Below, piece after piece: positions 1 through 64,000 of a stretch of DNA of 64,000 bases. The position numbers and the translations under genes were made by a program. The stretch is from Rhodospirillaceae bacterium. Its GTDB lineage: Bacteria; Pseudomonadota; Alphaproteobacteria; Rhodospirillales; Rhodospirillaceae. The stretch lies in assembly GCA_028822445.1 (NCBI GenBank), contig JAPKDQ010000003.1, positions 186,001 through 250,000 on the forward strand. The letters are read 5' to 3'. Numbering within the stretch: position 1 is the first letter of the stretch; the number at the start of each line of letters is the position of its first letter. The notes under the pieces are model-generated. The model saw only the letters and a list, made by a program, of their open reading frames with translations, did not search any database and was not told the origin of the DNA.

Positions 1-1
1 T

Positions 2-1024
2 CGCATGAACCGTTTTCAGTGGGTAGACAGCTTCCGCATGGACAACGGCACCATGGTGCAGACCTCGGCCGGTATTCCTGGGACAGACAGCAATAGAATT
101 GACTCTGCAAAAGCATGGTCGGGTTATGTCAACGATGAAATTGCCATGGGGCGCTGGACGTTAACGCCTGGCGTGCGCATTGAGAGCATCGATTTCCAGC
201 GCCTAGATTACGGGAAAACCGACCCGGAAAGAACGGGGAATAGCCTCAAAACCAAGCGCAATTCCGTCACTGCCGTCATGCCCGGGATCGGTATCGCGTA
301 CAGAATCTCAGACCCTACCCTTGTGTTTGCCGGGGTCCATCGCGGGTTCACCCCGCCTGGTGCAGGATCAGCTGCCGAGGAGGAGACATCGGTGAACTAC
401 GAAGCCGGCGTCCGTTATTTGGAAAGCGGGCTTTATGCAGAGGGCATCGGGTTCTTTACCAACTATCAAAACCTCATCGGTACCTGCACAAACTCATCAG
501 GTGGTGGGTGCCTCATCGGAGATCAGTTCGACGCCGGAAAAGTTGATACCTACGGTCTAGAAGCAACATTGGGCTTAGACCTTGCCAGCGCTACCGAAAG
601 CCAATGGTCGGTGCCCCTAGACATCACCTACACCTTTACCCGTGCACGCTTCCAAAGCGGCTTTAAAAGCGGCTTCGGTCCATGGGGGTCAGTCGTAAAA
701 GGTGACAGCCTTCCCTACATTCCGCGTCATCAAACAACAATTAGCCTAGGCGTTGTCGATGCACATTGGAGCCTTCGAGCATCACTGAACTACGTTTCTA
801 AAACGCGCAGTCAGGCAGGCCAAGGACCTATTGCTGTCTCTGAAACAGTCGACTCCCGAGCAGTCGTGGACTTAGCAGGGGAAATCGCTCTAACCGAAAA
901 CGCAGCTCTGGTTGTCAGGGCTGAAAACGTATTCGACACCGTCTATAGCGTTTCTCGCAGACCCGCCGGACTAAGACCCGGCCTCCCATTTTTAGCAAAA
1001 TTTGGTATTAAACTGCGCCTTTAA
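2..1024 (+). CDS. TonB-dependent outer-membrane receptor, C-terminal part (5' end outside window)
   Basis: The reading frame is open from the first bases, so this is the 3' part of a longer gene; the first in-window ATG at 5 is not a credible start. The roughly 340 visible residues are beta-barrel in character: alternating aromatic/hydrophobic strands, 'WTLTPGVRIES', 'FAGVHRGFTPPG', 'NYEAGVRY', and a closing strand 'FLAKFGIKLRL'. The phrase G-V-H-R-G-F-T-P-P and 'VRAENVFDTVYSVSRRPAGLRPG' near the C-terminus are typical of FecA-like siderophore receptors. It would import a ferric chelate or another large nutrient using TonB energy. The N-terminal signal, TonB box and plug are outside the window. 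The ligand cannot be deduced. Confidence 0.9.
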   Translation, partial: RMNRFQWVDSFRMDNGTMVQTSAGIPGTDSNRIDSAKAWSGYVNDEIAMGRWTLTPGVRIESIDFQRLDYGKTDPERTGNSLKTKRNSVTAVMPGIGIAYRISDPTLVFAGVHRGFTPPGAGSAAEEETSVNYEAGVRYLESGLYAEGIGFFTNYQNLIGTCTNSSGGGCLIGDQFDAGKVDTYGLEATLGLDLASATESQWSVPLDITYTFTRARFQSGFKSGFGPWGSVVKGDSLPYIPRHQTTISLGVVDAHWSLRASLNYVSKTRSQAGQGPIAVSETVDSRAVVDLAGEIALTENAALVVRAENVFDTVYSVSRRPAGLRPGLPFLAKFGIKLRL

Positions 1025-1056
1025 AAGAAGGCAGGTATACGCAACAAGGCCAGAAT

Positions 1057-1090
1057 GGACGGTGCTTCCCGCAATCCGGTAGCGCCGTCC
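1057..1090 (+). terminator. Possible terminator hairpin after the TonB receptor
   Basis: An imperfect inverted repeat GGACGGTGC (1057-1065) / GCGCCGTCC (1082-1090), with one G:U pair, lies 33 bases after the stop codon. The loop is 16 nt and the downstream T tract is poor, so the call is weak. Confidence 0.3.
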
Positions 1091-1173
1091 CTGGTTCTCT
1101 GAAAGTTTTCCCTGTTACGACCCTAGTGTGTTTCTCAAATTGCAACATGCTTTGTTACTTCTAGGGCTGCTCA

Positions 1174-2478
1174 CTAAACAGCGGCTACTTCTCTGAATTT
1201 ATCTTCGTCCAACTCACCTTCTAACTTTGCCACCACAACAGCAACCGCGGCATCACCGCTGACGTTAACAGCCGTTCGCGCCATATCAAGTATGCGGTCA
1301 ATGGGTAGAATAAGTCCGACAATGAGCGCGGTTTGCTCTACGGAAATACCAATGACCGGCAATATGGTGGACAAGAGAAATAGAGATGCCGAAGGCACGC
1401 CCGCAGTTCCAATGGATGCCAGGGTCACCGTCACAGCAATCATGACATAGTCCATCGCAACAAGATCAATACCAAAGGCCTGTGCAGAAAAAACGGCGAC
1501 CACGCCCAAATAGAGCGCCGTTCCATCCATATTAATGGTCGCGCCAAGCGGAAGAACCGACGAGGCCACAGACTGTTTGACGCCGAGGTTTTCTTCAACG
1601 CAGGTCATAGTCACAGGCAATGTGGCTGAGCTAGAGGCGGTGGAATACGCCACAGCCTGAGCGTCTATAATGCCACGGAAGAACCGCACTGCCGGAAGCT
1701 TGAGTAACACCTTAATTAAGCCGCCGTACACCAAACCTGCATGTAAGATGCACGCTGTGTACACGACTACAACAAGGGTCAGAAGCTTAAAAATGGTCTC
1801 TGTCCCGAGCGTGCCAGCCACCCAAGCGACCAAAGCAAAAACACCGTAGGGCGCTAGCTCCATAACAATATGGGCCACTTTAAGCATGGCCTCTGCCGCT
1901 GCAGAGATCGCATCGCCAACCGCGCGGCCCTTCTCACCGGCCATGACGATACCTGTGCCAAACAAAAGAGCAAAGACGATGATTGCAAGCACATCACCTT
2001 CGGCCAGCGCAGCAACGGGATTGGTCGGTATGATGCCGAGAAACCGTTCGACAACATCGGCGGCAGGTTGAATTTCACGGGTAGAGACGGTGGCAAGCTC
2101 AACGCCGACGCCAGGCTGGAAGAGAACGCCAAGGAAAAGCCCAATGCAAATCGCAATAGCGGTAGTCATCATATACAAGGCCATAGCTTTGCCGCCGATG
2201 GACCCAAGCTTCTTAGGGTCCCCCATAGACAAAAGCCCCGCCACTAGTGTTGTAAAAATAAGGGGAACAACCAGCATTCTGATTAGGCGAACAAAAAGAT
2301 CACCGACCCATTTGGTGGATTCAACTAAATCCCCAAAAACAAAGCCAAATAAAATGCCGACTACAAGAGCTGTTAGGACACGCACCCAAAGCGTGACGCC
2401 TTTTGACGAACCTAGCCAAAAGAGACCAGAAAACACGCCAAGAACGGCGAGCCAATAAAGGATCTGCATAGCAGTCAT
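1174..2478 (-). CDS. Dicarboxylate/glutamate:cation symporter (DAACS family)
   Basis: A secondary transporter of the GltP/DctA (SLC1-like) fold that would co-transport an acidic amino acid or C4-dicarboxylate with H+ or Na+. Family hallmarks are clear: the serine-rich reentrant loop 'STASSSATLPVT', then 'GATINMDGTALY' (the NMDGT cation-binding motif), then 'GTAGVPSASLF'. About eight transmembrane helices. The frame runs back to a TTG at 2559, but the ATG at 2478 (second ATG at 2469) starts just before the first hydrophobic helix and is preferred, giving about 434 residues. It lies about 86 bases downstream of the ABC-F gene on the same strand. The substrate is uncertain. Confidence 0.9.
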   Translation of the reverse strand: MTAMQILYWLAVLGVFSGLFWLGSSKGVTLWVRVLTALVVGILFGFVFGDLVESTKWVGDLFVRLIRMLVVPLIFTTLVAGLLSMGDPKKLGSIGGKAMALYMMTTAIAICIGLFLGVLFQPGVGVELATVSTREIQPAADVVERFLGIIPTNPVAALAEGDVLAIIVFALLFGTGIVMAGEKGRAVGDAISAAAEAMLKVAHIVMELAPYGVFALVAWVAGTLGTETIFKLLTLVVVVYTACILHAGLVYGGLIKVLLKLPAVRFFRGIIDAQAVAYSTASSSATLPVTMTCVEENLGVKQSVASSVLPLGATINMDGTALYLGVVAVFSAQAFGIDLVAMDYVMIAVTVTLASIGTAGVPSASLFLLSTILPVIGISVEQTALIVGLILPIDRILDMARTAVNVSGDAAVAVVVAKLEGELDEDKFREVAAV

Positions 2479-2564
2479 AAACCATACCCCAGAGATTGAA
2501 TCTTTATATATTATAGTGAGGGGCAATAAGCGCGAAAGGTCAACAGTGGCCGCGGCCAAGACTA

Positions 2565-4472
2565 TCAGACGTTCGCCTTTTCCAGGGCCTCGCTCGCCTT
2601 GAGCCAGCGCGCCTCAGCGTTAGACAAATCTCGCTCGACGTCAGCCCTGACCTTCATTAGATCAGGCGTCGGTTTGTTCTGGAACTCGGCCGCAGCGCCA
2701 TCCGGTTTAAAAAGGGCCTGGTCGATCGCCTTGCGGCGCTCAGACAATTTGGTCATCTTAGCCTCGGCTTCTGAAACATCGCGGCGTAATGATTTCGTTT
2801 GATCTCTTTTCTGAGCAGCGAGGCGACGCTGGTCTTTCTTATTCATCGGTTTTTCTGCACCAGAATCGCCCTTACTCGACGCTGACAGTCCGCGCTTGCC
2901 GTTACCTTTACCGCGCCCAATAACCAAATCCTGATAATCGTCTAGCGTCCCTGAGAACTCTGTGGCCGTGCCGTCAGCGACGTATACCAAACGGTCAGCC
3001 GTCAACTCAAGAAGGTGACGGTCATGACTCACGATTATGACCGCGCCGCTATACGCATTGAGCGCCTGCACAAGCGCTTCACGCGCATCGACATCGAGGT
3101 GGTTCGTGGGTTCATCAAGCAAAAGAATGTGCGGTGCATCTCGGGTTATGAGCGCCAAAGCTAAACGGGCCCGTTCGCCGCCTGACAACTGCCCGACGTC
3201 TCGATTAGCCATATCGCCTGAAAACCCAAACCGACCGAGTTGCGACCGCACGGCGCCAGGCTTGGCGTCGATCATAACACGTGCCATATGCTGAATTGGC
3301 GTTTGGTCAGAAACTAAATCTTCGATCTGGTGTTGTGCAAAGTAGCCAACGCGCAGCTTAGTGCTCACGCCAACATCACCTTGGAACGGCTTCAAATGGC
3401 CTGACAACAAACGCGCCAACGTAGTCTTTCCATTGCCATTTCGTCCGACGAAGGCAATGCGATCGTCCGGATCAATCCGTAAATTCAGGTTGGAAAGAAC
3501 CGGCGTACCTGCAACATAACCGACCTCCGCATCTTCCAGCGATATAAGAGGCGGGCGCAATTCGTCGGGACTAGGAAAATCAAAACTCAGCGTTGGGTCC
3601 TCAGCAGCGGCAGCGATTGGCTCCATTTTAGCAAGCGCCTTCATTCTACTTTGCGCCTGCTTCGCAGTATGGGCTTTATAGCGCCAACGGTCGACGTACG
3701 CCTGCAGTTCTTTCCGTTTACCTTCCTGCTTTACGCGCATCGATTCAACTTGAGCTTGGCGCTCCCGTCTTTGTCGTTCGAAAGAATCGTAGTTGCCCGC
3801 GTAAAGAGTCGACCGACCACTTTGAACATGGAGAATATGGTCAACAACCGTATTTAGAAGGTCACGTTCGTGACTGACCACAACCAGTGTCGCGGGATAT
3901 GTCTTGAGGAAAGATTCCAACCAGATTTCTGCCTCAAGATCCAAATGGTTTGAGGGTTCATCAAGAAGCAAGAGGTCTGGCTCAGAAAACAACAGAGCAC
4001 CCAAGGCAACACGCATGCGCCACCCGCCAGAGAATGAGTCCATGGCTTGGTTCTGTGTCGCCTCATCAAACCCTAGGCCAGCAAGAATACGCGCCGCGCG
4101 CGCCGGGGCTCCATGGGCGTCAATTACGGTCAAGCGCTCATGGATATCCGCAATACGGCCCGGATCCTCTGCCGTCTCGGCTTCTTCCAACAGAGCTAGT
4201 CGTTCCTGGTCTGCGGCGAGAACTGTTTCGATAGGTGTCACAGACCCACCGGGCGCGTCTTGGGCGAGATAACCAATACGAGTGCCATTGGGGTGCTTAA
4301 ACGTCCCTCCATCCGGCTCAATCTGACCAGTCATAACCTTAAGGAGGGTCGATTTTCCGGCCCCATTACGACCGATTAAGCCAACACGGCTTTTAGGCGG
4401 AATGGCTGCGGAGGCACGATCAAGAATAACATTCCCGCCGAGCCGCACCGTAATGTCTTGCAATGTCAACAT
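2565..4472 (-). CDS. ABC-F family ATPase (Uup/YheS-like, ribosome-associated)
   Basis: A 635-residue soluble protein with two ABC ATPase cassettes and no membrane segment, as in ABC-F proteins acting on the ribosome E site (EttA, Uup, YheS). Cassette 1: Walker A GRNGAGKST at 34-42, signature FSGGW at about 147, Walker B LLLLDEPSNHLD at about 167-178. Between cassettes lies the charged helical P-site-tether region (about 230-290, 'RQRRERQAQVESMRVKQEG'). Cassette 2: GRNGNGKTT at 343-351, LSGGERARLALA at about 429-440, LLLDEPTNHLD at about 450-460. The C-terminus (from about 545) is a lysine/arginine-rich coiled coil as in Uup/YheS. Role: resolving stalled or non-standard translation states; antibiotic protection is possible but not indicated. 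Confidence 0.93.
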   Translation of the reverse strand: MLTLQDITVRLGGNVILDRASAAIPPKSRVGLIGRNGAGKSTLLKVMTGQIEPDGGTFKHPNGTRIGYLAQDAPGGSVTPIETVLAADQERLALLEEAETAEDPGRIADIHERLTVIDAHGAPARAARILAGLGFDEATQNQAMDSFSGGWRMRVALGALLFSEPDLLLLDEPSNHLDLEAEIWLESFLKTYPATLVVVSHERDLLNTVVDHILHVQSGRSTLYAGNYDSFERQRRERQAQVESMRVKQEGKRKELQAYVDRWRYKAHTAKQAQSRMKALAKMEPIAAAAEDPTLSFDFPSPDELRPPLISLEDAEVGYVAGTPVLSNLNLRIDPDDRIAFVGRNGNGKTTLARLLSGHLKPFQGDVGVSTKLRVGYFAQHQIEDLVSDQTPIQHMARVMIDAKPGAVRSQLGRFGFSGDMANRDVGQLSGGERARLALALITRDAPHILLLDEPTNHLDVDAREALVQALNAYSGAVIIVSHDRHLLELTADRLVYVADGTATEFSGTLDDYQDLVIGRGKGNGKRGLSASSKGDSGAEKPMNKKDQRRLAAQKRDQTKSLRRDVSEAEAKMTKLSERRKAIDQALFKPDGAAAEFQNKPTPDLMKVRADVERDLSNAEARWLKASEALEKANV

Positions 4473-4658
4473 AAGGCCGCTCGGATACCATAGAGGTTCA
4501 GCTTAGGCTATGCGCTTCACAGCAAAATGGCCGGAAAATTCTAGAGCTCGGAAGTCCTCGATGAAATATCATGAAGCTGCTATCATCCGACCAACATCAA
4601 TTGCTGCTCACAACAAGCGTCGACTTAGATTAAACGGACATCCACAGGGGAAAAGAAC

Positions 4659-5285
4659 ATGATTAAAAAAACACTGCTTACAGTCGCGGTTATCGCTAGC
4701 TTCACCATTAACGGCGCTGAACCGGCAAAAGCCCACAACTCTCTTAATATAAAAGAGGGGTATGCTGGCTATTCCACACACATGGTTCTAAGCGTTAGTC
4801 ATGGCTGTCATGGCAGCCCCGTAGTTGGTCTGCGTATTAAAGTTCCAGACGGCATCACGAATGCGAAAGCTGCATTCGATCCAGCATGGGACATAGAGTA
4901 CAAAATGCGGACATTGGAAGAGCCGATGATGTCCCACGGGCGCTCAATCAATGAAGTGGTGGGCGAAATTATATGGAAAAACCCTTTGAAAGTAGTTCCT
5001 GCAGACGCTTGGTACCCATTTAAATTCCGTATGACGCTTCCCGATGAGCCAGGCAAGGTTTTCCACATTCAGAACATCACTGTCTGTGAAGAAGGCACGG
5101 ACCCTTACGTCGACCTACCAGAAGTAGCGCTAGACATTCGTGACCCAGATTTTGCAAAGAAGACCTGGGCATTTATGACAGCGACACCAACTCCAGCACC
5201 ATTTTTGGTTATTCGTGCACCAGAGAAAAAACAAAATGCTTGGGAGTGGACACCCGCACAAGCGCGCGGCGAAGCATCACAGTAA
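4659..5285 (+). CDS. DUF1775 (YcnI-like) secreted protein, copy 1
   Basis: A 208-residue exported protein. The signal peptide ends in 'AKA' directly followed by His ('AKAHNSL'), so cleavage would leave an N-terminal histidine. In characterised YcnI-type DUF1775 proteins the mature N-terminal His takes part in a mono-histidine copper brace. Other features: 'VSHGCHGSP' (two Cys/His near the N-terminus), 'YKMRTLEEP', 'INEVVGEIIWKNP' (conserved E and W) and the late 'TVCEEGTDPYVDLPE'. RBS AGGGGAAAAGAAC precedes the ATG. No CopC/CopD neighbour is seen. A second homolog lies at 34459-35070. A periplasmic metal-binding role is inferred from family only. Confidence 0.8.
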   Translation: MIKKTLLTVAVIASFTINGAEPAKAHNSLNIKEGYAGYSTHMVLSVSHGCHGSPVVGLRIKVPDGITNAKAAFDPAWDIEYKMRTLEEPMMSHGRSINEVVGEIIWKNPLKVVPADAWYPFKFRMTLPDEPGKVFHIQNITVCEEGTDPYVDLPEVALDIRDPDFAKKTWAFMTATPTPAPFLVIRAPEKKQNAWEWTPAQARGEASQ

Positions 5286-5323
5286 AAATTTATAGTGAAA
5301 TAAGTTAACTGGTATTGATGTGT

Positions 5324-5354
5324 AAAAGGGGTGGTCTTGAGCCACCCCTTTTTT
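5324..5354. terminator. Bidirectional intrinsic terminator
   Basis: A perfect 11-bp stem AAAAGGGGTGG (5324-5334) / CCACCCCTTTT (5342-5352) with a 7-nt loop is flanked by A and T tracts, so it can end transcripts from both sides. It separates the convergent DUF1775 gene and the family-5 binding-protein gene, whose stop codon (5353-5355) abuts the hairpin. Confidence 0.85.
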
Positions 5355-6894
5355 ATGGCTCGACGAAACGCAACTTATCAAGTTGCGCCCTAATACCAAT
5401 AAACTCTAATCCTGTGACATCAGAAGAATAGACAAGGTTATTCGTGGTCGGGAACAGATAGATGACAGGCGCCAAATCATGCATCTTCTTAGAAAGGTCT
5501 TGCAGCATGGCTAACCGTATACTCTCGTCAAATTCACCTGCTGCTAATTCAATTAGCTCGACAAGGCTAGGCTCGCAGAAAAATGGATTTGGCCTTAAGC
5601 ATGAATAAGTTTCCAAACCACGGGACGCGTCCATAAAGGTCGTGTTTGACCACGCCGATGAGATGAGGTCTGCGTCTTTCCAGTCTCCAGAGAACCACAT
5701 CTGAACCCAACTTGGTCCTTGCGCAAATTGGATATCCAGTTTTACTTCGATAGCAGCCAAGTCCTGTGCAACTTTTTGATACAGGATACTCATAACAGGC
5801 GGGCCTGGCGTTACGCGCGCACGCAGTTTTAGCCCATCGCCATAGCCCGCCTCAGTCATAAGACGGCGCGCGCGCTCGACATCGTAAAGATAAGGCATAA
5901 CATCGGGATTGTGCCCATAGACACTTGGCGTAGCCCCCTGCCCTGTGGGCTCAACTAACCCTGCGTAAATAAACTTGGCTATTGAGTCTCGATCAATTGC
6001 GTAATTGAAGGCTTGGCGTACGCGAACATCAGCGAAAGGAGACCGTGGGTCTTGGTTTGAGAACGCCAGTGAACCGACCACCGGGGTCACCGCAGACTCC
6101 ACCATAAACCCGGCAGACTCCAGGTAGTCGAGTTCGTCGATCCCAGCATTCATTGCCATGTGAACTTGGCCTGATAGGAGGGCCTGAGTCCGGGCCACAC
6201 CCTCTGCCTGGATGATAGCTTCAACGCGGCCAATACCCGGCGGGCCTCGCCAGCTATCGGCGAAACCTTCATAATTAAGCACGCCGTCGGACTCACCCCA
6301 GTCTGTGACTTGATAGGGGCCGGATCCAATGGGAGCTAAGCCAAACTCAGTCGGGCCGAGGTTTTTCCACGCCACTGGCGGAACCGCAGCGACCGTGCTC
6401 ATGCGGCGCGGTAAAATTGCATCGCGTGTTTTTGTAAAGACGAGAAGTGAGAACTCACTTTCCACCTCCACTCGGTCCACCGAAGCAATGAGTGAGGATA
6501 CATAGGTCACTTGACCGGCGTCACTTAGAAGGTAGTCGAGGTTGCCCTTTATAGATGCCGCGTTGAAAACCTCACCATTAGCAAACGCAACGTCAGAGCG
6601 AAGGACAAACCGCCAAGTCAGGTCGTCAATGCGTTCATAAGAGTGAGCGAGATTGGGCAGAACCTCGCCAGAAGCACCGAGTTGCGTTAAGGCATCGTAA
6701 ACTGGAAAGAGTGTGTGCAAAATGCTCGGCATGGCTTGCGTATATGGATTTCCATAAGCAGGCGGTCGGCCTTCTAGGGCAATACGCAACGCTCGGTCTT
6801 GCGCAAATGCACCCTGCACCGCCATAATGGCGAGCATGAAACCTATGAAGGTTAACCGTAAACTGAAGTGTCTCACGTAAAACCAGCCCTTCAT
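5353..6894 (-). CDS. ABC transporter substrate-binding protein, family 5 (peptide/nickel type)
   Basis: A 513-residue periplasmic binding protein of the DppA/OppA (SBP_bac_5) family. An N-terminal signal ('FIGFMLAIMAVQGAFAQ') is followed by 'YDALTQLGASGEVLPNLAHSYERIDDLTWRF' and 'VFNAASIKGNLDYLL', the family signature region, then 'VRQAFNYAIDRDSI' at about 300 and 'FVEP' at the end. Ligands of the family are short peptides, nickel, opines or glutathione; nothing here selects one. No permease or ATPase gene lies in the window, so it is an orphan receptor here. Convergent with the DUF1775 gene, sharing the terminator. Confidence 0.92.
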   Translation of the reverse strand: MKGWFYVRHFSLRLTFIGFMLAIMAVQGAFAQDRALRIALEGRPPAYGNPYTQAMPSILHTLFPVYDALTQLGASGEVLPNLAHSYERIDDLTWRFVLRSDVAFANGEVFNAASIKGNLDYLLSDAGQVTYVSSLIASVDRVEVESEFSLLVFTKTRDAILPRRMSTVAAVPPVAWKNLGPTEFGLAPIGSGPYQVTDWGESDGVLNYEGFADSWRGPPGIGRVEAIIQAEGVARTQALLSGQVHMAMNAGIDELDYLESAGFMVESAVTPVVGSLAFSNQDPRSPFADVRVRQAFNYAIDRDSIAKFIYAGLVEPTGQGATPSVYGHNPDVMPYLYDVERARRLMTEAGYGDGLKLRARVTPGPPVMSILYQKVAQDLAAIEVKLDIQFAQGPSWVQMWFSGDWKDADLISSAWSNTTFMDASRGLETYSCLRPNPFFCEPSLVELIELAAGEFDESIRLAMLQDLSKKMHDLAPVIYLFPTTNNLVYSSDVTGLEFIGIRAQLDKLRFVEP

Positions 6895-7000
6895 TTTGGT
6901 TGGGACTTCATGCTGCAGGGCAGCATAGGAAGTGTTTTAATTGCCCAGCCGGTGCGGTATATACAGCTCACGATATGGTGACCAGAGACGCTCAAACGAA

Positions 7001-7330
7001 CTAGTGATCGTGTGAATGTAGAATTTTCTCAGCCATGCCCGTCTCGTAAGCAATGCCGGCAGCCGTTAACGAGGAATGGCCAGGTGGCTGACCAATCACC
7101 AACCCTTTACGGATGAGCGCTGACCAAACAGCGGCGTTATGAAGGCCAGTTGCATCACTACCCATTACGAGATGGAGCCCAACATGAAAATGATTGCCAT
7201 GTGCCGGCGGTAGCATTGGTATTGGCCGCCCCTCAGAATTAGACTCACCCGATTCTGTTAAGGCCTGAATTATTGTGAGCGTTTTCAATTGCAGCGCATT
7301 GAGCTTGAGTGGGTTACGTTTTAGCAGCAT
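7001..7330 (-). CDS. Small conserved-looking protein with winged-helix-like pattern
   Basis: 109 residues, good RBS (AAGGATAAGAATTA before ATG). Not firmly recognised. The order 'LNALQLKTLTIIQAL' (helix), 'HNAAVWSALIRKGLV' (helix) and 'HSSLTAAGIAYETGM' follows the pattern of a winged helix-turn-helix (recognition helix, wing, then LT..G). The centre is unusual: a His-rich stretch 'PPAHGNHFHVGLHLVMG', plus a His-rich C-terminus 'HSHDH'. It could be a small regulator or a metal-responsive protein; the histidines are observed, the role is inference. It sits between the family-5 binding protein and the amidohydrolase on the same strand. Confidence 0.6.
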   Translation of the reverse strand: MLLKRNPLKLNALQLKTLTIIQALTESGESNSEGRPIPMLPPAHGNHFHVGLHLVMGSDATGLHNAAVWSALIRKGLVIGQPPGHSSLTAAGIAYETGMAEKILHSHDH

Positions 7331-7382
7331 TAATTCTTATCCTTCGAGGGCGGAAGATTAAACCGTTCTAGCGCTAACGTTC

Positions 7383-8825
7383 CTATCCGTCGACCCACGT
7401 ATAAGGCGAACGCATACGGACAAACTTCTGAGCCCCAACTTCTTCGAGCAATGTACTCTGCAACTCATCAGAAGCCGCGACAGCATCGTGCCGACTGAGC
7501 GAAACATGCTCTCCATTTTCTACCACTGTTTTACCGCGCACCATTACGCGTTTAACGGCATCCGGAGACGGACCATTGCCGTAAACAAGACTTGGAATGA
7601 GCGCGGCGGGCGGCGACATCTGCGTCTCTCCGCGGCGGTCAATAAGAACAATATCTGCGTCTTTTCCAACTTCAAGAGAGCCAATTTTGTCCTCCATATT
7701 AAGCGCTCGCGCGCCGCCTATTGTCGCAAGCTCAAGTGCCAACTCAGCGCTTCCAAATAGCGTCTCATAGCCGGTCCATTGCTCTCTAGAATTTCCCATC
7801 TGTTTGCGATGCTGATCCCCCATACGCTGTGCCGTTAAAAAGGCACGAAGCGCCGTCCAAAGATCGTGACCGTAGGCAACCACCGGCCCATCCAGGCCGA
7901 TTCCACAGGTGATACCGGCATCAAGAAACTGGCGGGAATCAAAATCTACCAAGCCAAGGACCTGTTCCATGTCTGGCACGAGGGCGATATGAGCGCCGCG
8001 ATCGCTTATCAGCTTAGCTTCGCCAGGCCGTAAATTTTGAGCATGCGCCGCAATGACGTTCGGCCCCAACATGCCCTCATGATCCATCCATTCGAACGAC
8101 CCACCTTCCCACCCACGGCGCTCACTTAAATATTTTGTATCAAGAACGGACGGCGCGTGAATATCAAACTGCCGGTCATTGTCGACTGTCCACTGCCAAA
8201 TTTCTTTAAACTCGTCTGGCTTGCAGTAAGTAATACCGATGGTCGATGCAGTGACCGACGTAAAGTCATTTTCCCATTCGGCCTTAACGCGTTCGGTTTC
8301 AGCCAGGCCAACATCTAGGCTCTCCCTAAAGCCATCAGGTGCATTGTCAGGGTCACTGAGTATGAGGCGTGCCATACGACACCGCATACCAGAATCGCGC
8401 ACGGCGCGGAGAACGCCATCGATGGAGCGTTTATGGATATGGGTAAAGTGATCGTCAGCAGTTGTCGTCACCCCGCGCCTCACCAGGTCAAGCACCGGTG
8501 GTAACGCGGAAGCGTAAGACCGCTCTTCATCACAGGCGCCGGTCATCGGATAATAAAAGCCGAACAGGCGCTCCTCAAAGGTGGTTCCCTCGGCCATGCT
8601 ACGAATGCAACCCTGCACCAAATGACCATGAACGTTGACTAGGCCTGGAATAACAATATGGCCGTCACCACCCAAGGTGTCTTCGGCCTCGTAGTCACAG
8701 TCTTTACCTTGACCCACCGCTACGATGCGCCCGCCTTCTATAGCAACATATCCATCAAGATACGCAGCTCGGCCGGGGTTCATGGTGATCACCGTGCCCC
8801 GCAATAGGGTGTCGCATTTCTTCAT
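7383..8825 (-). CDS. Amidohydrolase (TRZ/ATZ-cytosine deaminase-like)
   Basis: A metal-dependent hydrolase of the amidohydrolase superfamily, closest in pattern to chlorohydrolase/deaminase enzymes (SsnA, TrzA, guanine deaminase types). The N-terminal beta part 'LLRGTVITMNPGRAAYLDGYVAIEGGRIVAVG' is followed by 'IPGLVNVHGHLVQG' (metal HxH), 'TTTADDHF', His in 'FDIHAPSV', 'IAAHAQNL' and the metal Asp in 'GIGLDGP'; the C-terminal 'IGSLEVGKDADIVLID' is classic. The frame extends to 8915, but the ATG at 8825 matches the usual family start (480 residues). Likely substrates are heterocyclic amines or amides; the exact reaction is unknown. Confidence 0.87.
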   Translation of the reverse strand: MKKCDTLLRGTVITMNPGRAAYLDGYVAIEGGRIVAVGQGKDCDYEAEDTLGGDGHIVIPGLVNVHGHLVQGCIRSMAEGTTFEERLFGFYYPMTGACDEERSYASALPPVLDLVRRGVTTTADDHFTHIHKRSIDGVLRAVRDSGMRCRMARLILSDPDNAPDGFRESLDVGLAETERVKAEWENDFTSVTASTIGITYCKPDEFKEIWQWTVDNDRQFDIHAPSVLDTKYLSERRGWEGGSFEWMDHEGMLGPNVIAAHAQNLRPGEAKLISDRGAHIALVPDMEQVLGLVDFDSRQFLDAGITCGIGLDGPVVAYGHDLWTALRAFLTAQRMGDQHRKQMGNSREQWTGYETLFGSAELALELATIGGARALNMEDKIGSLEVGKDADIVLIDRRGETQMSPPAALIPSLVYGNGPSPDAVKRVMVRGKTVVENGEHVSLSRHDAVAASDELQSTLLEEVGAQKFVRMRSPYTWVDG

Positions 8826-9129
8826 GGCTTTAATCTCGACATCAGTTTGTTCTCCGTCATGTTTTCCTAATCCGCATGACAAGGCAACAAGACCGCGTTC
8901 GCCTCTGCCGAACACCTGCGGAATAATCGAAGCAAACTACGTCAGGGAACCTCTATGGCGGGCATAAATATCGGCGGCAAGAATGAGACATTGACGACCC
9001 TATCTAAGTGTTAAAATAGGCTCGGCTAACCGACCACCGGGAAGAAAACCCTCACATCTTACTACTCCAATGCCAAGGCCCGCCTTGTCTAGTGCTCCAT
9101 GCGCGTATGGTTCATCAATGTGAAACTCA

Positions 9130-9159
9130 TTGGGCCTGACCTAGCCGTTGCTTTATAAT
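9130..9159 (+). promoter_or_regulatory. Candidate sigma-70 promoter
   Basis: A perfect TATAAT at 9154-9159 lies 18 bp after TTGGGC (9130-9135), a weak -35. It would drive the GPH transporter with a leader of about 150 nt. Confidence 0.35.
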
Positions 9160-9263
9160 AAATAAGCTGGAATGGAGAGATTAAGGGCTTTGGCTATTTT
9201 TTGGCATCGATAGTCGCGCCAGCAGCCCCTATGCTTCATCTGCAGAAGTATTACGCCCCTAAT

Positions 9264-9285
9264 ATCAATATTGATTTTTTATCAA
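9264..9285. promoter_or_regulatory. Operator-like AT palindrome upstream of GPH transporter
   Basis: ATCAATATTGAT (9264-9275) is a perfect 12-bp palindrome. Its right arm TTGAT (9271-9275) can also pair with ATCAA (9281-9285). It sits about 40 bp before the transporter start, where a repressor would act. No regulator gene is adjacent. Confidence 0.3.
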
Positions 9286-9316
9286 GCTGACACTCAGTAA
9301 CATTTGGACCAAGCAC

Positions 9317-10681
9317 ATGGCTGACACTGCATGTTCGATCAATTCTATGCCATTTCGATTGCGCATGGGGTGGGGCCTTGGCAGCCTCTCGATGTCTGCA
9401 ATGTTCAATGCGGTGAGCTTGCTGCTCCTCACCTTCCTCATCGAGTTTGTTGGCGTCCCCGCGGTAACGGCAGGCGCCCTCATCCTCGTTTCCAAGATCT
9501 ATGACGCGGTGACCGACCCATTAATGGGGGTTTTGAGTGATCGCACTAAAAGTCGTTGGGGGCGACGACGCCCATACCTGATGCTGGGTGGTTTATTGGC
9601 TGGCCTGTCCTTCGTAATGATTTTCACAGTGCCAACATTCGAAAACCAGAACACAACACTCCTATATATTTTTGTCGCCCTGTTATTGAACGCAACCGCA
9701 TATACAGTCTTCAATGTGCCCTACCTGGCCATGCCCGCGGAAATGACAGACAGCTATCACGAACGAACATCTTTGATGTCATTTCGAGTTAGCGCCATCG
9801 CAGGTGGACAACTCCTGTCCTCTGTCATCGGACCCGTCATTATTGCGGAGTACGGCGGCGGCTTATTTGGGCACTCAGTTATGTCGGTGGCCGTCGGTAT
9901 CGCGATCATAGCAATTTGCACAATCTGCTTCTGGACCACTCATGATGCTAAGTTTACGGTTCGTAATACTCAACACTCCTACACCTTTTCTGATCAGGTA
10001 AAATTAGTATTCGAGAACAAACCGTTCTTTACCCTCCTCATGGTGAAGTTTACACAGTTGTTTGGGTTTTCTATCTTTATCGCGGCTCTCCCACTGCTTT
10101 TCACCCGCACCCTGGGCGTGTCATACGCATACCTTGGCACCTACTACCTGTTTCAGGCTGGGGCGACTATTGCGTCACAGCCAGCCTGGGTATTTTTAAG
10201 CCGAAAGTACGGGAAAACGCGGTGCTACTACGTGACGTCTATTATTTTTGCGGCCGCGACTATTTCATGGGTCTTTGGCGAGGCGGTTGATCCAAATTGG
10301 CACATCAACCTTCGCGCGGTCTTTACTGGCTTGGGCGCTGGGGGCCTTCTATTGATTGGCCAGTCCCTACTCCCTGACACCATCGAGCATGACTTCCAAC
10401 GCACTGGATTGCGCCGGGAAGGGGTTTTCGCGGGCGTGTACACAACCGTTGAAAAAATGTCTTTTGCATTTGGCCCCGCCCTTCTTGGGATACTTCTTGG
10501 CACCATGGGGTGGGTCGAAGCGCAAGGAGGCGTGCAAGTTGAGCAATCGTCCCAGGCCTTGATGGCCATCGACATTGCTATGATTATTCCAACGGTAACC
10601 CTGGCGCTCAGTTGCTATTGCTTATCTCGATACAGCTTGACGGAATCTGCGCTACGCGACGGTGCCGCTGCTAATTCATAA
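9317..10681 (+). CDS. MFS transporter, GPH (MelB-like) cation:sugar symporter family
   Basis: 454 residues with about 12 transmembrane helices. The GPH family pattern is visible: early 'VSKIYDAVTDPLMGVLSDRTKSRWGRRRPYLMLG' (the conserved D-P-x-x-G-x-x-x-D-R-T/S-x-x-R-W-G-R-R-R-P-Y loop), 'FNVPYLAMPAEMTDSYHERTSLMSFR' (N-V-P-Y-x-x-x), and a second-half 'AVFTGLGAGGLLLIGQSLLPDTIEHDFQRTGLRREGVFAG'. MelB-type proteins couple Na+ or H+ to uptake of sugars, glucuronides or related small molecules. Substrate undetermined. It is 78 bp upstream of an NSS-family symporter on the same strand, so the two may be co-transcribed. Confidence 0.9.
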   Translation: MADTACSINSMPFRLRMGWGLGSLSMSAMFNAVSLLLLTFLIEFVGVPAVTAGALILVSKIYDAVTDPLMGVLSDRTKSRWGRRRPYLMLGGLLAGLSFVMIFTVPTFENQNTTLLYIFVALLLNATAYTVFNVPYLAMPAEMTDSYHERTSLMSFRVSAIAGGQLLSSVIGPVIIAEYGGGLFGHSVMSVAVGIAIIAICTICFWTTHDAKFTVRNTQHSYTFSDQVKLVFENKPFFTLLMVKFTQLFGFSIFIAALPLLFTRTLGVSYAYLGTYYLFQAGATIASQPAWVFLSRKYGKTRCYYVTSIIFAAATISWVFGEAVDPNWHINLRAVFTGLGAGGLLLIGQSLLPDTIEHDFQRTGLRREGVFAGVYTTVEKMSFAFGPALLGILLGTMGWVEAQGGVQVEQSSQALMAIDIAMIIPTVTLALSCYCLSRYSLTESALRDGAAANS

Positions 10682-10759
10682 ACGGATTAGACCAACGCGA
10701 GTCTGACAGATCAATTAACATCCATGCAGCATCATTTACTGCGATAAGGGTTCTCCATA

Positions 10760-12121
10760 ATGGCGTTCAAACACGAAACCTGGTCTTCGCGAACAACGTT
10801 CTTGATGGCAGCAGTCGGTGCAGCCGTTGGCCTAGGGAATATTTGGCGCTTTCCCTATATGACTGGCACTAATGGCGGGGGTGCTTTTGTCCTCATTTAC
10901 CTGTCTGCTGTCGTGCTTATAGCTATCCCCGTTCTTATTTCAGAGACAATGATAGGTCGCCACGGGCACATGAGCGCGCCCGTTTCCATGCAAAAGGCGG
11001 CTGCCGACGTCGGAGCCTCTCGGAACTGGGGCATTGTCGGATGGTTTGGTGTTGCGGCAGCCTTTCTGATTCTATCATTTTACAGTGTCATCGGCGGTTG
11101 GGTCATCGCTTACATTCCAAAAACCATGTCCGGTTCTTTTGTGGGCATGGATGCCGCAGCAGTTAACGCAGCCTTCGGTGCGCTCTTGGCAAACCCTGCC
11201 ACCGTTCTATTTTGGCACACGGCCTTCATCGCCGTAACAGTCGGCATCGTCGCACAGGGCATTAAGGCTGGCCTTGAGCGGGCGGTCGGCATCATGATGC
11301 CCGCACTATTCGTTATGCTGTTGGTTATCGTCGGCTACGCAATCGCTGCCGGTGACTTTGCCGCAGGCCTTTCGTTTTTGTTCGCCCCAGATTTCAGTAA
11401 AATAACTGCAGACGTAATTTTGGCTGCGGTTGGACAGGCTTTTTTCTCTATCGGAGTCGGTATCGGTATCATGTTTACCTACGGCGCCTATCTGCCAGAC
11501 GACATTCCGCTACCCCGCGCCTGCGTGATGATCGCAATTGCTGACACGCTAGTAGCGATCCTCGCAGGCCTTGCAATTTTCCCGATCGTTTTTGCCAACG
11601 GCTTAGACCCCGCAGAAGGACCAGGCCTTGTGTTCGTCACCCTACCCCTTGCGTTTGGCCAAATGACCGGTGGCGCGGTAATCGGCACAGCCTTCTTTAT
11701 TCTACTCGCTTTTGCCGCTCTCACGTCTGCCATTTCCCTCCTAGAGGTTCCGGTCTCTTGGCTAGAGGAACGCAGTAGGTGGACACGTCGCAGCGCGACA
11801 CTATCAATAGGGGCTGCCATTTGGGTCATTGGCGTCGGATCGGCTCTATCAACAAGCGTATGGTCAGACGTCTATATTCTGGGCTTTACCGATAGATTCG
11901 CAACCACGGGCATACTAGATTTGGTTGACCACGTGACTGGACAAGCACTGCTGCCGCTAGGCGGCATGCTAATTGCTATCTTTGCCGGTTGGTGGATGAA
12001 GTCAGACGTTCTTACCAAAGAGCTGGGGATGAACAACGCCGTGTTCAAGACGTGGCGGTTCCTTGTTCGATTCGTCTGCCCAATCGGAATTTTTTGGGTC
12101 TTAGCCTCAGCTTGGTTTTAG
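10760..12121 (+). CDS. Neurotransmitter:sodium symporter (NSS/SNF family, LeuT fold)
   Basis: 453 residues, about 12 helices. TM1 holds the NSS signature 'AAVGAAVGLGNIWRFPYMTGTNGGGAFVLIYL' (Na+/substrate-binding unwound region G-L-G-N-I-W-R-F-P). Later 'GQAFFSIGVGIGIMFTYGAYL' (TM6) and 'LLAFAALTSAISLLEVPVSW' (TM8, Na2 site) agree. Bacterial members import amino acids or related amines with Na+. RBS AAGGG lies upstream of the ATG. The 3' end is followed by the convergent ThDP-enzyme gene. Confidence 0.93.
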   Translation: MAFKHETWSSRTTFLMAAVGAAVGLGNIWRFPYMTGTNGGGAFVLIYLSAVVLIAIPVLISETMIGRHGHMSAPVSMQKAAADVGASRNWGIVGWFGVAAAFLILSFYSVIGGWVIAYIPKTMSGSFVGMDAAAVNAAFGALLANPATVLFWHTAFIAVTVGIVAQGIKAGLERAVGIMMPALFVMLLVIVGYAIAAGDFAAGLSFLFAPDFSKITADVILAAVGQAFFSIGVGIGIMFTYGAYLPDDIPLPRACVMIAIADTLVAILAGLAIFPIVFANGLDPAEGPGLVFVTLPLAFGQMTGGAVIGTAFFILLAFAALTSAISLLEVPVSWLEERSRWTRRSATLSIGAAIWVIGVGSALSTSVWSDVYILGFTDRFATTGILDLVDHVTGQALLPLGGMLIAIFAGWWMKSDVLTKELGMNNAVFKTWRFLVRFVCPIGIFWVLASAWF

Positions 12122-12211
12122 CGTTTTAGGTTAATCGAGATTATACTGCGCTTTTTACCCAGCAAGAAGGTCACTAAACGCAACGGTCCTCTATTCGATT
12201 CTTAAGCACCG

Positions 12212-13972
12212 TTATGCAACGTCCGGGGTGTGGTGGGTCTTTAAACTGGACACCAAGTCTTCGAAGGCGACAGTCTGAACGCGCGGGTCTTGCTTGCGTA
12301 CGAGACCAGCCATAGGGTCAGTCAAAATATTAATCACGGAAAACGTATCCGAATCAAAGGCACGTTCAAGCGCGGGTTTTACATCTAGAGGGGTGTCTAC
12401 TTTTTCGCCATGACCTCCGAACATTTGACCGATGAGGTGATAGTCCCATTGGCCAAGCTCGCAGTTTATAGATTTACCAACAGCATTGAGTTGCCCGTGC
12501 TTTTCCGTACCCCAGGCACCATCGTTAGAAATGATGCAAACAATTTTTAGTCCCGCAAGCGCGGCGGCATTGAACTCTGCAGAATAGAAGCCAAACGCGC
12601 CGTCGCCTGTCACCAAAACGACAGGCCGAGGGTCGGTTCGGTTTTCCTTTGCAAGGTCCCGCGAGGCAGCAGCAGCCCCAATTGCCAACGGTGTACCTAT
12701 CCCCATAGAGCCGAGCGGATAGTGATCCATAAATCCACGATCAGAGCGAATACGAAGAACAGCATGCATCCAATTCTGGATATCGGCGCCATCACCAACA
12801 TAAATAGCGTTAGCTGGCATCAGATCCATGAGATCTCGCCCTATGCGGTAAGGATGAATAGGGCCCTCATCGTCTTTGCCCAACTCCTCAATGCGAGAGA
12901 GCCGAACTTTAAGCGCTTTATTGACCCATGAGGGATTCCCCTTTGGCGTCACCTTGCGCTTCTTCAATGCCTTGTGCAGCGCCTCTATCGACAGCCGGGC
13001 ATCCCCGCAGACGGGAGCATCAACAACACGATTCCGACCAATCTCTTCGGCTTCAACATCAATCTGAATGAACTTGGCATCACCGTTAAACCGCGGTGCC
13101 AACCCGTACCCCATCCGCTCTGTCATACGCATACCGACAACGACAACGACATCGGCGTCCTTGGCGGCGACCTGCGCCAAGGGCCATGAGAATCCAAGCA
13201 CCATGTCCTCGGGCACCAACCCTCGCCCAAGGGCATTAGCAAGAACCGGATACTGGAACGTTTTTGCCAGTTTGCGAATCGCAGGCCCTGCCTCAGACAA
13301 AGCCGCACCAGTCCCAACCAGAACCATCGGCTGTTTGGCTTTCGCCAAGATATCCGCCGCACGTTCAATCGACCCCGCGCTGGGCGCTGGCGGATCAGTC
13401 GCGACGGGTGTGTAGGACTTAGTAACCTCAATCACCTCTCCTTCGAAGTGCTGTGGAATACCAAGAATAGAGACGCCGGGACGACCAGTAAGAGCATGAC
13501 GCGCCGCCGCGTGGACAAATTCTTCCAGTCGATCCGCCGCCGGCACACTACGCACCCATTTAGCATACGGCTTAACCATATCAAGCCAGTCGTTGGGCCA
13601 CTCATCCGCCGCCTCGCGCTTTGGGTCAGGCAACATGGAAACCAACACAACAACCGGCGAACACGCTTGATTGGCCGTAATAATTCCCGACATCGCGTTG
13701 GGTAGGCCCTGATCGGCCTTTATCAATGCCACGCCAAGGCGGCCTGACACGCGCGCATACCCATCCGCCACAGCAACCGTAGCCGTTTCGTGACGGCCTG
13801 ACACAATACCAATGTCATGATTCTCAAAAGCAAAAAGAAGGTGAGTGTGAGCTGTGCCCGATAGGCATGCGACCGTGCGCACACCATAACCGGCCAAAGC
13901 AGTAGCAATGAGCTCCCCACCATTCATGCGATTGGTTGTAGGGGCCGGCTTCTTTTTTTTCTGCGCTACCAC
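12212..13972 (-). CDS. Thiamine diphosphate-dependent enzyme (IlvB/oxalyl-CoA decarboxylase-like)
   Basis: 586 residues with the three-domain ThDP fold: N-terminal Pyr domain with the catalytic Glu in 'SGRHETATVAVADGYAR' (about 60), central FAD/ADP-like domain ('ILAKAKQPMVLVGTGA', about 210), and C-terminal PP domain with 'VTGDGAFGF...NDGAWG', the GDG-x(about 25)-N Mg-ThDP motif (about 460-490). 'PLGSMGIGTPLAIGAA' is the usual loop preceding it. It may be a decarboxylase, lyase or acetolactate-synthase-like ligase. GTG start at 13972; ATG at 13927 is an alternative. It is the last gene of a three-gene operon with an M24 hydrolase and a Zn alcohol dehydrogenase, suggesting cleavage of a 2-oxo or 2-hydroxyacyl intermediate that yields an aldehyde. 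Confidence 0.88.
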   Translation of the reverse strand: MVAQKKKKPAPTTNRMNGGELIATALAGYGVRTVACLSGTAHTHLLFAFENHDIGIVSGRHETATVAVADGYARVSGRLGVALIKADQGLPNAMSGIITANQACSPVVVLVSMLPDPKREAADEWPNDWLDMVKPYAKWVRSVPAADRLEEFVHAAARHALTGRPGVSILGIPQHFEGEVIEVTKSYTPVATDPPAPSAGSIERAADILAKAKQPMVLVGTGAALSEAGPAIRKLAKTFQYPVLANALGRGLVPEDMVLGFSWPLAQVAAKDADVVVVVGMRMTERMGYGLAPRFNGDAKFIQIDVEAEEIGRNRVVDAPVCGDARLSIEALHKALKKRKVTPKGNPSWVNKALKVRLSRIEELGKDDEGPIHPYRIGRDLMDLMPANAIYVGDGADIQNWMHAVLRIRSDRGFMDHYPLGSMGIGTPLAIGAAAASRDLAKENRTDPRPVVLVTGDGAFGFYSAEFNAAALAGLKIVCIISNDGAWGTEKHGQLNAVGKSINCELGQWDYHLIGQMFGGHGEKVDTPLDVKPALERAFDSDTFSVINILTDPMAGLVRKQDPRVQTVAFEDLVSSLKTHHTPDVA

Positions 13973-13993
13973 GTATCCGTCTCGATTTTTTGT

Positions 13994-15277
13994 TTATGCC
14001 GTCGCAATCGTCACATCGCCACCTTGTGGAGGCACAATGCGCAAACCGACTTCGCAGCTGTTAAAGGGATCGCAGCCATCAGCAGATACCCGCACCGTAT
14101 CTTCTAGGTGCATATTGCCCCAACCCACTTCGTAGTAGGGCATGTCGATGGTGAAAACCATGTTCTCCTCAAAAACGAACTCGCCCTGCGATCCCGGCAA
14201 CATTGGACCGATGGGAAGTGGATGGTCCGTATGCTCAAGCCCAACAGAATGTGGCGTGCAAATGAAGAAACCAGGGAAGCCCATTTTGCGCATCTCTTCG
14301 ATGACCCGCACGGTCATCTCGCGCCCCTTAACGCCAGGCTTAATAATGTCATAGGCAATCTCACACCCCTTTCGCATGATTCGATTTCGCTCGAGCATCT
14401 TATCTGTCGGTTCGCCACAAATTGCGGTACGCCCCATGTCACCATGGTAGTGCTTGTAATCGCACAGGCCATCGAACGTGATGAGTTGCCCTTCTTTGAC
14501 CTGAGACTTCCGACGCCCCATTGACCCCGTCGACAAATACACGCCGCACCCGCCGCGTTTCGCGAGCTCCGTGTTGTAGACAATTTCCAGATCGCTCTGT
14601 TCCATCCCGACATGCAGGGATGAAACAGCGGCATCAACAGCCACTTCGTTCATGGCCGCAGCATCGCGAAGAATCTGAATTTCGTCCGGCGTCTTCACCA
14701 TCCGGATTTCACGGAAAATCGTTGTCGCCTCGACGCCCTTGAGGTCAGGCAATCCAATACCATTCAGCCAATCGATTACGCGGGGGTCATCGATACCAAC
14801 CTTTGCTTTTTCCAGTCCAGCGTCCCTAAGACCTTTCTTTAGCGCGTAAAGAGGGTTGACCGAGTACTGCCCCTTAAAATCTTCCGCATACTTTAAGTAA
14901 TCTTCGTCAGAGTTCGATAAAGGGCCGTCTGTTACGGGCCAACGAATACCCTCTTGCACCGCCTCGGGCTCTTCAACGTCCGGGTCAAAGTCTCTGCGAT
15001 CAGAGTAGATGGGGTGGGTATACCCACAGACATTAGGAACCCACGTCAATGACTTGTCTTCGAAGAGCCGCAGCAAACCAACCGCGGTTTCTATTAAAGC
15101 TGCAGGCGCGTCTTCGTTTCTCGGCAGCACCGCGTAATTAAAGAACATACGGCGCATCCGCATCAACGGACCCCAATAATCCGTTAGATAGTAGATATTG
15201 ATTTGATTTACGGCGACGAGCCCATCGAGACCGTATTTATCCATCACCTCGTAGGCACGGGCTTTATTGAGCAGCAT
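13994..15277 (-). CDS. M24 (creatinase/Xaa-Pro-type) metallohydrolase
   Basis: 427 residues of pita-bread fold. N-terminal creatinase-like domain ('LDGLVAVNQINIYYLTDYWG'), then the M24 domain from about 190 ('MVKTPDEIQILRDAAAMNEVAVDA'). Metal-ligand candidates: two Asp in 'TFDGLCDYKHYHGDMGRT', His in 'TPHSVGLEHTDHP', Glu in 'TIDMPYYEVGWGNMHLEDTV'. A strong RBS (AAGGAATTAAT) precedes the ATG. M24 members include prolidases, creatinases and the DMSP lyase DddP; there is not enough to choose. Its place between the alcohol dehydrogenase and the ThDP enzyme suggests a catabolic hydrolase or lyase rather than a peptidase. Confidence 0.87.
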   Translation of the reverse strand: MLLNKARAYEVMDKYGLDGLVAVNQINIYYLTDYWGPLMRMRRMFFNYAVLPRNEDAPAALIETAVGLLRLFEDKSLTWVPNVCGYTHPIYSDRRDFDPDVEEPEAVQEGIRWPVTDGPLSNSDEDYLKYAEDFKGQYSVNPLYALKKGLRDAGLEKAKVGIDDPRVIDWLNGIGLPDLKGVEATTIFREIRMVKTPDEIQILRDAAAMNEVAVDAAVSSLHVGMEQSDLEIVYNTELAKRGGCGVYLSTGSMGRRKSQVKEGQLITFDGLCDYKHYHGDMGRTAICGEPTDKMLERNRIMRKGCEIAYDIIKPGVKGREMTVRVIEEMRKMGFPGFFICTPHSVGLEHTDHPLPIGPMLPGSQGEFVFEENMVFTIDMPYYEVGWGNMHLEDTVRVSADGCDPFNSCEVGLRIVPPQGGDVTIATA

Positions 15278-15304
15278 ATTAATTCCTTCTAATGGCGCGT
15301 GTGA

Positions 15305-16435
15305 TCAGGAGTCAAAGACAATGACTTGGCGCACAGTCTCACCCGTAGCCAACCGATCGAAAGCTGCATTGATATCATCAAGTTTAATGCGGTCTGACAT
15401 CAGGAGGTCAACCGGAAGCTTGCCTTCCTTATACAAGTCTATGTACGTCGGGATATCGCGAACGGGCACGCAGCTTCCAAGGTAACTCCCCTTGAGTGAA
15501 CGTTCCTCTGCAACCAGCTGAACAGGCGACAAACTCATGCGCTTGTCTGGATGAGGCAGACCAGCAGTAATAGTTTCACCACCCCGCGCTGTGATCGCCC
15601 AAGCCAGCTCCAAAGCAGAAACAGACCCAGCCATCTCAAAGGCATAGTCTACGCCACCACCGGTCAGGTCTTTAATCGTAGCCACCGCATTTTGATCACT
15701 GGCGTTCACGGCAGCGGTTGCGCCGAGCTGCCGCGCAAGAACTAGCTTGTCATCTCGCAGGTCAACCGCAACGATTTGCTTTGCCCCAGCAAGCACGGCA
15801 CCCAATAAAGAGTTTAATCCCACACCACCCAAACCGATCACCGCGACCCGAGATCCAGGCATAACTTTTGCGGTGTTCAACACGGCACCAACACCCGTGA
15901 TCACAGCGCAACCAAACAATGCCGCCTCTTCAAAGGTCAGGCTAGGGTCGACTTTGACACAGGAGGTTTCACTGACGACGGCATGATCAGCGAAAGCAGA
16001 CACACCTAAGTGATGGTGCACATCGCCATCGCCGACATGCAGACGTCGTTCACCAGACACCAGAGTACCAGCAACGTTAGCAGCTGCGCCGGGCTCGCAC
16101 AGGGCTGGACGACCCTCCGCACAGGGAACGCAGTGACCGCAACTGGGTACAAACACCAACACAACGTGGTCACCGACGGAGAAGCGGGCCACGCCCGCCC
16201 CAACTTCTTTGACCACGCCAGCGGCTTCATGCCCGAGCGCCATCGGCGTCGGTCGGGGTCGGCTACCGTTTATGACTGACAAGTCAGAGTGACAAAGACC
16301 TGCCGCTTTGACTTGAACCAGCAACTCCCCTGGCCCCGGAGGGTCGAGCTCCAAGGTCTCAATCTTAAGCGGTTTACTTTCGGCGTAAGGGGCCTTTGCC
16401 CCCGTTTCGCGCAGTACTGCGGCTCTAACTTTCAT
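15305..16435 (-). CDS. Zinc-dependent alcohol dehydrogenase (class III-like MDR)
   Basis: 376 residues. Catalytic-zinc site: Cys in 'KAAGLCHSDLSVI', 'GHEAAGVVKEVG' and Cys in 'ALFGCAVITGVGAV'. Structural-zinc cluster C-x2-C-x2-C-x7-C in 'PSCGHCVPCAEGRPALC'. Rossmann motif 'VAVIGLGGVGLNSL' followed by 'IVAVDLRDDKL' (Asp, so NAD rather than NADP). Oxidises an alcohol or reduces an aldehyde. The frame reaches a TTG at 16447, but the ATG at 16435 has an excellent RBS (GGAGGGGTGC). First gene of the operon continuing with the M24 hydrolase and ThDP enzyme, divergent from a TRAP binding-protein gene. Confidence 0.92.
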   Translation of the reverse strand: MKVRAAVLRETGAKAPYAESKPLKIETLELDPPGPGELLVQVKAAGLCHSDLSVINGSRPRPTPMALGHEAAGVVKEVGAGVARFSVGDHVVLVFVPSCGHCVPCAEGRPALCEPGAAANVAGTLVSGERRLHVGDGDVHHHLGVSAFADHAVVSETSCVKVDPSLTFEEAALFGCAVITGVGAVLNTAKVMPGSRVAVIGLGGVGLNSLLGAVLAGAKQIVAVDLRDDKLVLARQLGATAAVNASDQNAVATIKDLTGGGVDYAFEMAGSVSALELAWAITARGGETITAGLPHPDKRMSLSPVQLVAEERSLKGSYLGSCVPVRDIPTYIDLYKEGKLPVDLLMSDRIKLDDINAAFDRLATGETVRQVIVFDS

Positions 16436-16500
16436 GCACCCCTCCAAAATTTCTTATGCTTAGGTGACATCGTGCACCATCACATCGTGAGATTGATTAA

Positions 16501-16515
16501 CGTCTATTGTAGACG
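16501..16515. promoter_or_regulatory. Operator-like inverted repeat between divergent genes
   Basis: CGTCTA-N3-TAGACG is a perfect 6-3-6 inverted repeat lying between the divergent alcohol-dehydrogenase operon (start 16435) and the TRAP receptor gene (start 16585). The position suits a shared regulator; no regulator gene is nearby. Confidence 0.3.
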
Positions 16516-16584
16516 CTCACCACGACATGCCAAGATCACCCTTCTCTGTTTTGCAATCACGACACTCAGCCCTCTGGTAAAACT

Positions 16585-17610
16585 ATGCGCTCATTTACCT
16601 GGTATATCGGAATTGGCATCCTGTTCTGGATCGTTCTGGCCATTTCGATTCCAAGTGAAGGTGCAGAGGACGACTTCGTGGGCACTGTAGGTGCTGCAAC
16701 ATTCCCTGGTGACATTGGCGAGCGCATCTGGCTCGATTACGAAAAAGAGGTTCTAGCTCGCTCGAACGGTGAAGTGCGTCTGCGCATGCTGATCCGTGGC
16801 GAAGCTGGCGGTGAAGAAAGTCGGATGCCGTCCCTGCTACGTGGCCGCGTTCATGTTTCCAGCTTCAGCGACTCGGGAATGTCACGGGTAGTATCGGAAT
16901 TCGGCCTTCTTACGGCGCCGTTCCTGTTCGATAGCGTTGGAGAAGTACATTTCGTTGTCGATAACTATCTCAAAGAACCATACGCAGCGCTCGCCGAAGA
17001 CAAAGGGTTCATCATCCTGAATTGGCAAGACGTCGGGTGGCTCAATATATACGGCGGCAAACCGTTGCTGACGCCGTCAGACACCGCCGGCTACCGCATG
17101 CGGTCATTGCAGTCGACAGCGTCCATTCTCTTTTTGCAGGCTATCGGCGCCGACGTCATTCATATCCAGCGGACAGAATTGGTATCAAGCCTGCAGACGG
17201 GTTTAGTTGAAGGCGGTGAGTCCAGCCTGATTCTCTATGCCAGTGGCGGAGAAGCCGAGTACGCACGGCATATGACCCGCACGCGCCACGCCAGACAGTT
17301 TGGATTTAGCATTGTTAATCGGCGCTGGTACGAGCGCCTCTCTCCTAAAAACCGAAACATTATTGCGACGGGTTTTGGGCCTGAGACCACGCAACGCAGC
17401 ATGGCCATTGAGATGCTACGCGGTGAAGAAGCCCGCCTTGCAGAGATTGGTGCTCAGGTTCACAGGTTATCAGGTGACCAGCGACAAAGGTTCAGGGACG
17501 TTGCTCAACCCAATCAGCGCGCTCTGGTTGACGAGGTCGGTGGCAAAGCTCAGGAGATTATGGACCTCATCGTAACGGGCAAGGCAGCCTACGCGCGACA
17601 AGCTCAATAA
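16585..17610 (+). CDS. TRAP transporter solute receptor DctP, orphan copy 1
   Basis: 341 residues, N-terminal signal ('IGIGILFWIVLAISIPSEGAE'). TRAP DctP-family pattern: 'LRMLIRGEAGGEESRMPSLLRGRVHVSS', 'APFLFDSVGEVHFVVDNYL', the ligand carboxylate-binding arginine region 'GYRMRSLQST' (about 170), 'LVSSLQTGLVEGGESSLILY' (about 200) and the C-terminal helix 'EIMDLIVTGKAAYARQAQ'. DctP receptors bind organic acids for Na+-driven uptake by DctQM. No DctQM is adjacent. Upstream is the divergent alcohol-dehydrogenase operon; the stop lies 3 bp from the stop of a convergent small gene. One of six related receptors in this window. Confidence 0.9.
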   Translation: MRSFTWYIGIGILFWIVLAISIPSEGAEDDFVGTVGAATFPGDIGERIWLDYEKEVLARSNGEVRLRMLIRGEAGGEESRMPSLLRGRVHVSSFSDSGMSRVVSEFGLLTAPFLFDSVGEVHFVVDNYLKEPYAALAEDKGFIILNWQDVGWLNIYGGKPLLTPSDTAGYRMRSLQSTASILFLQAIGADVIHIQRTELVSSLQTGLVEGGESSLILYASGGEAEYARHMTRTRHARQFGFSIVNRRWYERLSPKNRNIIATGFGPETTQRSMAIEMLRGEEARLAEIGAQVHRLSGDQRQRFRDVAQPNQRALVDEVGGKAQEIMDLIVTGKAAYARQAQ

Positions 17611-17613
17611 CGA

Positions 17614-17976
17614 CTAGGACCCTTTGTCGTCGTTCGAAAACCTATCTACTAAGGAGTCATACTCTGCCTCAGACGCCACATTTGGGTCATTTGCAGCAGA
17701 AATAATACGAAACACACGGTCCAACATGCCTGCCCGCCCTGCTTCGCGTTCATCTTCCACCGCATCGTCTGGCCTATAACCTTCAATTTCTTCCGGGGTC
17801 GCCACCGTGCCAGCCGCCGCTAGACGTTCATGGGTGTCAACGCGATCCTTGAGCACAGACACCTCACCGACCAAAGCCGTGACCATGGCCAAGAGCTTAT
17901 CCGAGTCGGCCGTATCTAAGAAAAAGGGCCGCCGCCCTTTTGCCGTGCGCTGCCGCGGCTTGCTTGCTCCAGCCAT
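17614..17976 (-). CDS. Small coiled-coil protein paired with methyltransferase, copy A
   Basis: 120 residues, strong RBS (GGAGGCTTAGAGT). No family recognised. The core 'TALVGEVSVLKDRVDTHERLAAAGTV' is predicted helical with heptad spacing; the N-terminus is basic ('KPRQRTAKGRRP') and the C-terminus acidic. It is clearly homologous to the protein at 51134-51460 (shared KG[RK]RP, AL..EVSVL.DR.DT.ER, GTV, PD). Both copies lie beside a methyltransferase of one distinctive family: here divergently, there downstream. A binding partner or regulator of the methyltransferase is an inference from this repeated linkage. Confidence 0.75.
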   Translation of the reverse strand: MAGASKPRQRTAKGRRPFFLDTADSDKLLAMVTALVGEVSVLKDRVDTHERLAAAGTVATPEEIEGYRPDDAVEDEREAGRAGMLDRVFRIISAANDPNVASEAEYDSLVDRFSNDDKGS

Positions 17977-17996
17977 ACTCTAAGCCTCCTAACATT

Positions 17997-18026
17997 GGTC
18001 AGCGTGACCGACCTTTGAATTATAAT
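17997..18026 (+). promoter_or_regulatory. Candidate promoter and operator of methyltransferase A
   Basis: TATAAT at 18021-18026 would put the transcription start near 18033. It overlaps the ATG at 18025, arguing that this ATG is not the translation start. GGTCA-N3-TGACC (17997-18009), an operator-like inverted repeat, covers the -35 position between the divergent small gene and the methyltransferase. Confidence 0.4.
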
Positions 18027-18099
18027 GTGGTACTATTGTATTATGACTGCAGGCTTGGTGATAGTGTCACCTGAAAAGGCTATCAAAAGGATGCTCGTA

Positions 18100-19215
18100 A
18101 TGCGCAATAATTCAGATCACGCCATGTTCGCAGACGCCACGCACGACGAACAAAGTGCACAGAGCTTTATTAAAACGCTTCGAGTATTCAGCACACGTAA
18201 CTTCCACGGCGGTAATGAAGCGATCTTGAAGGAAAAGGTCCTCTCGAAATATGCTGACGGAGAATGCCCACCCCGACGCGAAATGCGTATTGCTCTAGAA
18301 GACGAGCCACATAATCGCTGGTGGAGCTCATTGATGCGCACGACGCAAGAAATGCTCTACGACACGGTCGGCCCAAGCATTGAGCGGCAACTACCTAATC
18401 TGATCGAACGTGCCAAATCACTGCGCGGAAAGTTAGGGTCATTGACGCTAGACGACAAAGTAGACGTACCTCCCTATTTGTCTTCCGTGGATAATCATTG
18501 CAAACCAGGCAGCTACCACCAGGAAATAATCGACGATGACGTCTTTGCCGGTGCAGAGTTTGACCGCACGTTCCGTCTTTATGCGATGGGCGGCCTCGGA
18601 CCCAACCTGGACGATATGGGATTCACCCTGATAGCTTGGCTACGCAATCACTTCGGAGAGATCGGTCCAAAACGCATTCTCGACATGGGGTGCACAGTTG
18701 GTCATTCCACACTTCCATACTGCGATCTTTACCCCGACTCTGAAATTCACGCTATCGATGTGGCTGCAACCTGCCTCAGGTATGGGCATGCCCGCGCGGT
18801 AGCGATGGAGAAGGAAGTACACTTCTCGCAACAGAATGCCGAATATACAAACTTCGAAGACGGAAGCTTTGACCTAGTCGTTTCGCACGCTGTTTTGCAT
18901 GAAACATCCCACCGCGCGATAAGGGCGATTTTCAAAGAGTGCTACCGCCTTCTCTCACCCGGCGGACTAATGATTCATATGGATGGCATCACGCCAAACA
19001 AGCCCTTTGATAAATATTATTCAGATTGGATGTCCGTAAATAATAACGAGCCTTATCTCGGCACCGTTCAAGACGAAGACTTTGTCAGCATCTGCACTCA
19101 AGCTGGTTTTTCCAAAGAGAACGTATCGCTCGGAGAGGCTGAGCCGCAGTTCATTGGCAAAGCAAGCGACGACAAGCCAGTCAGCGGCTATCTGGTGGTT
19201 AGCGCACAGAAGTGA
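18100..19215 (+). CDS. Class I SAM-dependent methyltransferase with novel N-terminal domain, copy A
   Basis: 371 residues. N-terminal helical domain of about 150 residues with 'RTTQEMLYDTVGPSIERQLPNLIERAK' and 'VPPYLSSVDNHCKPGSYHQEI'. Rossmann methyltransferase domain after about 190: motif I 'RILDMGCTVGHST', 'EIHAIDVAATCLRYGHARA', 'FDLVVSHAVLHE', 'ECYRLLSPGGLMI'. The ATG at 18100 is preferred: RBS AAAAGG at 18085-18090, while the upstream ATG (18025) overlaps a -10 box. The same architecture recurs at 49936-51117. The cysteine/histidine motif '(V/I)PPY...D.HC.PG.Y' is shared by both and is not part of the common methyltransferase fold. Substrate unknown. A GTGA overlap couples it to the next gene, a TRAP receptor. 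Confidence 0.85.
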   Translation: MRNNSDHAMFADATHDEQSAQSFIKTLRVFSTRNFHGGNEAILKEKVLSKYADGECPPRREMRIALEDEPHNRWWSSLMRTTQEMLYDTVGPSIERQLPNLIERAKSLRGKLGSLTLDDKVDVPPYLSSVDNHCKPGSYHQEIIDDDVFAGAEFDRTFRLYAMGGLGPNLDDMGFTLIAWLRNHFGEIGPKRILDMGCTVGHSTLPYCDLYPDSEIHAIDVAATCLRYGHARAVAMEKEVHFSQQNAEYTNFEDGSFDLVVSHAVLHETSHRAIRAIFKECYRLLSPGGLMIHMDGITPNKPFDKYYSDWMSVNNNEPYLGTVQDEDFVSICTQAGFSKENVSLGEAEPQFIGKASDDKPVSGYLVVSAQK

Positions 19216-20255
19216 GTCAGCCGTATAGACTTCTCATAGGCTTTTTTCTCTTAGCCGCAACAGCTTCTAGCGAAGACCTCTCTGCGGAAACTATCAATAT
19301 GGTTTCGCTCGTCCCTGGTGAAGGACAACTCAGAGATAAGTTTGTCGCAACGGAAAAACGCCTAGAATCCGGCTGGGTCGGGACTGCCGACGTCGTTCTT
19401 CTGATAGACGGGCAAGTTGGCAGCGAAGAAAGCATGAGTGCAACTGTTCGTCGCGGCAGAAATCAAGTCTCCCTGCTCAGCACGCCAGGAACCTCAGCTG
19501 CCGTTCCAGAGATGAGCCTCCTAATGGCGCCCTATCTATTCGATTCTTTCGAAGAGGCAGATTTTGTTCTCGATAACTTTATTCTAGAAAAAGTGAAGGC
19601 GCTGTTCTCAGATCGAGGCCTTCATTTTATTCAATGGATCGATTCCGGCTGGTTTAACGTTTTTTCACAGACGCCCGTTCGCGTTCCCGAAGACATCATC
19701 GGGATGCGCATGCGAGCTGCCGGTGGTGCGGCTGCGCGTATATTTTTACAAGAAGCGGGAGCCGATGTCGCCCAGTTACCTTTTGCGGATTTGGTCCCAG
19801 GGCTACAAACTGGCCTGCTTTCCGGTGGCGCGACCAATACATCAATGTATCGCGCGGTCGCACTGTATGACCTGGCGCCATACATCACGTTGACCCGCCA
19901 TGGTCTCAATCCGGGAGCGGTCTTTGCAAACAAAAAATGGTTTGATGGATTAGAAAAACACAATCAAGGCTTGATCATGGGCGGCATTGCCGCGACCGAA
20001 ATCGTGAGGTCCGACGTCAGAGGAGAGGGCGTTGAGGCTCTAACGTTCTCGAAATCAAAAGGCGCTACGATCATCACCCTGTCCGCAACTGAAAGAGCCG
20101 CCTGGAAGAAAGCGGCTTCAGCCACACACCTTAAATTGATTGATGAAATCGGCGGTGAAACGGCAGCGCTATACGATCTCATTCAATCTGGTAGGTCTGC
20201 CTTTGCAGCTGGTGTGTCCGGCACCGGCGCGCCAGGTACAGACGCCTCGCGATAG
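19212..20255 (+). CDS. TRAP transporter solute receptor DctP, orphan copy 2
   Basis: 347 residues, GTG start overlapping the methyltransferase stop (GTGA), which implies translational coupling. Signal peptide 'LLIGFFLLAATASSEDLSA'. Receptor motifs: 'DGQVGSEESMSATVRRGRNQVSLL', 'APYLFDSFEEADFVLDNFI', 'GMRMRAAGGAAARIFLQEAGAD' (ligand Arg region), 'LVPGLQTGLLSGGATNTSMY', and C-terminal 'ALYDLIQSGRSAFA'. It ends with a Gly/Pro/Ala-rich tail encoded in DNA that also encodes, antisense, the end of the convergent EamA gene (73 bp overlap). The tight coupling suggests the bound solute or its product is related to the methyltransferase substrate. Confidence 0.88.
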   Translation: MSQPYRLLIGFFLLAATASSEDLSAETINMVSLVPGEGQLRDKFVATEKRLESGWVGTADVVLLIDGQVGSEESMSATVRRGRNQVSLLSTPGTSAAVPEMSLLMAPYLFDSFEEADFVLDNFILEKVKALFSDRGLHFIQWIDSGWFNVFSQTPVRVPEDIIGMRMRAAGGAAARIFLQEAGADVAQLPFADLVPGLQTGLLSGGATNTSMYRAVALYDLAPYITLTRHGLNPGAVFANKKWFDGLEKHNQGLIMGGIAATEIVRSDVRGEGVEALTFSKSKGATIITLSATERAAWKKAASATHLKLIDEIGGETAALYDLIQSGRSAFAAGVSGTGAPGTDASR

Positions 20256-21103
20256 ACAACAAACACACCGGCACCAGCAATCATCATCATGCCGGCCACA
20301 GTCCACTGGTCAGGAAGTTCGTCAAAGAACCAATAACCAAATAAGACGGCCCAAATCAGCCCTGTGTATTCCAATGGTGCCAGAACGGGCGGCGATGCGT
20401 AACGAAATGCTAAAGTCAAACACAGGTGGCCAATCCCAGCACAAAGACCGATAAAAATCATAGCGCTCCATGCCACCGCGGTTGGTTGCACCCAGCCGAT
20501 TGGAGAAAACAATCCGGATATGACGAAAATCCCGATTAGCGGGTAATACGTCATCGAGGCGAGACTTTCTTTCTCACGATTAGCCCTATTGGAGAGGATG
20601 AGCAGGGCGTAGCCAAACGCAACGGCAACGGCGATCAAAGCAATAGGCTGAAACACGCCGGCACCCGGGCGAACAATTGTCAACATGCCGGCAAAGCCAA
20701 CGCCCACAGCAACCCAACGCCTCAACCCAACCTTTTCACCAAGCAAGTGAGCCGATAACGCCGTGATCATCAGAGGTGACACCATGACGATCGCGCCAAT
20801 ATCAGCAAGCTTCATGCGGCCTAAAGCGAAGAACCACGTATAACTAATGGTCAGCATCAACGATGTTCGCCACACGTGAACGAGAGGCCGTCTGGTATGG
20901 AGGGCACGGAGACCGCCGCCCCTCCAGATTAACGGCGCCAGCACGAGCATTGCGGCAATGCTGCGAATGAAATTGACCTGCTGAAGACTGTAGTCGGCGA
21001 CCGCCCATTTCACGGCGGCGTCCATCGCCGTCATGGTGAACATAGCGCTGATCATGAGACCGATCCCGAAGGAGCGGTTTTCTGTTGTCGAGACCCCGGT
21101 CAT
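20183..21103 (-). CDS. EamA/DMT-family transporter
   Basis: About 306 residues with ten hydrophobic helices in two EamA repeats ('GLMISAMFTMTAMDAAVKWAV', 'MVSPLMITALSAHLLGEKVGLRRWVAVGVGFAGM', then 'TLAFRYASPPVLAPLEYTGLIWAVLFGYWFFDELPDQWTVAGMMMI'). The E-K/E-L-P positions before the last helices are typical of drug/metabolite exporters such as RhtA or YdcZ types. Probably exports a small metabolite. The frame opens with TTG at 21121; the ATG at 21103 after GGGGGCG is preferred. Its 3' end overlaps the convergent DctP gene. Confidence 0.9.
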   Translation of the reverse strand: MTGVSTTENRSFGIGLMISAMFTMTAMDAAVKWAVADYSLQQVNFIRSIAAMLVLAPLIWRGGGLRALHTRRPLVHVWRTSLMLTISYTWFFALGRMKLADIGAIVMVSPLMITALSAHLLGEKVGLRRWVAVGVGFAGMLTIVRPGAGVFQPIALIAVAVAFGYALLILSNRANREKESLASMTYYPLIGIFVISGLFSPIGWVQPTAVAWSAMIFIGLCAGIGHLCLTLAFRYASPPVLAPLEYTGLIWAVLFGYWFFDELPDQWTVAGMMMIAGAGVFVVYREASVPGAPVPDTPAAKADLPD

Positions 21104-21235
21104 CAACACGCCCCCAAACAAGATTGCCTTTCTGTCCTATACGCCACGCCTAAAGGATCATCAGTCGCCCCACGGAAGCTGGGTTTACGACCCGCATCAA
21201 GGACCCAATGGAGCCCTGAGATTTGTTCCATGTGG

Positions 21236-21787
21236 TTATTTAGCCAGCTTGCTGATGGCTTTGAACTCTGGCGTTCCGGAAACATTCAGCCACTCAAAAA
21301 GCACCATCTCTGCATTCACGGGCGTAACCCGATTAGCCAGTAAACGGTCCCTCGCTAGGTCAACGCTAGACTGCAGGCGAGACGTGGTCGCGTCCATAGC
21401 CACGTAGACATCGAACCCAGCTTTCTTGAACCCCAGAGCAGATTGCAAGACGCAGACGTGCGCCTCTATACCAGCGACCACCATTTGACGACGTCCCGCA
21501 TTCGCCAAATTTGATGCGTCCGCAAGAATATCTGGATCTTCTGAGCAGGAGAAATGTATTTTCTCTCGAACGACGGCCTCACCCTTAAGCGCATCCAATT
21601 GGGGCACGGTGGGGCCAAGGCCCTTACGGTACTGTTCTGAGATGATAACAGGGACACCCAATTCCGTCGCGCCCTGCATCAGCAGGGCACATTTATCGAT
21701 CATACGATCGCCTTCATACATGACGGGCACGAGACGCTCTTGCACATCGACGATGACAAGCTGTGACCGATCGCGATCGAGAATCAC
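21236..21787 (-). CDS. Isochorismatase-like cysteine hydrolase (YcaC-type)
   Basis: 183 residues. The catalytic triad of the cysteine-hydrolase family is in place: Asp in 'LVIVDVQERLVP' (about 13), Lys in 'VVREKIHFSC' (about 75), Cys in 'VVAGIEAHVCVLQSALG' (about 112), with the cis-peptide VAGIEAHVC. It hydrolyses an amide or ether-type bond of a small molecule; YcaC-like members have unknown substrates. GTG start with a very good RBS (GGAGGTAGGCGCT). Only 5 bp separate it from the upstream GST gene, so the two are an operon. Confidence 0.9.
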   Translation of the reverse strand: MILDRDRSQLVIVDVQERLVPVMYEGDRMIDKCALLMQGATELGVPVIISEQYRKGLGPTVPQLDALKGEAVVREKIHFSCSEDPDILADASNLANAGRRQMVVAGIEAHVCVLQSALGFKKAGFDVYVAMDATTSRLQSSVDLARDRLLANRVTPVNAEMVLFEWLNVSGTPEFKAISKLAK

Positions 21788-21792
21788 AGCGC

Positions 21793-22485
21793 CTACCTCC
21801 GGTCTTCGTTTTGTTTATTGAACAAGTTATCGAAAGCCTCGTCATCTGGATCACCGAGTTTCATAACGTCTTCCAGAACCGCGCAACCGGCCACAACGCC
21901 TGCCCGCAAACCAACGTCTTCGCTCCACCGTTTGACGTTGGGGTATTCATCCATATCAATTTCGTGGAAGTGATTAATCTTAACCCAAGGGTAGGTCGCC
22001 ATATCGGCAATAGAATAACCGCCAGCAAGGTATTCAACTTCACCAAGGCGCTTGTCCATCACTCGGTACAGGCGTTTGGTTTCACCCTGATAACGATCAA
22101 TGCCATATTGGATACGCTCGGGGGCATACTGCAGGAAGTGCCCGCATTGGCCGAACATGGGGCCCACATTAGCCATTTGAAAGAACAGCCACTGTATCGC
22201 ATCAAACCGACCCGCCGGGTCAGCAGGAATAAACTTTTTTGTCTTATCAGCTAGATAAAGCAGAATCGCGCCCGACTCAAACACGGTATACGGCTGGCCG
22301 CCCGGACCGTCGCGATCAACAATAGCGGGGATTTTGTTGTTGGGATTTATTTTGAGAAAAGCCTCATCAAATTGATCCCCCTTTAGCATGTTTATGCCAT
22401 GGACCTCATACTCTAGCCCGCACTCTTCCAACATGATGGGAACCTTGTGGCCATTAGGTGTCGGCCAGTAGTACAGATCAATCAT
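21793..22485 (-). CDS. Glutathione S-transferase (YfcG/Ure2-like)
   Basis: 230 residues. The N-terminal thioredoxin-like domain begins 'MIDLYYWPTPNGHKVPIMLEECGL', with the nu-class pattern T-P-N-G-H-K. 'NPNNKIPAIVD' supplies the cis-Pro; 'VFESGAILLYLADK' binds the gamma-Glu of glutathione. The C-terminal helical domain contains 'WLFFQMANVGPMFGQCGHF', shared with YfcG, and 'YSIADMATYPWV'. YfcG-type enzymes show disulfide-bond reductase activity with glutathione. The frame extends to 22524, but the ATG at 22485 follows GAAGGGATTGCA. First gene of a pair with the isochorismatase-like hydrolase. Confidence 0.93.
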   Translation of the reverse strand: MIDLYYWPTPNGHKVPIMLEECGLEYEVHGINMLKGDQFDEAFLKINPNNKIPAIVDRDGPGGQPYTVFESGAILLYLADKTKKFIPADPAGRFDAIQWLFFQMANVGPMFGQCGHFLQYAPERIQYGIDRYQGETKRLYRVMDKRLGEVEYLAGGYSIADMATYPWVKINHFHEIDMDEYPNVKRWSEDVGLRAGVVAGCAVLEDVMKLGDPDDEAFDNLFNKQNEDRR

Positions 22486-22591
22486 TGCAATCCCTTCCGC
22501 ATTTAGTTGTCCGCATTCTAGCAACTGATGCAGGACTGTCAGCCTTAAAGCAGGCTATTGGATAACATTCTCTTGAGCGCTATTATCAAGT

Positions 22592-22816
22592 ATGAATCAG
22601 ACAAGCGGCACACCCATGAACCGCAAACGCGTCATCGTATGGATGACCGTAGCCGTGGGGATCATTTTACTCACAATGACCACCGTTCTTCTCGGTGCTC
22701 TTCCTCCTTGGCCAGTTTGGTTATTCTTTGGGATATCTCACGGCTTTTTCTGTGCCGTCGTCTGGCGCACCAAGCCACACCCCGACCCCTACGCAAAAAC
22801 AATGAAAGGTTCATAG
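22592..22816 (+). CDS. Small two-helix membrane protein
   Basis: 74 residues. Two hydrophobic segments, 'VIVWMTVAVGIILLTMTTVLL' (about 14-34) and 'PPWPVWLFFGISHGFFCAVVW' (about 38-58), with basic N-terminus and 'RTKPHPDPYAKTMKGS' tail. No family recognised and no strong RBS; ATG at 22616 is an alternative start. It is divergent from the GST gene. It could be a genuine small membrane protein, based on the coherent hydrophobic pattern. Confidence 0.5.
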   Translation: MNQTSGTPMNRKRVIVWMTVAVGIILLTMTTVLLGALPPWPVWLFFGISHGFFCAVVWRTKPHPDPYAKTMKGS

Positions 22817-22988
22817 ACTCCGGGCGATACTTAACGCTCTTCGCCTGTAATCAGCCCGCATTAAAACCCCAGGGAAGCGAGTAAAAATAAGGGTCATATG
22901 TCTATATGCGGTGATTAAAGAGTGGCACACTTTAGCCGCCTTGAGTGCTAATGTTAAAAGGCTTGATCCACCACACAAGGAGATAAAG

Positions 22989-23990
22989 ATGGGCCGATTT
23001 ATCGTGTTTCTTGGGTTCCTGGCCTTCGTCGGCCCAGCCGCCGCCGATGATATTGCACGCGGCAAAGTGACAGCTTTATCTCAGGTCGATTCTCCCTGGG
23101 ACCATCAATGGGATTATTTCAAAGCAAAGATAAACGAAGCTCCATCCGTAGAACTGGAATACTTCATCCGCGGCGAAGTCGGCACCGAGGAACAAATGCT
23201 GACAGCCTTGCGGCGCAACCGAGTTCAAATTGGTGGAATTACAATGTGGGGCTTAGCCGGAATTATTCCGGAATCCGCAGTCCCAATGATCCCCTTCCTG
23301 TTTGAATCGACTGAAGAAGTGGACTTCGTATTCGATAACTATTTGCAAAACCTGTTTGAAGGCTTTCTCGCAGACCGCGGCCTAGTATTTCTGGAGTGGT
23401 CTGAAGTGGGTTGGAGCAACTTGTATGCGACCAAACCTATCTTAACGCCAGTAGATGCCGACGGAATGAAGATTCGAGGGTCCCCTAACTTTGCTGCGCA
23501 GGCCTTTCTCCAATCTGTCGGTGCAGATTCCATCCCGCTTGGCACGGCAGACATTGCGCCAGCGCTGCAAACGGGCCTGGTCGACGGCGGTCTCGCAAGC
23601 ATGGTTTTCTTTTATTATGCGCTTTCTGATTTCGCGACGGACGTAACAGAAACACAGCAGTCCTACGATCAAGGCATACAGATGGCGAACAAGCAGTGGT
23701 GGGACAGCCTAAGCGCTGAACAGAAGGAAGAGATTAGAAGTGCCTTTTATCCCATCGGCCCAGCACGAGACGATATTCGTGAGTTGATCAAGAGCTTGAG
23801 GACGGACCTCATATCACGCGGCATAAACGTCCACTCTCTAACACCTGAACAGCGCAGCCAATGGGTCACAGCGACGGCCCCCTCTCACCGAGCAATATTG
23901 AATGAAATAGGGGGCGACGCAGAAAAGGTCTACGCCACAATCCTTGAAGGCAAGCAGGCATTCGCCGCCCGCCCATCTGCAGTAGAATAA
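22989..23990 (+). CDS. TRAP transporter solute receptor DctP of the complete TRAP operon
   Basis: 333 residues. The frame is open from 22911, but ATG 22989 has a strong RBS (AAGGAGATAAAG) and starts a clean signal peptide 'MGRFIVFLGFLAFVGPAAA'. Motifs: 'LEYFIRGEVGTEEQMLTALRRNRVQIGG', 'IPFLFESTEEVDFVFDNYL', 'GMKIRGSPNFAAQAFLQSVGAD', 'IAPALQTGLVDGGLASMVFFY', 'VYATILEGKQAFAARP'. It is followed after about 110 bp by DctQ and DctM genes, the only permease genes in the window, so it is the presumed native receptor. The ligand is probably an organic acid. It is most like the receptor at 39833-40843 (both have SPWDHQW/SVWDEHW and YFI[RY]GE). Confidence 0.92.
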   Translation: MGRFIVFLGFLAFVGPAAADDIARGKVTALSQVDSPWDHQWDYFKAKINEAPSVELEYFIRGEVGTEEQMLTALRRNRVQIGGITMWGLAGIIPESAVPMIPFLFESTEEVDFVFDNYLQNLFEGFLADRGLVFLEWSEVGWSNLYATKPILTPVDADGMKIRGSPNFAAQAFLQSVGADSIPLGTADIAPALQTGLVDGGLASMVFFYYALSDFATDVTETQQSYDQGIQMANKQWWDSLSAEQKEEIRSAFYPIGPARDDIRELIKSLRTDLISRGINVHSLTPEQRSQWVTATAPSHRAILNEIGGDAEKVYATILEGKQAFAARPSAVE

Positions 23991-24101
23991 CGCCATACCG
24001 TTCAAAAAGCTCGCGGGAGCGTCGTCAATCGGTTGCAACACTGACCGCAGTGGATAAGATGCAGGCCAAGTCGTAACACTGTCATCGTTTGGGGACTTAC
24101 C

Positions 24102-24677
24102 TTGCGCACTGCAAAGACCTTCTTGAACTACCTCCGCATCTTTGAGCAAAGCCTCTGCTTTATCGCCTTTATGGTGATGGCTGGTGCGTTGATGGGCGAT
24201 GTGTTGCGGCGCGAGTTCACAGGCTCAGGCTGGTTTGGTGCCCCACAGGTCGGCGTCGTTGGTATGGTAGTGGTCGCTTATATGGGGGTTTCACTTGCCT
24301 CAGCAAACGGGTCACATTTCCGACCAAAGTTTGCCGATATTATCCTGCGCCGCTGGGACCGGCTTGCCAACCAAATCGGTGAATTTGGTTTTGCAATCTT
24401 CTGCTACTTTATGTCCTACATCGCATTCGGCGTATCCGTCGAAAGCTTCGAACTCGATGACGTGTCAGCCGTCTTGCGTTGGCCGATCTGGCCGGTTCAA
24501 GGCGTCATTGTCATGGGCTTCGGGCTGGTCGCCGTGCGCCACACTTTGTATGGCATCTTTGTTGACCTCCGCCCGCTTCCACTAGAATCGGTTGAAGGCG
24601 TTGAGATCGCGACAGACAAAGAAGCAAAGGACATCACCGACGGTGAGCAGGACTATCAGCAGGAAACCAACCGATGA
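24102..24677 (+). CDS. TRAP transporter small permease DctQ
   Basis: 191 residues with four transmembrane helices: 'SLCFIAFMVMAGALMGDVLRREF' with the DctQ-typical D-V-x-R-R-x-F after TM1, 'VGVVGMVVVAYMGVSLASANGSHFRPKF' (the A..GSH.R pattern of the family), 'FGFAIFCYFMSYIAFGV' and 'VQGVIVMGFGLVAVRHTLYGI'. TTG start. The acidic tail ('ATDKEAKDITDGEQD') is longer than usual. Its stop overlaps the DctM start (ATGA). It forms the membrane complex with DctM. Confidence 0.9.
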   Translation: MRTAKTFLNYLRIFEQSLCFIAFMVMAGALMGDVLRREFTGSGWFGAPQVGVVGMVVVAYMGVSLASANGSHFRPKFADIILRRWDRLANQIGEFGFAIFCYFMSYIAFGVSVESFELDDVSAVLRWPIWPVQGVIVMGFGLVAVRHTLYGIFVDLRPLPLESVEGVEIATDKEAKDITDGEQDYQQETNR

Positions 24678-25987
24678 GCGGTCTTCTGCTCGCAGTCATT
24701 CTCATCGCTCTCTTGATTCTGCGGATGAACATTATTGTCATCCTCGGCGTCGCTACGTACTGGGCTTACTATTTCTGGGGCGGCGGGGAGTTGATGAATG
24801 TCGTCTACGACATGTGGGACGCATCGAACCGAGAGGTTCTTCTCTCCATCCCACTCTATATTCTTGCTGGCTCGATTATGTCTCAGGGCTCGATCGCTGA
24901 GCGCCTAATTCTGCTCATGCGATCTTTGACCAAACCTATTCCAGGTGGCCTAGCCATCGCAGGTTTGCTTTCCTGCGGAGTGTTCGCGGCAATTTCTGGA
25001 TCATCCGCCGTCACGTTGTTGGCGGTTGGCTCAATTATGTACCCAGCCCTTATCCAAGAAGGCTACTCGCGCCCCTTCTCGATCGGCATGCTCTGCGCCG
25101 GCGGAACGCTTGGAATTATCATCCCACCATCGATTCCGCTAATTCTATACGGCGTGATGACGCAGACATCGATTGCCGATCTGTTCCTCGCAGGAACCGG
25201 CCCGGCGGCCCTACTGCTGATCGTACTGAGCCTTTACGCCATGACGGTCAATTGGTCCAAGAGGGGCGCAATTTGGGACGGCGATGAAATCTGGAGCACC
25301 CTCAAGGGGGCCAGCTTTGCTCTCATGACACCCGTCGTCATTCTGGGTGGCATTTATTCTGGTTACTTTACGCCCACTGAATCCGCTTCCGTTGCCGTGC
25401 TGACGGCTCTAACCGTTGAAATTCTGGCTCACAAACGTGGCTTAATGCATTTGATAACGGGCCGCTTCTCAGAGTTATGGGTCACACTTAAAGAGGCTGG
25501 CCAGCTGGTTTGGCGCGTTGTCGGTGACACATCGACGCTGATGGGCAGCCTATTCCCGATCCTTGCCATCGCATTGTCGCTTAATGTGTTCATGACCTAC
25601 GAACAGGTGCCAGGAAAAATTGTCGAGGCGATGACTCTCTTCATCGATTCAAAACTCTTGTTCCTGCTCATGACCAACTTGCTCCTGTTAGCTGTTGGCC
25701 TATTCCTAGATATCGGCGCTGCAATCCTAATTCTCAGTCCGTTACTGCCGCCGATGGCGGCCGACTACGGCATGGATACAATTCACTTTGGCATCATGAT
25801 GATTGTGAACCTAGAAATCGGCTACCTGACACCGCCCATGGGCCTCAACATCATCATTGCCATGGGGGCATTCCGTGAAGATTTCCTGACAATTGTCAAA
25901 GGAGTCATCCCGTTCATTCTGCTGATGCTATTGTGCTTGATCGTCGTCATGTTCGTGCCCTGGCTATCACTGTTCCTCATTAGTTAG
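24674..25987 (+). CDS. TRAP transporter large permease DctM
   Basis: 437 residues, about 12-13 hydrophobic segments, full family length. Hallmarks: 'SIPLYILAGSIMSQGSIAERLI', 'SCGVFAAISGSSAVTLLAVGSIMYPALIQEGYSR', 'CAGGTLGIIIPPSIPLILYGVMTQTSIADLFLAG' (the GTLGIIIPPS motif), 'ATPTESASVAV'-type 'FTPTESASVAVLTA', and 'IGYLTPPMGLNI'. The Na+-driven transport subunit of the TRAP system. The start overlaps the DctQ stop. Being the only DctM here, it could serve more than one of the six receptors, although cross-use is inference. Confidence 0.95.
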   Translation: MSGLLLAVILIALLILRMNIIVILGVATYWAYYFWGGGELMNVVYDMWDASNREVLLSIPLYILAGSIMSQGSIAERLILLMRSLTKPIPGGLAIAGLLSCGVFAAISGSSAVTLLAVGSIMYPALIQEGYSRPFSIGMLCAGGTLGIIIPPSIPLILYGVMTQTSIADLFLAGTGPAALLLIVLSLYAMTVNWSKRGAIWDGDEIWSTLKGASFALMTPVVILGGIYSGYFTPTESASVAVLTALTVEILAHKRGLMHLITGRFSELWVTLKEAGQLVWRVVGDTSTLMGSLFPILAIALSLNVFMTYEQVPGKIVEAMTLFIDSKLLFLLMTNLLLLAVGLFLDIGAAILILSPLLPPMAADYGMDTIHFGIMMIVNLEIGYLTPPMGLNIIIAMGAFREDFLTIVKGVIPFILLMLLCLIVVMFVPWLSLFLIS

Positions 25988-25996
25988 TCCGCCCAC

Positions 25997-26755
25997 GTGG
26001 AAAAATCAGACATTCAGTCCAAGGTGGATGCCTTTAATTACTGGTACCATCGCATAGAACTTCCCCACGGCGTCACAACGCCGGGCTGGGCTCCACTCTC
26101 AACTGAAAGCTATGGCATCCCAGAAAACCTAGAGGGCAAACGGGTCCTAGACGTTGGCTCCTGGGACGGATACTGGGCTTTTGAGGCTTTAAAAAGAGGC
26201 GCTAAAGAAGTTGTCGCTATTGATGACTTTTCCGATCACCTCGGCAAGGACGGATTAAAGCGAACAGCATGGGATACCTTTGACATCTGTCGCGACGCCT
26301 TGGGGTACTCAGACGCAGTCTGTAAACGATTAGAAATGACGGTATACGACATCTCACCGGAAGAATTAGGGTCGTTTGACGTCGTCTTTTTCTTCGGAAC
26401 GCTCTATCACCTGAGATACCCCCTGCTCGCATTGGACAAGCTATCTGCCATTTGTCTCGGAACGATTTTTGTCGAGAGCGCCATCTTGGATGACTTCAGT
26501 CCTTATAAGGGCGGCCTCAATTTTGGTTATCCTGGAAAACAAATGGTGATGGAATTTTACCCAGGTGACAATTACGGCCACAACACCACAAACTGGTGGG
26601 CCCCAACACTAAACTGTCTTGGCAATATGGTCGCGGCCGCTGGCTTCAAGAACATCATCGCCTGGAAACTGGCGGATAAACCAGTCGATGTCGGAGCATG
26701 CCGCGGCTTCGTCAGCGGATCAAAGCTCGATCCCGCACCCTTAGCGCAGCGATGA
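25997..26755 (+). CDS. CmoB-like (DUF1698-type) SAM methyltransferase
   Basis: 252 residues, GTG start 9 bp after the DctM stop. 'FNYWYHRIELPHGVTTPGW' then motif I 'RVLDVGSWDGYWAFEALKRGAKEVVAIDDF', 'FDVVFFFGTLYHLRYPLLALDKL' and 'GKQMVMEFYPGDNYGHNTTNWWAPTLNCL' match the CmoB/Methyltransf_9 family, whose founder carboxymethylates tRNA wobble uridine. This protein is shorter than CmoB (about 320 residues), lacks its N-terminal extension and sits at the end of a transport operon, so a small-molecule substrate is more likely than tRNA. Confidence 0.8.
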   Translation: MEKSDIQSKVDAFNYWYHRIELPHGVTTPGWAPLSTESYGIPENLEGKRVLDVGSWDGYWAFEALKRGAKEVVAIDDFSDHLGKDGLKRTAWDTFDICRDALGYSDAVCKRLEMTVYDISPEELGSFDVVFFFGTLYHLRYPLLALDKLSAICLGTIFVESAILDDFSPYKGGLNFGYPGKQMVMEFYPGDNYGHNTTNWWAPTLNCLGNMVAAAGFKNIIAWKLADKPVDVGACRGFVSGSKLDPAPLAQR

Positions 26756-26812
26756 TCTTCGCGCCCGGTTATCTTTGTTTCTGAACGCCTAGAAAAAGAT
26801 TCGATTTCATAA

Positions 26813-27394
26813 ATGTCGATCACACGCACTCAAAACACGCTCATCGATAAAACAGGCGATGCCGTATCACTCCAGACACCGATAAAATTGCACATCGGCG
26901 GCAGAGAAAAATGAGATGGGTGGTATATTCTTGATAGTCTCGATAGCGATGTCGTCGATTTTATCGCTGAATGTTCAGACTTATCCCTATTCCCAGATGG
27001 AAGCTGCAAAGCGGTGTACTGCTCGCACGTTCTATAGCACCTCTCACATAACGGAGAACGTATTAAGACATTGCGTGGCATCCAACGTGTCCTACAACCA
27101 GGCGGAAAACTCTTGATCAGCGTGCCAGACCTGGATGTTTTGTGCCGGTTATTCATTCGGCCAGACATAGATATGAAGCAACGTAGTTTTGTAATGTGGA
27201 TGATGTTCGGCGGACAAGTCGATCCATACGACTTCCATAAGACTGGACTGAATTTTGATCTGCTTCTGCAAAACCTAGCGTCAGCGGGGTTTCACGGTGC
27301 AACCAAGGTCAAATCATTTGGTCTTTTCACTGATTCAACCGAAAAGACATACCTCGAAAAACCAATATCCTTGAATGTCGTCGCAATCGCCTAA
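26813..27394 (+). pseudogene. Methyltransferase pseudogene with two in-frame stop codons
   Basis: One continuous frame from ATG 26813 to TAA 27394 (about 193 codons) encodes a recognisable class I methyltransferase of the type often found near surface-polysaccharide genes: 'IKLHIGGREK', 'GWYILDSL', 'CSDLSLFPDG', 'VYCSHVL', 'IQRVLQPGGKLLISVPDLDVLCRLF', 'MMFGGQVDPYDFHKTGLNF', 'EKPISLNVVAIA'. It is interrupted by TGA at 26912-26914 and TAG at 27035-27037. The TAG falls exactly where the family has the conserved Glu of 'SHVLEHL' (a GAG-to-TAG change). No frameshift is needed. Either a recent pseudogene or two sequence errors. The downstream part (from 27071) could be translated as a fragment. Confidence 0.85.
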
Positions 27395-27413
27395 GGTCCA
27401 CCCTAATTCCCGC

Positions 27414-27716
27414 TTATTTTCCGACAGCTGGAATTACGCATACATCAAGCGTTCCGGAGTCTAAGCGATACCCCATACCTTCCTGATACTTTTCAGATGC
27501 AATATACTGCTGATAGGCCTCAAGTGACGGGTACTCAAAAATCACAACCCGACCCTCACCAAACTGATCCCCTTCGATTAATGTTTTTTCATCGGGCCCG
27601 CCGGCACCAATCAGCTTGCCACCAAACTGCTCGGCTAATCCTGCCACCGTCTCTGCGTACTTCTTGAACCCTGCTGGATCCGTGACCCGCGCTTGTCCAA
27701 TTACATAAATTGTCAT
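27414..27716 (-). CDS. DUF1330 family protein
   Basis: 100 residues, good RBS (GGGGAG). Dimeric alpha-beta barrel pattern: 'YVIGQARVTDPAGFKKYAETVAGLAEQFGGKLIGAGG' followed by 'EGRVVIFEYPSLEAYQQYIASEKYQEG' is the DUF1330 signature. Function of the family is not established; members occur beside catabolic genes. It lies just after the MDR reductase gene on the same strand. Confidence 0.9.
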   Translation of the reverse strand: MTIYVIGQARVTDPAGFKKYAETVAGLAEQFGGKLIGAGGPDEKTLIEGDQFGEGRVVIFEYPSLEAYQQYIASEKYQEGMGYRLDSGTLDVCVIPAVGK

Positions 27717-27758
27717 GATTTAACTCCCCGGTAATTTAAGTCTCGATATAAAACTGTG

Positions 27759-28787
27759 TCACGCCTTCTCTGGGCCGATCGTGACCATGGCTTTGCCGAC
27801 GTTTTTACCGCTCATCAACTTGGCAAAATGGGCTGGCGTGTTTTCCAAGCCCTCTGCACGGTCCTCATGGAAGTTTAACTTCCCAGCTTTAACCAGGGGC
27901 GCCGCAGACTTCAAGAAGGTGTCTATTTGATCGTAGTAATCATACACGACAAGCCCAAGAATCTGGGCGCGCTTACCTACAAATTGACCCATGTTGTGGC
28001 CATGGAAATCACCATCTCCACTACGATTGTACTGTGAGACCAGGCCACACAGCACGATCTTTCCGTACAAGTTTAGCTGCTGGGTTATCGTGTCCAGAAT
28101 CGGGCCGCCAACGTTATCGAAATACACATCGATGCCATCGGGACAGGCAGCTTTGAGTTCTTCTTCCCAATTGTCGTTTTTGTAGTTCACACAGGCGTCG
28201 AACCCATACTCTTCAACAACGATGCGGCACTTCTCATCAGAACCCGCAATACCAACAGCGCGACACCCCTTCACTTTGGCCAACTGCCCTGCCGTTCCAC
28301 CAACGGGACCAGCCGCCGCTGTCACGACGAACGTATCACCCAATCCTGGAGAAGCGAGTTTCTCAACACCCGCCCATGCCGTTAAGCCGGGCATACCCAA
28401 AACACCAAGCGCGGCAGATAAAGGGCCGCCATTAGGGTCAAGCTTGCGCACTTGGTCTTTAGCGCTACCATTTGACACAACAAACTTCTGCCAACCGGAC
28501 TCGATAACGATGTAATCGCCTTTCGCATAGTCAGCGTGTTTCGATTCCACCACTTGGGCCATGCAGCGCCCGCCGATGAGGTCGCCCTGGTTTAAGCGGC
28601 TATGTCCCATGTGCTGGCCAGAGATGGCACCGCGCATATAGGGATCAAGCGATAGATAAATATTGCGCGCAAGAAACTCACCCGCACCAACCGTTGGGAT
28701 TTCAGTTTCCGCAACCTGGAAGTCGCTAATTTGAGGCTCTCCATCAGGTTGGCGAGCAAGTTGAATTTGTGTGTTTGTATCGGTCAT
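27759..28787 (-). CDS. NADP-dependent MDR oxidoreductase (CurA/leukotriene B4 dehydrogenase-like)
   Basis: 342 residues, zinc-free medium-chain reductase. N-terminal 'YLSLDPYMRGAISG' is the hallmark of the PTGR/CurA family; nucleotide site 'VVTAAAGPVGGTAGQLAKVKGCRAVGIAGSDEKC' (AAGPVG). 'GIDVYFDNVGGPILD' and the late 'GLENTPAHFAKLMSGKNVGKAMV' are equally typical. It reduces activated C=C bonds of enones or 2-alkenals with NADPH. Upstream of the DUF1330 gene on the same strand; probably an operon for detoxification or catabolism. Confidence 0.93.
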   Translation of the reverse strand: MTDTNTQIQLARQPDGEPQISDFQVAETEIPTVGAGEFLARNIYLSLDPYMRGAISGQHMGHSRLNQGDLIGGRCMAQVVESKHADYAKGDYIVIESGWQKFVVSNGSAKDQVRKLDPNGGPLSAALGVLGMPGLTAWAGVEKLASPGLGDTFVVTAAAGPVGGTAGQLAKVKGCRAVGIAGSDEKCRIVVEEYGFDACVNYKNDNWEEELKAACPDGIDVYFDNVGGPILDTITQQLNLYGKIVLCGLVSQYNRSGDGDFHGHNMGQFVGKRAQILGLVVYDYYDQIDTFLKSAAPLVKAGKLNFHEDRAEGLENTPAHFAKLMSGKNVGKAMVTIGPEKA

Positions 28788-28851
28788 GCGATCCCCGTGT
28801 TCAGAATTATTTGATTGTTTGTAGTTCGACTAGAAGCAGTCTATCTCTTTT

Positions 28852-29505
28852 TTAACGGTCTCGATAAGCCCTTAGATCTTCTGTCAGATCCGCAATCAAG
28901 AGGCGTAGATAGTAACCCCCGCCACCCGCGGACCGGACATTTTGTAAAAAAGCTTCCATATCGTCTTCATTAGTGTGGAACGTACACCCGTCAAATAAAC
29001 CTTTTGTGAGATGGCGAACGTAGGAAACCTGTGCTGCCCGCCGCCCAGCCTTAGCTGACTTAGCCCACCAGAATTCAGCATCACACATATCGTCGGAGGC
29101 CTCGGGTCGATTATTGGAAATGAGGGCTCCCATTACAAACTGCGCCTGACGATACCCTGACGCAGAAGCTGCCTCCATTGCCGACACGGCATCAGCGCTG
29201 CGTCCGTTATAAAAATACACGCGCGCCAATTGGTATGTCAGCCGTGAATTGCCAGGGTCGGCAATTAACGCCGCCTCACAGGCTGCTATCGCGGCAAATT
29301 GATCAACTAAAGACGTCGGAACACCAGCGACTATGCGATCAGGGTCCTCTGGATGGGCGGCGAGGTAATCGCAGGTGGTTGCACCATCTTGGGCAACCAC
29401 GGTGTTGGTGGAAAAAACACTGCAGACAATAAGCGCCACCTTGGCGCAACGCCTGAGGGCAGAAATGCCCTCAGGTACAGCGCGCCGAACGCTGTTATTT
29501 TGCAT
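28852..29505 (-). CDS. Secreted Sel1/TPR-like protein, tandem paralog 3
   Basis: 217 residues, signal peptide ending 'FSTNTVVAQDG'. Pattern shared with the two preceding genes: 'CDYLAAHPEDPDRIVAGV', 'AACEAALIADPGNSRLTYQLARVYFYNGRSADAVSAMEAAS' (TPR), 'GYRQAQFVMGALI', 'DMCDAEFWWAKSAKAGRRAAQVSYVRHLTKGLFDGC' (Sel1-like). Cys residues in paired positions suggest disulfides. It overlaps the upstream paralog by 11 bp. Sel1/TPR proteins mediate protein contacts; the partner is unknown. Confidence 0.8.
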   Translation of the reverse strand: MQNNSVRRAVPEGISALRRCAKVALIVCSVFSTNTVVAQDGATTCDYLAAHPEDPDRIVAGVPTSLVDQFAAIAACEAALIADPGNSRLTYQLARVYFYNGRSADAVSAMEAASASGYRQAQFVMGALISNNRPEASDDMCDAEFWWAKSAKAGRRAAQVSYVRHLTKGLFDGCTFHTNEDDMEAFLQNVRSAGGGGYYLRLLIADLTEDLRAYRDR

Positions 29506-30094
29506 GATCAGATGCAGCGTACGTGGCAGCCACTTCTTCGACTAGTAAGCCTTGGTAATAACCGTCGGCTTGACTGCGAGCAGCTTCGATAAAGCTCTGA
29601 ATCTCAGACGAATTTGCCTGGATATCACACCCATCGAATTTGCCGAGCGCAACGTTGCGTGGATAACTCACACGTGCGGCAAAGCGACCTTGGCGCGCAG
29701 ACCGCACCCACAAATCCTCAACCTTGCAGGCGTCTCTTGTAATACCCTGCAGTGCCTCATCGATGATGTAACCAAGCACGAACTGTGCCTGCTTAGAACC
29801 TGCTTCAGCAGCGAACTCAAGGTGTGGTAGGGACTCGGTCGTCGAGGCGCTGTAAAAAAGCACCCGGCCCAACTGATAGCGCAAGCGCCGGTTTTCTGGG
29901 TCTTCGGCAACAGCCGCTTCACAAGCCGCTCTTCCGGCCACCAAAAGGACGTCGCTAACGCCGGGGGCAATACGGTCTGGATCTTCCGGATGGGAGACCA
30001 ACGCATCACATTCAGTGATGAAGTCTCCTTCCGCAGAGGCAGCACTCGAGAATGCAAAAGCTGTTAGAGCCGCCATCAATGCCAAGTATCTCAT
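29495..30094 (-). CDS. Secreted Sel1/TPR-like protein, tandem paralog 2
   Basis: 199 residues, signal peptide 'ALMAALTAFAFSSAASAEG'. Same order of elements: 'CDALVSHPEDPDRIAPGV', TPR-like 'ACEAAVAEDPENRRLRYQLGRVLFYSASTTESLPHLEFAAEAG', 'KQAQFVLGYIIDEALQGI', Sel1-like 'CKVEDLWVRSARQGRFAARVSYPRNVALGKFDGC'. An ATGA overlap couples it to the paralog upstream, and it overlaps the next one by 11 bp. Confidence 0.8.
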   Translation of the reverse strand: MRYLALMAALTAFAFSSAASAEGDFITECDALVSHPEDPDRIAPGVSDVLLVAGRAACEAAVAEDPENRRLRYQLGRVLFYSASTTESLPHLEFAAEAGSKQAQFVLGYIIDEALQGITRDACKVEDLWVRSARQGRFAARVSYPRNVALGKFDGCDIQANSSEIQSFIEAARSQADGYYQGLLVEEVAATYAASDHAK

Positions 30095-30717
30095 TGTTTT
30101 CGTCCTTTACGGTAAATTTCAAAATCTTGTGTCACGTCCGCCGTCCATGTGCGGCGATAGTAATCCGACGCCATGCCTTTAGCTGTTTCTAAAAAGCCAG
30201 CCATTTCATCAAGGCTAGCGCTTACATCACAAGCGTCAAACTGACCACGCACAACATGGTGGGGATAGCTTACCAACGCCGCAAAACGGCCTTGGCGAGC
30301 TGACCTTAGCCATAGCAATTCTGCACTACAGCGGTCCTGTTCAATGCCCTGCAGTCCCCCATCATAGATGTAACCCAAAACAAATTGAGCCTGACGGTGG
30401 CCGGCGTTCGCAGAGTAAATTAAATGTGGCATCGCGTCGTCTGCGCGACCCGAATAAAAATAGGCGCGACCAAGGAGATACCGTAGACGTCGGTTCTCGG
30501 GCTGCAAGTCAGTGTCGGCCAAGCAGGCTGAAATCGCAGCAGCCTTGCGCATCCCTGACTGCCCCACACCGGGAGAGACGCGCTCCGGATCAGAGCCATG
30601 GGACGCCAGCCGATCACATTGCGTCACCGCCTCAGGATCAGGTGCCGCAAAGGCCCCGGACGTCAGACCTAAGATTACTGAAACTATAAGAATCAAGGTT
30701 GCCGTAGCCGTTCGCAT
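30091..30717 (-). CDS. Secreted Sel1/TPR-like protein, tandem paralog 1
   Basis: 208 residues, strong RBS (AAGGAGAAATGAT), signal peptide 'LILIVSVILGLTSGAFA'. Elements: 'QCDRLASHGSDPERVSPGV', TPR-like 'LQPENRRLRYLLGRAYFYSGRADDAMPHLIYSANAG', 'RQAQFVLGYIYDGGLQGI', Sel1-like 'CSAELLWLRSARQGRFAALVSYPHHVVRGQFDAC'. First gene of a three-gene operon of paralogs. Paralogs 1 and 2 look closer to each other than to paralog 3. Confidence 0.8.
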   Translation of the reverse strand: MRTATATLILIVSVILGLTSGAFAAPDPEAVTQCDRLASHGSDPERVSPGVGQSGMRKAAAISACLADTDLQPENRRLRYLLGRAYFYSGRADDAMPHLIYSANAGHRQAQFVLGYIYDGGLQGIEQDRCSAELLWLRSARQGRFAALVSYPHHVVRGQFDACDVSASLDEMAGFLETAKGMASDYYRRTWTADVTQDFEIYRKGRKQ

Positions 30718-30888
30718 ATCATTTCTCCTTATGGCGCAAAGCGCATTCTATTCTCGGACTAGTTTTCCAGGTCTGAACATAGGTTGGCAATGAGCAAGCC
30801 AAATACCCCAGTTGCGTCTGGGCACCATCAAGAAGTTTAGTGGCTGAGGTGACATACTGACTGCTCAATTAGCAACAACCAAACAAAT

Positions 30889-30913
30889 AGGCCGGCCCTT
30901 AAAAGGTCGGCCT
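30889..30913 (-). terminator. Orphan terminator-like hairpin
   Basis: AGGCCGGCC (30889-30897) pairs with GGTCGGCCT (30905-30913), nine pairs with one G:U and a 7-nt loop. On the minus strand it is followed by a T-rich stretch (TATTTGTTTGG), fitting an intrinsic terminator for minus-strand transcription, yet no intact gene precedes it. Confidence 0.45.
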
Positions 30914-31374
30914 GCTTGTACGGTTTGATTATTCGCCCAGATATTGATGACACCATATAAACTGCCAGTTTTTACTATGTTTAGTGTCTGGAGAGCGTAC
31001 CTATTTTATACCTATTCCCGCACTAATTTTACGCTAATGAGGCACCCCGAGGGTCTGCCTTAACTACCCCTTTACCCCGACTCAAAGGGGTCAAGGTTAG
31101 AGCAAGGGGCTGCGATAATTTGAAGGCGGCGTACGGAACAAATTAATCCGAGTATTTAGACTTCTGAAACATTGATGGATTCTTGGATATTCTTTGGCAT
31201 TTATGAACCACTGGAATTTCAGATGCGCTATTCGTATCAGCTCGAAGAAAGTCAGTTGTCTGGCTGGAGTTCTACTCAACACCGTCGACCAAGTTCTTCA
31301 TAAATGGCAGAATGGATGCAGAGTAGCGCTAATTCTGTAGGTATATATGAAGATCAATGCCTGTGATTAGATGC

Positions 31375-31380
31375 TATAAT
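31375..31380 (+). promoter_or_regulatory. Candidate -10 box
   Basis: A perfect TATAAT 52 bp before the TTG start of the membrane protein gene; no good -35 at the usual spacing. Confidence 0.35.
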
Positions 31381-31432
31381 CGCGTTTGGCAAGCGCGCAA
31401 ACCAGCGTATGCAGGACAGAAGGGCTTAACCT

Positions 31433-32104
31433 TTGGACATCGGTCTTTACGAAATTCTACTATACCTACATGCACTTTGCTTTGTGTACTGGCTCGGTGG
31501 CGACCTCGGTGTGTTCTATGCGTCCGGTAAACTTCTAAAGTCCGGCATAAGCAACGAAGCTCGCACATGGATCACAAAAATATTTCACTGGCTGGACCAG
31601 TTTCCACGCGTCTGCATGCCTTTGGTTATTGCGCTCGGCTTCACCATGGGAAGCATGAGGTTTTTCGAATTGGCGGCCGTGTGGCTCGTCGTGATTTGGG
31701 CAATAACACTGGTGTGGATCTATTTCGTATTGGCCCTTTTCCTCAACACCGGCGGTCCGGAAAAGGTTGCATGGATTCGCAAGGTCGACATGCTCATGCG
31801 CTGGGTGATCGCGATTGCAATTACCGTGATTGGCGTGACGTCGCTAATGGGGACCGGCCTGACGGAGTTCAACTGGCTCGCTGCTAAAATGCTCATCTGG
31901 GCGGGTACCGTTTACTGCGGTATTATCTCGCGCACCACAATGAAGCCGTTCGGTGTCGCCTTCGCCCGCGTCATGGCCGACGGTGAAACGCCGGAAGACT
32001 TAGCTCAGATGAAGCGCGCCCTATACATCACACGCATCCCCATTCTGTCCATTTGGGGTCTGGTTGCGCTAGCTGGCGCGATCGGAATCTGGAAGCCGTT
32101 TTAA
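31433..32104 (+). CDS. Six-helix membrane protein (CopD/DUF2269-like pattern)
   Basis: 223 residues, TTG start with AGAAGGG upstream. About six transmembrane helices. The first, 'LYLHALCFVYWLGGDLGVFYA', follows the L-H-x(6)-W-L-G-G pattern seen in CopD/DUF2269-type proteins, whose His can bind heme or copper. Other helices: 'AVWLVVIWAITLVWIYFVLALFL', 'WVIAIAITVIGVTSLMG', 'IPILSIWGLVALAGAIGIW'. The charged cytoplasmic loop 'ARVMADGETPEDLAQMKRAL' precedes the last helix. Function not known. It starts a plus-strand run followed 36 bp later by an SDR gene. Confidence 0.7.
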   Translation: MDIGLYEILLYLHALCFVYWLGGDLGVFYASGKLLKSGISNEARTWITKIFHWLDQFPRVCMPLVIALGFTMGSMRFFELAAVWLVVIWAITLVWIYFVLALFLNTGGPEKVAWIRKVDMLMRWVIAIAITVIGVTSLMGTGLTEFNWLAAKMLIWAGTVYCGIISRTTMKPFGVAFARVMADGETPEDLAQMKRALYITRIPILSIWGLVALAGAIGIWKPF

Positions 32105-32140
32105 AGCTGTCGCCTTTTAACACCTCTATAGGAGTGCTGC

Positions 32141-32974
32141 ATGTACGATCTTAGCGGCAAAGTCGCCGTCATCACCGGAGCCGGTCGCCCACATGGCCTT
32201 GGCGAAGCCATGGCCATGCGGCTGGCTCAGGAAGGCTGCAAGGTTGTGATCCATGATATTGGAAAAATTAAAGGTGAGATCGCGCCAAAGCATGGGGTGG
32301 GAACATCTGATGAAATTGACCAAATCGTCGGTGCCATTAAGGCCGAGGGCGGTGATGCCACAGGATACGCCGCCGATATGTTGGTCGAAGCAGAAGTCGA
32401 AGGCCTAATCAACTTCGCCGTTGAAACATATGGCCGCATAGACTTTCTAATTAACAATGCCGGGATCGGCTACCTGTTTGGCCCGCTCATCGAAATGACG
32501 CAGGAACAATGGGACGCGGTTCTTGGTGTCAACTTGCGAGGTTGTTTCTTCGGCATTAAACACGCTGCTAAACAGATGATCAAGCAGGGTGATGGTGGTC
32601 GCATCGTCAATATTGCAAGTCAGGCGGCAAAATCTGGCTTCGGTAACACCGCGGCCTACACATCATCGAAACACGGGCTCGTCGGCCTAACCCGTGTCGC
32701 TGGCATCGAACTTGCGCCGCACAAAATTACTGTGAATGCGATTTGCCCCAATCATGTGACCACTGGCCTGGGCGCATGGCAAAATGACTTCATGTCCAAA
32801 GCACAAGGCAAAACGGAAGAAGAATACCTGGATGGAATGCGCGCGCGCATCCCTATGGGGCGCGTGGGCTTGGTTAATGATATCGCCAAAGCCTGTGCCT
32901 TCCTGTGTTCCGATCAGGCTGACTATATAACCGCTGAGGCTATGAATGTTTCCGGCGGTGAGGAGTATCACTAG
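32141..32974 (+). CDS. Short-chain dehydrogenase/reductase
   Basis: 277 residues, RBS AGGAG. NAD(P) motif 'VAVITGAGRPHGLGEAMAMRLA' (T-G-x3-G-x-G with a small insertion), 'NNAGIGYLFGPL' (NNAG), catalytic Ser in 'IVNIASQAAKSG', 'YTSSKHG' (Y-x3-K), C-terminal 'ITAEAMNVSGGEEYH'. FabG-like fold, full length; resembles multi-purpose hydroxyacyl or cyclic-alcohol dehydrogenases. Only 2 bp from the next gene (deacetylase), so co-transcribed. Substrate unknown. Confidence 0.93.
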   Translation: MYDLSGKVAVITGAGRPHGLGEAMAMRLAQEGCKVVIHDIGKIKGEIAPKHGVGTSDEIDQIVGAIKAEGGDATGYAADMLVEAEVEGLINFAVETYGRIDFLINNAGIGYLFGPLIEMTQEQWDAVLGVNLRGCFFGIKHAAKQMIKQGDGGRIVNIASQAAKSGFGNTAAYTSSKHGLVGLTRVAGIELAPHKITVNAICPNHVTTGLGAWQNDFMSKAQGKTEEEYLDGMRARIPMGRVGLVNDIAKACAFLCSDQADYITAEAMNVSGGEEYH

Positions 32975-32976
32975 AC

Positions 32977-33840
32977 ATGTCCGAACTTGAATTTTCTTGG
33001 CCAGATGACAAGCGCATCGCCGTCTCTCTTGTTGTAAACGTTGAAGAGGGTGCAGAGGAAAGCATCGCCGATGGCGACCGCGCACCAGAGCCTGTTGATG
33101 AACTTCAGGTCATCATGAGCAAGGGCCGCAACTTCGGCAACGAGTCCAATTACCAATATGGCATTCGTGCTGGCGCGCCCCGCGTAATGCGATTGCTCCG
33201 CGACTATGGTGTCACCGCGACTTTTACTGCGGCAGCCCTCGCCCTTGAACGTGCGCCAGGCCTTGCCAAAGAAATTATTGCTGACGGCCACGAAGTCTGC
33301 GCCCACGGGCACCGCTGGGCCCATCAACACTGGATGAAAGAAGACATGGAGCGCGACTTTATTCGCAACGCTGCCAACTCCATTGAAAAAACCTGCGGAA
33401 TACGACCGTCCGGTTGGCTCTCACGCTACGTACTGACAGAAAACACACGCCGACTTTTGGCAGAAGAGGGCTACACTTATCACATGGACGACTACTCCGA
33501 TGACACACCCCGTTGGGATGTCGTCGACGGCAAACCCATAATGATCTCCCCTTACGCCCTTGATACCAACGACATGAAAATGTGGATGGACCCTGCGTAC
33601 ACGCCGGATCAGTGGGAGAAATATCTCATCGATACGTTCGACTGGCTCTATGCAGAGTGCGCCAACTCTCCCAATAAAATGATGTCTGCGGGAGTGCACC
33701 TACGCATCATCGGGCGGCCGGGGCGTATGAAAGCGTTAGAAAATTTCTTGGCCTATGCCACAGCAAAAGATGAAGTGTGGTTCGCTACCCGCAAACAAAT
33801 TGCCGACGCCTACGCTGCACAGGTTCCGGCACCCGTCTAA
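32977..33840 (+). CDS. Polysaccharide deacetylase-family (NodB, PuuE-like) hydrolase
   Basis: 287 residues, cytoplasmic (no signal). The NodB domain begins 'RIAVSLVVNVEEGAEES', the N-[VY]-E-E-G variant seen in allantoinase PuuE-type proteins instead of TFDDG; 'VTATFTAAALALE', 'DGHEVCAHGHRWAHQHWM' (metal His pair), 'RPSGWLSRYVLTENTRRLLAEEGYTYHMDDYSDDTPRW', 'AGVHLRIIGRPGRMKALENFL' follow. PuuE-like proteins hydrolyse cyclic amides such as allantoin. Probably an amide hydrolase on a small molecule rather than a chitin deacetylase. Between SDR and MaoC genes. Confidence 0.88.
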   Translation: MSELEFSWPDDKRIAVSLVVNVEEGAEESIADGDRAPEPVDELQVIMSKGRNFGNESNYQYGIRAGAPRVMRLLRDYGVTATFTAAALALERAPGLAKEIIADGHEVCAHGHRWAHQHWMKEDMERDFIRNAANSIEKTCGIRPSGWLSRYVLTENTRRLLAEEGYTYHMDDYSDDTPRWDVVDGKPIMISPYALDTNDMKMWMDPAYTPDQWEKYLIDTFDWLYAECANSPNKMMSAGVHLRIIGRPGRMKALENFLAYATAKDEVWFATRKQIADAYAAQVPAPV

Positions 33841-33873
33841 TTTCATACTCAACAAAAAGCTTAGGAGCACACC

Positions 33874-34392
33874 ATGGTCGTTGAAGCCGTCAAGGTAGGA
33901 GAAAATCGTTATCGCGAACGCGGTGGGCGCTATTTCGAAGATTTCAAAGTCGGAGATATCTACGAACACCGACCCGGCAGAACCGTCACAATGACGGATA
34001 ATATTTGGTTCACGACATTGACCATGAACAGCCACCCCGTCCATTTCGACGCGGAGTACGCCAAGCATACTGAGTTCGGCCAGCCTCTTATCGTTTCTAC
34101 ACTGACGCTCGCGATTATTACCGGCATGAGCGTTTCGGATATCAGCCAGAAGGCCGTTGCCAACCTCGGTTGGACCGACATTATGCTGCCCCACCCGGTT
34201 CACCCTGGCGACACAATTTATGCTGAGTCGGAAGTCCTCTCTACCAGGCCGAGCAAATCGCGTCCGGGTCAGGGGATCGTCAAAGTCAAAACCACCGGCT
34301 TCAATCAAAACAAAGACGTTATTTGCTCATACGAGCGCACCGTCTTGGTGATGGGTCGTGATAACGACGTTGAAGAAAAAGCCGGTTACTAG
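33874..34392 (+). CDS. MaoC-like (hot-dog) dehydratase
   Basis: 172 residues, RBS TAGGAG. 'RYFEDFKVGDIYEHRPGRTVTMTDNIWFTTLTMNSHPVHFDAEYAKHTEFGQPLIVS' carries the (R)-hydratase signature, with catalytic His in 'NSHPVHFD'; 'HPVHPGDTIYAESEVLSTRPSKSRPGQGIVKVKTTG' closes the hot-dog fold. Such proteins hydrate enoyl-CoA or mesaconyl-CoA type substrates. The length and the phrase 'ESEVLSTRPSKSRPGQGIV' recall mesaconyl-CoA hydratase-like MaoC proteins. Last gene of the SDR run, ended by a strong terminator. Confidence 0.9.
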   Translation: MVVEAVKVGENRYRERGGRYFEDFKVGDIYEHRPGRTVTMTDNIWFTTLTMNSHPVHFDAEYAKHTEFGQPLIVSTLTLAIITGMSVSDISQKAVANLGWTDIMLPHPVHPGDTIYAESEVLSTRPSKSRPGQGIVKVKTTGFNQNKDVICSYERTVLVMGRDNDVEEKAGY

Positions 34393-34401
34393 ATTGCACG
34401 A

Positions 34402-34460
34402 GGTCGGTTCGCCTAACGACCCTTGAGGTCTTTAGGCGACCGACCCGTTTAGTTGTTTCT
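34402..34460. terminator. Strong bidirectional terminator
   Basis: GGTCGGTTCGCCTAA (34402-34416) pairs with TTAGGCGACCGACC (34432-34445), 14 pairs with a single bulged T, then GTTTAGTTGTTTC. It lies between the convergent MaoC and DUF1775 genes. Confidence 0.8.
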
Positions 34461-35070
34461 ATTCTTTGCCTGCACCCTGGCCAAGACGTTGCCGCTCCGC
34501 TCCGATATCCCTCATGGGTGCACCTAGTTGAGGGCCATCACCTTCCACAACAACAACGAATGGTGCGGGCGCTTCTTGAGCCCACATCTTCCAGCTTGGC
34601 TCACCATCCTCAACAACATCGACCCAGCGGTCTTGTTTGTCGCCACAGGTTTGTATGGTCTTGAACGGGATCACAGAGCCGATGGATCCAGTGATCCGGG
34701 CGAGAAATTTGAATACGCCGAGGTGTGTTGCTGGCAAGTTTCCGCGCCAAATTACTTCGTCATATACTTCCGTAATGGTTTGCCGACCACGTTTGATGGG
34801 CTCATCCAACGTGCGCATCACCAATTCCGTTTCCCAGCCGTCCTTTTCTTCAGGTGCAAACAAGGGCACGGCAGAAGGGATCTTCATCCGAATCTCGGTC
34901 GTCGCCAACGGACCACAGCCATGCGGCACCATAAGATTTAAGAATTCATTGTAATTCGCGCGGCCTTTGAAGTTTTCAACGATCAAATGCGCGTTTGCAG
35001 AAGATAAACCTCCAGAAAGCGAAACAACGACTGCACCAACACCAAGCACTGCTTTAAATATATTTTTCAT
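34459..35070 (-). CDS. DUF1775 (YcnI-like) secreted protein, copy 2
   Basis: 203 residues, strong RBS (AGGAGGGGCAA). Signal peptide 'VLGVGAVVVSLSGGLSSANA' followed directly by His ('ANAHLIV'), again placing His at the mature N-terminus as in copper-binding YcnI. 'FLNLMVPHGCGPLATTEIRMKIPSAVPLF', 'LVMRTLDEPIKRGRQTITEVYDEVIWRG' and 'IQTCGDKQDRWVDVVEDGEPSW' align with copy 1 at 4659 (R-T-L-[ED]-E-P, [IT]-x-E-V-x-x-E-I/V-I-W, T/I-C). A paralog with a different C-terminal tail. No copper transport genes adjacent. Confidence 0.8.
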   Translation of the reverse strand: MKNIFKAVLGVGAVVVSLSGGLSSANAHLIVENFKGRANYNEFLNLMVPHGCGPLATTEIRMKIPSAVPLFAPEEKDGWETELVMRTLDEPIKRGRQTITEVYDEVIWRGNLPATHLGVFKFLARITGSIGSVIPFKTIQTCGDKQDRWVDVVEDGEPSWKMWAQEAPAPFVVVVEGDGPQLGAPMRDIGAERQRLGQGAGKE

Positions 35071-35293
35071 TTGCCCCTCCTGATCCTCATTAAGGTTTCA
35101 CCATAAACGCCCCTCTAGCCGAAATCTCGCACTCCAGGATGAAGCTCATAATATGGGCTAGGGCTCGCTCGGGGCGATCCAGGCTCTCGACGAACGCCCT
35201 GCGTGCAGCTATTCCTTGCCCTTTGCGCTTACCTGCGCGATGACTAAAGTGCCCCACGAACTATACGTTTTATCGACCTTAAGGAGCCCCATT

Positions 35294-36475
35294 ATGCGGG
35301 ACGACAACGCCGCATCGGCCCTGTCCGACGACGAACTTGAAGCCATTCGCGACTCAGTTCGCGCCCTATGCCAGGACTTCCCCGGAGAATACTGGCGCAA
35401 ACTAGACGAAAAACGCGAGTACCCGACCGCTTTCGTGACAGCGATGACCGAGTCCGGGTTCATGGCCGCATTGATTCCGGAGGAATATGGCGGCTCAGGC
35501 TTAGGCCTGACTGTCGCCTGCGCGATTCTCGAAGAAATTCACAAGAGCGGCTGCAACGCCGGCGCTATCCATGCCCAGATGTACACCATGGGAACCGTTC
35601 TGAAACACGGAAGCGACGAGCAGAAGTCCGCATGGCTGCCAAAAGTTGCCTCTGGAGAAATTAGACTGCAGGCTTTTGGCGTCACCGAGCCCACATCAGG
35701 CACGGACACACTGTCGTTGCAAACCACCGCCGTAAAAAAGGGCTCCCACTACGTTATCAATGGCCAAAAGATCTGGACCAGCCGCGCGGAACACTCCGAC
35801 TTTATGGTTTTGCTCGCACGCACAACGCCGAAGGACCAAGTCGCGAAAAAAGGCGATGGCCTCTCAGTCCTTATGGTGGACATGCGCGATGCGCTCAAAG
35901 ACGGCATGACCATACGTCCGATTCGCACCATGATGAACCATGCGACTACGGAAGTGTTCTTCGATGACGTCAAAGTACCCGTCAAAAATTTAATCGGCCA
36001 AGAAGGTAAAGGGTTTCGTTACATCCTCGATGGCATGAATGCAGAACGCACGCTCATTGCCTCAGAGTGCCTGGGTGATGCGCAGTGGTTTATCAAGAAG
36101 GCTACGGACTACGCCAATGAACGCAAAGTATTCGGCGCACCAATAGGAAAGAATCAAGGCGTTCAATTTCCCATTGCCCGTGCTTATGCATCCTTCAGAG
36201 CTGCGGCTCTGATGGTTAAAGAAGCCTCGGCTAAATTCGATGCAGGCGAAAAGTGCGCTGAAGAAGCTAACATAGGAAAAATGCTTGCGTCAGAAGCGTC
36301 ATGGGAAGCCGCTGAGATGTGCGTCCAGACCTTCGGTGGTTTTGCTTTCGCGGAAGAATATGACATTGAACGCAAATTCCGGGAAACTCGGCTGTACCAA
36401 GTCGCGCCGGTTTCGACCAATCTGATCCTGGCCTACCTCGGCCAAAATGTACTTGGCCTGCCCCGTTCATATTAA
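35294..36475 (+). CDS. Acyl-CoA dehydrogenase
   Basis: 393 residues. The frame is open from 35216, but ATG 35294 has RBS AAGGAG at proper spacing. Domains: N-terminal helical ('GFMAALIPEEYGGSGLGLTVA'), middle beta ('LQAFGVTEPTSGTDTLSLQTTAVKKGSHYVINGQKIWTSRA'), C-terminal helical ('GMNAERTLIASECLGDAQWFIKKATDYANERKVFGAPIGKNQGVQFPIA', 'QTFGGFAFAEEYDIERKFRE'). FAD-dependent alpha,beta-desaturation of an acyl-CoA. Probably co-transcribed with the CoA ligase 15 bp downstream. Confidence 0.95.
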   Translation: MRDDNAASALSDDELEAIRDSVRALCQDFPGEYWRKLDEKREYPTAFVTAMTESGFMAALIPEEYGGSGLGLTVACAILEEIHKSGCNAGAIHAQMYTMGTVLKHGSDEQKSAWLPKVASGEIRLQAFGVTEPTSGTDTLSLQTTAVKKGSHYVINGQKIWTSRAEHSDFMVLLARTTPKDQVAKKGDGLSVLMVDMRDALKDGMTIRPIRTMMNHATTEVFFDDVKVPVKNLIGQEGKGFRYILDGMNAERTLIASECLGDAQWFIKKATDYANERKVFGAPIGKNQGVQFPIARAYASFRAAALMVKEASAKFDAGEKCAEEANIGKMLASEASWEAAEMCVQTFGGFAFAEEYDIERKFRETRLYQVAPVSTNLILAYLGQNVLGLPRSY

Positions 36476-36490
36476 GACTGAAATTTTTCT

Positions 36491-37885
36491 ATGGTAACTC
36501 GCCCTCCTTACTTCGCTGGCTTTGACATCGACCAGATGCTGACCGATCACCCCATCGGTGATGACTTCATGCCGACATTTACGAACATGAGCCGCGATGA
36601 GTTGCGAGCGCTACAAAGTCAGCGCTTCATGAAGTGCGTGGGTCGTGCTTGGCAAGTGCCATTCTACCAGCGCCATTGGGGCAAGGTTGGCTTGGAGTCA
36701 GGCGACATCAAATCGCTGGACGACATCGAAAAAATCCCCCCCTTCGGCAAAGCCGATTTGATGGAGTCTATTGCGACCAACCCACCTTTTGGAGATTTCG
36801 CCGGCACGGAATTTTCAGACGATAATCATTTGCACGCTGTCATGCACACCACGTCGGGCACAACAGGCACGCCGCAGGTGTTGTTATTCAGCCCCAAGAC
36901 CCGTGAGATGCAAAACCTTCTCGTCGCACGCGCCTACCTATTTCAGGGTATGAAAGGTTCGGATGTGGTCCATTCGATTTATGGGCATGGTATGGTCAAC
37001 GCTGGGCATTACATGCGCGAAGCGGTGATTCACTTTACCAATGCCGTTTTCTGCTCTGCGGGAACCGGTGTAGAAACCCGCTCAGTGCAGCAGGTTCATA
37101 TCATGAACCGATTCAAGACGACCGTCATCGTCGGCTTTGTTGATTACCTGCGCAAGCTGGCCGCGGTCGCGGCAGAAGAAGGTTTGGAGCCCGGCAAAGA
37201 CATTCCCGTTCGTATGATCTCTGGCCACTTTGGTCGCGAGGACCGCGACGAGATTTCCCGCCTATGGGGCGGGGCCGAGACATTCGACTGGTATGGCGTG
37301 GGCGATACGGGGGCGATCTGTGCTGAGGGTCCAGATCACACCGGCATGCATGTGTGGGAAGATGCTCACTACATAGAAATCGCAGATGTAGATAATGGCG
37401 CCCTCCTCCCCGACGGCAAGCAGGGCGATGTTATCGATACCGTCTTGTTTAAAGATGACCTCTACCCGATGATTCGTTTTAACACCCACGACGTGTCAGC
37501 ATTTCATACAGGTGCCAATGACACCGGACTGGTATTTAAGCGCATGCAAGGCATCTTTGGGCGATCCGACAACATGGTGAAACTGCGCGGCATCAACGTT
37601 TTTCCCCATGGTATCGGCGGCGTGCTTTTGGAGCGGCCTGAGTTTAATGGCGAATACTTCTGCCGCGCGGTGCGAGATGCCCAGGGCCGCGACGACATGA
37701 TTGTAATGGCAGAAATCACGGCCGACCCGTCTCCGGACTTGGAACAGGCCTTTAAGGCCTTAATCAAATCACGCATAGGCGTGGAGATGCCCGTGGAGTT
37801 TCATAAACCTGGCGAACTGACCACACTTACCGAGATCGACACGCGCCAAAAGGCAAAGCGCCTCAGTGACGAACGCTTCGGTTGA
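36491..37885 (+). CDS. Phenylacetate-CoA ligase-like AMP-forming enzyme
   Basis: 464 residues. PaaK-type adenylating enzyme: 'YQRHWGKVGLESGDIKSLDDIEKIPPFGKADL', phosphate loop 'MHTTSGTTGTPQVLLFS', 'GVGDTGAICAEGP', 'DLYPMIRFNTHDVSAF', 'IFGRSDNMVKLRGINVFPHGIGGVLLE' (hinge Asp and R-G-I-N-V-F-P), and near the end Lys in 'IDTRQKAKRLSDER'. It activates an aromatic or short carboxylate to its CoA thioester. Directly follows the acyl-CoA dehydrogenase; together with MaoC, SDR and enoyl-CoA hydratase genes it suggests CoA-dependent acid degradation. Confidence 0.92.
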   Translation: MVTRPPYFAGFDIDQMLTDHPIGDDFMPTFTNMSRDELRALQSQRFMKCVGRAWQVPFYQRHWGKVGLESGDIKSLDDIEKIPPFGKADLMESIATNPPFGDFAGTEFSDDNHLHAVMHTTSGTTGTPQVLLFSPKTREMQNLLVARAYLFQGMKGSDVVHSIYGHGMVNAGHYMREAVIHFTNAVFCSAGTGVETRSVQQVHIMNRFKTTVIVGFVDYLRKLAAVAAEEGLEPGKDIPVRMISGHFGREDRDEISRLWGGAETFDWYGVGDTGAICAEGPDHTGMHVWEDAHYIEIADVDNGALLPDGKQGDVIDTVLFKDDLYPMIRFNTHDVSAFHTGANDTGLVFKRMQGIFGRSDNMVKLRGINVFPHGIGGVLLERPEFNGEYFCRAVRDAQGRDDMIVMAEITADPSPDLEQAFKALIKSRIGVEMPVEFHKPGELTTLTEIDTRQKAKRLSDERFG

Positions 37886-38019
37886 GCCCCCTTCGAAAAA
37901 AAAGGCTTCGCGCTTCGGTGCCATAACGATTTGTAGATTGGCGGCGTCATGTTGCCGACAGTGTGCTATGGACAACCAAAGGCGCAAAGAAAGCGCTCCC
38001 AAAGTAAATAGGTTGCCCC

Positions 38020-39384
38020 ATGACTGTTGATAATGCTGTTCCTGGTATCGCGGGATTGGCACGCGCTTTCGATGCGGGTGAAACAACATCGGTCGCAGCG
38101 ACCAAAGCATATCTAAACCGCATTGGCGTAGAGAATGCGGCACTCAACGCCTTCATTACGGTGCTGGACAAGTCAGCCCTCAAAGAGGCCGCAGCATCCG
38201 ATGACCGGCGGGCACAGAACAAAACTCGCGGCCCGTTGGACGGCATACCCATCGCACTCAAAGACAACATTGATGTGGCTGGTGTTCCAACAACGGGGGG
38301 CATAGAGGCCTATTGCAAAAACGTCCCCGATCAAGATGCCGATGTTGTTCGCCGCTTGCGGGAGGCCGGCGCCGTTATACTAGGCAAGCTCAATATGCAT
38401 GAGGGTGCGCACGGTGCCACCACAGCCAACGAGGCTTACGGTTATTGCCAGAATCCTCACAAGCCTGGCTTTACGCCCGGCGGGTCGTCTGGCGGTTCGG
38501 GAGCCGCACTGGCCGCCGACTTATGCGCTGGCGCTCTAGGAACGGATACACTTGGGTCTGTGCGCATACCAGCGTCATTCTGTGGCATTGCAGGTTTAAA
38601 ACCGACATACGGCTTAGTAAGCACGCGCGGCGTCATGCCTTTGTCCTACGCGCTAGATCACGTTGGGCCAATGGCACGGTCTTGTGAAGACCTCACTTTA
38701 ATGCTCACGGCTATCGCCGGATTTGATCCTAACGATCCGGCGGGCCGGCACGGGCCAACCGATTTTTCAACCGCGCTAGGCACACCCAAGTCTCTTACGG
38801 GATTAAAGATTGGCTACTTCGCAGACCTCAATACAGTTAATGGGGGCACGGTAGACCCTGCCGTTTCCGTCGCTTATGCGAAGGCGATTAATCGCCTTCG
38901 CGACCTCGGCGCGAGGTTAGGCACGGTCACATGGGACGGCTATGATCCAGCCTTCGTTCTTCCAAAAGCGATGCTACTTATCGAAGCCGACCTCGCAAAT
39001 ATCCACATGGACATGTTGAACGAAAACCCCCTCGGCTTTACCGCACTCTTTCGGTCTGGAATAGATTTTGGCCTGGCACAATCCGCGCCGAAACTCGCCA
39101 AGGCGTTACGCATTATCGAACAGGTCCGACCCGTCGCGCGTCGATTATTTTCAAGTATGGATGCGCTTGTGACACCAACAACACCAGTTCCCGCTTTTTC
39201 CTTCGACACCGCTATGCCAAAAACTATTACGACTTTCACAGCATTTGCCAACTATGCCGGATGTCCTGCACTGTCGGTTCCCATGGGTAAAACAGAGGGT
39301 GGTTTGCCACTCGGCTTGCAAGTCGTAACGCCGAAGCGGAAAGAAGCCACCGCCTTGCGCATCGGGTCAGCCTTCGAGGGCTAG
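38020..39384 (+). CDS. Amidase-signature hydrolase
   Basis: 454 residues. The Ser-cisSer-Lys triad is visible: Lys in 'GIPIALKDNIDVAGVPTTGG' (about 88), cis-Ser in 'PGGSSGGSGAALAADL' (about 155-163), nucleophile Ser in 'ALGTDTLGSVRIPASFCGIAGLKPTYG' (about 185). Here the usual TDTGGS is TDTLGS, a Gly-to-Leu change directly before the nucleophile. C-terminal 'YAGCPALSVPMG...GLPLGLQVV' is normal. Hydrolyses an amide of unknown identity. 134 bp after the ligase, same strand. Confidence 0.92.
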   Translation: MTVDNAVPGIAGLARAFDAGETTSVAATKAYLNRIGVENAALNAFITVLDKSALKEAAASDDRRAQNKTRGPLDGIPIALKDNIDVAGVPTTGGIEAYCKNVPDQDADVVRRLREAGAVILGKLNMHEGAHGATTANEAYGYCQNPHKPGFTPGGSSGGSGAALAADLCAGALGTDTLGSVRIPASFCGIAGLKPTYGLVSTRGVMPLSYALDHVGPMARSCEDLTLMLTAIAGFDPNDPAGRHGPTDFSTALGTPKSLTGLKIGYFADLNTVNGGTVDPAVSVAYAKAINRLRDLGARLGTVTWDGYDPAFVLPKAMLLIEADLANIHMDMLNENPLGFTALFRSGIDFGLAQSAPKLAKALRIIEQVRPVARRLFSSMDALVTPTTPVPAFSFDTAMPKTITTFTAFANYAGCPALSVPMGKTEGGLPLGLQVVTPKRKEATALRIGSAFEG

Positions 39385-39436
39385 GCGCCCGGGATGAGCA
39401 AACCCCGGTGTTCGGATGTAAGGTTTATGGCAAAAC

Positions 39437-39823
39437 TTACCGCCCCTGGGGATACTCAACCAACGTTAAGACATTGCCATCCGGGTCGAGAAAGTGAGCT
39501 ACCGTTCCACCCCAAGACTGTTTTTGTGCCGGACCGAGAAACTGCACGCTCTTTCCGGTTAAAAGGCCAACCGCGGCCCTGCAGTCCGCAACCTCAAACG
39601 ATAGCGCCGTAAAACGGGCGATCATTTCTGCACCTTCCGGGTCTTCTGGGTTAGCCCGCTCAACAATAAAGTCGATGTCCTTTGGAGAAAATACCGCCGA
39701 CTCCGGCGTCTGGCCCGATAGCGGCAGACCAAGCGTATCCCGATAGAACCTTACGGCCTTGTCCATATTCGCAACGAATACTCTGAGCGCCGCGACCCGT
39801 GTGATTAGTGGATCATCTGTCAT
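39437..39823 (-). CDS. VOC-family protein (glyoxalase fold)
   Basis: 128 residues. Single VOC module: 'AALRVFVANMDKAVRFYRDTLGLPLSGQTPESAVF' then 'SFEVADCRAAVGLLTGKSVQFLGPAQKQSWGGTVAHFLDPDGNVLTLVEY', with H in 'VAHFLDPDG' and the final Glu in 'TLVEY' as metal-ligand candidates. May be an isomerase, dioxygenase or resistance protein. 9 bp downstream of an orphan TRAP receptor gene, same strand, so co-expressed with it. Confidence 0.88.
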   Translation of the reverse strand: MTDDPLITRVAALRVFVANMDKAVRFYRDTLGLPLSGQTPESAVFSPKDIDFIVERANPEDPEGAEMIARFTALSFEVADCRAAVGLLTGKSVQFLGPAQKQSWGGTVAHFLDPDGNVLTLVEYPQGR

Positions 39824-39832
39824 GGACTGTGA

Positions 39833-40843
39833 TCAGTTTTGCTCACTGCGCGCTTTAAACTCGGCAGTGGCCGCCAGCACTCGGCCATAAATGGACTCTG
39901 CATCGCCACCTATATCTCTAAGAATTGCCGGGTGCACGTCATGAGCCGCCTCGATCCAGCGAGCGCGTTGATCATCGGTCAGGTCATAAACAAACGCGCC
40001 GCCTTCACGCAGACCGGTAATCTTCTCTTCAGTATCGATGCGCACACCAGCGCGTTGGCTTGGGAACACCTTAAAGGCCCGGTCAAGAACTGCGTTCTGA
40101 GATGGAGTTGCCGTATCCAACCACTTCTTCGACGCCATGATGACGGTCGTCTCGTAGTGGTGACCAGTCAGAGTGTAATGAGGCGCATGATCCTTAAAGG
40201 CGTTGACGTACCAAGGCAAACTAGACGCACCACCTTCGACCATGCCCGTTTGAAGTGCAGGGACTACATCTTGGATACCAAGAAAGACAGTATCAACACC
40301 AAGTGCCTGGAAAAACACAGCAACCGATGGTGTTGATGGCGTGCGCAACTTCTCACCACGTACAGCTGCCGGGTCGGCATACCCTTTAGGACCGTAGAAC
40401 CCCGTCCACCCCGCTTCAGACCATCCGAGAAACGCGATGCCAATGGCCTCTAGGTAAGGCCGAATGATGTCGCCTGCACAGCAATCATAAAAGTAGTCTG
40501 CCTCTTCCGTACTTTCAAACAGATAAGGCAACGACAACACAGCTGCTTCTGGAATAGTCGAGGACAAACCCCACAACGAAGACGATGAAATCTGCACCCG
40601 GTCGCGGCGCAGGCTATTCACCATAGCCTCTTCGTTGCCAAGCTCGCCGTAAATGAAATACTCGAACTCAACTTCTTCTGGACTGCCCATAAGCACGCTT
40701 TGGCGGAACTGCCAATGCTCATCCCAGACCGAACCTTTAGGCACACTGCCAGCTGCGCGGCCCTTTAGGGGTTCCGCATTGGCATTGTGACTACCCCAAA
40801 CACTCTGAGCCAAGAATGCGAGAACGACGAACAGTCGAAACAT
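39833..40843 (-). CDS. TRAP transporter solute receptor DctP, orphan copy 4
   Basis: 336 residues, RBS AAGGA, signal peptide 'FVVLAFLAQSVWGSHNANA'. Motifs: 'FEYFIYGELGNEEAMVNSLRRDRVQISS', 'LPYLFESTEEADYFYDCCAGDII' (the usual D-N-Y/F is replaced by two cysteines), 'GEKLRTPSTPSVAVFFQALGVD', 'VVPALQTGMVEGGASSLPWY', 'IYGRVLAATAEFKARSEQ'. Closest in pattern to the receptor of the complete operon (22989). No DctQM adjacent; followed by a VOC gene. Divergent from the tandem unknown genes at 41041. Confidence 0.9.
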   Translation of the reverse strand: MFRLFVVLAFLAQSVWGSHNANAEPLKGRAAGSVPKGSVWDEHWQFRQSVLMGSPEEVEFEYFIYGELGNEEAMVNSLRRDRVQISSSSLWGLSSTIPEAAVLSLPYLFESTEEADYFYDCCAGDIIRPYLEAIGIAFLGWSEAGWTGFYGPKGYADPAAVRGEKLRTPSTPSVAVFFQALGVDTVFLGIQDVVPALQTGMVEGGASSLPWYVNAFKDHAPHYTLTGHHYETTVIMASKKWLDTATPSQNAVLDRAFKVFPSQRAGVRIDTEEKITGLREGGAFVYDLTDDQRARWIEAAHDVHPAILRDIGGDAESIYGRVLAATAEFKARSEQN

Positions 40844-40964
40844 TATTAATCCTTCCTGTAGCGATGACGCCGAGTAGTGACGCAGCTACACGGAACCCTC
40901 AAGAGGGCATCAAATCTCGACCGCCAAGCGGCTCTATGTAACCCCATTTTTGCCGTCTGTGACG

Positions 40965-40992
40965 TGGACAACGAGACACGCGAGCGTATGAT
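40965..40992 (+). promoter_or_regulatory. Good sigma-70 promoter for the tandem unknown genes
   Basis: TGGACA (40965-40970) and TATGAT (40987-40992), each one mismatch from consensus, are 16 bp apart and predict a leader of about 41 nt to ATG 41041. Confidence 0.5.
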
Positions 40993-41040
40993 AGTAGTCA
41001 TAATCAATTAACATCAGCGCGCCTACGCACGGGAGACCAC

Positions 41041-41799
41041 ATGGCAACTACTGATCCAAATTTGTCCATTACACAGATCAAACACACCGTCGTAAGGGGG
41101 GTCATCGGCTACACATCAAAAAAACCCGAGCGCATGGATCAAGAACGCGGCCGTGAGTTTTACACCATCACAAAGTACGGCGATGGCGGACGCACCATCG
41201 GTGTGCACACCGAAATCGATGACCGACCATCAGTGATGCGTGATGCAACGTATACCGTCGACAAAAATTGGATGCCCCAGGACTGCTTCGTTCGCCTAAC
41301 CGTCGCCGATAAGTTTATGGGCACCGGCTGGTTCAAGATGTATGAGGATTACACCGAATGCGAAACCTTCACATCTTTGGAAGGCCGCATCTCACAAAAA
41401 ATGGCCCATAAACACGGGCCATTAAAATCCTTTCAAAACCATGCCATTGCCTGTGACAGCTGGCACTTTGCCCATTACGACTTAAGCAAGGGCCCCGGCA
41501 TTCAAAGCGTTGATGAATTGCTCCTATGTTCACCAGACCACCGTGGCGCGACCGGGCCTATGCTCTATCCGCTGCGCCTGGACATGGAATATCTTGGTGA
41601 CGAAACAATCACTATTGGTGCAGGCACGTTTGATGCACACCATTTTCAGGTACCAACCAACAACGACTTGCCCGAAGAACACCCGCCGTATCAGGTCTAT
41701 ACGACGAACGACGGCGACTACACGTTCCTAAAAGGCGGTGTCGCCGGGTATATGAAAACGCATTACGAGCTAATGGAATTTGAAAAAACGGTACGCTAG
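41041..41799 (+). CDS. Unknown protein, tandem paralog 1
   Basis: 252 residues, RBS GGGAGACCAC, no signal peptide. Not recognised as a named family. It is rich in beta strands, and the second half 'YLGDETITIGAGTFDAHHFQVP...YQVYTTNDGDYTFLKGGVAGYMKTHYEL' has the layout of DUF3108-like barrels (G-x-E-x-I-x-[VI]-x-A-G-T-F-x-A-x-x-F). Blocks shared with the next gene: 'GYTSKKPERMDQERGRE', 'IDDRPSVMRD', 'GTGWFKM', 'ECETFTSLEGR', 'SPDHRGATGP'. Possibly lipid- or ligand-binding. Confidence 0.75.
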   Translation: MATTDPNLSITQIKHTVVRGVIGYTSKKPERMDQERGREFYTITKYGDGGRTIGVHTEIDDRPSVMRDATYTVDKNWMPQDCFVRLTVADKFMGTGWFKMYEDYTECETFTSLEGRISQKMAHKHGPLKSFQNHAIACDSWHFAHYDLSKGPGIQSVDELLLCSPDHRGATGPMLYPLRLDMEYLGDETITIGAGTFDAHHFQVPTNNDLPEEHPPYQVYTTNDGDYTFLKGGVAGYMKTHYELMEFEKTVR

Positions 41800-41801
41800 C
41801 C

Positions 41802-42536
41802 ATGACAAAAGAGTATCATCAGCGCGACCACACCACCCGCACGGGCCGTCTGCTTTACACCTCAAAGAAAGCAGACCGCATGGACGAAGAGCGTGGTAGA
41901 GAACGATGGACTATGACCCGTCACGCCGACGGTCGACGCTCTTTGATGTCCCACGGTGAGATTGATGACCGGCCGAGCGTGCTGCGCTTTGTGCACTACA
42001 CCGCCAAGGCTGACTTCTCGCCGATTGACGCGTTTGTTCGAATCACTGTTGGCGATGAGTTCCGTGGATCCGGCTGGTTTCGTTTTGCCGATGGCGTTGC
42101 CGAATGTGAAACCGTAACCGCATTAGAAGGCCGCATGTCACAGCGCGTTCCCTACTCAGGAGCCTGCCCAGGATTCGGCGGTCATGCGATTCAGAATGAT
42201 GGCTGGGTATGCGCAGGCGTTGACCTGACAAAGCCCGGCGAGAAGCAAACGTTTGTACAGCTGGTATCCTCAACGGACCATCGGGGCGCAACGGGTCCTT
42301 ACATCTCGGAAGCTAAACCAACTGTGGTGTACGTCGGTGATGAAGAGATCACAGTTGGCGCCGGCACTTTTCAGGCGCACCACTTCCAGTTCGTGTCGGT
42401 CGAAGGTCTACCGAAACAGCACCCCATCTACAACGTATGGACGACGACAGATGGCGACTACGTGTTTCTCAAGGGCCAGGTCGATGGCTACATGCAGACC
42501 CACTACGAACTAGTCGAGTTAACCGACAGCCTGTAG
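41802..42536 (+). CDS. Unknown protein, tandem paralog 2
   Basis: 244 residues, starting 2 bp after the previous stop, so translationally coupled. Same blocks as its neighbour: 'LYTSKKADRMDEERGRE', 'EIDDRPSVLRFVHYT', 'GSGWFRF', 'ECETVTALEGR', 'STDHRGATGPY', 'YVGDEEITVGAGTFQAHHFQF', 'YNVWTTTDGDYVFLKGQVDGYMQTHYEL'. About half of positions look identical, an old duplication under conservation of both copies. The pair may form a heteromer. No function can be assigned. Confidence 0.75.
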   Translation: MTKEYHQRDHTTRTGRLLYTSKKADRMDEERGRERWTMTRHADGRRSLMSHGEIDDRPSVLRFVHYTAKADFSPIDAFVRITVGDEFRGSGWFRFADGVAECETVTALEGRMSQRVPYSGACPGFGGHAIQNDGWVCAGVDLTKPGEKQTFVQLVSSTDHRGATGPYISEAKPTVVYVGDEEITVGAGTFQAHHFQFVSVEGLPKQHPIYNVWTTTDGDYVFLKGQVDGYMQTHYELVELTDSL

Positions 42537-42692
42537 CGCCCGTCTCCAAGATTCTTTGACTAATTCTAAGGGAGTTCAGCGGCTTCCATAAATGACTGCA
42601 CGGTGATACGCCGCCTAAGAGGGATCGCATTACGGATGAAATCCTGTGAGATAAAAGACGCCACAACAGCACGCCCATAACGGAGTTCGTAG

Positions 42693-43820
42693 ATGCCACT
42701 GTCACAGTTTATCGCTCCGGTTATCACCGCGTTCGTTTTGGTACTCGCAACTCCTGTGAAGGCCGACACAGTAGTCGAAGATATGATTGCAAGGCTTGGC
42801 CTCAAAGAAAGTGCCACAGCAGCGCGAGATATATCCGGCTGGACTCCGCCAAAAGCGGTGATCATCATGGCCAACGACCCAGACCGTCTTGCTTGGTACA
42901 AAGAGGTTGTTCCAGATTCCGTCACCTTGCACCCAGCTCGCAACATACAAGACGCAACGCGAATCGCGGCTGAGAATGCCGACAGCATTACAGCCGTGGT
43001 CGGCTTTTGCAGCCCAGACCTGTTGCGCGCAGGACCAAATATTCACTGGATGCAGTTGCTGTTCGCCGGCGTCGCGCCCTGCGTTACAATTCCTGAAGTT
43101 GCGCAAGGCGATTACGTTATCACCAACACACAACGTATTTCAGGGCCACAGATAGCCGAGCACGTTATGGCGATGGTGTTGTATTTTTCCCGTGGGCTCG
43201 ATCATTACGCCGCTGCGCAAGCTGAAAAAAAATGGGCTCGAAGGGCCGTGCCTCCAAATCAATTGTGGGCGCTGAATACAAAGACCATGCTCGTTGCAGG
43301 GCTGGGTGGGATCGGAACTCAAACCGCACGCCTTGCCAATGGGCTTGGCATGAAGGTCATCGCAACGCGCAATTCCAGCCGCAAAGGGCCTGACTACGTT
43401 GATTATGTCGGACTCTCCGATGAACTGCACGAGTTAGCGACCCAGGCCGATGTCATCGTCAACGCTTTACCGCTCACAGGTGCAACCACAGGCCTGTTTG
43501 ACGCAGACTTTTTTGCACGCATGAAATCGACAGCTCTGTTTATTAATGTCGGCCGGGGTGGCAGCACCGTGACAGAGGACCTAATTGCCGCGCTGGAAAA
43601 TGGAGACATCGCTGGGGCAGGCCTCGACGTACAAGACCCAGAACCCACACCTGCTGATCATCCGCTATGGGACGCACCCAACCTGCTCATCACCCCTCAT
43701 ATTTCCAGCTTCAACGGGGCTGGACAGGAAGCGCGCTTAATATTGTTCCGCGAAAACTTGAGACGCTACGTCTCCGGAGACAAAATGCTATCGATGGTAG
43801 ATATCGAGAAGGGCTATTAG
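42693..43820 (+). CDS. D-2-hydroxyacid dehydrogenase with N-terminal signal peptide
   Basis: 375 residues, RBS GGAG. The catalytic fold is complete: NAD(P) motif 'MLVAGLGGIGTQTA' followed by 'ATRNSSRKG' (Arg/Ser/Lys after strand 2, pointing to NADP), catalytic Arg in 'FINVGRGGSTV', Glu in 'LDVQDPEPTP', His in 'LLITPHISSF'. What is odd is the N-terminus 'PLSQFIAPVITAFVLVLATPVKADTV', a textbook Sec signal with an A-x-A-like cleavage site, absent from normal cytoplasmic family members. 3' neighbour is a convergent APH-type kinase. Confidence 0.88.
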   Translation: MPLSQFIAPVITAFVLVLATPVKADTVVEDMIARLGLKESATAARDISGWTPPKAVIIMANDPDRLAWYKEVVPDSVTLHPARNIQDATRIAAENADSITAVVGFCSPDLLRAGPNIHWMQLLFAGVAPCVTIPEVAQGDYVITNTQRISGPQIAEHVMAMVLYFSRGLDHYAAAQAEKKWARRAVPPNQLWALNTKTMLVAGLGGIGTQTARLANGLGMKVIATRNSSRKGPDYVDYVGLSDELHELATQADVIVNALPLTGATTGLFDADFFARMKSTALFINVGRGGSTVTEDLIAALENGDIAGAGLDVQDPEPTPADHPLWDAPNLLITPHISSFNGAGQEARLILFRENLRRYVSGDKMLSMVDIEKGY

Positions 43821-43899
43821 ATAGCGCTCGCCGTATCTGCGGGCCATATCCATATAATGGATCGACTTTTCAGAAGGCGGGAAAAGTCATATGGTTTCC

Positions 43900-44874
43900 T
43901 TAGGCTAAGCCAGAATCAGACAAATGCTTCCGCGCCAAAGCGGTGAAGGGCCCAAAATCTCCGTCGAAGCCAGGTACCGGCCCGACTCGGTTAATCAAAA
44001 TGGCAAAGGTGGAGGACATAACCAAATCCCGCATCACCCGAAACAGCCCAAGGTGGGCCTGCTCACCATCCATTAGCGGGCGGACTTCCTCGTAGCCGTT
44101 AATGAAGGCCGCGTTGACGGTTTCATCTTTGATTTCCATATCGCTGCGCCATACAAAGGTAAAAATATCTTCGGCCAGCAACCCAACACCGCAACTATCG
44201 AAGTCTAACGCAGCCAGAGCCCCGCTCGTCGTGCGCATCACATTTGCAAACTGAAAATCACCGTGTACAGGGCCGCGAGGCAAGTTTAACGGGCCGAGCC
44301 TTTCATAAGCGGCCTTAACAGCCTCTGTTGCCATCACATAGAAGTCATAATGTTCGGGGTCAGACTCAAGCATGCCCAACAAATGCGGCATGCGTTCATC
44401 AAGCATCGCCGTCGCGCTGAGGGCGCGCCCAGTATTTGATGAGAAGTCAGCGCCGGCACTATGTATCTCGGCAAGGGAGCGGCCGGCCTCTACTGCATCG
44501 TCAACAGACATAGTCTCCCTGAAGACCTTACCATCAAGCCAATGCATGAGGGTTAGGGTGCGAATCCCTTCGGGCGCTTCAACTTCAAAGAACAAACTCC
44601 CGTCATTGGCGCAAAACGGAGCAGGCACCAGGCAACCCTTGGTATGCAGGTGGTTCACATATGCAGATTCGTAGGCGTAGGCCTCGCGCGTGCGGAAATC
44701 TGCCTTGGCAACGCGCAGTGCGTACCGGTCTTCGCCCGCCCGAACTTCATAGAAGTCGTTATTGGCGCGACTCACCAGCTGACACTGAACGGGATTGGAC
44801 AACGTATAGCGTTTTGCGAGTTCCCGCTCCAAAGCTCTGGGGTCGAGTGTTGAATGAATAACTGGAAAAACCAT
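43900..44874 (-). CDS. APH-family phosphotransferase (homoserine-kinase-like fold)
   Basis: 324 residues. Kinase-like fold: 'FYEVRAGEDRYALRVAKADFRTREAYAYESAYVNHLHTKG' (Lys of N-lobe), hinge 'TLMHWLDGKVF', catalytic loop 'LPRGPVHGDFQFANVMRTTSG' (H-G-D-x5-N), then 'LAALDFDSCGVG' (D-x-D in place of DFG). Phosphorylates a small molecule such as choline, homoserine or an aminoglycoside-like alcohol. The frame opens with TTG at 44892; the ATG at 44874 after AAGGCGCAT is preferred. Divergent from the two-module VOC gene. Confidence 0.88.
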   Translation of the reverse strand: MVFPVIHSTLDPRALERELAKRYTLSNPVQCQLVSRANNDFYEVRAGEDRYALRVAKADFRTREAYAYESAYVNHLHTKGCLVPAPFCANDGSLFFEVEAPEGIRTLTLMHWLDGKVFRETMSVDDAVEAGRSLAEIHSAGADFSSNTGRALSATAMLDERMPHLLGMLESDPEHYDFYVMATEAVKAAYERLGPLNLPRGPVHGDFQFANVMRTTSGALAALDFDSCGVGLLAEDIFTFVWRSDMEIKDETVNAAFINGYEEVRPLMDGEQAHLGLFRVMRDLVMSSTFAILINRVGPVPGFDGDFGPFTALARKHLSDSGLA

Positions 44875-44983
44875 ATGCGCCTTGTACTCCAAGCGTATAG
44901 CAGAGCGGTCAGCACATACCGTGTCAAGGCAGAGTCCTTGACTTCAAGCTGCTGAACCGCACAGTCGCGATATGGAGAACCAC

Positions 44984-46015
44984 ATGAAGACACAAGACAT
45001 AGGTTTGATTGGCGGCATCTACGACATCGGTGTCGGCGTCACCGACATGGCGGCAGCTAAAACATTTTGGCAGTCCTGCGGTTATCGGCCCGGACCAGAA
45101 GGCATACTCAATGCCAGTCAAGCCAAGGCGCTGTATGGCGTCGACTCCGCTGTTACGTGTGTACGCATGTTGCATCAAGACGCCACTGCAGGACTGATTC
45201 GTCTCATGAAATGGGATAACCCAACTGGCCCAGGCTTGCAGATGGCATCCCTACGCACCCATGGCTGTCGGTGGTCCGTCCATCGCACTGATAATATTGC
45301 CAATGCCTACGCGCATGGCGAAATTTTGCGCATGCAAGGCAAACCAATTCACTTGGTCGGCCCCCACTACAATTTTAATCTGGCAAAACCGGCGGCGGAG
45401 AAAAAGCCCTTTGAAGAGCAACTCCCGGTCACCGGTGAGGTTCTGATGTTTCAGCCCGAAGCACAATTTGTCGCCATGACCCGGATGAATTTTTCGGTTC
45501 CAAAATACGGAACGATTAATGAAACGGCGCCGCTCCGCGTGACCGAAGGCTGCCATATGGCCATCGTCATCCAAGGGGATGACCTTTCTATCTTTGATTT
45601 CTACGAAGATGTCATCGGCTTTAAGCGCTACCACCAAACCGACATCGCCTATCAACCCGGCCGCATGGCAAGCGATATGTTTGAGCTAACACCGGACGAA
45701 AGTTTTTCGGAAGTCGACTTTGATGATCCAGAAGCGGGAGATGACTATACGGAACATTTACCTGGTCGATTGCGCTGCTTCCTCATGCGCTCACCCAACT
45801 CTCCAGACGACCGCTTGGCGCGATCCCAGCCCGGCAACCTGGGCTATTCATTTTATTCCGTGCAGGTGAAAGATATTGCAGCGATGCACGCTAGTATCAG
45901 CGAATCACAAGCGAGCAACGTGAGCGAACTTCTAAACGATGAGTTCGGCACACCGACATTTTCGTTTGTCGCACCGGACGGATTCACTTGGGCTGTCATG
46001 GCGCATGTAGCCTAG
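44984..46015 (+). CDS. Two-module VOC (glyoxalase/dioxygenase-fold) protein
   Basis: 343 residues; start at the second Met, which follows GGAG. Module 1: 'GGIYDIGVGVTDMAAAKTFWQSCGYRPG' to 'MKWDNPTGPGLQ...TRMNFSVPKYG'. Module 2: 'GCHMAIVIQGDDLSIFDFYEDVIGFKRY' to 'GYSFYSVQVKDIAAMHASI...FSFVAPDGFTWAVM'. Module 2 has His near its start but no clear terminal Glu, so metal binding is doubtful. Internal duplication resembles extradiol dioxygenases in layout. Function unknown. Confidence 0.82.
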   Translation: MKTQDIGLIGGIYDIGVGVTDMAAAKTFWQSCGYRPGPEGILNASQAKALYGVDSAVTCVRMLHQDATAGLIRLMKWDNPTGPGLQMASLRTHGCRWSVHRTDNIANAYAHGEILRMQGKPIHLVGPHYNFNLAKPAAEKKPFEEQLPVTGEVLMFQPEAQFVAMTRMNFSVPKYGTINETAPLRVTEGCHMAIVIQGDDLSIFDFYEDVIGFKRYHQTDIAYQPGRMASDMFELTPDESFSEVDFDDPEAGDDYTEHLPGRLRCFLMRSPNSPDDRLARSQPGNLGYSFYSVQVKDIAAMHASISESQASNVSELLNDEFGTPTFSFVAPDGFTWAVMAHVA

Positions 46016-46053
46016 ACGATGGTGATGGTGCATCACGCCTAAACAATAAGCGC

Positions 46054-46314
46054 CTAAGCCTTGAGGCCAACCATCATTGTTTCCAGGTGCGCCTGCAAAG
46101 CAGCGTTCATATCGAAGTCAACCTCTTTGCTAAACAAATGCGTCCAGATGACCGAGGCGATCACAGGACTCATCAGCATCATGGGGAAATCTGACAATCC
46201 GGTGTCGCTAAATTCGCCACTTGCCACACCACGCTGAATCACAGCGCGCAGACCTTCTATGCCCGGTGCAATTACTGCTCGTCCCGGCATTAGCAATGAT
46301 TCAAGCCAATGGGC
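46054..46314 (-). pseudogene. TetR-family regulator remnant (C-terminal domain only)
   Basis: In-frame residues 'AHWLESLLMPGRAVIAPGIEGLRAVIQRGVASGEF' and 'FPMMLMSPVIASVIWTHLF...FDMNAALQAHLETMMVGLKA' match the ligand/dimerisation domain of TetR regulators. The helix-turn-helix half is missing: TGA codons occur in frame at 46315-46317 and 46321-46323, and no HTH is found upstream before the divergent TRAP gene. The remnant begins about 155 bp from that gene, which it may once have regulated. Confidence 0.65.
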
Positions 46315-46468
46315 TCAAGCTCAGCCTCTGGTTCAGTCACCCCGCGGACCGGCCTGCCAAATAATTCTGCCATAATTTTTTAACGCTTTAAGGTGCATAG
46401 TGCATGTCGTTCACAACGGGGGCACCGCCAGCTATGCTGTGCCTATAAACAAACCGCATAGGATCGTT

Positions 46469-47476
46469 ATGCACACTCTTCACCGTTTCGCCGCACTGTT
46501 CGGCTTCACACTTCTAGCCTTTCTTCCGTTAGGGGCTCACGCCGTCGTCGTCACAGTGGGGGGAACCGGCGTGAAAGACACCGCCGGCGATAAAAAATGG
46601 CTGACCTATCAAGCCAATGTGGAAGCCGCTGGTGATCCAGATATTGAAATGCGCATGTTGATCTACGGCGAACTAGGCTCTGAAGACATTCTTGTGAACG
46701 GGATTCGCCGTGGTCGTATTCAGGTCGCAAACTGGTCTGGCCTAGCGACAACAACCGTCGTGCCTGAGATGGCCATGTTATACACGCCGTTTCTATTCGA
46801 CGACTACGCAGAAGCCGACTTCATCATGGATAATTATCTGTTAGCGGCTTACTCCAAGCTGCTAGCCGAGCAAAATATCCACCTAATTCAGTGGGATGAA
46901 ATTGGCTTCAACCAGATTTACGGTAAGACACCCATCATCGTGCCCACTGAGGCACAAGGCATGCGCTTTCGGACATCATCCAGCGATTCTGCCCGGCTGT
47001 TTGCGGAAGCTATTGGCGCGGACGCCATTCCCCTTGGCTTCATGGATATTGTGACAGGGTTACAAACAGGCCTGGTCGATTCTGGCGAAAGCGCTATCAT
47101 CATGTATGTCCCAACTGGCATATCCGGTGAGGCCAAGCACTTGACCTTGACTAATCATTCATTCGCCACATCAATCATTGTCATGCAAAAAAAGTGGGTC
47201 GACGGATTACCTAAGAAGCGCCGCGATATTCTGCTGAATTCTTACATTGATGTGAACGACGGTCGGCAGTGGACTCGTGACGAGTGGAAGACTTTTCTTG
47301 ATGAGCAGGACAAGTGGGGCTTTACCACCCATAACATTGCTGAAGAACAACGAAAGAGTTGGAAGGACGCGGCTGAACCCGTGTCTCGCCGCTTGATAGA
47401 TTCTATTGGCGGTGACGCACAGATGATCTGGGATTTAGTCCAAGACGGCAAAGCGGCTTTCGCAGCACAGCGCTAG
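46469..47476 (+). CDS. TRAP transporter solute receptor DctP, orphan copy 5
   Basis: 335 residues from ATG 46469 (AGGA upstream), which starts the signal peptide 'HRFAALFGFTLLAFLPLGAHAV'; the frame extends to 46400 without merit. Motifs: 'MRMLIYGELGSEDILVNGIRRGRIQVANW', 'TPFLFDDYAEADFIMDNYL', 'GMRFRTSSSDSARLFAEAIGAD', 'IVTGLQTGLVDSGESAIIMY', 'MIWDLVQDGKAAFAAQ'. It lies between a TetR remnant and a convergent enoyl-CoA hydratase gene. No permease adjacent. Confidence 0.9.
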   Translation: MHTLHRFAALFGFTLLAFLPLGAHAVVVTVGGTGVKDTAGDKKWLTYQANVEAAGDPDIEMRMLIYGELGSEDILVNGIRRGRIQVANWSGLATTTVVPEMAMLYTPFLFDDYAEADFIMDNYLLAAYSKLLAEQNIHLIQWDEIGFNQIYGKTPIIVPTEAQGMRFRTSSSDSARLFAEAIGADAIPLGFMDIVTGLQTGLVDSGESAIIMYVPTGISGEAKHLTLTNHSFATSIIVMQKKWVDGLPKKRRDILLNSYIDVNDGRQWTRDEWKTFLDEQDKWGFTTHNIAEEQRKSWKDAAEPVSRRLIDSIGGDAQMIWDLVQDGKAAFAAQR

Positions 47477-47553
47477 GAAAACGCCAAGTAACAGGCATAA
47501 AGCTGGTGAGGCCCAGGCCATGACACAGCGTTGGGCACACACACGCGATCGTG

Positions 47554-47589
47554 GACTTTAGCGTTTGCTAAAGTCGGGTTTTCGTTTTT
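47554..47589 (+). terminator. Terminator of TRAP receptor gene, inside the convergent gene's 3' end
   Basis: GACTTTAGC (47554-47562), loop GTTT, GCTAAAGTC (47567-47575) is a perfect 9-bp stem followed by GGGTTTTCGTTTTT on the plus strand. The hairpin covers the last codons and stop of the minus-strand enoyl-CoA hydratase gene (stop at 47558-47560). Confidence 0.75.
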
Positions 47590-48340
47590 CAGTAAACGCT
47601 TTAAACCCTTCTCGGAAATCTTCGCCGGAAAAAGACTTAACGAAAAGGTCCCGTGTGTCAGCCGTGTCATCGGCCGCGCCATTAAGAATCATGTGCACGA
47701 CCCGCTTTGTCGACTCCGCTGAGAACTGAGACGAAGCACAAATCTGATCCGCAAAGGTTTGGACTTCAGATTCCAGCGTTCCGTCTTCAACGAGTCGGTC
47801 AACGAGCCCGAGTTTATGTGCTTCATCGGCGCCGATTATACGCCCCGTATAAAGAATATCCTTAGCCGAAGAAGCCCCGACGGCATCAACTAAACGCTTG
47901 GTATCCGCGAGGCTGTAAATCAGACCCAGCTTGCCGGGTGTGATCCCAATCTTCGCGCTCGAATCGGCAAACCGGAGGTCGCAACACAAAGCGATGCCAC
48001 AACCACCACCCACGCAGGCCCCGCGAATCATGGCAATCGTTGGCTTAGGAAAACGGTGCAGCGCCTTTTGAGACTCATAAGTGACTTCCGCAATCGTCGT
48101 GGCTGTTTCCGGGCTTTTAAACACCGCTTTCATCTCATCGATGTCTGCACCAGCCGCGAAGGCCTTTCCTTCACCCGTAACGATCAGAAGCCGGACGTTG
48201 GGGTCGGCTTCTGCCTCTGCCAACAGCTCGATCATGCGCCGCCACATATCAAGATTAAGCGCATTGCGTTTTTCAGGCCGGTTGAGACGCAGCACGGCAT
48301 GAGGGCCAGACTTATCGAGGTAAATATCATCTCCAGACAT
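47558..48340 (-). CDS. Enoyl-CoA hydratase/isomerase
   Basis: 260 residues from the ATG at 48340 (AGAGAGACGTT upstream); an in-frame start at 48373 adds 11 residues. Crotonase pattern: 'LRLNRPEKRNALNLDMWRRMIELL', oxyanion-hole strands 'GEGKAFAAGADIDEM' and 'MIRGACVGGGCGIALCCDLRFADSSAKIGITPGKLGL', 'ILYTGRIIGADEAHKLGLVD'. The first catalytic Glu of classical hydratases is not evident ('CVGGGCGIAL'), so it may be another crotonase-fold reaction. It could serve with the acyl-CoA genes at 32-38 kb. Confidence 0.92.
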   Translation of the reverse strand: MSGDDIYLDKSGPHAVLRLNRPEKRNALNLDMWRRMIELLAEAEADPNVRLLIVTGEGKAFAAGADIDEMKAVFKSPETATTIAEVTYESQKALHRFPKPTIAMIRGACVGGGCGIALCCDLRFADSSAKIGITPGKLGLIYSLADTKRLVDAVGASSAKDILYTGRIIGADEAHKLGLVDRLVEDGTLESEVQTFADQICASSQFSAESTKRVVHMILNGAADDTADTRDLFVKSFSGEDFREGFKAFTEKRKPDFSKR

Positions 48341-48485
48341 AACGTCTCTCTTCGCAGTCATTCTTGGTGGCAAAATTCTACATCACTGCACGGAAAATCA
48401 CTATAAAGCGTGGATAAGTTTATTTCGCCTTCTTAAAAGCTCGGCAGCGTTTACCTACATCTTGAACCTGTAAACTTTGGTAGAG

Positions 48486-48504
48486 TATTTAATACGTATT
48501 TAAT
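48486..48504. promoter_or_regulatory. AT-rich repeat/palindrome upstream of the monooxygenase cluster
   Basis: TATTTAAT occurs at 48486-48493 and 48497-48504, an 11-bp (one helical turn) direct repeat, and the junction AATACGTATT (48491-48500) is a perfect palindrome. It lies about 70 bp before the first gene of the cluster, so a regulator site or promoter element is plausible. Confidence 0.35.
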
Positions 48505-48574
48505 GCCACTTTGAAGTTACCCGCCCACCGTCATTCACAGATGCGCGGGTCGTGACACAAGGAGACAAAGGGTC

Positions 48575-49786
48575 TTGGGAGATTTAAGCGATTTAAATCA
48601 CGACCGCGTTATTATTGTGGGCGCTGGACCCGTTGGACTGGTCGCGGCCCTGCGGCTGGTTCGGGCAGGTATTCCGGTCGTTGTGCTAGAAGCAGCGGGA
48701 GAGCCTCATGCGGAACCACGGGCGTCCACCTTTCACCCCCCGACCGTTGATCTATTGGACGAGCTAGGCCTGGGTGCACGCCTGGTAGAGCTGGGCCGTC
48801 CAGCCCGGACATGGCAGTACTGCATGTTCGAAACAGGCGAGCGGGCCATCTTTGACCTGAGCGTTTTGGAAAATGAAACGAACCACCCCTACCGACTGCA
48901 ATGCGAGCAACTGCACTTGGTGAAAGAAGCCGCCAAGATGCTCGATGCCGAACTCTCCGGCGCATTGATATTCAACGCCAAGGCATTGCGCGTTCGCCAG
49001 GATGAAGACGGAGTTGCGGTTGACGTAGAGATTGAGGGCACAGAGACCACACTTCAGGGGCGATGGCTGATCGGTGCGGATGGGGCAAGTAGCGTTGTCC
49101 GAAAACACCTCGGCTTGGGCTTCGAAGGCGAGACCTACCCAACCGCATCCGTTGCCATTGGCACACCCTTCGCCTTTGAGAAGCATATTCCTGATCTGTG
49201 CGGCGTTAATTACTTCTGGGCAGATGGCTGGTCCTTCAGCATGTTCCAGACCAAGGATATGTGGCGCGTCGGCTATTCTCCGCCTCCTGATATGAATGCC
49301 GTGGCCGCAGTGGCGGATGACGAAATACAAATGCGGCTCGCACACATCCTGCCGAGCATCGGCCCCTTTGAGATCATAACTGCGCGGCTTTACAGCGTTC
49401 ATCGCCGATTAGTAGAGAAGATGCGCGTTGGCCGCATGTTGCTCGCCGGCGATGCCGCTCACTTGAATAGTCCATCTGGGGGTTTTGGCATGAACGGCGG
49501 TGTTCACGATGCCTTTAACCTTGCGGATAAGTTGATAAAGGTCTGGGGTGGCGGTGACGATACCCTACTCGATCTCTATGCCCGGCAACGGCATTACGCC
49601 GCCAGCGCGGACATCCAGAAGACGTCTGACGCAAACCATAAACGCCATCGCGAGAAAGACCACGGTCGCCGACTGGAGACACTCAAAGCTATGCAAGAGA
49701 CCATAAGCGACGAAAAGGCCGTGCATAACTTTCTTAGGGAATCATCTCTGATGAACTCTCTAGAGCGAGCGAACGCTCTGACCTAA
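48575..49786 (+). CDS. FAD-dependent monooxygenase (PHBH/TfdB type)
   Basis: 403 residues, TTG start with RBS AAGGAGACAAAG. FAD motifs: 'RVIIVGAGPVGLVAALRLVRAGIPVVVLEAA' (G-x-G-x2-G), 'GRWLIGADGASSVVRKHLGL' (DG motif), 'GRMLLAGDAAHLNSPSGGFGMNGGVHDAFNLADKL' (GD motif). It is shorter than TfdB-type phenol hydroxylases and lacks their C-terminal thioredoxin-like domain. Hydroxylates an aromatic or polyketide-like ring using NAD(P)H and O2. First gene of the co-oriented cluster running to 55224. Confidence 0.92.
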   Translation: MGDLSDLNHDRVIIVGAGPVGLVAALRLVRAGIPVVVLEAAGEPHAEPRASTFHPPTVDLLDELGLGARLVELGRPARTWQYCMFETGERAIFDLSVLENETNHPYRLQCEQLHLVKEAAKMLDAELSGALIFNAKALRVRQDEDGVAVDVEIEGTETTLQGRWLIGADGASSVVRKHLGLGFEGETYPTASVAIGTPFAFEKHIPDLCGVNYFWADGWSFSMFQTKDMWRVGYSPPPDMNAVAAVADDEIQMRLAHILPSIGPFEIITARLYSVHRRLVEKMRVGRMLLAGDAAHLNSPSGGFGMNGGVHDAFNLADKLIKVWGGGDDTLLDLYARQRHYAASADIQKTSDANHKRHREKDHGRRLETLKAMQETISDEKAVHNFLRESSLMNSLERANALT

Positions 49787-49935
49787 GGGCTTACGCAGAG
49801 GCTGTTTCGTTCTCTGACGACACGCAAACTACTTGGCCCAGCCCACCCAGAATTCCAGGCGCACCCTGCCCAGACACTTTGCCAATGGGTTTGAGCGATA
49901 GTAGTGTGAAAGACTACAAACCTCCGGAGAGCCGC

Positions 49936-51117
49936 ATGCTTCAGCAAGAACGCCACGCCGTACTGCCGCAACCATCTTTGAGCGAGCAGGCTCGGCAAGA
50001 TTTTTTGAACCAGCTGGGCAAGCATGTTCTCAACGAGATAACGCCAGGCAACGCCGCCGCATACCAACGGCGTGTTCTTCCGCGTATTCGCGCTGAAAAG
50101 GGCCGGGATCCAGAAACGCGCCACGAAATTCGCAAAGCGATGGTCGCCGACCCCTACTACCAAATCACAAGCTCATTCCAACGCACAGTGCAGGAAATGA
50201 TGTGGAACTCGGTCGATGATACTATCCAACGGCAATTGCCAGAGCTAATCGAAACAGCGAAGAATATTCGCGAAGGCGATACCATTGGATCCCTCCATCT
50301 TGACCCCGACTTTGTTATTCCACCCTACGTCGCCGAGAATGATCATCACTGCATGCCGGGCGGATACTCGGGCGACCTGTGTGAAGATGACATCACAGCC
50401 GGAGCTCTCTACGACAAAGGCGCATTTATCTATACCCAGGGCCTGTTTGGCCCCCGCATGGACGGCATCGGCAAAGCAACAGCCATGATGTTCGCCCGGT
50501 GCTTCCCCGAGATGAAGCCACAAAAGATTCTGGAAATTGGCTGCACTGCCGGTGGCTCAACAACCGGGTTGAAATTGGGTTTCCCAGATGCGGAAATGCA
50601 CGCCATTGACGTCGGTGCAGCCGTTTTGCGCTACGGTCATGCCCGCGCAGAGAGCCTAGGTGTGCCAATTCATTTCCACCAAATGAATGGCGAAGACCTG
50701 CTCTTTGAAGACAATACCTTTGACTTCGTCAACTGCCCGGCCTCATTTCATGAGATGTCACGCAGCGCCGTCTACAACGTTTTTGAAGAAGTGCACCGCG
50801 TTCTTAAACCAGGCGGCGTGTTCCTCATGTCGGAACTCCCCCCATACGAAGGGCAAGACCCTTGGACACAGTTCATTCGGGACTGGGATACCTACAATAA
50901 CAATGAGCCCTTCTGGGGTGCCGTTCACGAACTCGACTTCGCTGAAGTTGCTGAAAAAGCCGGGTTTAGCCGTGACGATTATTGGGCCGGCACCGGGCCT
51001 GGCATTGCTGAAGCCAACGAACTCACTGGCGCAGTCGAAGTTCAGAATAGGAAATTTATGGGTTCAACTCGGGGCGGTGGCAAAGCATGGTATGTCCATG
51101 TAACCAAGCGCGCCTAA
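49936..51117 (+). CDS. Class I SAM-dependent methyltransferase with novel N-terminal domain, copy B
   Basis: 393 residues; the frame opens with TTG at 49879, but ATG 49936 has RBS GGAG. N-terminal domain: 'FQRTVQEMMWNSVDDTIQRQLPELIETAK', 'VIPPYVAENDHHCMPGGYSGDLCEDDITAGALYD'. Methyltransferase: motif I 'KILEIGCTAGGSTTG', 'EMHAIDVGAAVLRYGHARAESLG', 'FDFVNCPASFHEMS', 'EVHRVLKPGGVFLM', 'RDWDTYNNNEPFWGAVHELDFAEVAEKAGF'. Homologous over its whole length to the protein at 18100-19215. The conserved 'D.HC.PG.Y' suggests a special site in the N-domain. The downstream small gene is the homolog of the small gene next to copy A. Confidence 0.87.
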   Translation: MLQQERHAVLPQPSLSEQARQDFLNQLGKHVLNEITPGNAAAYQRRVLPRIRAEKGRDPETRHEIRKAMVADPYYQITSSFQRTVQEMMWNSVDDTIQRQLPELIETAKNIREGDTIGSLHLDPDFVIPPYVAENDHHCMPGGYSGDLCEDDITAGALYDKGAFIYTQGLFGPRMDGIGKATAMMFARCFPEMKPQKILEIGCTAGGSTTGLKLGFPDAEMHAIDVGAAVLRYGHARAESLGVPIHFHQMNGEDLLFEDNTFDFVNCPASFHEMSRSAVYNVFEEVHRVLKPGGVFLMSELPPYEGQDPWTQFIRDWDTYNNNEPFWGAVHELDFAEVAEKAGFSRDDYWAGTGPGIAEANELTGAVEVQNRKFMGSTRGGGKAWYVHVTKRA

Positions 51118-51133
51118 CACAAACGGTTGATCG

Positions 51134-51460
51134 ATGACTGATAAAATTGCGACCCCGCGCCCCTCAAAGGGAAAGCGGCCCCAGTACTTCGATGATCCCA
51201 ATATGGATCAAATGCATTCGATGATTATTGCTCTAGCGACGGAAGTCTCTGTTCTGACAGATCGCTTCGACACCATTGAACGTATTCTTGATGAAAAAGG
51301 CACGGTCAGCCGTGCTGACATTGAATCCTGGGAGCCGGACGAAACAACCTGGAATGAGCGGCGTGAGAATAGAGAGCAACTGATACGGCGCTTATTTAGG
51401 GGCGTGCGTGAAAGCCGCACAGCCCTTGAAGGGCACGACACTCCTGTAGACAAACAATAA
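51134..51460 (+). CDS. Small coiled-coil protein paired with methyltransferase, copy B
   Basis: 108 residues, 16 bp after the methyltransferase stop. N-terminus 'PRPSKGKRPQYFDDPNMDQM', helical core 'ALATEVSVLTDRFDTIERILDEKGTV', then 'IESWEPDETTWNERRENREQLIRRLFRGV'. Homologous to the 120-residue protein at 17614-17976. No known family. The arginine-rich amphipathic C-terminal helix is a further shared trait. Probably a partner or scaffold for the methyltransferase. Confidence 0.75.
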   Translation: MTDKIATPRPSKGKRPQYFDDPNMDQMHSMIIALATEVSVLTDRFDTIERILDEKGTVSRADIESWEPDETTWNERRENREQLIRRLFRGVRESRTALEGHDTPVDKQ

Positions 51461-51473
51461 GGAGCTACACCAC

Positions 51474-52322
51474 ATGCCACGTCCACACATTGAGTTTATT
51501 CAGGCGCAAGCCGTTCGGTGGCATACCCTAGGCGAAGATATGTCTCGCCCTGGAGCGGAAGCTAAGCCCTTAAGTCACGACGCAGATTCCAAAGCCATAA
51601 CCGCCATCCTGCGATATCCCGCAGGATGGTATTTAGAACAAGACCATCACCTGGATAGCGATGAAGAGCTTTACGTCCTATCCGGAACAATCGTCATTAA
51701 TGGCGTGTCATATGAGGAAGGCAACTACGCCTATCTCCCAGCTGGATACCCGCGACACACTATGACGAGTGAGGCAGGCGCAGATGTGATGACGTTCTTT
51801 GAAGGCCCGCACAAACGGGTTCCGGGACCGGCGCCAGATGGGTTCTACGATACCACAAATTTGGTTCAACGCATCCAGACAAAATCCGCCGAGTGGGGCA
51901 GCGCAACAGACCCCAAAGTGATGGCCCCAGGTGTAAAACGCCTCGGTCTACGCAAAGACCCAGACACAGGCGATGCCACGTGGCTGTTAGATATTGATGA
52001 GACAGGCATGACCGGTGAGGTAAACCGGCTGGAGACACACCCGGTCGTCGAAGAGGTTTTCATTCTCTCTGGAGAAATGCACATGCCCATGGGTGTGCTT
52101 AAAGAGGGTGCCTATTTCTGGCGCCCACCTGGGATTCCACACGGACCGGTAGGCACAAAGACCGGCTCTCTCGGCCTGTTTCGTTGCAAGGGTGGGCCGC
52201 TCACTACGGACTGGTCAGAAGACCCACACCCTGTCCAATGGAACGCACCATACGAGCCCTTCCTTCCAGATACCCTAGCAGGCAGTCTTTTGCCTGACTA
52301 CGATTCAACTTTGCCTTACTAG
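51474..52322 (+). CDS. Bicupin protein
   Basis: 282 residues, RBS AAGGAG, 13 bp after the small gene. Two cupin modules. Module 1: 'YLEQDHHLDSDEELYVLSGTIVINGVSYEEGNYAYLPAGYPRHTM', with metal ligands H, H, E and H in place. Module 2: 'NRLETHPVVEEVFILSGEMHMPMGVLKEGAYFWRPPGIPHGPV', with H, E and H. Could be a metal-dependent dioxygenase or isomerase; DUF4437/ChrR-like cupins look similar. Its place in the cluster suggests it acts on the same molecule as the monooxygenase and methyltransferase. Confidence 0.87.
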   Translation: MPRPHIEFIQAQAVRWHTLGEDMSRPGAEAKPLSHDADSKAITAILRYPAGWYLEQDHHLDSDEELYVLSGTIVINGVSYEEGNYAYLPAGYPRHTMTSEAGADVMTFFEGPHKRVPGPAPDGFYDTTNLVQRIQTKSAEWGSATDPKVMAPGVKRLGLRKDPDTGDATWLLDIDETGMTGEVNRLETHPVVEEVFILSGEMHMPMGVLKEGAYFWRPPGIPHGPVGTKTGSLGLFRCKGGPLTTDWSEDPHPVQWNAPYEPFLPDTLAGSLLPDYDSTLPY

Positions 52323-52417
52323 CACTGCGCGCTAATTACCCACACAACAAAAGGTGAAGGTCGCGCCACGCTGCGGAGAAGGCTAGTCTCTATGCTTGGT
52401 TTTTAGGTGAGTGCAAT

Positions 52418-54115
52418 ATGTCAGAAAAAATCCGTAAGGGATTCATCAACGTTGGGGCAGGACAGGTTCATTATCGGGCAGCAGGGTCTGGCCCGCCTAT
52501 AATATTGCTTCATGATTCTCCCCGGTCATCTGTTCTCCATGCGCCGTTGGTTGAACACTTTTCTGACCACTTCACCACGATTGCGATCGACACACCGGGA
52601 TATGGAAACTCCACAGCCCTCCCGTCTGAACCACGGCCTGAGATTGCTGATTTTGCCAACGCCTTAGCAGAGACGATTTTGAGCTTTGGCGTTGAACGTT
52701 GCCCTGTCTATGGCTTTCACACCAGTTCTAAAATTCTTTTAGAATTTGCGGCCAGCCACCCTGAACGTGTCGCCGTTGCGATTATGGACGGCTTATCGCT
52801 GCCAACCGGCGATACGGATCATGCATTTATCAATAGCTACATGAGCCCATTCAAGGTGACGGCGACTGGTAGCTATCTTGCTGAAGAATGGACGCGTATC
52901 CGTGATTTTCAACGGTGGTTTCCGTGGTTTACAAAAAGCAAAACAACACGAATGCAGATGGCGCAACGCGACACAAAGTACATGCAAGATTACAGCATGG
53001 ATCTTTTCATGGCTGGGCCAAACTTCTCAGACGCCTATTCCGCTGCTATGCGTTACAAGGCCGTTCCCGTTGTGCCAACGCTTTCGGCACCCTGTGTGTT
53101 TATGGCCAGAGAGGATGACGTGCTCTACGCCTTCCTTGATGCACTACCTGACCCTTTGCCCAAAGGCAGCAGCATCGAGCGCCTCTCACCAAACAGAGAC
53201 GCTTGGAAGAAACGGTTGGGTGAGATTTTCACCGAGCACGCCGATTTCGATGGCGCCGAAAAATTCTCTCCGCCAGACCCCTTAAAGAATCCGTTGGGTG
53301 GCGGCATGGTGACGCGTGGATATGTCGACACGGGCCATGGCCAGATTCTGGTCCGTCGCGCCGGACAAGGAGATAGCACACCACTAGTCTTCCTGCACGA
53401 TTTGCCAGGAAGCGCCAGAGCCGATGAGAGCTACTTAAAATCCCTTGGTAGAGGTCGGGCCGCATTTGGATTGGATTTGCCAGGCTGCGGCGATTCAGAT
53501 GCACTCGAGAAAATTGATGCTGCCAGCTACGCGGCAGCGGTGATTGCCGCGACTGGTGCTCTCGGATTGGATAAGTTTGACCTGGTTGCAAACGGTCTCA
53601 GCACATTAATTGCTTTGACTGTCGCAGGCCAATATGGCGCTCGCGTCAACCGTCTTGTCCTCGACGGCGTCACGCTACCAGATGCTGACCTGTGCGCAGA
53701 GATGAAAGTCAATTATATGCCTGATTTACGACTGCAGATGGACGGTACGCACCTTCATCGCGGTTGGCACATGCTCCGCGATCAGTCTATTCAATGGCCA
53801 TGGTACGACGGCGGCATTAAGGCCACGCGGAAAATAACTCCGGACATTGATCCACAGGCCTTACACACACGGTTGGTCGACACGTTGAAGCAATCGAATC
53901 ATGCCGGCGATGCCATTACCGCTGCGCTCAGTGCGGATGGACGAACGGCATTGGGGCAAATCTCTACTCCAACGCTTGTCTTTAAAACCGACGACGACGT
54001 TCGATACCAGTGGGCCGATGGTGCGGCGAGCGCATTATCAAACGGCACAACATTAGACAGGCCCGCTGATCAGGCGGCCAGGGCCCTCGCTGTTCTCAGT
54101 TTCTTGGGGCGCTAA
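52418..54115 (+). CDS. Tandem alpha/beta-hydrolase fusion with altered nucleophile sites
   Basis: 565 residues, RBS AGGTGAG. Two alpha/beta-hydrolase folds in tandem. Half 1 (about 1-290): 'GQVHYRAAGSGPPIILLHDSPRSS', 'IAIDTPGYGNSTAL', nucleophile elbow 'VYGFHTSSKIL', where G-x-S-x-G becomes G-F-H-T-S. Half 2 (about 300-565): 'GQILVRRAGQGDSTPLVFLHDLPGS', 'FGLDLPGCGDSD', elbow 'LVANGLSTLIAL', with Gly at the nucleophile position. No clear catalytic His in 'LDRPADQAARAL'. His-for-Ser at the elbow occurs, to my memory, in a group of uncharacterised hydrolases, but I cannot check this. It may be a lyase, binding protein or pseudoenzyme. Confidence 0.83.
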   Translation: MSEKIRKGFINVGAGQVHYRAAGSGPPIILLHDSPRSSVLHAPLVEHFSDHFTTIAIDTPGYGNSTALPSEPRPEIADFANALAETILSFGVERCPVYGFHTSSKILLEFAASHPERVAVAIMDGLSLPTGDTDHAFINSYMSPFKVTATGSYLAEEWTRIRDFQRWFPWFTKSKTTRMQMAQRDTKYMQDYSMDLFMAGPNFSDAYSAAMRYKAVPVVPTLSAPCVFMAREDDVLYAFLDALPDPLPKGSSIERLSPNRDAWKKRLGEIFTEHADFDGAEKFSPPDPLKNPLGGGMVTRGYVDTGHGQILVRRAGQGDSTPLVFLHDLPGSARADESYLKSLGRGRAAFGLDLPGCGDSDALEKIDAASYAAAVIAATGALGLDKFDLVANGLSTLIALTVAGQYGARVNRLVLDGVTLPDADLCAEMKVNYMPDLRLQMDGTHLHRGWHMLRDQSIQWPWYDGGIKATRKITPDIDPQALHTRLVDTLKQSNHAGDAITAALSADGRTALGQISTPTLVFKTDDDVRYQWADGAASALSNGTTLDRPADQAARALAVLSFLGR

Positions 54116-54204
54116 TTCGACATGACACAGGTTACGAGCACTTTGCGCAAGGCTGCATGAACCCAGGATGTCTAAGGCTGTGAAATCATAACACGAGGTG
54201 AGTT

Positions 54205-55224
54205 TTGAAAATCTGGGGCCGAGTTCAATACACACTTGCGAGCCTAATCCTTCTGACTTGCCAAGATGTATCGGCAGCAGACAGAATTCCTATGACCATC
54301 GGCGCTGTATCATCACCAATTCTAAGCGCCGATAAATTTTATACACAAATGAGTGACCGGCTTGGCGGCGGGCCTGATGCACAGTTCGATGTGAAACTCC
54401 TTGTGCGCGGCGAGATCGGGTCTGACGAATCTATCTTCTACGCCATGCGCCGCGGACGCATTCAAATCGCTGGCGTTGGCGGACAATCCATCTCAACTGC
54501 GGTCCCTGAACTGGCAGTCCTTAACGCACCTTATCTTTTCGATTCCTGGGCAGAGATCGATTTCATATACGATACAGTAGTTACCCCATTCATCAATACT
54601 CTACTCGAAGAACATGGGATCGTTGGGCTCCGGCTCTATGGTGCGGCATGGCATGGCATCTATGCCAAGACACCGATTTACAAGCCATCGGATACCATCG
54701 ACATGCGCTTTCGAGCCTTAATCGACCCGGCCTCTCAACTATTTGTTCAAGCGCTAGGCGCAGATACCTTTCAAGTCGCATCAAATGAGGTGGTTACAGG
54801 GTTGCAAACGGGGCTCATTGAGGCCGGAGAAACGAGCACGCTGGTCTACAATATCAGTGGGACGTCTTACGAAGCCCCCTATCTGACGCGCACACGGCAC
54901 ACACCATCTCTCATTGCCTTAGTCGCAAACAAACGATGGTATGAAACGCTAACGACAGAGCAACAAGACATGGTCATGCAGTCTCATCCACCTACGAAGT
55001 ACTCGGGAGATGCCCTCCGCGCAGATGAAGAAAGGATACTTGCTGCAGCCGAGCACGTGACTGTCATCGAACTCACCCCTCAACAGCTCGCCGTTTGGAA
55101 GAAGGTTGGGCGGTCGACACATGGAGCGCTGATCAAGGAAGCTGGCGGGCAGGCTCAAGAGCTTTACGATATAGTTCTAAAAGCCAAAGCGAACTTCGCA
55201 GTACGGAACGCAAGAGCAGATTAA
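54205..55224 (+). CDS. TRAP transporter solute receptor DctP, orphan copy 6
   Basis: 339 residues, TTG start with RBS GAGGTGAG, signal 'ASLILLTCQDVSAAD'. Motifs: 'VKLLVRGEIGSDESIFYAMRRGRIQIAG', 'APYLFDSWAEIDFIYDTVV', 'DMRFRALIDPASQLFVQALGAD', 'VVTGLQTGLIEAGETSTLVY', 'ELYDIVLKAKANFAVR'. It ends the monooxygenase/methyltransferase/bicupin/hydrolase cluster, a second case of this receptor family linked to the same methyltransferase family as copy 2 at 19212. No permease adjacent. Confidence 0.9.
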   Translation: MKIWGRVQYTLASLILLTCQDVSAADRIPMTIGAVSSPILSADKFYTQMSDRLGGGPDAQFDVKLLVRGEIGSDESIFYAMRRGRIQIAGVGGQSISTAVPELAVLNAPYLFDSWAEIDFIYDTVVTPFINTLLEEHGIVGLRLYGAAWHGIYAKTPIYKPSDTIDMRFRALIDPASQLFVQALGADTFQVASNEVVTGLQTGLIEAGETSTLVYNISGTSYEAPYLTRTRHTPSLIALVANKRWYETLTTEQQDMVMQSHPPTKYSGDALRADEERILAAAEHVTVIELTPQQLAVWKKVGRSTHGALIKEAGGQAQELYDIVLKAKANFAVRNARAD

Positions 55225-55547
55225 TCGACTAGCGACGCCAGAAGTCGTGCAAGGCATAGAGGGAAATGGCTTCACTCCTTCTTTATTTTTCCGCCGCACG
55301 GCCTGTGCTCTCCACTCGTAACTTTTCAATCTATACGGTGGTCGACGGTTCTTATCGCGGTCGCTCCCTCAGTATTCGGTACGCCGTCATCGCAGGCGGA
55401 GAAGCGTTGGGCGCCTTGATCCATGGTTCTTGAACTCTATGGATTTAGTCGCCGCTTATTGCCGGGGGCACCATCACAGCCTTAGCTACGGTGATTTTGC
55501 ACCCCCGACGCAAGCGTTACGCGACCATTCTAGAACAAGGCTAGTCG
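55225..55547. other. Interval between convergent clusters, no gene seen
   Basis: About 320 bp between the sixth DctP gene and the DUF1838 gene. I see no convincing frame, strong terminator or repeat here. Confidence 0.45.
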
Positions 55548-56546
55548 TTAGCTACCACCCGGCTCAACCGGTTCTTGCTCAAGCGCATACATCTCAAGAC
55601 TGGACAGGCTTGGTTCTTCAAACGTTTCTGGTGGCTCGAGATATCCCGGGAAATTCTTCGCCGTGTACTCGATAATATTGTGTGGCAACTCATCGACCGT
55701 CTCAACGCCACCGGCTGTCAGGCAGTTGTAAACGCAGTGACCTGGCGCCTGGCCCATAAGCATCCACGGTAGCCATGGCGTTACCCTGTTCCATGATCCG
55801 TAATCCCGCACGGATGTCAGCTCTTCATTCTGCATGTCGTCCAAAGAAATCACATGCAGAAACATCTCTGACACACGGTTCATAGGGCCCGAACTCTCAC
55901 GCACCCATTTCTTCGGATCTAGAGCGTTCTTATAATAGAGGTGGATATGCTCCTCTAGCATCAGGCGGTCGCCTTCTACACGCCACGGCTTAAGGTATGG
56001 TTTGCGTTCCACGTTGTCGTTATTTAAGCCGCCATAGTTGGGCGGTAACGGAAAGTACTCTTCGTACTTGGTATTGAACGGATCGTTGGCCACATGAACA
56101 ACCCGAACCTTTTCTTGCGTATATGGGTTTTCCATTTCTTCCATGATCTCGCCGGTAGCTAAATCATAGTAATATCCGACTTCACGATGAAGTTTCTGCC
56201 ACCCCGGGCCATCAGTGAGCGGAACCAACTTGGTTGCACCAAAGCCACGAAATCCACAGATATCTTTCAATGGCCCGCCGGATGCCACACCCATGACAAT
56301 GCCGTCATACCAGCCAAAGCGAGATTTTTTAGGGTCAGTATTGCCGTGCAAGCGGGCAGCCGCAATCATGTTTCCGGTCTTGTCCGTCAGGTCTATATAT
56401 GGTCCGGTCAAGCTCGCACCTTCGACTTTGCGGACAGAAGCTTGGGCAGGCATAGCGCTGCCCATCGTAGCAGCGGCGGCAGCACCGCCCATCGCTATTG
56501 CCGCCAGAATCTCGCGGCGCTCTAGTGCTGGTTTTTGTTTCTTCAT
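55548..56546 (-). CDS. DUF1838 family exported protein
   Basis: 332 residues, RBS AGGAG. The N-terminus 'LERREILAAIAMGGAAAAATMGSAMPAQA' resembles a twin-arginine signal. The body follows DUF1838: 'WYDGIVMGVASGGPLKDICGFRGFG', 'YYYDLATGEIMEEMENPYT', 'EEHIHLYYKNALDPKKWVRESSGPMNRVSEMF', 'SWNRVTPWLPWMLMGQAPGHCVYNCL', 'LEPPETFEEPS'. The family has no assigned function; members often carry Tat signals, hinting at a folded or cofactor-bearing periplasmic protein. Second gene of an operon with the nitrilase, 34 bp apart. Confidence 0.88.
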   Translation of the reverse strand: MKKQKPALERREILAAIAMGGAAAAATMGSAMPAQASVRKVEGASLTGPYIDLTDKTGNMIAAARLHGNTDPKKSRFGWYDGIVMGVASGGPLKDICGFRGFGATKLVPLTDGPGWQKLHREVGYYYDLATGEIMEEMENPYTQEKVRVVHVANDPFNTKYEEYFPLPPNYGGLNNDNVERKPYLKPWRVEGDRLMLEEHIHLYYKNALDPKKWVRESSGPMNRVSEMFLHVISLDDMQNEELTSVRDYGSWNRVTPWLPWMLMGQAPGHCVYNCLTAGGVETVDELPHNIIEYTAKNFPGYLEPPETFEEPSLSSLEMYALEQEPVEPGGS

Positions 56547-56580
56547 TTTTATCGCTCCTATCTATAGAAATTGCAGTTGG

Positions 56581-58332
56581 TTAAGCGGCCTTTGAGGGCG
56601 CGCGGTAAACACCTGTTTCGCGGTAGCGTGCAATCGTCTCAAGCACGACCTTGATGCCCTCATCAGCCTGTTCTGTTGGGTTCTCTAACGCCCAATCCAA
56701 AGGCAAGCCATCGTGAGAGCGATACATAGTCGCGACAGCATCAAAATCAACTTTGTCGATGACGGACAAATCCGCGTCTCGGCGCGCGCGACGCAGGGCC
56801 TCAATATCGACCTTAGCGACTAACGGCACTTCTCCACCCGTATCCGCCACCGCAACAGCCCGGCCATCAGGCCCGACAAGCTTTGAATAGCCGCGATGGA
56901 AGAAGGTCGTTGGCGCATCTGGTGCGACAGATTCGCAGCCCGCATTAGCGCTGGCGATATAGATTTGGTTTTCCGCCGCATGTGCGCGCTTGGCCAAATC
57001 CCAGGCCGTGCGATGGCCGTTGTGAGGTTCACCCGTAGGATAAACGATGAGCTCGGCACCTCGCAATGTCAGCGACCGCCATAGCTCTGGGAAATTGGTA
57101 TCGTAGCAAATACAAGCCGCAAGGCGGCCAATATCCGTGTCGACAACGGGGAATAGACCATCTTCGCCATAGCGTTGCACATATTCTGAATAGACGTTGC
57201 CCGGCGTCGTATTGTTCAGCAGTCCATTGATATCGCCACACTGAAGCTTGCGATACCTTAGAATAACGTCACCCGACGGATTGATAATAAAGGCCGTGTT
57301 AAACCAGCGACGCGGCCAGTCAGGGTCGTATTCAAAAATTGCGCCCCCGACATAAGAGCCAACCTTTGATGCAAACTCCCGCAATCGAGCAAAGTGTGGG
57401 CCGTTCATTTGAATACCAACCCTCGGCCAGAAATCATCAACCGACTTCCCAAAAGCCGCGCCGGTCATCCAATACTCAGGAAACACGACAAGTTTAATGC
57501 TGGGCTGCATTGCAAATTTGCCCGCCAATCCCAGGCTGCGGTCCAGGTTTGCCGAGATAACCTCATCGGCCTGCTCAACAGTCGGCACCGTTGTGATGTG
57601 CGCCTGCGCGATAAGAACTTGGTACGGCGTAATAGGTGTGGCCGGTTCCGTCGCCCAATCTTTAGCGCGGGCCGCCGCCTTGTCATATTCCACCGCGTAT
57701 AACTTGGTCCGGAGTTGTGCAGGGAAATTGAGCATGGGCACCGTCCGCGCCGTGCGGACCGTTTCTAGGTCGATCTTCGCTGCGATCGCGTCGGTTTCAG
57801 AACCAGCCGTCAACACAACTTCGCCGTGACAATCCCAAACCCCAGACTCCCCGCCTGCTGAGGCAGCCAACACCATCGCAAGGTTTTCATAGGCCCGGGC
57901 AGAGCGAGCCAAGGCACGCGCTTCCGACAACGCGTCGGGGCGCTCTCGTGTTGGATTTAGAATAATCTCAGCCCCGGCTAAAACATGTCCGCGCACGACC
58001 TCGTGATGACGCAGACCATCACCAACCACAACAGCGAGGTCACCGATGGAAGACTTCGCCACCGGATAGGCGTCCACGGCGTCGGCAAGAAGGTCTTTGC
58101 CCTCGGGGGACAATAAAAAGGCAACAGAGCCCACAGCACCTGCAATGTGCACACCATGGTCTTTTGCGCTTGAAACAAAATGTGAAGCATCCAGTTCAGC
58201 GGATACAGGAAGTTGCGGCAACACAACGAGCTTAAGGTCACCGTAATCTACCACCAGATCAGAGAGCGTTTGACCCCATCCATCGCCCGTTGGCTTAGGC
58301 CCATCCGTCAAACACGCAGCTGTATAGCGCAT
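56581..58332 (-). CDS. Tandem nitrilase-fold protein: degenerate N-half, active C-half
   Basis: 583 residues, about twice a normal carbon-nitrogen hydrolase; RBS GGAGG. The C-half (about 235-583) has the full Glu-Lys-Cys triad: Glu in 'LVVFPEYWMTG', Lys in 'ILRYRKLQCGD', Cys in 'AACICYDTNFPELWRSLTLRGAELIVYPTGEP'. The N-half (about 1-225) has the same strand order, 'LVVLPQLPVSAE' (Glu to Gln), 'LAVVVGDGLRHHEVVRGHVLAGAEIILNPTRERPD' (Cys to Val), with no counterpart of the Lys, so it is a catalytically dead copy. Likely an amidase or nitrilase whose N-half serves assembly or regulation. Confidence 0.88.
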   Translation of the reverse strand: MRYTAACLTDGPKPTGDGWGQTLSDLVVDYGDLKLVVLPQLPVSAELDASHFVSSAKDHGVHIAGAVGSVAFLLSPEGKDLLADAVDAYPVAKSSIGDLAVVVGDGLRHHEVVRGHVLAGAEIILNPTRERPDALSEARALARSARAYENLAMVLAASAGGESGVWDCHGEVVLTAGSETDAIAAKIDLETVRTARTVPMLNFPAQLRTKLYAVEYDKAAARAKDWATEPATPITPYQVLIAQAHITTVPTVEQADEVISANLDRSLGLAGKFAMQPSIKLVVFPEYWMTGAAFGKSVDDFWPRVGIQMNGPHFARLREFASKVGSYVGGAIFEYDPDWPRRWFNTAFIINPSGDVILRYRKLQCGDINGLLNNTTPGNVYSEYVQRYGEDGLFPVVDTDIGRLAACICYDTNFPELWRSLTLRGAELIVYPTGEPHNGHRTAWDLAKRAHAAENQIYIASANAGCESVAPDAPTTFFHRGYSKLVGPDGRAVAVADTGGEVPLVAKVDIEALRRARRDADLSVIDKVDFDAVATMYRSHDGLPLDWALENPTEQADEGIKVVLETIARYRETGVYRAPSKAA

Positions 58333-58870
58333 AAGAAGCCTCCCTCAATCTATCTCCGTGGAATCATCGTATCCGCCATCCTGCATGGACTCGAGCCTTG
58401 GAGGAAGAGTGCCGATGAATTGATCAGCAGGTGACGCAAAAGCGCAGGTTACAATCCAGGCATCACCGTGTGCTTATGCAGGACATTGATGCCCGTGATC
58501 ATGTCACCCTGCCTTGCTCCCTTATTCCGCGTCGTGCCGATTGCCACGGAGGCGTCACGCGGCCCCAGGGGAAATCTTTAACACGCGACGCTTGTCCAGA
58601 CATAAGAGACTCGGATCTTTTTTTAATTCCCTTGAAGAAGATAGGGCCTGTTGCGTATACCTCTATTGTTATTTGAATCATTCAGCGGAAGAACTTTTTT
58701 ATGACAAAGACTGTGTCCCGCTCGGTTGACCAGGAAAGCTCACCCCTCGTCTAGGCTTTCATCAGCCTGCGCGCTTTTAGGTGCGCAAGCCCTGTTCAGT
58801 TTTGAATGCCGCCCCACGCCGGTTTGCCCGGTGGTGAGCTTTTGTGCTTTTTTGACTGAGATGCCCTGAC
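58333..58870. other. Leader region of rsgA with possible structured RNA
   Basis: About 540 bp between divergent genes. The distal part (58701-58850) holds a 17-codon frame (58701-58754, stop TAG), a 10-bp perfect inverted repeat AAAGCTCACC (58735-58744) / GGTGAGCTTT (58833-58842) enclosing smaller hairpins such as GCGCGC-TTTTAG-GTGCGC (58770-58787, two G:U or mismatched pairs), and a T tract (58848-58853) shortly before rsgA. The rest (58333-58690) shows no gene. Confidence 0.4.
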
Positions 58871-59923
58871 ATGACTTTATTACCTGACTTGGCCACCTAC
58901 GGCTGGTCGACTTTTTTCCAATCACAATTGTCCCTAGAGGACCTGAACAACACCCGCCCTGCCCGGATCATTGCGGTGCACCGGGGCGAATGGGATGTGT
59001 CTTCTCCTGAATTCGACGGACGAGTAAGAGAGCCCGTCACCCTCTCAGAAGAGACCCCCGTGACTGTTGGCGATTGGGTGCTCCTCGATGCGACGACCCA
59101 CACAGTGCTTCGAATATTGAGCCGCCATAGCCTGTTCCAACGGCGCGCTGCCGGCCCTGAAGCCAAAATGCAATTAATTGCAGCCAACGTGGACACGGTG
59201 TTTATCGTCTCCTCCTGCAACAAAGACTTTAACCTCGCCCGATTAGAGCGTTATCTAATTCTCGCCCAAGAAGCAGGGTCAACACCAGTGATCGTGCTGA
59301 CCAAGGCCGATCTCATGGACGACACAACAGAACTCCGCCGCTCGGCCGAACGGTTATTGACCGGACTCGTGGTGGAGTGCATCGATGCCCGCGACCCCGA
59401 GGCAGTAGCAACCCTCAAACCCTGGTGTGGCGTGGGACAAACGGTGGCCCTCATTGGATCGTCCGGCGTTGGGAAATCAACCATCGTCAATTCCATCGCC
59501 GGCGCCGATATTCAAGACGTGGGTGACATTCGTGAAGACGATGCTAAAGGCCGCCACACCACAAGCGGACGCACGTTGCATCGATTGGCAGTGGGCGGCT
59601 GGCTTCTCGACACACCGGGCATGCGCGAATTGCAAATGGCCGACGTAGAAGACGGCATCAGCGACTTCTATAGCGACATCATAGACCTAGCAGGTTCATG
59701 TAAATTCTCAGACTGCCATCATGAGACGGAGCCAGGCTGTGCCGTACGTGCGGCGGTCGACTCAGGCGCCCTAGACGCAAGTCGCGTGGTCCGCTATCGC
59801 AAACTGAAGGTCGAAAGTGACTTCAATAGCCTGTCTGTGGCAGAACGCCGCGCCCGCGACAAATCCTTCGGCAAGAGAATCAAAGCCGTCGATAAGGAAA
59901 TGCAGCGGAGGCAAAGGCGATGA
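58871..59923 (+). CDS. rsgA: Ribosome small-subunit-dependent GTPase A
   Basis: 350 residues. Order: OB-fold ('RIIAVHRGEWDVSS...VGDWVLLD'), circularly permuted GTPase with G4 'VIVLTKADLMDD' preceding G1 'VALIGSSGVGKSTIVNSI', G2/G3 'KGRHTTSGRTLHRL' and 'WLLDTPGMRELQM', then the zinc site 'CKFSDCHHETEPGCAVRAAVDSG' (C-x5-H-x-x-C type). It assists late 30S maturation. No good RBS precedes the ATG, which is unusual and may relate to the structured leader upstream. Confidence 0.95.
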   Translation: MTLLPDLATYGWSTFFQSQLSLEDLNNTRPARIIAVHRGEWDVSSPEFDGRVREPVTLSEETPVTVGDWVLLDATTHTVLRILSRHSLFQRRAAGPEAKMQLIAANVDTVFIVSSCNKDFNLARLERYLILAQEAGSTPVIVLTKADLMDDTTELRRSAERLLTGLVVECIDARDPEAVATLKPWCGVGQTVALIGSSGVGKSTIVNSIAGADIQDVGDIREDDAKGRHTTSGRTLHRLAVGGWLLDTPGMRELQMADVEDGISDFYSDIIDLAGSCKFSDCHHETEPGCAVRAAVDSGALDASRVVRYRKLKVESDFNSLSVAERRARDKSFGKRIKAVDKEMQRRQRR

Positions 59924-59971
59924 GAGCGCTCATGTCCGACCTAAAATCAAGCGGAGATCAATGATCGACAC

Positions 59972-60931
59972 TTAGCCATCCCGCTGGTTCACTTCCCAAA
60001 CGAAGCCATCATGATCTTGAAAGCCCATGGAATACATTTTGGTTTCACCCTGACCGCCGGTTTTGGGTACGGTGCGACTAAACAGTTCACACGTGACCTT
60101 CACACCTGCCGCTTTGACCTTCTCGAACAGGGCCGCAGCGTTATCCGTGCCGGCCACGAATACGGCAGAGCCGATGCCCGGCATCCATGTCGCGTCGCCG
60201 GGATCATCCAGTGGGTCTTTCAAGAACTCCAATCCGGCAGCCATGCCGTAGTACTCATGCTGAGCCTTGCATACAGCGAAGCGGACCGTATCGCCTGCCT
60301 TACCAGCCGCAAGCATACCCTCGAGGTTCATGGTCGAGTCCTGGGTTTTGGTCAGACCCAGAGTGTTGATAAGGAGGTCAAGTGTGCGTTCAATATCGCG
60401 GACAATGCTGGTGGTGCGACGAATCAGGAATTGATCTGGGTTGGGCCGGTTATAGCGATAATAGAGTTCGTAAAAGAATCCTTCCGGATCAAACATTGCC
60501 GCGTTTGAGAACTCAATATTCCCCTCGCCCCGCGGGTCGGGGAACACGCCATCTTCCGGTGCAAAGTGAACCTTGGCCCCTGGGAAGTTTTTAACTTTTT
60601 CCATGAGCTCATCCATGTCTGGCACGTCAGCAACCAACACGATGTTGCCGATGCCAAGACGGTGGGTAGGCGGGCCGGGATCAGGCAACTTAGGGTCAAG
60701 CCATTCCAGTAGACCGATTTTAGCGATCTGTGGGTCGATGCCCTCCATCATGTATAGCTTCACCCGGTCGCCCGGCTTGCCGCATGGAATAATGCCGGCG
60801 GACAGCTCCATTTCCGAACTATATGAGAGTTTCCATCCCAGAACCTGTTCGTAGAATTTTTTCATGCGGTCAGCATCACGGACGATCAGCGTCGTGCGTT
60901 TGAGAATGATATCAGAAAGGGATTCGGTCAT
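59972..60931 (-). CDS. Two-module VOC protein, tandem paralog 2
   Basis: 319 residues in two VOC modules: 'KRTTLIVRDADRMKKFYEQVLGWKLSYSSEM' to 'EFSNAAMFDPEGFFYELYYRYN', and 'RRTTSIVRDIERTLDLLINTLGLTKTQDSTM' to 'MYSMGFQDHDGFVWEVNQR'. The module ends 'DPEGFFYELYYR' keep the Glu that binds metal in glyoxalase/dioxygenase folds; the entry His is replaced by Thr ('RTT'). Starts 2 bp after its paralog's stop. Function unknown; context suggests aromatic or methylglyoxal-type catabolism. Confidence 0.88.
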   Translation of the reverse strand: MTESLSDIILKRTTLIVRDADRMKKFYEQVLGWKLSYSSEMELSAGIIPCGKPGDRVKLYMMEGIDPQIAKIGLLEWLDPKLPDPGPPTHRLGIGNIVLVADVPDMDELMEKVKNFPGAKVHFAPEDGVFPDPRGEGNIEFSNAAMFDPEGFFYELYYRYNRPNPDQFLIRRTTSIVRDIERTLDLLINTLGLTKTQDSTMNLEGMLAAGKAGDTVRFAVCKAQHEYYGMAAGLEFLKDPLDDPGDATWMPGIGSAVFVAGTDNAAALFEKVKAAGVKVTCELFSRTVPKTGGQGETKMYSMGFQDHDGFVWEVNQRDG

Positions 60932-60933
60932 GA

Positions 60934-61983
60934 TTAACCCACTTCTTTTCGGGTGTTGAGCTCGTAAAAATATCCATCGGGATCGAAGAACGACATAGTG
61001 GTCAGCTGGATGGTCTTGCCGTCAGCGCCAAGAACTTCATCGTGACCTGGCTCACAATGGACCGTGTGATTGTAGGCGTCGCCCGCCTCGGTCATACGGC
61101 GTTTGATGTCGCTGACGTTCTCAGCGCTTGCCACAAGCATCGCCGTGCCGATGCCGATGGTTTTTAGATAAGGTCCTAGGTCTTCGATCTCTGGATTTAG
61201 GTATTGCATAAGGCCGAGCATCCCAACTTCTGGGTCGTTACCTTTCATGATTGCAAGCCGAACCTGAGCACCAGGCTGACCGGCGGGAAGCACCTCGCCG
61301 CCGACTGGCATTTCTTGGTCGTAGCAAACCTTCATACCCATAACATTTTTATAGAAGTCGACCGACTTCTGAATATCGCAAACGATGAGGGTCGTGCGCT
61401 TGATACCAAACGCGTCGATGTTGGGCGCGTTGCGTTTGTGGTTGACCACATAAAAGAACCCATCGGGATCAAAGAACGACAGTGTGGTCACTTCGGTCTG
61501 TTCCTTGCCATCTGGCGTGGGCATAGACCAGTCATATGGCGGACAATGAATGCGACAATCCGAAGAGGCTTCCAGGCGCCTGATCAGCGGGTCTATAGAC
61601 GGTGTTTCACAGACAAAGACCGTGTCGCCAATGCCCAGACGGGTGCGATCTGCGAAGCCTGGTTTTTCCGTTAGGCGTGGACCGGTCCATTCAAGAATAC
61701 CGAGCTTGGCAATATTAGACCGGTTGCCCTCCATGATGCCAAGGTGCACCTTCGCACCGGGTTCTCCGGCTGGGATGATCTTGCCGCCCACGGACATGGT
61801 TTGATTGTAGTACTCGGTCATACCAATAACATCGCGATAGAACGCAATAGAACGCGCACAATCGTTAACCAGAATCGTGGTCCGTTTGAGGTGAGTATCC
61901 GTTGGGCGTGGGTCGATCGCGATACGTCCGTTTATAGTTTTTTTATGGGTTTTGGGTCGGCCTTGGCTTGTTTGGGTCCCCAT
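60934..61983 (-). CDS. Two-module VOC protein, tandem paralog 1
   Basis: 349 residues. After a basic N-terminus ('RPKTHKKTINGR') come modules 'KRTTILVNDCARSIAFYRDVIGMTEYYNQTMSVGGKIIPAGEPGAKVHLGIM' and 'KRTTLIVCDIQKSVDFYKNVMGMKVCYDQEMPVGGEVLPAGQPGAQVRLAIM', each ending 'SFFDPDGFFYVVNHK' or 'SFFDPDGYFYELNTRK'. The two modules are strikingly alike, a recent internal duplication. The pattern S-V-G-G-x-I-[IL]-P-A-G-x-P-G-A recurs in both paralogs. Second in the operon downstream of the FAD oxidase. Confidence 0.88.
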   Translation of the reverse strand: MGTQTSQGRPKTHKKTINGRIAIDPRPTDTHLKRTTILVNDCARSIAFYRDVIGMTEYYNQTMSVGGKIIPAGEPGAKVHLGIMEGNRSNIAKLGILEWTGPRLTEKPGFADRTRLGIGDTVFVCETPSIDPLIRRLEASSDCRIHCPPYDWSMPTPDGKEQTEVTTLSFFDPDGFFYVVNHKRNAPNIDAFGIKRTTLIVCDIQKSVDFYKNVMGMKVCYDQEMPVGGEVLPAGQPGAQVRLAIMKGNDPEVGMLGLMQYLNPEIEDLGPYLKTIGIGTAMLVASAENVSDIKRRMTEAGDAYNHTVHCEPGHDEVLGADGKTIQLTTMSFFDPDGYFYELNTRKEVG

Positions 61984-62006
61984 AACCGCGACCCCAGTGG
62001 TGCCTT

Positions 62007-63605
62007 TTAGCGCTCTGGGAAACCAAGTGAACCAGGGTTCACCGAGCCCTCGGGATCAAGCAATTTCTTTATCCCGCCCATAACCTTCGCTGTTTCAGGC
62101 AGCATTGAGTCAAAATACGGATAGGTCTTACCGATCTGGTTCGATGCCGCACCATGCTTACTGAAAATTACCACAACTTTTTTTCGCATTTCATCTACAA
62201 GAGCTTCTGCCTCAGGGTTCTTTTCCGGCTCTACCAGCTTCTTCAGGTGGCTCGGCTCCGGCGTCCGCCTGTGCACGGGATACCATTCATCAAACCAGTG
62301 AAAAACCGGCTCATAGGAAAAGAAATTCTGGCCGATGGCAATCATCAGCCGCGTCATAAACACGCCACAGGCATCCATCTTTTCTTGATAGGAATCCAGC
62401 AATGCTTCTGTTTCTTGCATCAAAGCAATGGCACCAGAATGTCCAAGCTTAGCGTTTAGCGCAGCCCAGCGGTCTCCATCAGGTCCAAGAATGCCGTTGA
62501 GCGGCTTAAACGGATCAGCCCGCACGGCCTTTGGAATAGAATTAGGAATTTCTTCGCCGCCGAACTTAGCCGTCGCGGCGCGAATGGTCTCTAGGTCAGT
62601 ATCAGTCGCTGCACGGCAATTACCAGACACAACAACATGCATCGAGAATGCACCCTCTTCCATAAAATCACGCCCTGCGACAACAAGCTTTGCGCCTTCT
62701 ACCAAACCCTTGAGCCAACCAGATTGCCCCTTAACCACAGCGCCAAAGGTTTTGATGTCATCAACGATGTTTGCCGCGGCCATGTTCTTTTTTGTGGAGC
62801 CTGGGTCGAAGACATAAGCTTCTTCTGCGGCGCTAGTGCGCGCAACCTCAGACAAGGCCTTGGCAGTTGATTCCATGTCGGGAAAACAGAACGAGGCGAA
62901 ATCCGTAATCGCAGGCGGACGTATCATTCTAAATGTCGCCTGCACTTTAAATCCAAGCGAGCCAGCGTCATGAACAAACAAACCCGTGAGATCGGGTCCG
63001 TAAGTTCTGTAGAACGGCTTGTCTACATTCTTGAAGCCGGGCTGGCCCGTTTTTAATAATGTGCCGTCAGCCAATACAACTTCCATACATTGAACGGTCT
63101 CTGCCGACGTTCCATAACGGCCAGTACCCATGAACAATGCGCCATTGGATAACCCACCACCGATCGTCGCAACGGACCCAGAGAACGTCCCGAAGAACGG
63201 TAAGCGCAGGCCCCGTGGTTTCAGTTCTTCATAAATTTGTTGCCATGTCACACCAGCTTCTACCGTGATGTAAAGATCTTCTTCATTGACCTCGATGATC
63301 TTGTTCAGAGACCGCATATCTACAGTGACTGTGTCCTCACGCACCGGGCGATACCCACCGGTGTAAGACATACCCCCACCGCGCGGCACTACCGCATACC
63401 CTTCTTTGGTCGCCGCAGCGACCGCCTTGGCGAGCGTGTCTTTATCGGCTGGGCGAATCGCAACAGTCGGCGTTGAGCCAACAGAATAAACATCGCTCGC
63501 GTAAAACGCGCGCTCCGCTTCGTCCGTAATAACCTGATCAGTACCAAGAATTTCAATGAGTGTTTCGACCAGACGGTCGTTCTTTACTGAGGTGTCGACG
63601 TTCAT
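62007..63605 (-). CDS. FAD-linked oxidase/dehydrogenase (GlcD / vanillyl-alcohol-oxidase family)
   Basis: 532 residues, RBS GGAAG. FAD-binding PP-loop domain 'VVPRGGGMSYTGGYRPVREDTVTVDMRSLNKIIEVNEEDLYITVEAGVTWQQIYEEL', 'LPFFGTFSGSVATIGGGLSNGALFMGTGRYGT'; C-terminal cap with 'CGVFMTRLMIAIGQNFFSYEPVFHWFDEWYP' and terminal 'LLDPEGSVNPGSLGFPE' (D-P-x-x-x-x-N-P-G). Oxidises a 2-hydroxyacid or a para-substituted phenol. In an operon YciI - FAD oxidase - VOC - VOC. Confidence 0.92.
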   Translation of the reverse strand: MNVDTSVKNDRLVETLIEILGTDQVITDEAERAFYASDVYSVGSTPTVAIRPADKDTLAKAVAAATKEGYAVVPRGGGMSYTGGYRPVREDTVTVDMRSLNKIIEVNEEDLYITVEAGVTWQQIYEELKPRGLRLPFFGTFSGSVATIGGGLSNGALFMGTGRYGTSAETVQCMEVVLADGTLLKTGQPGFKNVDKPFYRTYGPDLTGLFVHDAGSLGFKVQATFRMIRPPAITDFASFCFPDMESTAKALSEVARTSAAEEAYVFDPGSTKKNMAAANIVDDIKTFGAVVKGQSGWLKGLVEGAKLVVAGRDFMEEGAFSMHVVVSGNCRAATDTDLETIRAATAKFGGEEIPNSIPKAVRADPFKPLNGILGPDGDRWAALNAKLGHSGAIALMQETEALLDSYQEKMDACGVFMTRLMIAIGQNFFSYEPVFHWFDEWYPVHRRTPEPSHLKKLVEPEKNPEAEALVDEMRKKVVVIFSKHGAASNQIGKTYPYFDSMLPETAKVMGGIKKLLDPEGSVNPGSLGFPER

Positions 63606-63633
63606 CTCTATGCTTCCAATTTTTTTTATTTTT

Positions 63634-63990
63634 CTAAAGTCCGTGGGGCTCTGCCCGAATCATTTCATCACCTTCAATGCGCCAGGTTTTACCGCCAATT
63701 AATTTCCCGGCGACGGGCGCAAACGGCATCACGCGTACTTTTTTCCACACCCCATTTTTCACATAGGGGTCGCCATCAAACAGCGCTTGGGCCTCCACCT
63801 CACTGTCTGCCTGGTAGACCATGATTGACCCTTGGTATTGGCGATCGTCACTATCGTCTGACGGCATGCATGGGCCAGCAATAACGATCTTATCGAGCAC
63901 ACTCTCAACGTAGCGTAAGTGCTCTATCAAGTGACGGGCACGGACTTCGTCCTGATTACCGTCGTCCGTGCAAATAAAAGCGAATTTCAT
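63634..63990 (-). CDS. YciI-like (YCII domain) protein
   Basis: 118 residues. 'MKFAFICTDDGNQDEVRARHLIEHLRYVESVLDKIVIAGPCMPSDDSDDRQYQGSIMVYQADSEVEAQALFDGDPYVKNGVWKKVRVMPF' is the YCII pattern, with the conserved R-x-x-H-L-x-x-x and D-P-[YF] containing the possible active Asp/His pair. A C-terminal extension 'GKLIGGKTWRIEGDEMIRAEP' is longer than usual. YciI-type proteins include dehydrochlorinases and muconolactone-isomerase relatives. First visible gene of the operon with the FAD oxidase; its promoter lies at or beyond the window edge. Confidence 0.88.
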   Translation of the reverse strand: MKFAFICTDDGNQDEVRARHLIEHLRYVESVLDKIVIAGPCMPSDDSDDRQYQGSIMVYQADSEVEAQALFDGDPYVKNGVWKKVRVMPFAPVAGKLIGGKTWRIEGDEMIRAEPHGL

Positions 63991-64000
63991 GTGTGGCTCC

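Follow-up and report, generated by a model that had tools for sequence, protein, structure and literature searches.

The window, a stretch of 64,000 nucleotides from a Rhodospirillaceae bacterium, carries two related gene modules, which we call A and B (Table 1). As the first-pass annotation had described, module A consists of a small open reading frame divergent from a methyltransferase gene and a gene for a TRAP substrate-binding protein (DctP), whose GTG start lies inside a GTGA overlap shared with the methyltransferase stop codon. The methyltransferase probably starts at 18100 rather than 18025, since orthologues from five congeners align from its methionine and the congener spacers end in ATG there. 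The sigma-70-like candidate is the one match in the spacer, against a mean of 0.2 in shuffled sequence; by eye, the spacers of five congeners keep its spacing and second hexamer, with TTGAAT or TTGAGT as the first. Gene order including the DctP is conserved in 5/6 congeners (no methyltransferase orthologue was found in the sixth), and the module is under purifying selection, with dN/dS between 0.03 and 0.08 in nine of 20 comparisons, those with a computable dS (some near saturation). The arrangement is therefore more than chance. The second DctP is also kept as a neighbour in congeners and is probably outside the two-gene unit formed by the methyltransferase and the small protein.

Table 1. 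Features in and around modules A and B, in window positions
Module	Feature	Position	Strand	Remark
A	Second DctP	16585..17610	+	Convergent with small gene A
A	Small partner gene A	17614..17976	-	120 aa ORF
A	Divergent spacer	17977..18099		Sigma-70-like candidate TTGAAT-18-TATTAT at 18015-18044, + strand
A	Class I SAM methyltransferase A	18100..19215	+	371 aa; ORF open from 18025
A	DctP, TRAP substrate-binding protein	19212..20255	+	GTG start
B	FAD-dependent monooxygenase (FAD_binding_3)	48575..49786	+	Upstream of module B
B	Methyltransferase B	49879..51117	+	Family of methyltransferase A
B	Small partner gene B	51134..51460	+	Codirectional, 3' of methyltransferase B
B	Cupin_7/DUF4437 protein	51474..52322	+	
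B	Double alpha/beta hydrolase	52418..54115	+	
B	DctP of module B	54205..55224	+	Downstream

Both families do recur at 50 kb, as had been noted, with the difference that small gene B is codirectional and 3' of its methyltransferase instead of divergent. The recurrence was also said to lie upstream of a DctP; one is present, with the small gene, the cupin and the hydrolase standing between it and the methyltransferase. Methyltransferases A and B share 35-36% identity and occupy separate parts of our tree, in which the position of A is unsure. The tree holds 116/149 methyltransferase rows; we first excluded 13 with lengths outside 331-459 aa and afterwards 16 cyanobacterial or Binatota loci that were near-duplicates, together with 3 plasmid loci.

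Methyltransferase A has the domain, glycine-rich SAM motif and acidic residue of class I SAM-dependent methyltransferases. Pfam places PF13649 at residues 218-314 of the ORF open from 18025 (E 7.5e-19) and gives no match before residue 209, and in an AlphaFold2 model (pLDDT 92.3, pTM 0.92) the N-terminal part, some 185 residues long, is helical. This bears out the extra N-terminal part with a 'D.HC.PG.Y' motif that had been read from the sequence: the motif is DNHCKPGSYH in A and DIHCMPGGYH in the consensus of a 73-row alignment. That alignment, from which the Tat branch discussed below is excluded, comprises 68 of 82 eligible rows from named loci, three of the four viral rows and the two window proteins, with near-copies and fragments removed by hand. 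Gly197, Cys198, His267 and Glu268 are invariant in it and Asp220 is present in at least 90% of rows; His267 aligns with a His of AtPMT1/2. The SAM motifs of the main family are thus intact and methyl transfer is predicted. Among the 25 of 50 NCBIfam matches listed, no equivalog (CpaM, BioC, UbiE and others) exceeded its own cut-off, the best match scoring 53.9 bits where 180 were required.

The C-terminal domain shares its fold, by Foldseek, with small-molecule methyltransferases (PMT of Arabidopsis and Plasmodium, RebM, CouO/NovO). Profile matches cover this part only, beginning at profile position 195 for AtPMT2 and 163 for Plasmodium PMT, so that phosphoethanolamine methyltransferases, matched from position 163 or later, are not whole-protein relatives. 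None of the 60 of 110 matches to solved sequences that were listed begins before position 160. Normalised by query length, the TM-score reached at most 0.46 among the 50 rows listed for each fold library, and the 50 rows listed for the viral library held generic methyltransferases alone. Rv2258c and 2r3s, considered as fold matches of the N-terminal part, gave an rmsd of 14-17 over about 400 columns, which is no real match.

Small protein A is predicted to be helical (residues 23-54, 61-66, 71-96 and 103-119; AlphaFold2 pLDDT 82.8), with a loose, basic N-terminus that carries TAKGRRPFF and is modelled at low confidence (mean pLDDT 55 for residues 1-10 and 63 for residues 11-20). Its orthologues in five congeners are 73-90% identical. 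Nothing in Pfam or NCBIfam exceeded a cut-off, and no solved structure matched, the best fold match (E 0.78) being an unrelated photosystem chain. Identities as an ANTAR-like antiterminator (best sequence match 1s8n, E 0.039) and as PspB (E 0.038) were rejected as below significance. We built the profile for this family on the genome's own copies and later widened it; the alignment holds 60 of 87 stretches and the two window proteins, with near-copies and fragments removed by hand.

The source genome encodes 47 family methyltransferases (45 in our alignment of own copies, two being cut by contig ends) and 25 small genes. Twenty-two of the 25 small genes lie less than 400 bp from a family methyltransferase and three have none adjoining, while 26/47 methyltransferases lack a small gene within that distance. 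The divergent orientation of module A is rare, occurring in 2/22 pairs here and in 0/74 pairs of the named loci from other genomes described next.

Two methyltransferase peptide motifs were used to find these loci, and the best 80 of at least 562 relatives were kept, giving 79 named loci. The pair is present in 69/79 of them and in at least five phyla, including 19/19 cyanobacterial and 7/7 Binatota loci. Within this sample, 74/92 methyltransferases have a small gene within 400 bp, directly 3' in 69 of the 74; nine of the 18 without one sit at contig ends, which leaves 9/83 unpaired away from contig ends. Four methyltransferases on viral contigs all lack the small gene. Because of the search motifs the sample favours the main branch of the family, and because several loci come from metagenome-assembled genomes near the window's genus and those of Nostoc and Binatota are almost copies of one another, the 79 loci are not independent. 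Open reading frames were called from their first start, which makes the gaps between them look short. Measured instead to where the conserved small-protein region begins, the gap is within 60 bp in 15/21 own pairs (all within 172 bp) and in 48/80 pairs from other genomes (widest 303 bp).

A draw of 289 genomes from the class contained 19 with both families, 2 with the methyltransferase only, 1 with the small protein only and 267 with neither (Fisher p 1.6e-26), and the sole small-only genome has a weak match with stops. The listed hits of the 18 other class genomes with both were read by eye: the families lie no more than 400 bp apart in 13 and 473 bp apart in one (G178), in G067 and G266 no hits that close were listed, and G069 and G200 were left unscored. 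In a phylum draw, both families occur in the same 4/398 genomes, and 33-60 bp separate them in the three that are not the source genome. Thresholds were E 0.001 for the small protein and E 1e-40 for the methyltransferase in both draws (1e-20 in another search). As the candidates scored per genome were at most 48 for relatives, 15 and 6 for the class and 11 and 4 for the phylum, copy numbers in these searches are lower bounds. The two families also descend together: small-protein distances track methyltransferase distances (rho 0.49 in 21 own pairs and 0.64 in 80 others; p 0.0005 for each, the floor of 1999 permutations), a correlation that contact and joint duplication would both give. The genes are thus adjacent and co-inherited, as expected of a dedicated small subunit, and the complex itself is putative.

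The TRAP receptor fares differently. The DctP of module A is a clear family member (PF03480, E 1.1e-36; NF037995, 156 bits; a signal peptide by eye), and the DctP proteins of both modules match the TRAP receptor family. The genome has 19 DctP genes, and the two that flank module A are the sole ones no more than two genes away from a family methyltransferase; 1/47 methyltransferases has a DctP that close, and DctP makes up 2/117 genes near family methyltransferases versus 2/110 far genes. On these counts we rejected DctP, which the first-pass annotation had included in the system, as a general member of the unit, and elsewhere it is no regular neighbour. Next to module A it is a local extra, not supported beyond this lineage. 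The 117 near genes are varied, with MFS transporters (10), alpha/beta hydrolases (7), TonB receptors (5), cupins (3) and FAD_binding_2, _3 and _4 (three each); hydrolases also make up 4/110 far genes, and the near and far counts, from a gene caller that dropped genes if they shared over 60 bases with a neighbour, are descriptive only. In cyanobacteria, trpB lies directly upstream of the pair in 17 loci (by our own gene calling, with one representative identified as TrpB), which fits poorly with a purely catabolic role. We rejected TrpB as a functional partner, since the arrangement resembles a fixed chromosomal neighbourhood, and dropped a link of the Nostoc loci to known cyanobacterial products, for which there was no evidence.

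Judging from sequence and gene context, we favour, with a probability of about 0.55, a model wherein module A is one among dozens of copies of a two-component SAM-dependent methyltransferase that has the small protein as a subunit, belongs to catabolic gene islands and takes small molecules as substrates. The large subunit would be the class I enzyme with its own helical N-terminal part, and the small subunit the helical, coiled-coil-like protein from the neighbouring gene, which may dock on the enzyme, likely on its N-terminal helices, and thereby stabilise or activate it. The set of such enzymes would methylate small molecules of catabolism in a capping, activating or detoxifying step, many copies having a transporter and oxidising or hydrolysing enzymes of their own next to them. 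For module A, the TRAP receptor encoded by the overlapping gene may assist in importing the substrate.

The small protein might instead be a substrate or methylation-controlled regulator, its basic, probably disordered A-K-G-x-R-P segment being methylated by the neighbouring enzyme. A K/R-G-x-R/K-P motif in 68/80 partner proteins from other genomes, lying in the stretch of low model confidence, speaks for this idea, which we nevertheless consider unlikely: the motif is missing from 5/5 partners of Tat-type enzymes and 9/16 other own pairs, and most of the closest relatives by fold act on small molecules. It is quite unlikely that the proteins never touch and that their genes simply travel together through co-transcription or joint transfer in the same catabolic islands. 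Units on sphingomonad plasmids and in varied catabolic contexts agree with such co-travel, yet the pair stays constant from Nostoc to Micromonospora while its other neighbours change, and the gaps outside the source genome are short. Local duplication without functional meaning can be practically dismissed. Two modules do lie about 32 kb apart in one window, and the first-pass annotation held that the linkage would amount to no more than this if homologues of the small protein usually lay far from such methyltransferases; the opposite holds in the source genome, the named loci and the class draw, where 19/22 carrier genomes have both families, and the divergence and tree placement of A and B argue the same way. 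The linkage thus emerges stronger than first proposed, across genome, class and phyla.

A Tat-like signal (by our own regular expression, a twin arginine followed by a hydrophobic stretch) begins 12/47 own methyltransferases, neither A nor B among them. SAM is not expected outside the cytoplasm, and the methyltransferase fold might therefore serve another reaction or binding only, particularly in this branch. We consider this improbable; the conserved residues of the main family speak against it, and the SAM motif of the Tat branch was judged by eye alone. One small protein beside the Tat-like branch is near-invariant, with 109-114 of 114 residues kept although its genes differ by 8-21% in DNA, while its partner methyltransferases, which have the same Tat-like start in 6/6 congeners, are 48-91% alike. 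Such constancy beside diverging enzymes is as expected of a shared subunit. We offer as a tentative and rather doubtful extension that a two-subunit platform, with a range extending from cyanobacteria to actinobacteria, multiplied within a single lineage, probably an alphaproteobacterial one, to give dozens of versions with different substrates, and that one branch may be exported by Tat folded and loaded with SAM, with the near-invariant small protein as a common maturation or quality-control subunit.

The two-gene unit is apparently undescribed; in agreement with the first-pass annotation, our literature search found no description of a methyltransferase paired with a small helical protein. 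To our knowledge, the small-molecule methyltransferases PMT, RebM and CouO/NovO have no small partner gene. Bud23 of the Bud23-Trm112 complex is one of the fold matches to methyltransferase A. Trm112 is a small zinc-binding protein with strands, common to several methyltransferases with rRNA, tRNA and protein targets. Ours is a helical protein, for which we found no sequence or fold relation to Trm112 among solved structures. Many diverged copies of one catabolic enzyme family per genome are described for SAR202 (PMC5395668, PMC6946804, PMC10444878); in the available portions of these papers no methyltransferase is named, and here it is a two-gene unit that is amplified. In gene content, a stretch of Micromonospora chalcea (L171) with HyuA, HyuB, two BMC shell genes and the pair can be likened to the ARO microcompartment loci of Actinobacteria (PMC10470539), in the main text of which the word 'methyltransferase' was not found.

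One methyltransferase family without a family name occupies about 1.7% of this genome's genes (about 2,700 in total, estimated from 2.85 Mb), beside a partner without a Pfam or NCBIfam model. If the complex is real, it would represent a general two-subunit small-molecule methyltransferase in bacteria, for which the near-invariant small protein and its diverging enzymes provide a direct test case of a shared subunit. Copy number and neighbours suggest that the unit has a part in setting the range of organic compounds available to these bacteria.

The methyltransferase of module A, the three-gene locus under study, belongs to a family that is often encoded beside a small helical protein gene. 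Genome searches with the proteins of module B, a second pair of the same families in the window, returned 48 places for the methyltransferase and 20 for the small protein. Iterating profiles over the fetched stretches brought the own genome to 47 methyltransferases and 24 small proteins, and a profile search of this genome added a 25th small gene, with no family methyltransferase in the surrounding 12 kb. Nearly all of the small genes (22/24) lie within 400 bp of a family methyltransferase, 12 of them 3' and codirectional (one is the second gene in a tandem pair and sits 391 bp off the methyltransferase), 8 5' and codirectional, and 2, including that of module A, divergent. On the methyltransferase side, 21/47 have a small gene at most 400 bp away, leaving 26 without one of their own.

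The two families also occur together across genomes. Among the own genome and 40 kin, 11 hold 12-36 small proteins each and the identical 11 hold 18-48 methyltransferases each, copy numbers that are lower bounds because at most 48 methyltransferase candidates per genome were scored; a twelfth genome has a single weak methyltransferase match and the remaining 29 have neither. A class draw of 289 genomes contained 19 with both, 2 with the methyltransferase only (G100 and G264), 1 with the small protein only and 267 with neither (Fisher p = 1.6e-26). The small-only match (G047) spans 41 positions with two stops and is probably false. In a phylum draw of 398, four genomes encode the small protein and the identical four the methyltransferase, with the pair 33-60 bp apart in the three besides our own, which was included in every draw. 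The 79 loci in named genomes come from Pseudomonadota (50), Cyanobacteriota (19) and Candidatus Binatota (7), as well as Myxococcota, Actinomycetota and one deltaproteobacterium, and 69 have the adjacent pair. At these loci a small gene is found no more than 400 bp from 74/92 methyltransferases, 3' in 69 cases, and 9 of the 18 methyltransferases without one sit at a contig end. These neighbourhood counts uphold the linkage between methyltransferase and small protein that the first-pass annotation had proposed.

On five sphingomonad plasmids, taken from eight plasmid records found, all six methyltransferases have a small gene; the four on viral contigs all lack one and form a separate clade in the tree. 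On pJE1 the pair, annotated as a class I SAM-dependent methyltransferase and a hypothetical protein, is flanked by REDY-like HapK and FAD-dependent oxidoreductase genes. A pair on a 6.5-kb contig (L115) filed under a Klebsiella pneumoniae MAG is more likely the result of misbinning. We found no published description of the unit in the literature searched, a scope without most subscription journals and preprints.

The layout first described for module A, with a divergent small gene and a DctP coupled to the methyltransferase, is borne out on the sequence: the DctP GTG is overlapped by the methyltransferase TGA. This overlap is exact in congener L188 and extrapolated in L189-L192, because DctP residues 1 to 10-24 are unaligned there. 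The open frame of the methyltransferase extends back to 18025, and orthologues begin at 18100. Five congener spacers, read by eye, keep TTGAAT or TTGAGT, 18 bases and TATTAT at an unchanged position. Gene order is conserved in 5/6 congeners, with DctP on one flank and an EamA-type transporter gene (read by eye) on the other. Identity to congeners is 84-95% for the methyltransferase and 73-90% for the small protein, and dN/dS is 0.03-0.08 (9/20 comparisons with computable dS).

Features of the module A region, TRAP genes of the window and Tat-branch small genes of the own genome
Feature	Position	Strand	Remark
Small gene, module A	17614-17976	-	divergent from methyltransferase gene
Sigma-70-like match TTGAAT-18-TATTAT	18015-18044		in divergent spacer; sole match there
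DctM	24674-25987		adjoins a DctQ
Five of the six DctP genes of the window	16585, 19212, 39833, 46400, 54205		outside the stretch 22911-25987, which holds the DctM
Tat-branch small gene	L051:5582-5929		C16 of the own genome
Tat-branch small gene	L058:7498-7845		C5 of the own genome
Tat-branch small gene	L199:5491-5838		C20 of the own genome

A quick tree of 116 methyltransferases scatters the own copies across the family. The module B copy clusters with two named relatives (support 98), and that of module A sits on a long branch of unsure placement. Small-protein distances track methyltransferase distances (rho 0.49 for 21 own pairs and 0.64 for 80 others, both at the floor of the test, p 0.0005); this shows joint descent of the two proteins and is not evidence of contact.

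Twelve of the 47 own methyltransferases begin with a twin-arginine and a hydrophobic stretch, a signal predicted with a custom regular expression; the 11 in the tree, with one signal-less copy, make up a single starred set (12 rows). Of 102 methyltransferases from named, plasmid and viral loci, which are biased to another branch, one has such a start, and this lone match is probably an over-long ORF. Three paralogous own small genes of the Tat branch differ at 1-3/116 residues versus 63-68/348 bases (~19% of the DNA). With eight from congeners, all pairs of the eleven keep 109-114/114 residues at 79-92% DNA identity, whereas the module A small protein is only 73-90% identical between species of the genus. 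Judged by this comparison, selection acts on nearly every residue of the Tat-branch small protein. Eight of the eleven genes directly precede a Tat-type methyltransferase (truncated at a contig end in one case), and those methyltransferases are 48-91% alike; for the other three (L199, L202 and L204) no Tat-type methyltransferase lies in the fetched stretch. A small protein that stays constant beside changing neighbours is as expected for a subunit with several partners, and could also reflect other causes of constraint.

The model of methyltransferase A (pLDDT 92.3, pTM 0.92) has long helices at 15-46 and 70-107, then a loop region carrying a DxHCxPGxYH motif (P124, H133, G137 and Y139 invariant), then the SAM domain, in which His267-Glu268 is invariant. 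Sequence-profile matches to solved structures begin at about position 160 or later in the 60 of 110 that were listed, and the SAM domain accounts for the listed Foldseek hits (TM-score <=0.46 by query length). The N-terminal part is therefore without a known relative in the libraries used. His267 aligns opposite a His of AtPMT1 and AtPMT2; the equivalent residue in Plasmodium PMT we take to be catalytic. Small protein A is modelled (pLDDT 82.8) as a loose N-terminus followed by helices 23-54, 61-66, 71-96 and 103-119, and fold and sequence searches found no solved-structure relative.

Up to two places from the 47 own methyltransferases lie 117 genes. Their most frequent families are MFS transporters with 10 genes, alpha/beta hydrolases with 7 (4 in 110 far genes, at least five places off), TonB receptors with 5, and cupins and three families of FAD enzymes with 3 each; the 25 families listed for the far genes, the smallest with a count of 2, do not include MFS. 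Recurring neighbours in other genomes are FAD monooxygenases, FAD-linked oxidases, MmgE/PrpD, hydantoinase A/B, isochorismatase, cupin and OYE-type proteins. Because of these recurring families, we read the setting of the unit as probably catabolic.

Several loci have neighbours of their own. Among L114-L168, cyanobacterial loci have a trpB-type gene in 17 cases, immediately upstream of the pair, and a SUI1 gene on the opposite strand in 15. In Micromonospora chalcea (L171:719-7777), one row of genes runs from HyuA and HyuB (both read by eye) through the first of two BMC shell genes, the small protein, which here forms the C-terminal portion of a longer protein (255 aa), and the methyltransferase to the second BMC gene; the unit may there belong to a microcompartment. 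A protein with a Tat-like start at 55548-56546 of the window was read by eye as DUF1838, a family found in 4/110 far genes and whose protein cluster is present near the methyltransferases in 6 loci.

DctP, which the first-pass annotation had counted as part of the unit, is not a usual neighbour of it by these counts: it makes up 2/117 near genes, both at module A, versus 2/110 far genes, and in a wider set 3 of the 88 other loci have a DctP no more than four genes away. The own genome has 19 DctP matches versus 7 full and 2 weak DctM matches; the whole contig has six DctP, all inside the window, and one DctM. Orphan DctP receptors may share TRAP membrane units, and that of module A may feed the transporter containing this DctM.

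The features demonstrated for the unit are genetic, namely adjacency, co-occurrence, joint descent and selection. We favor, at a probability of roughly 0.55, a two-component methyltransferase in which the small protein would serve as an activating or stabilising subunit; we infer contact, activation and small-molecule substrates, as well as any role in TRAP uptake.
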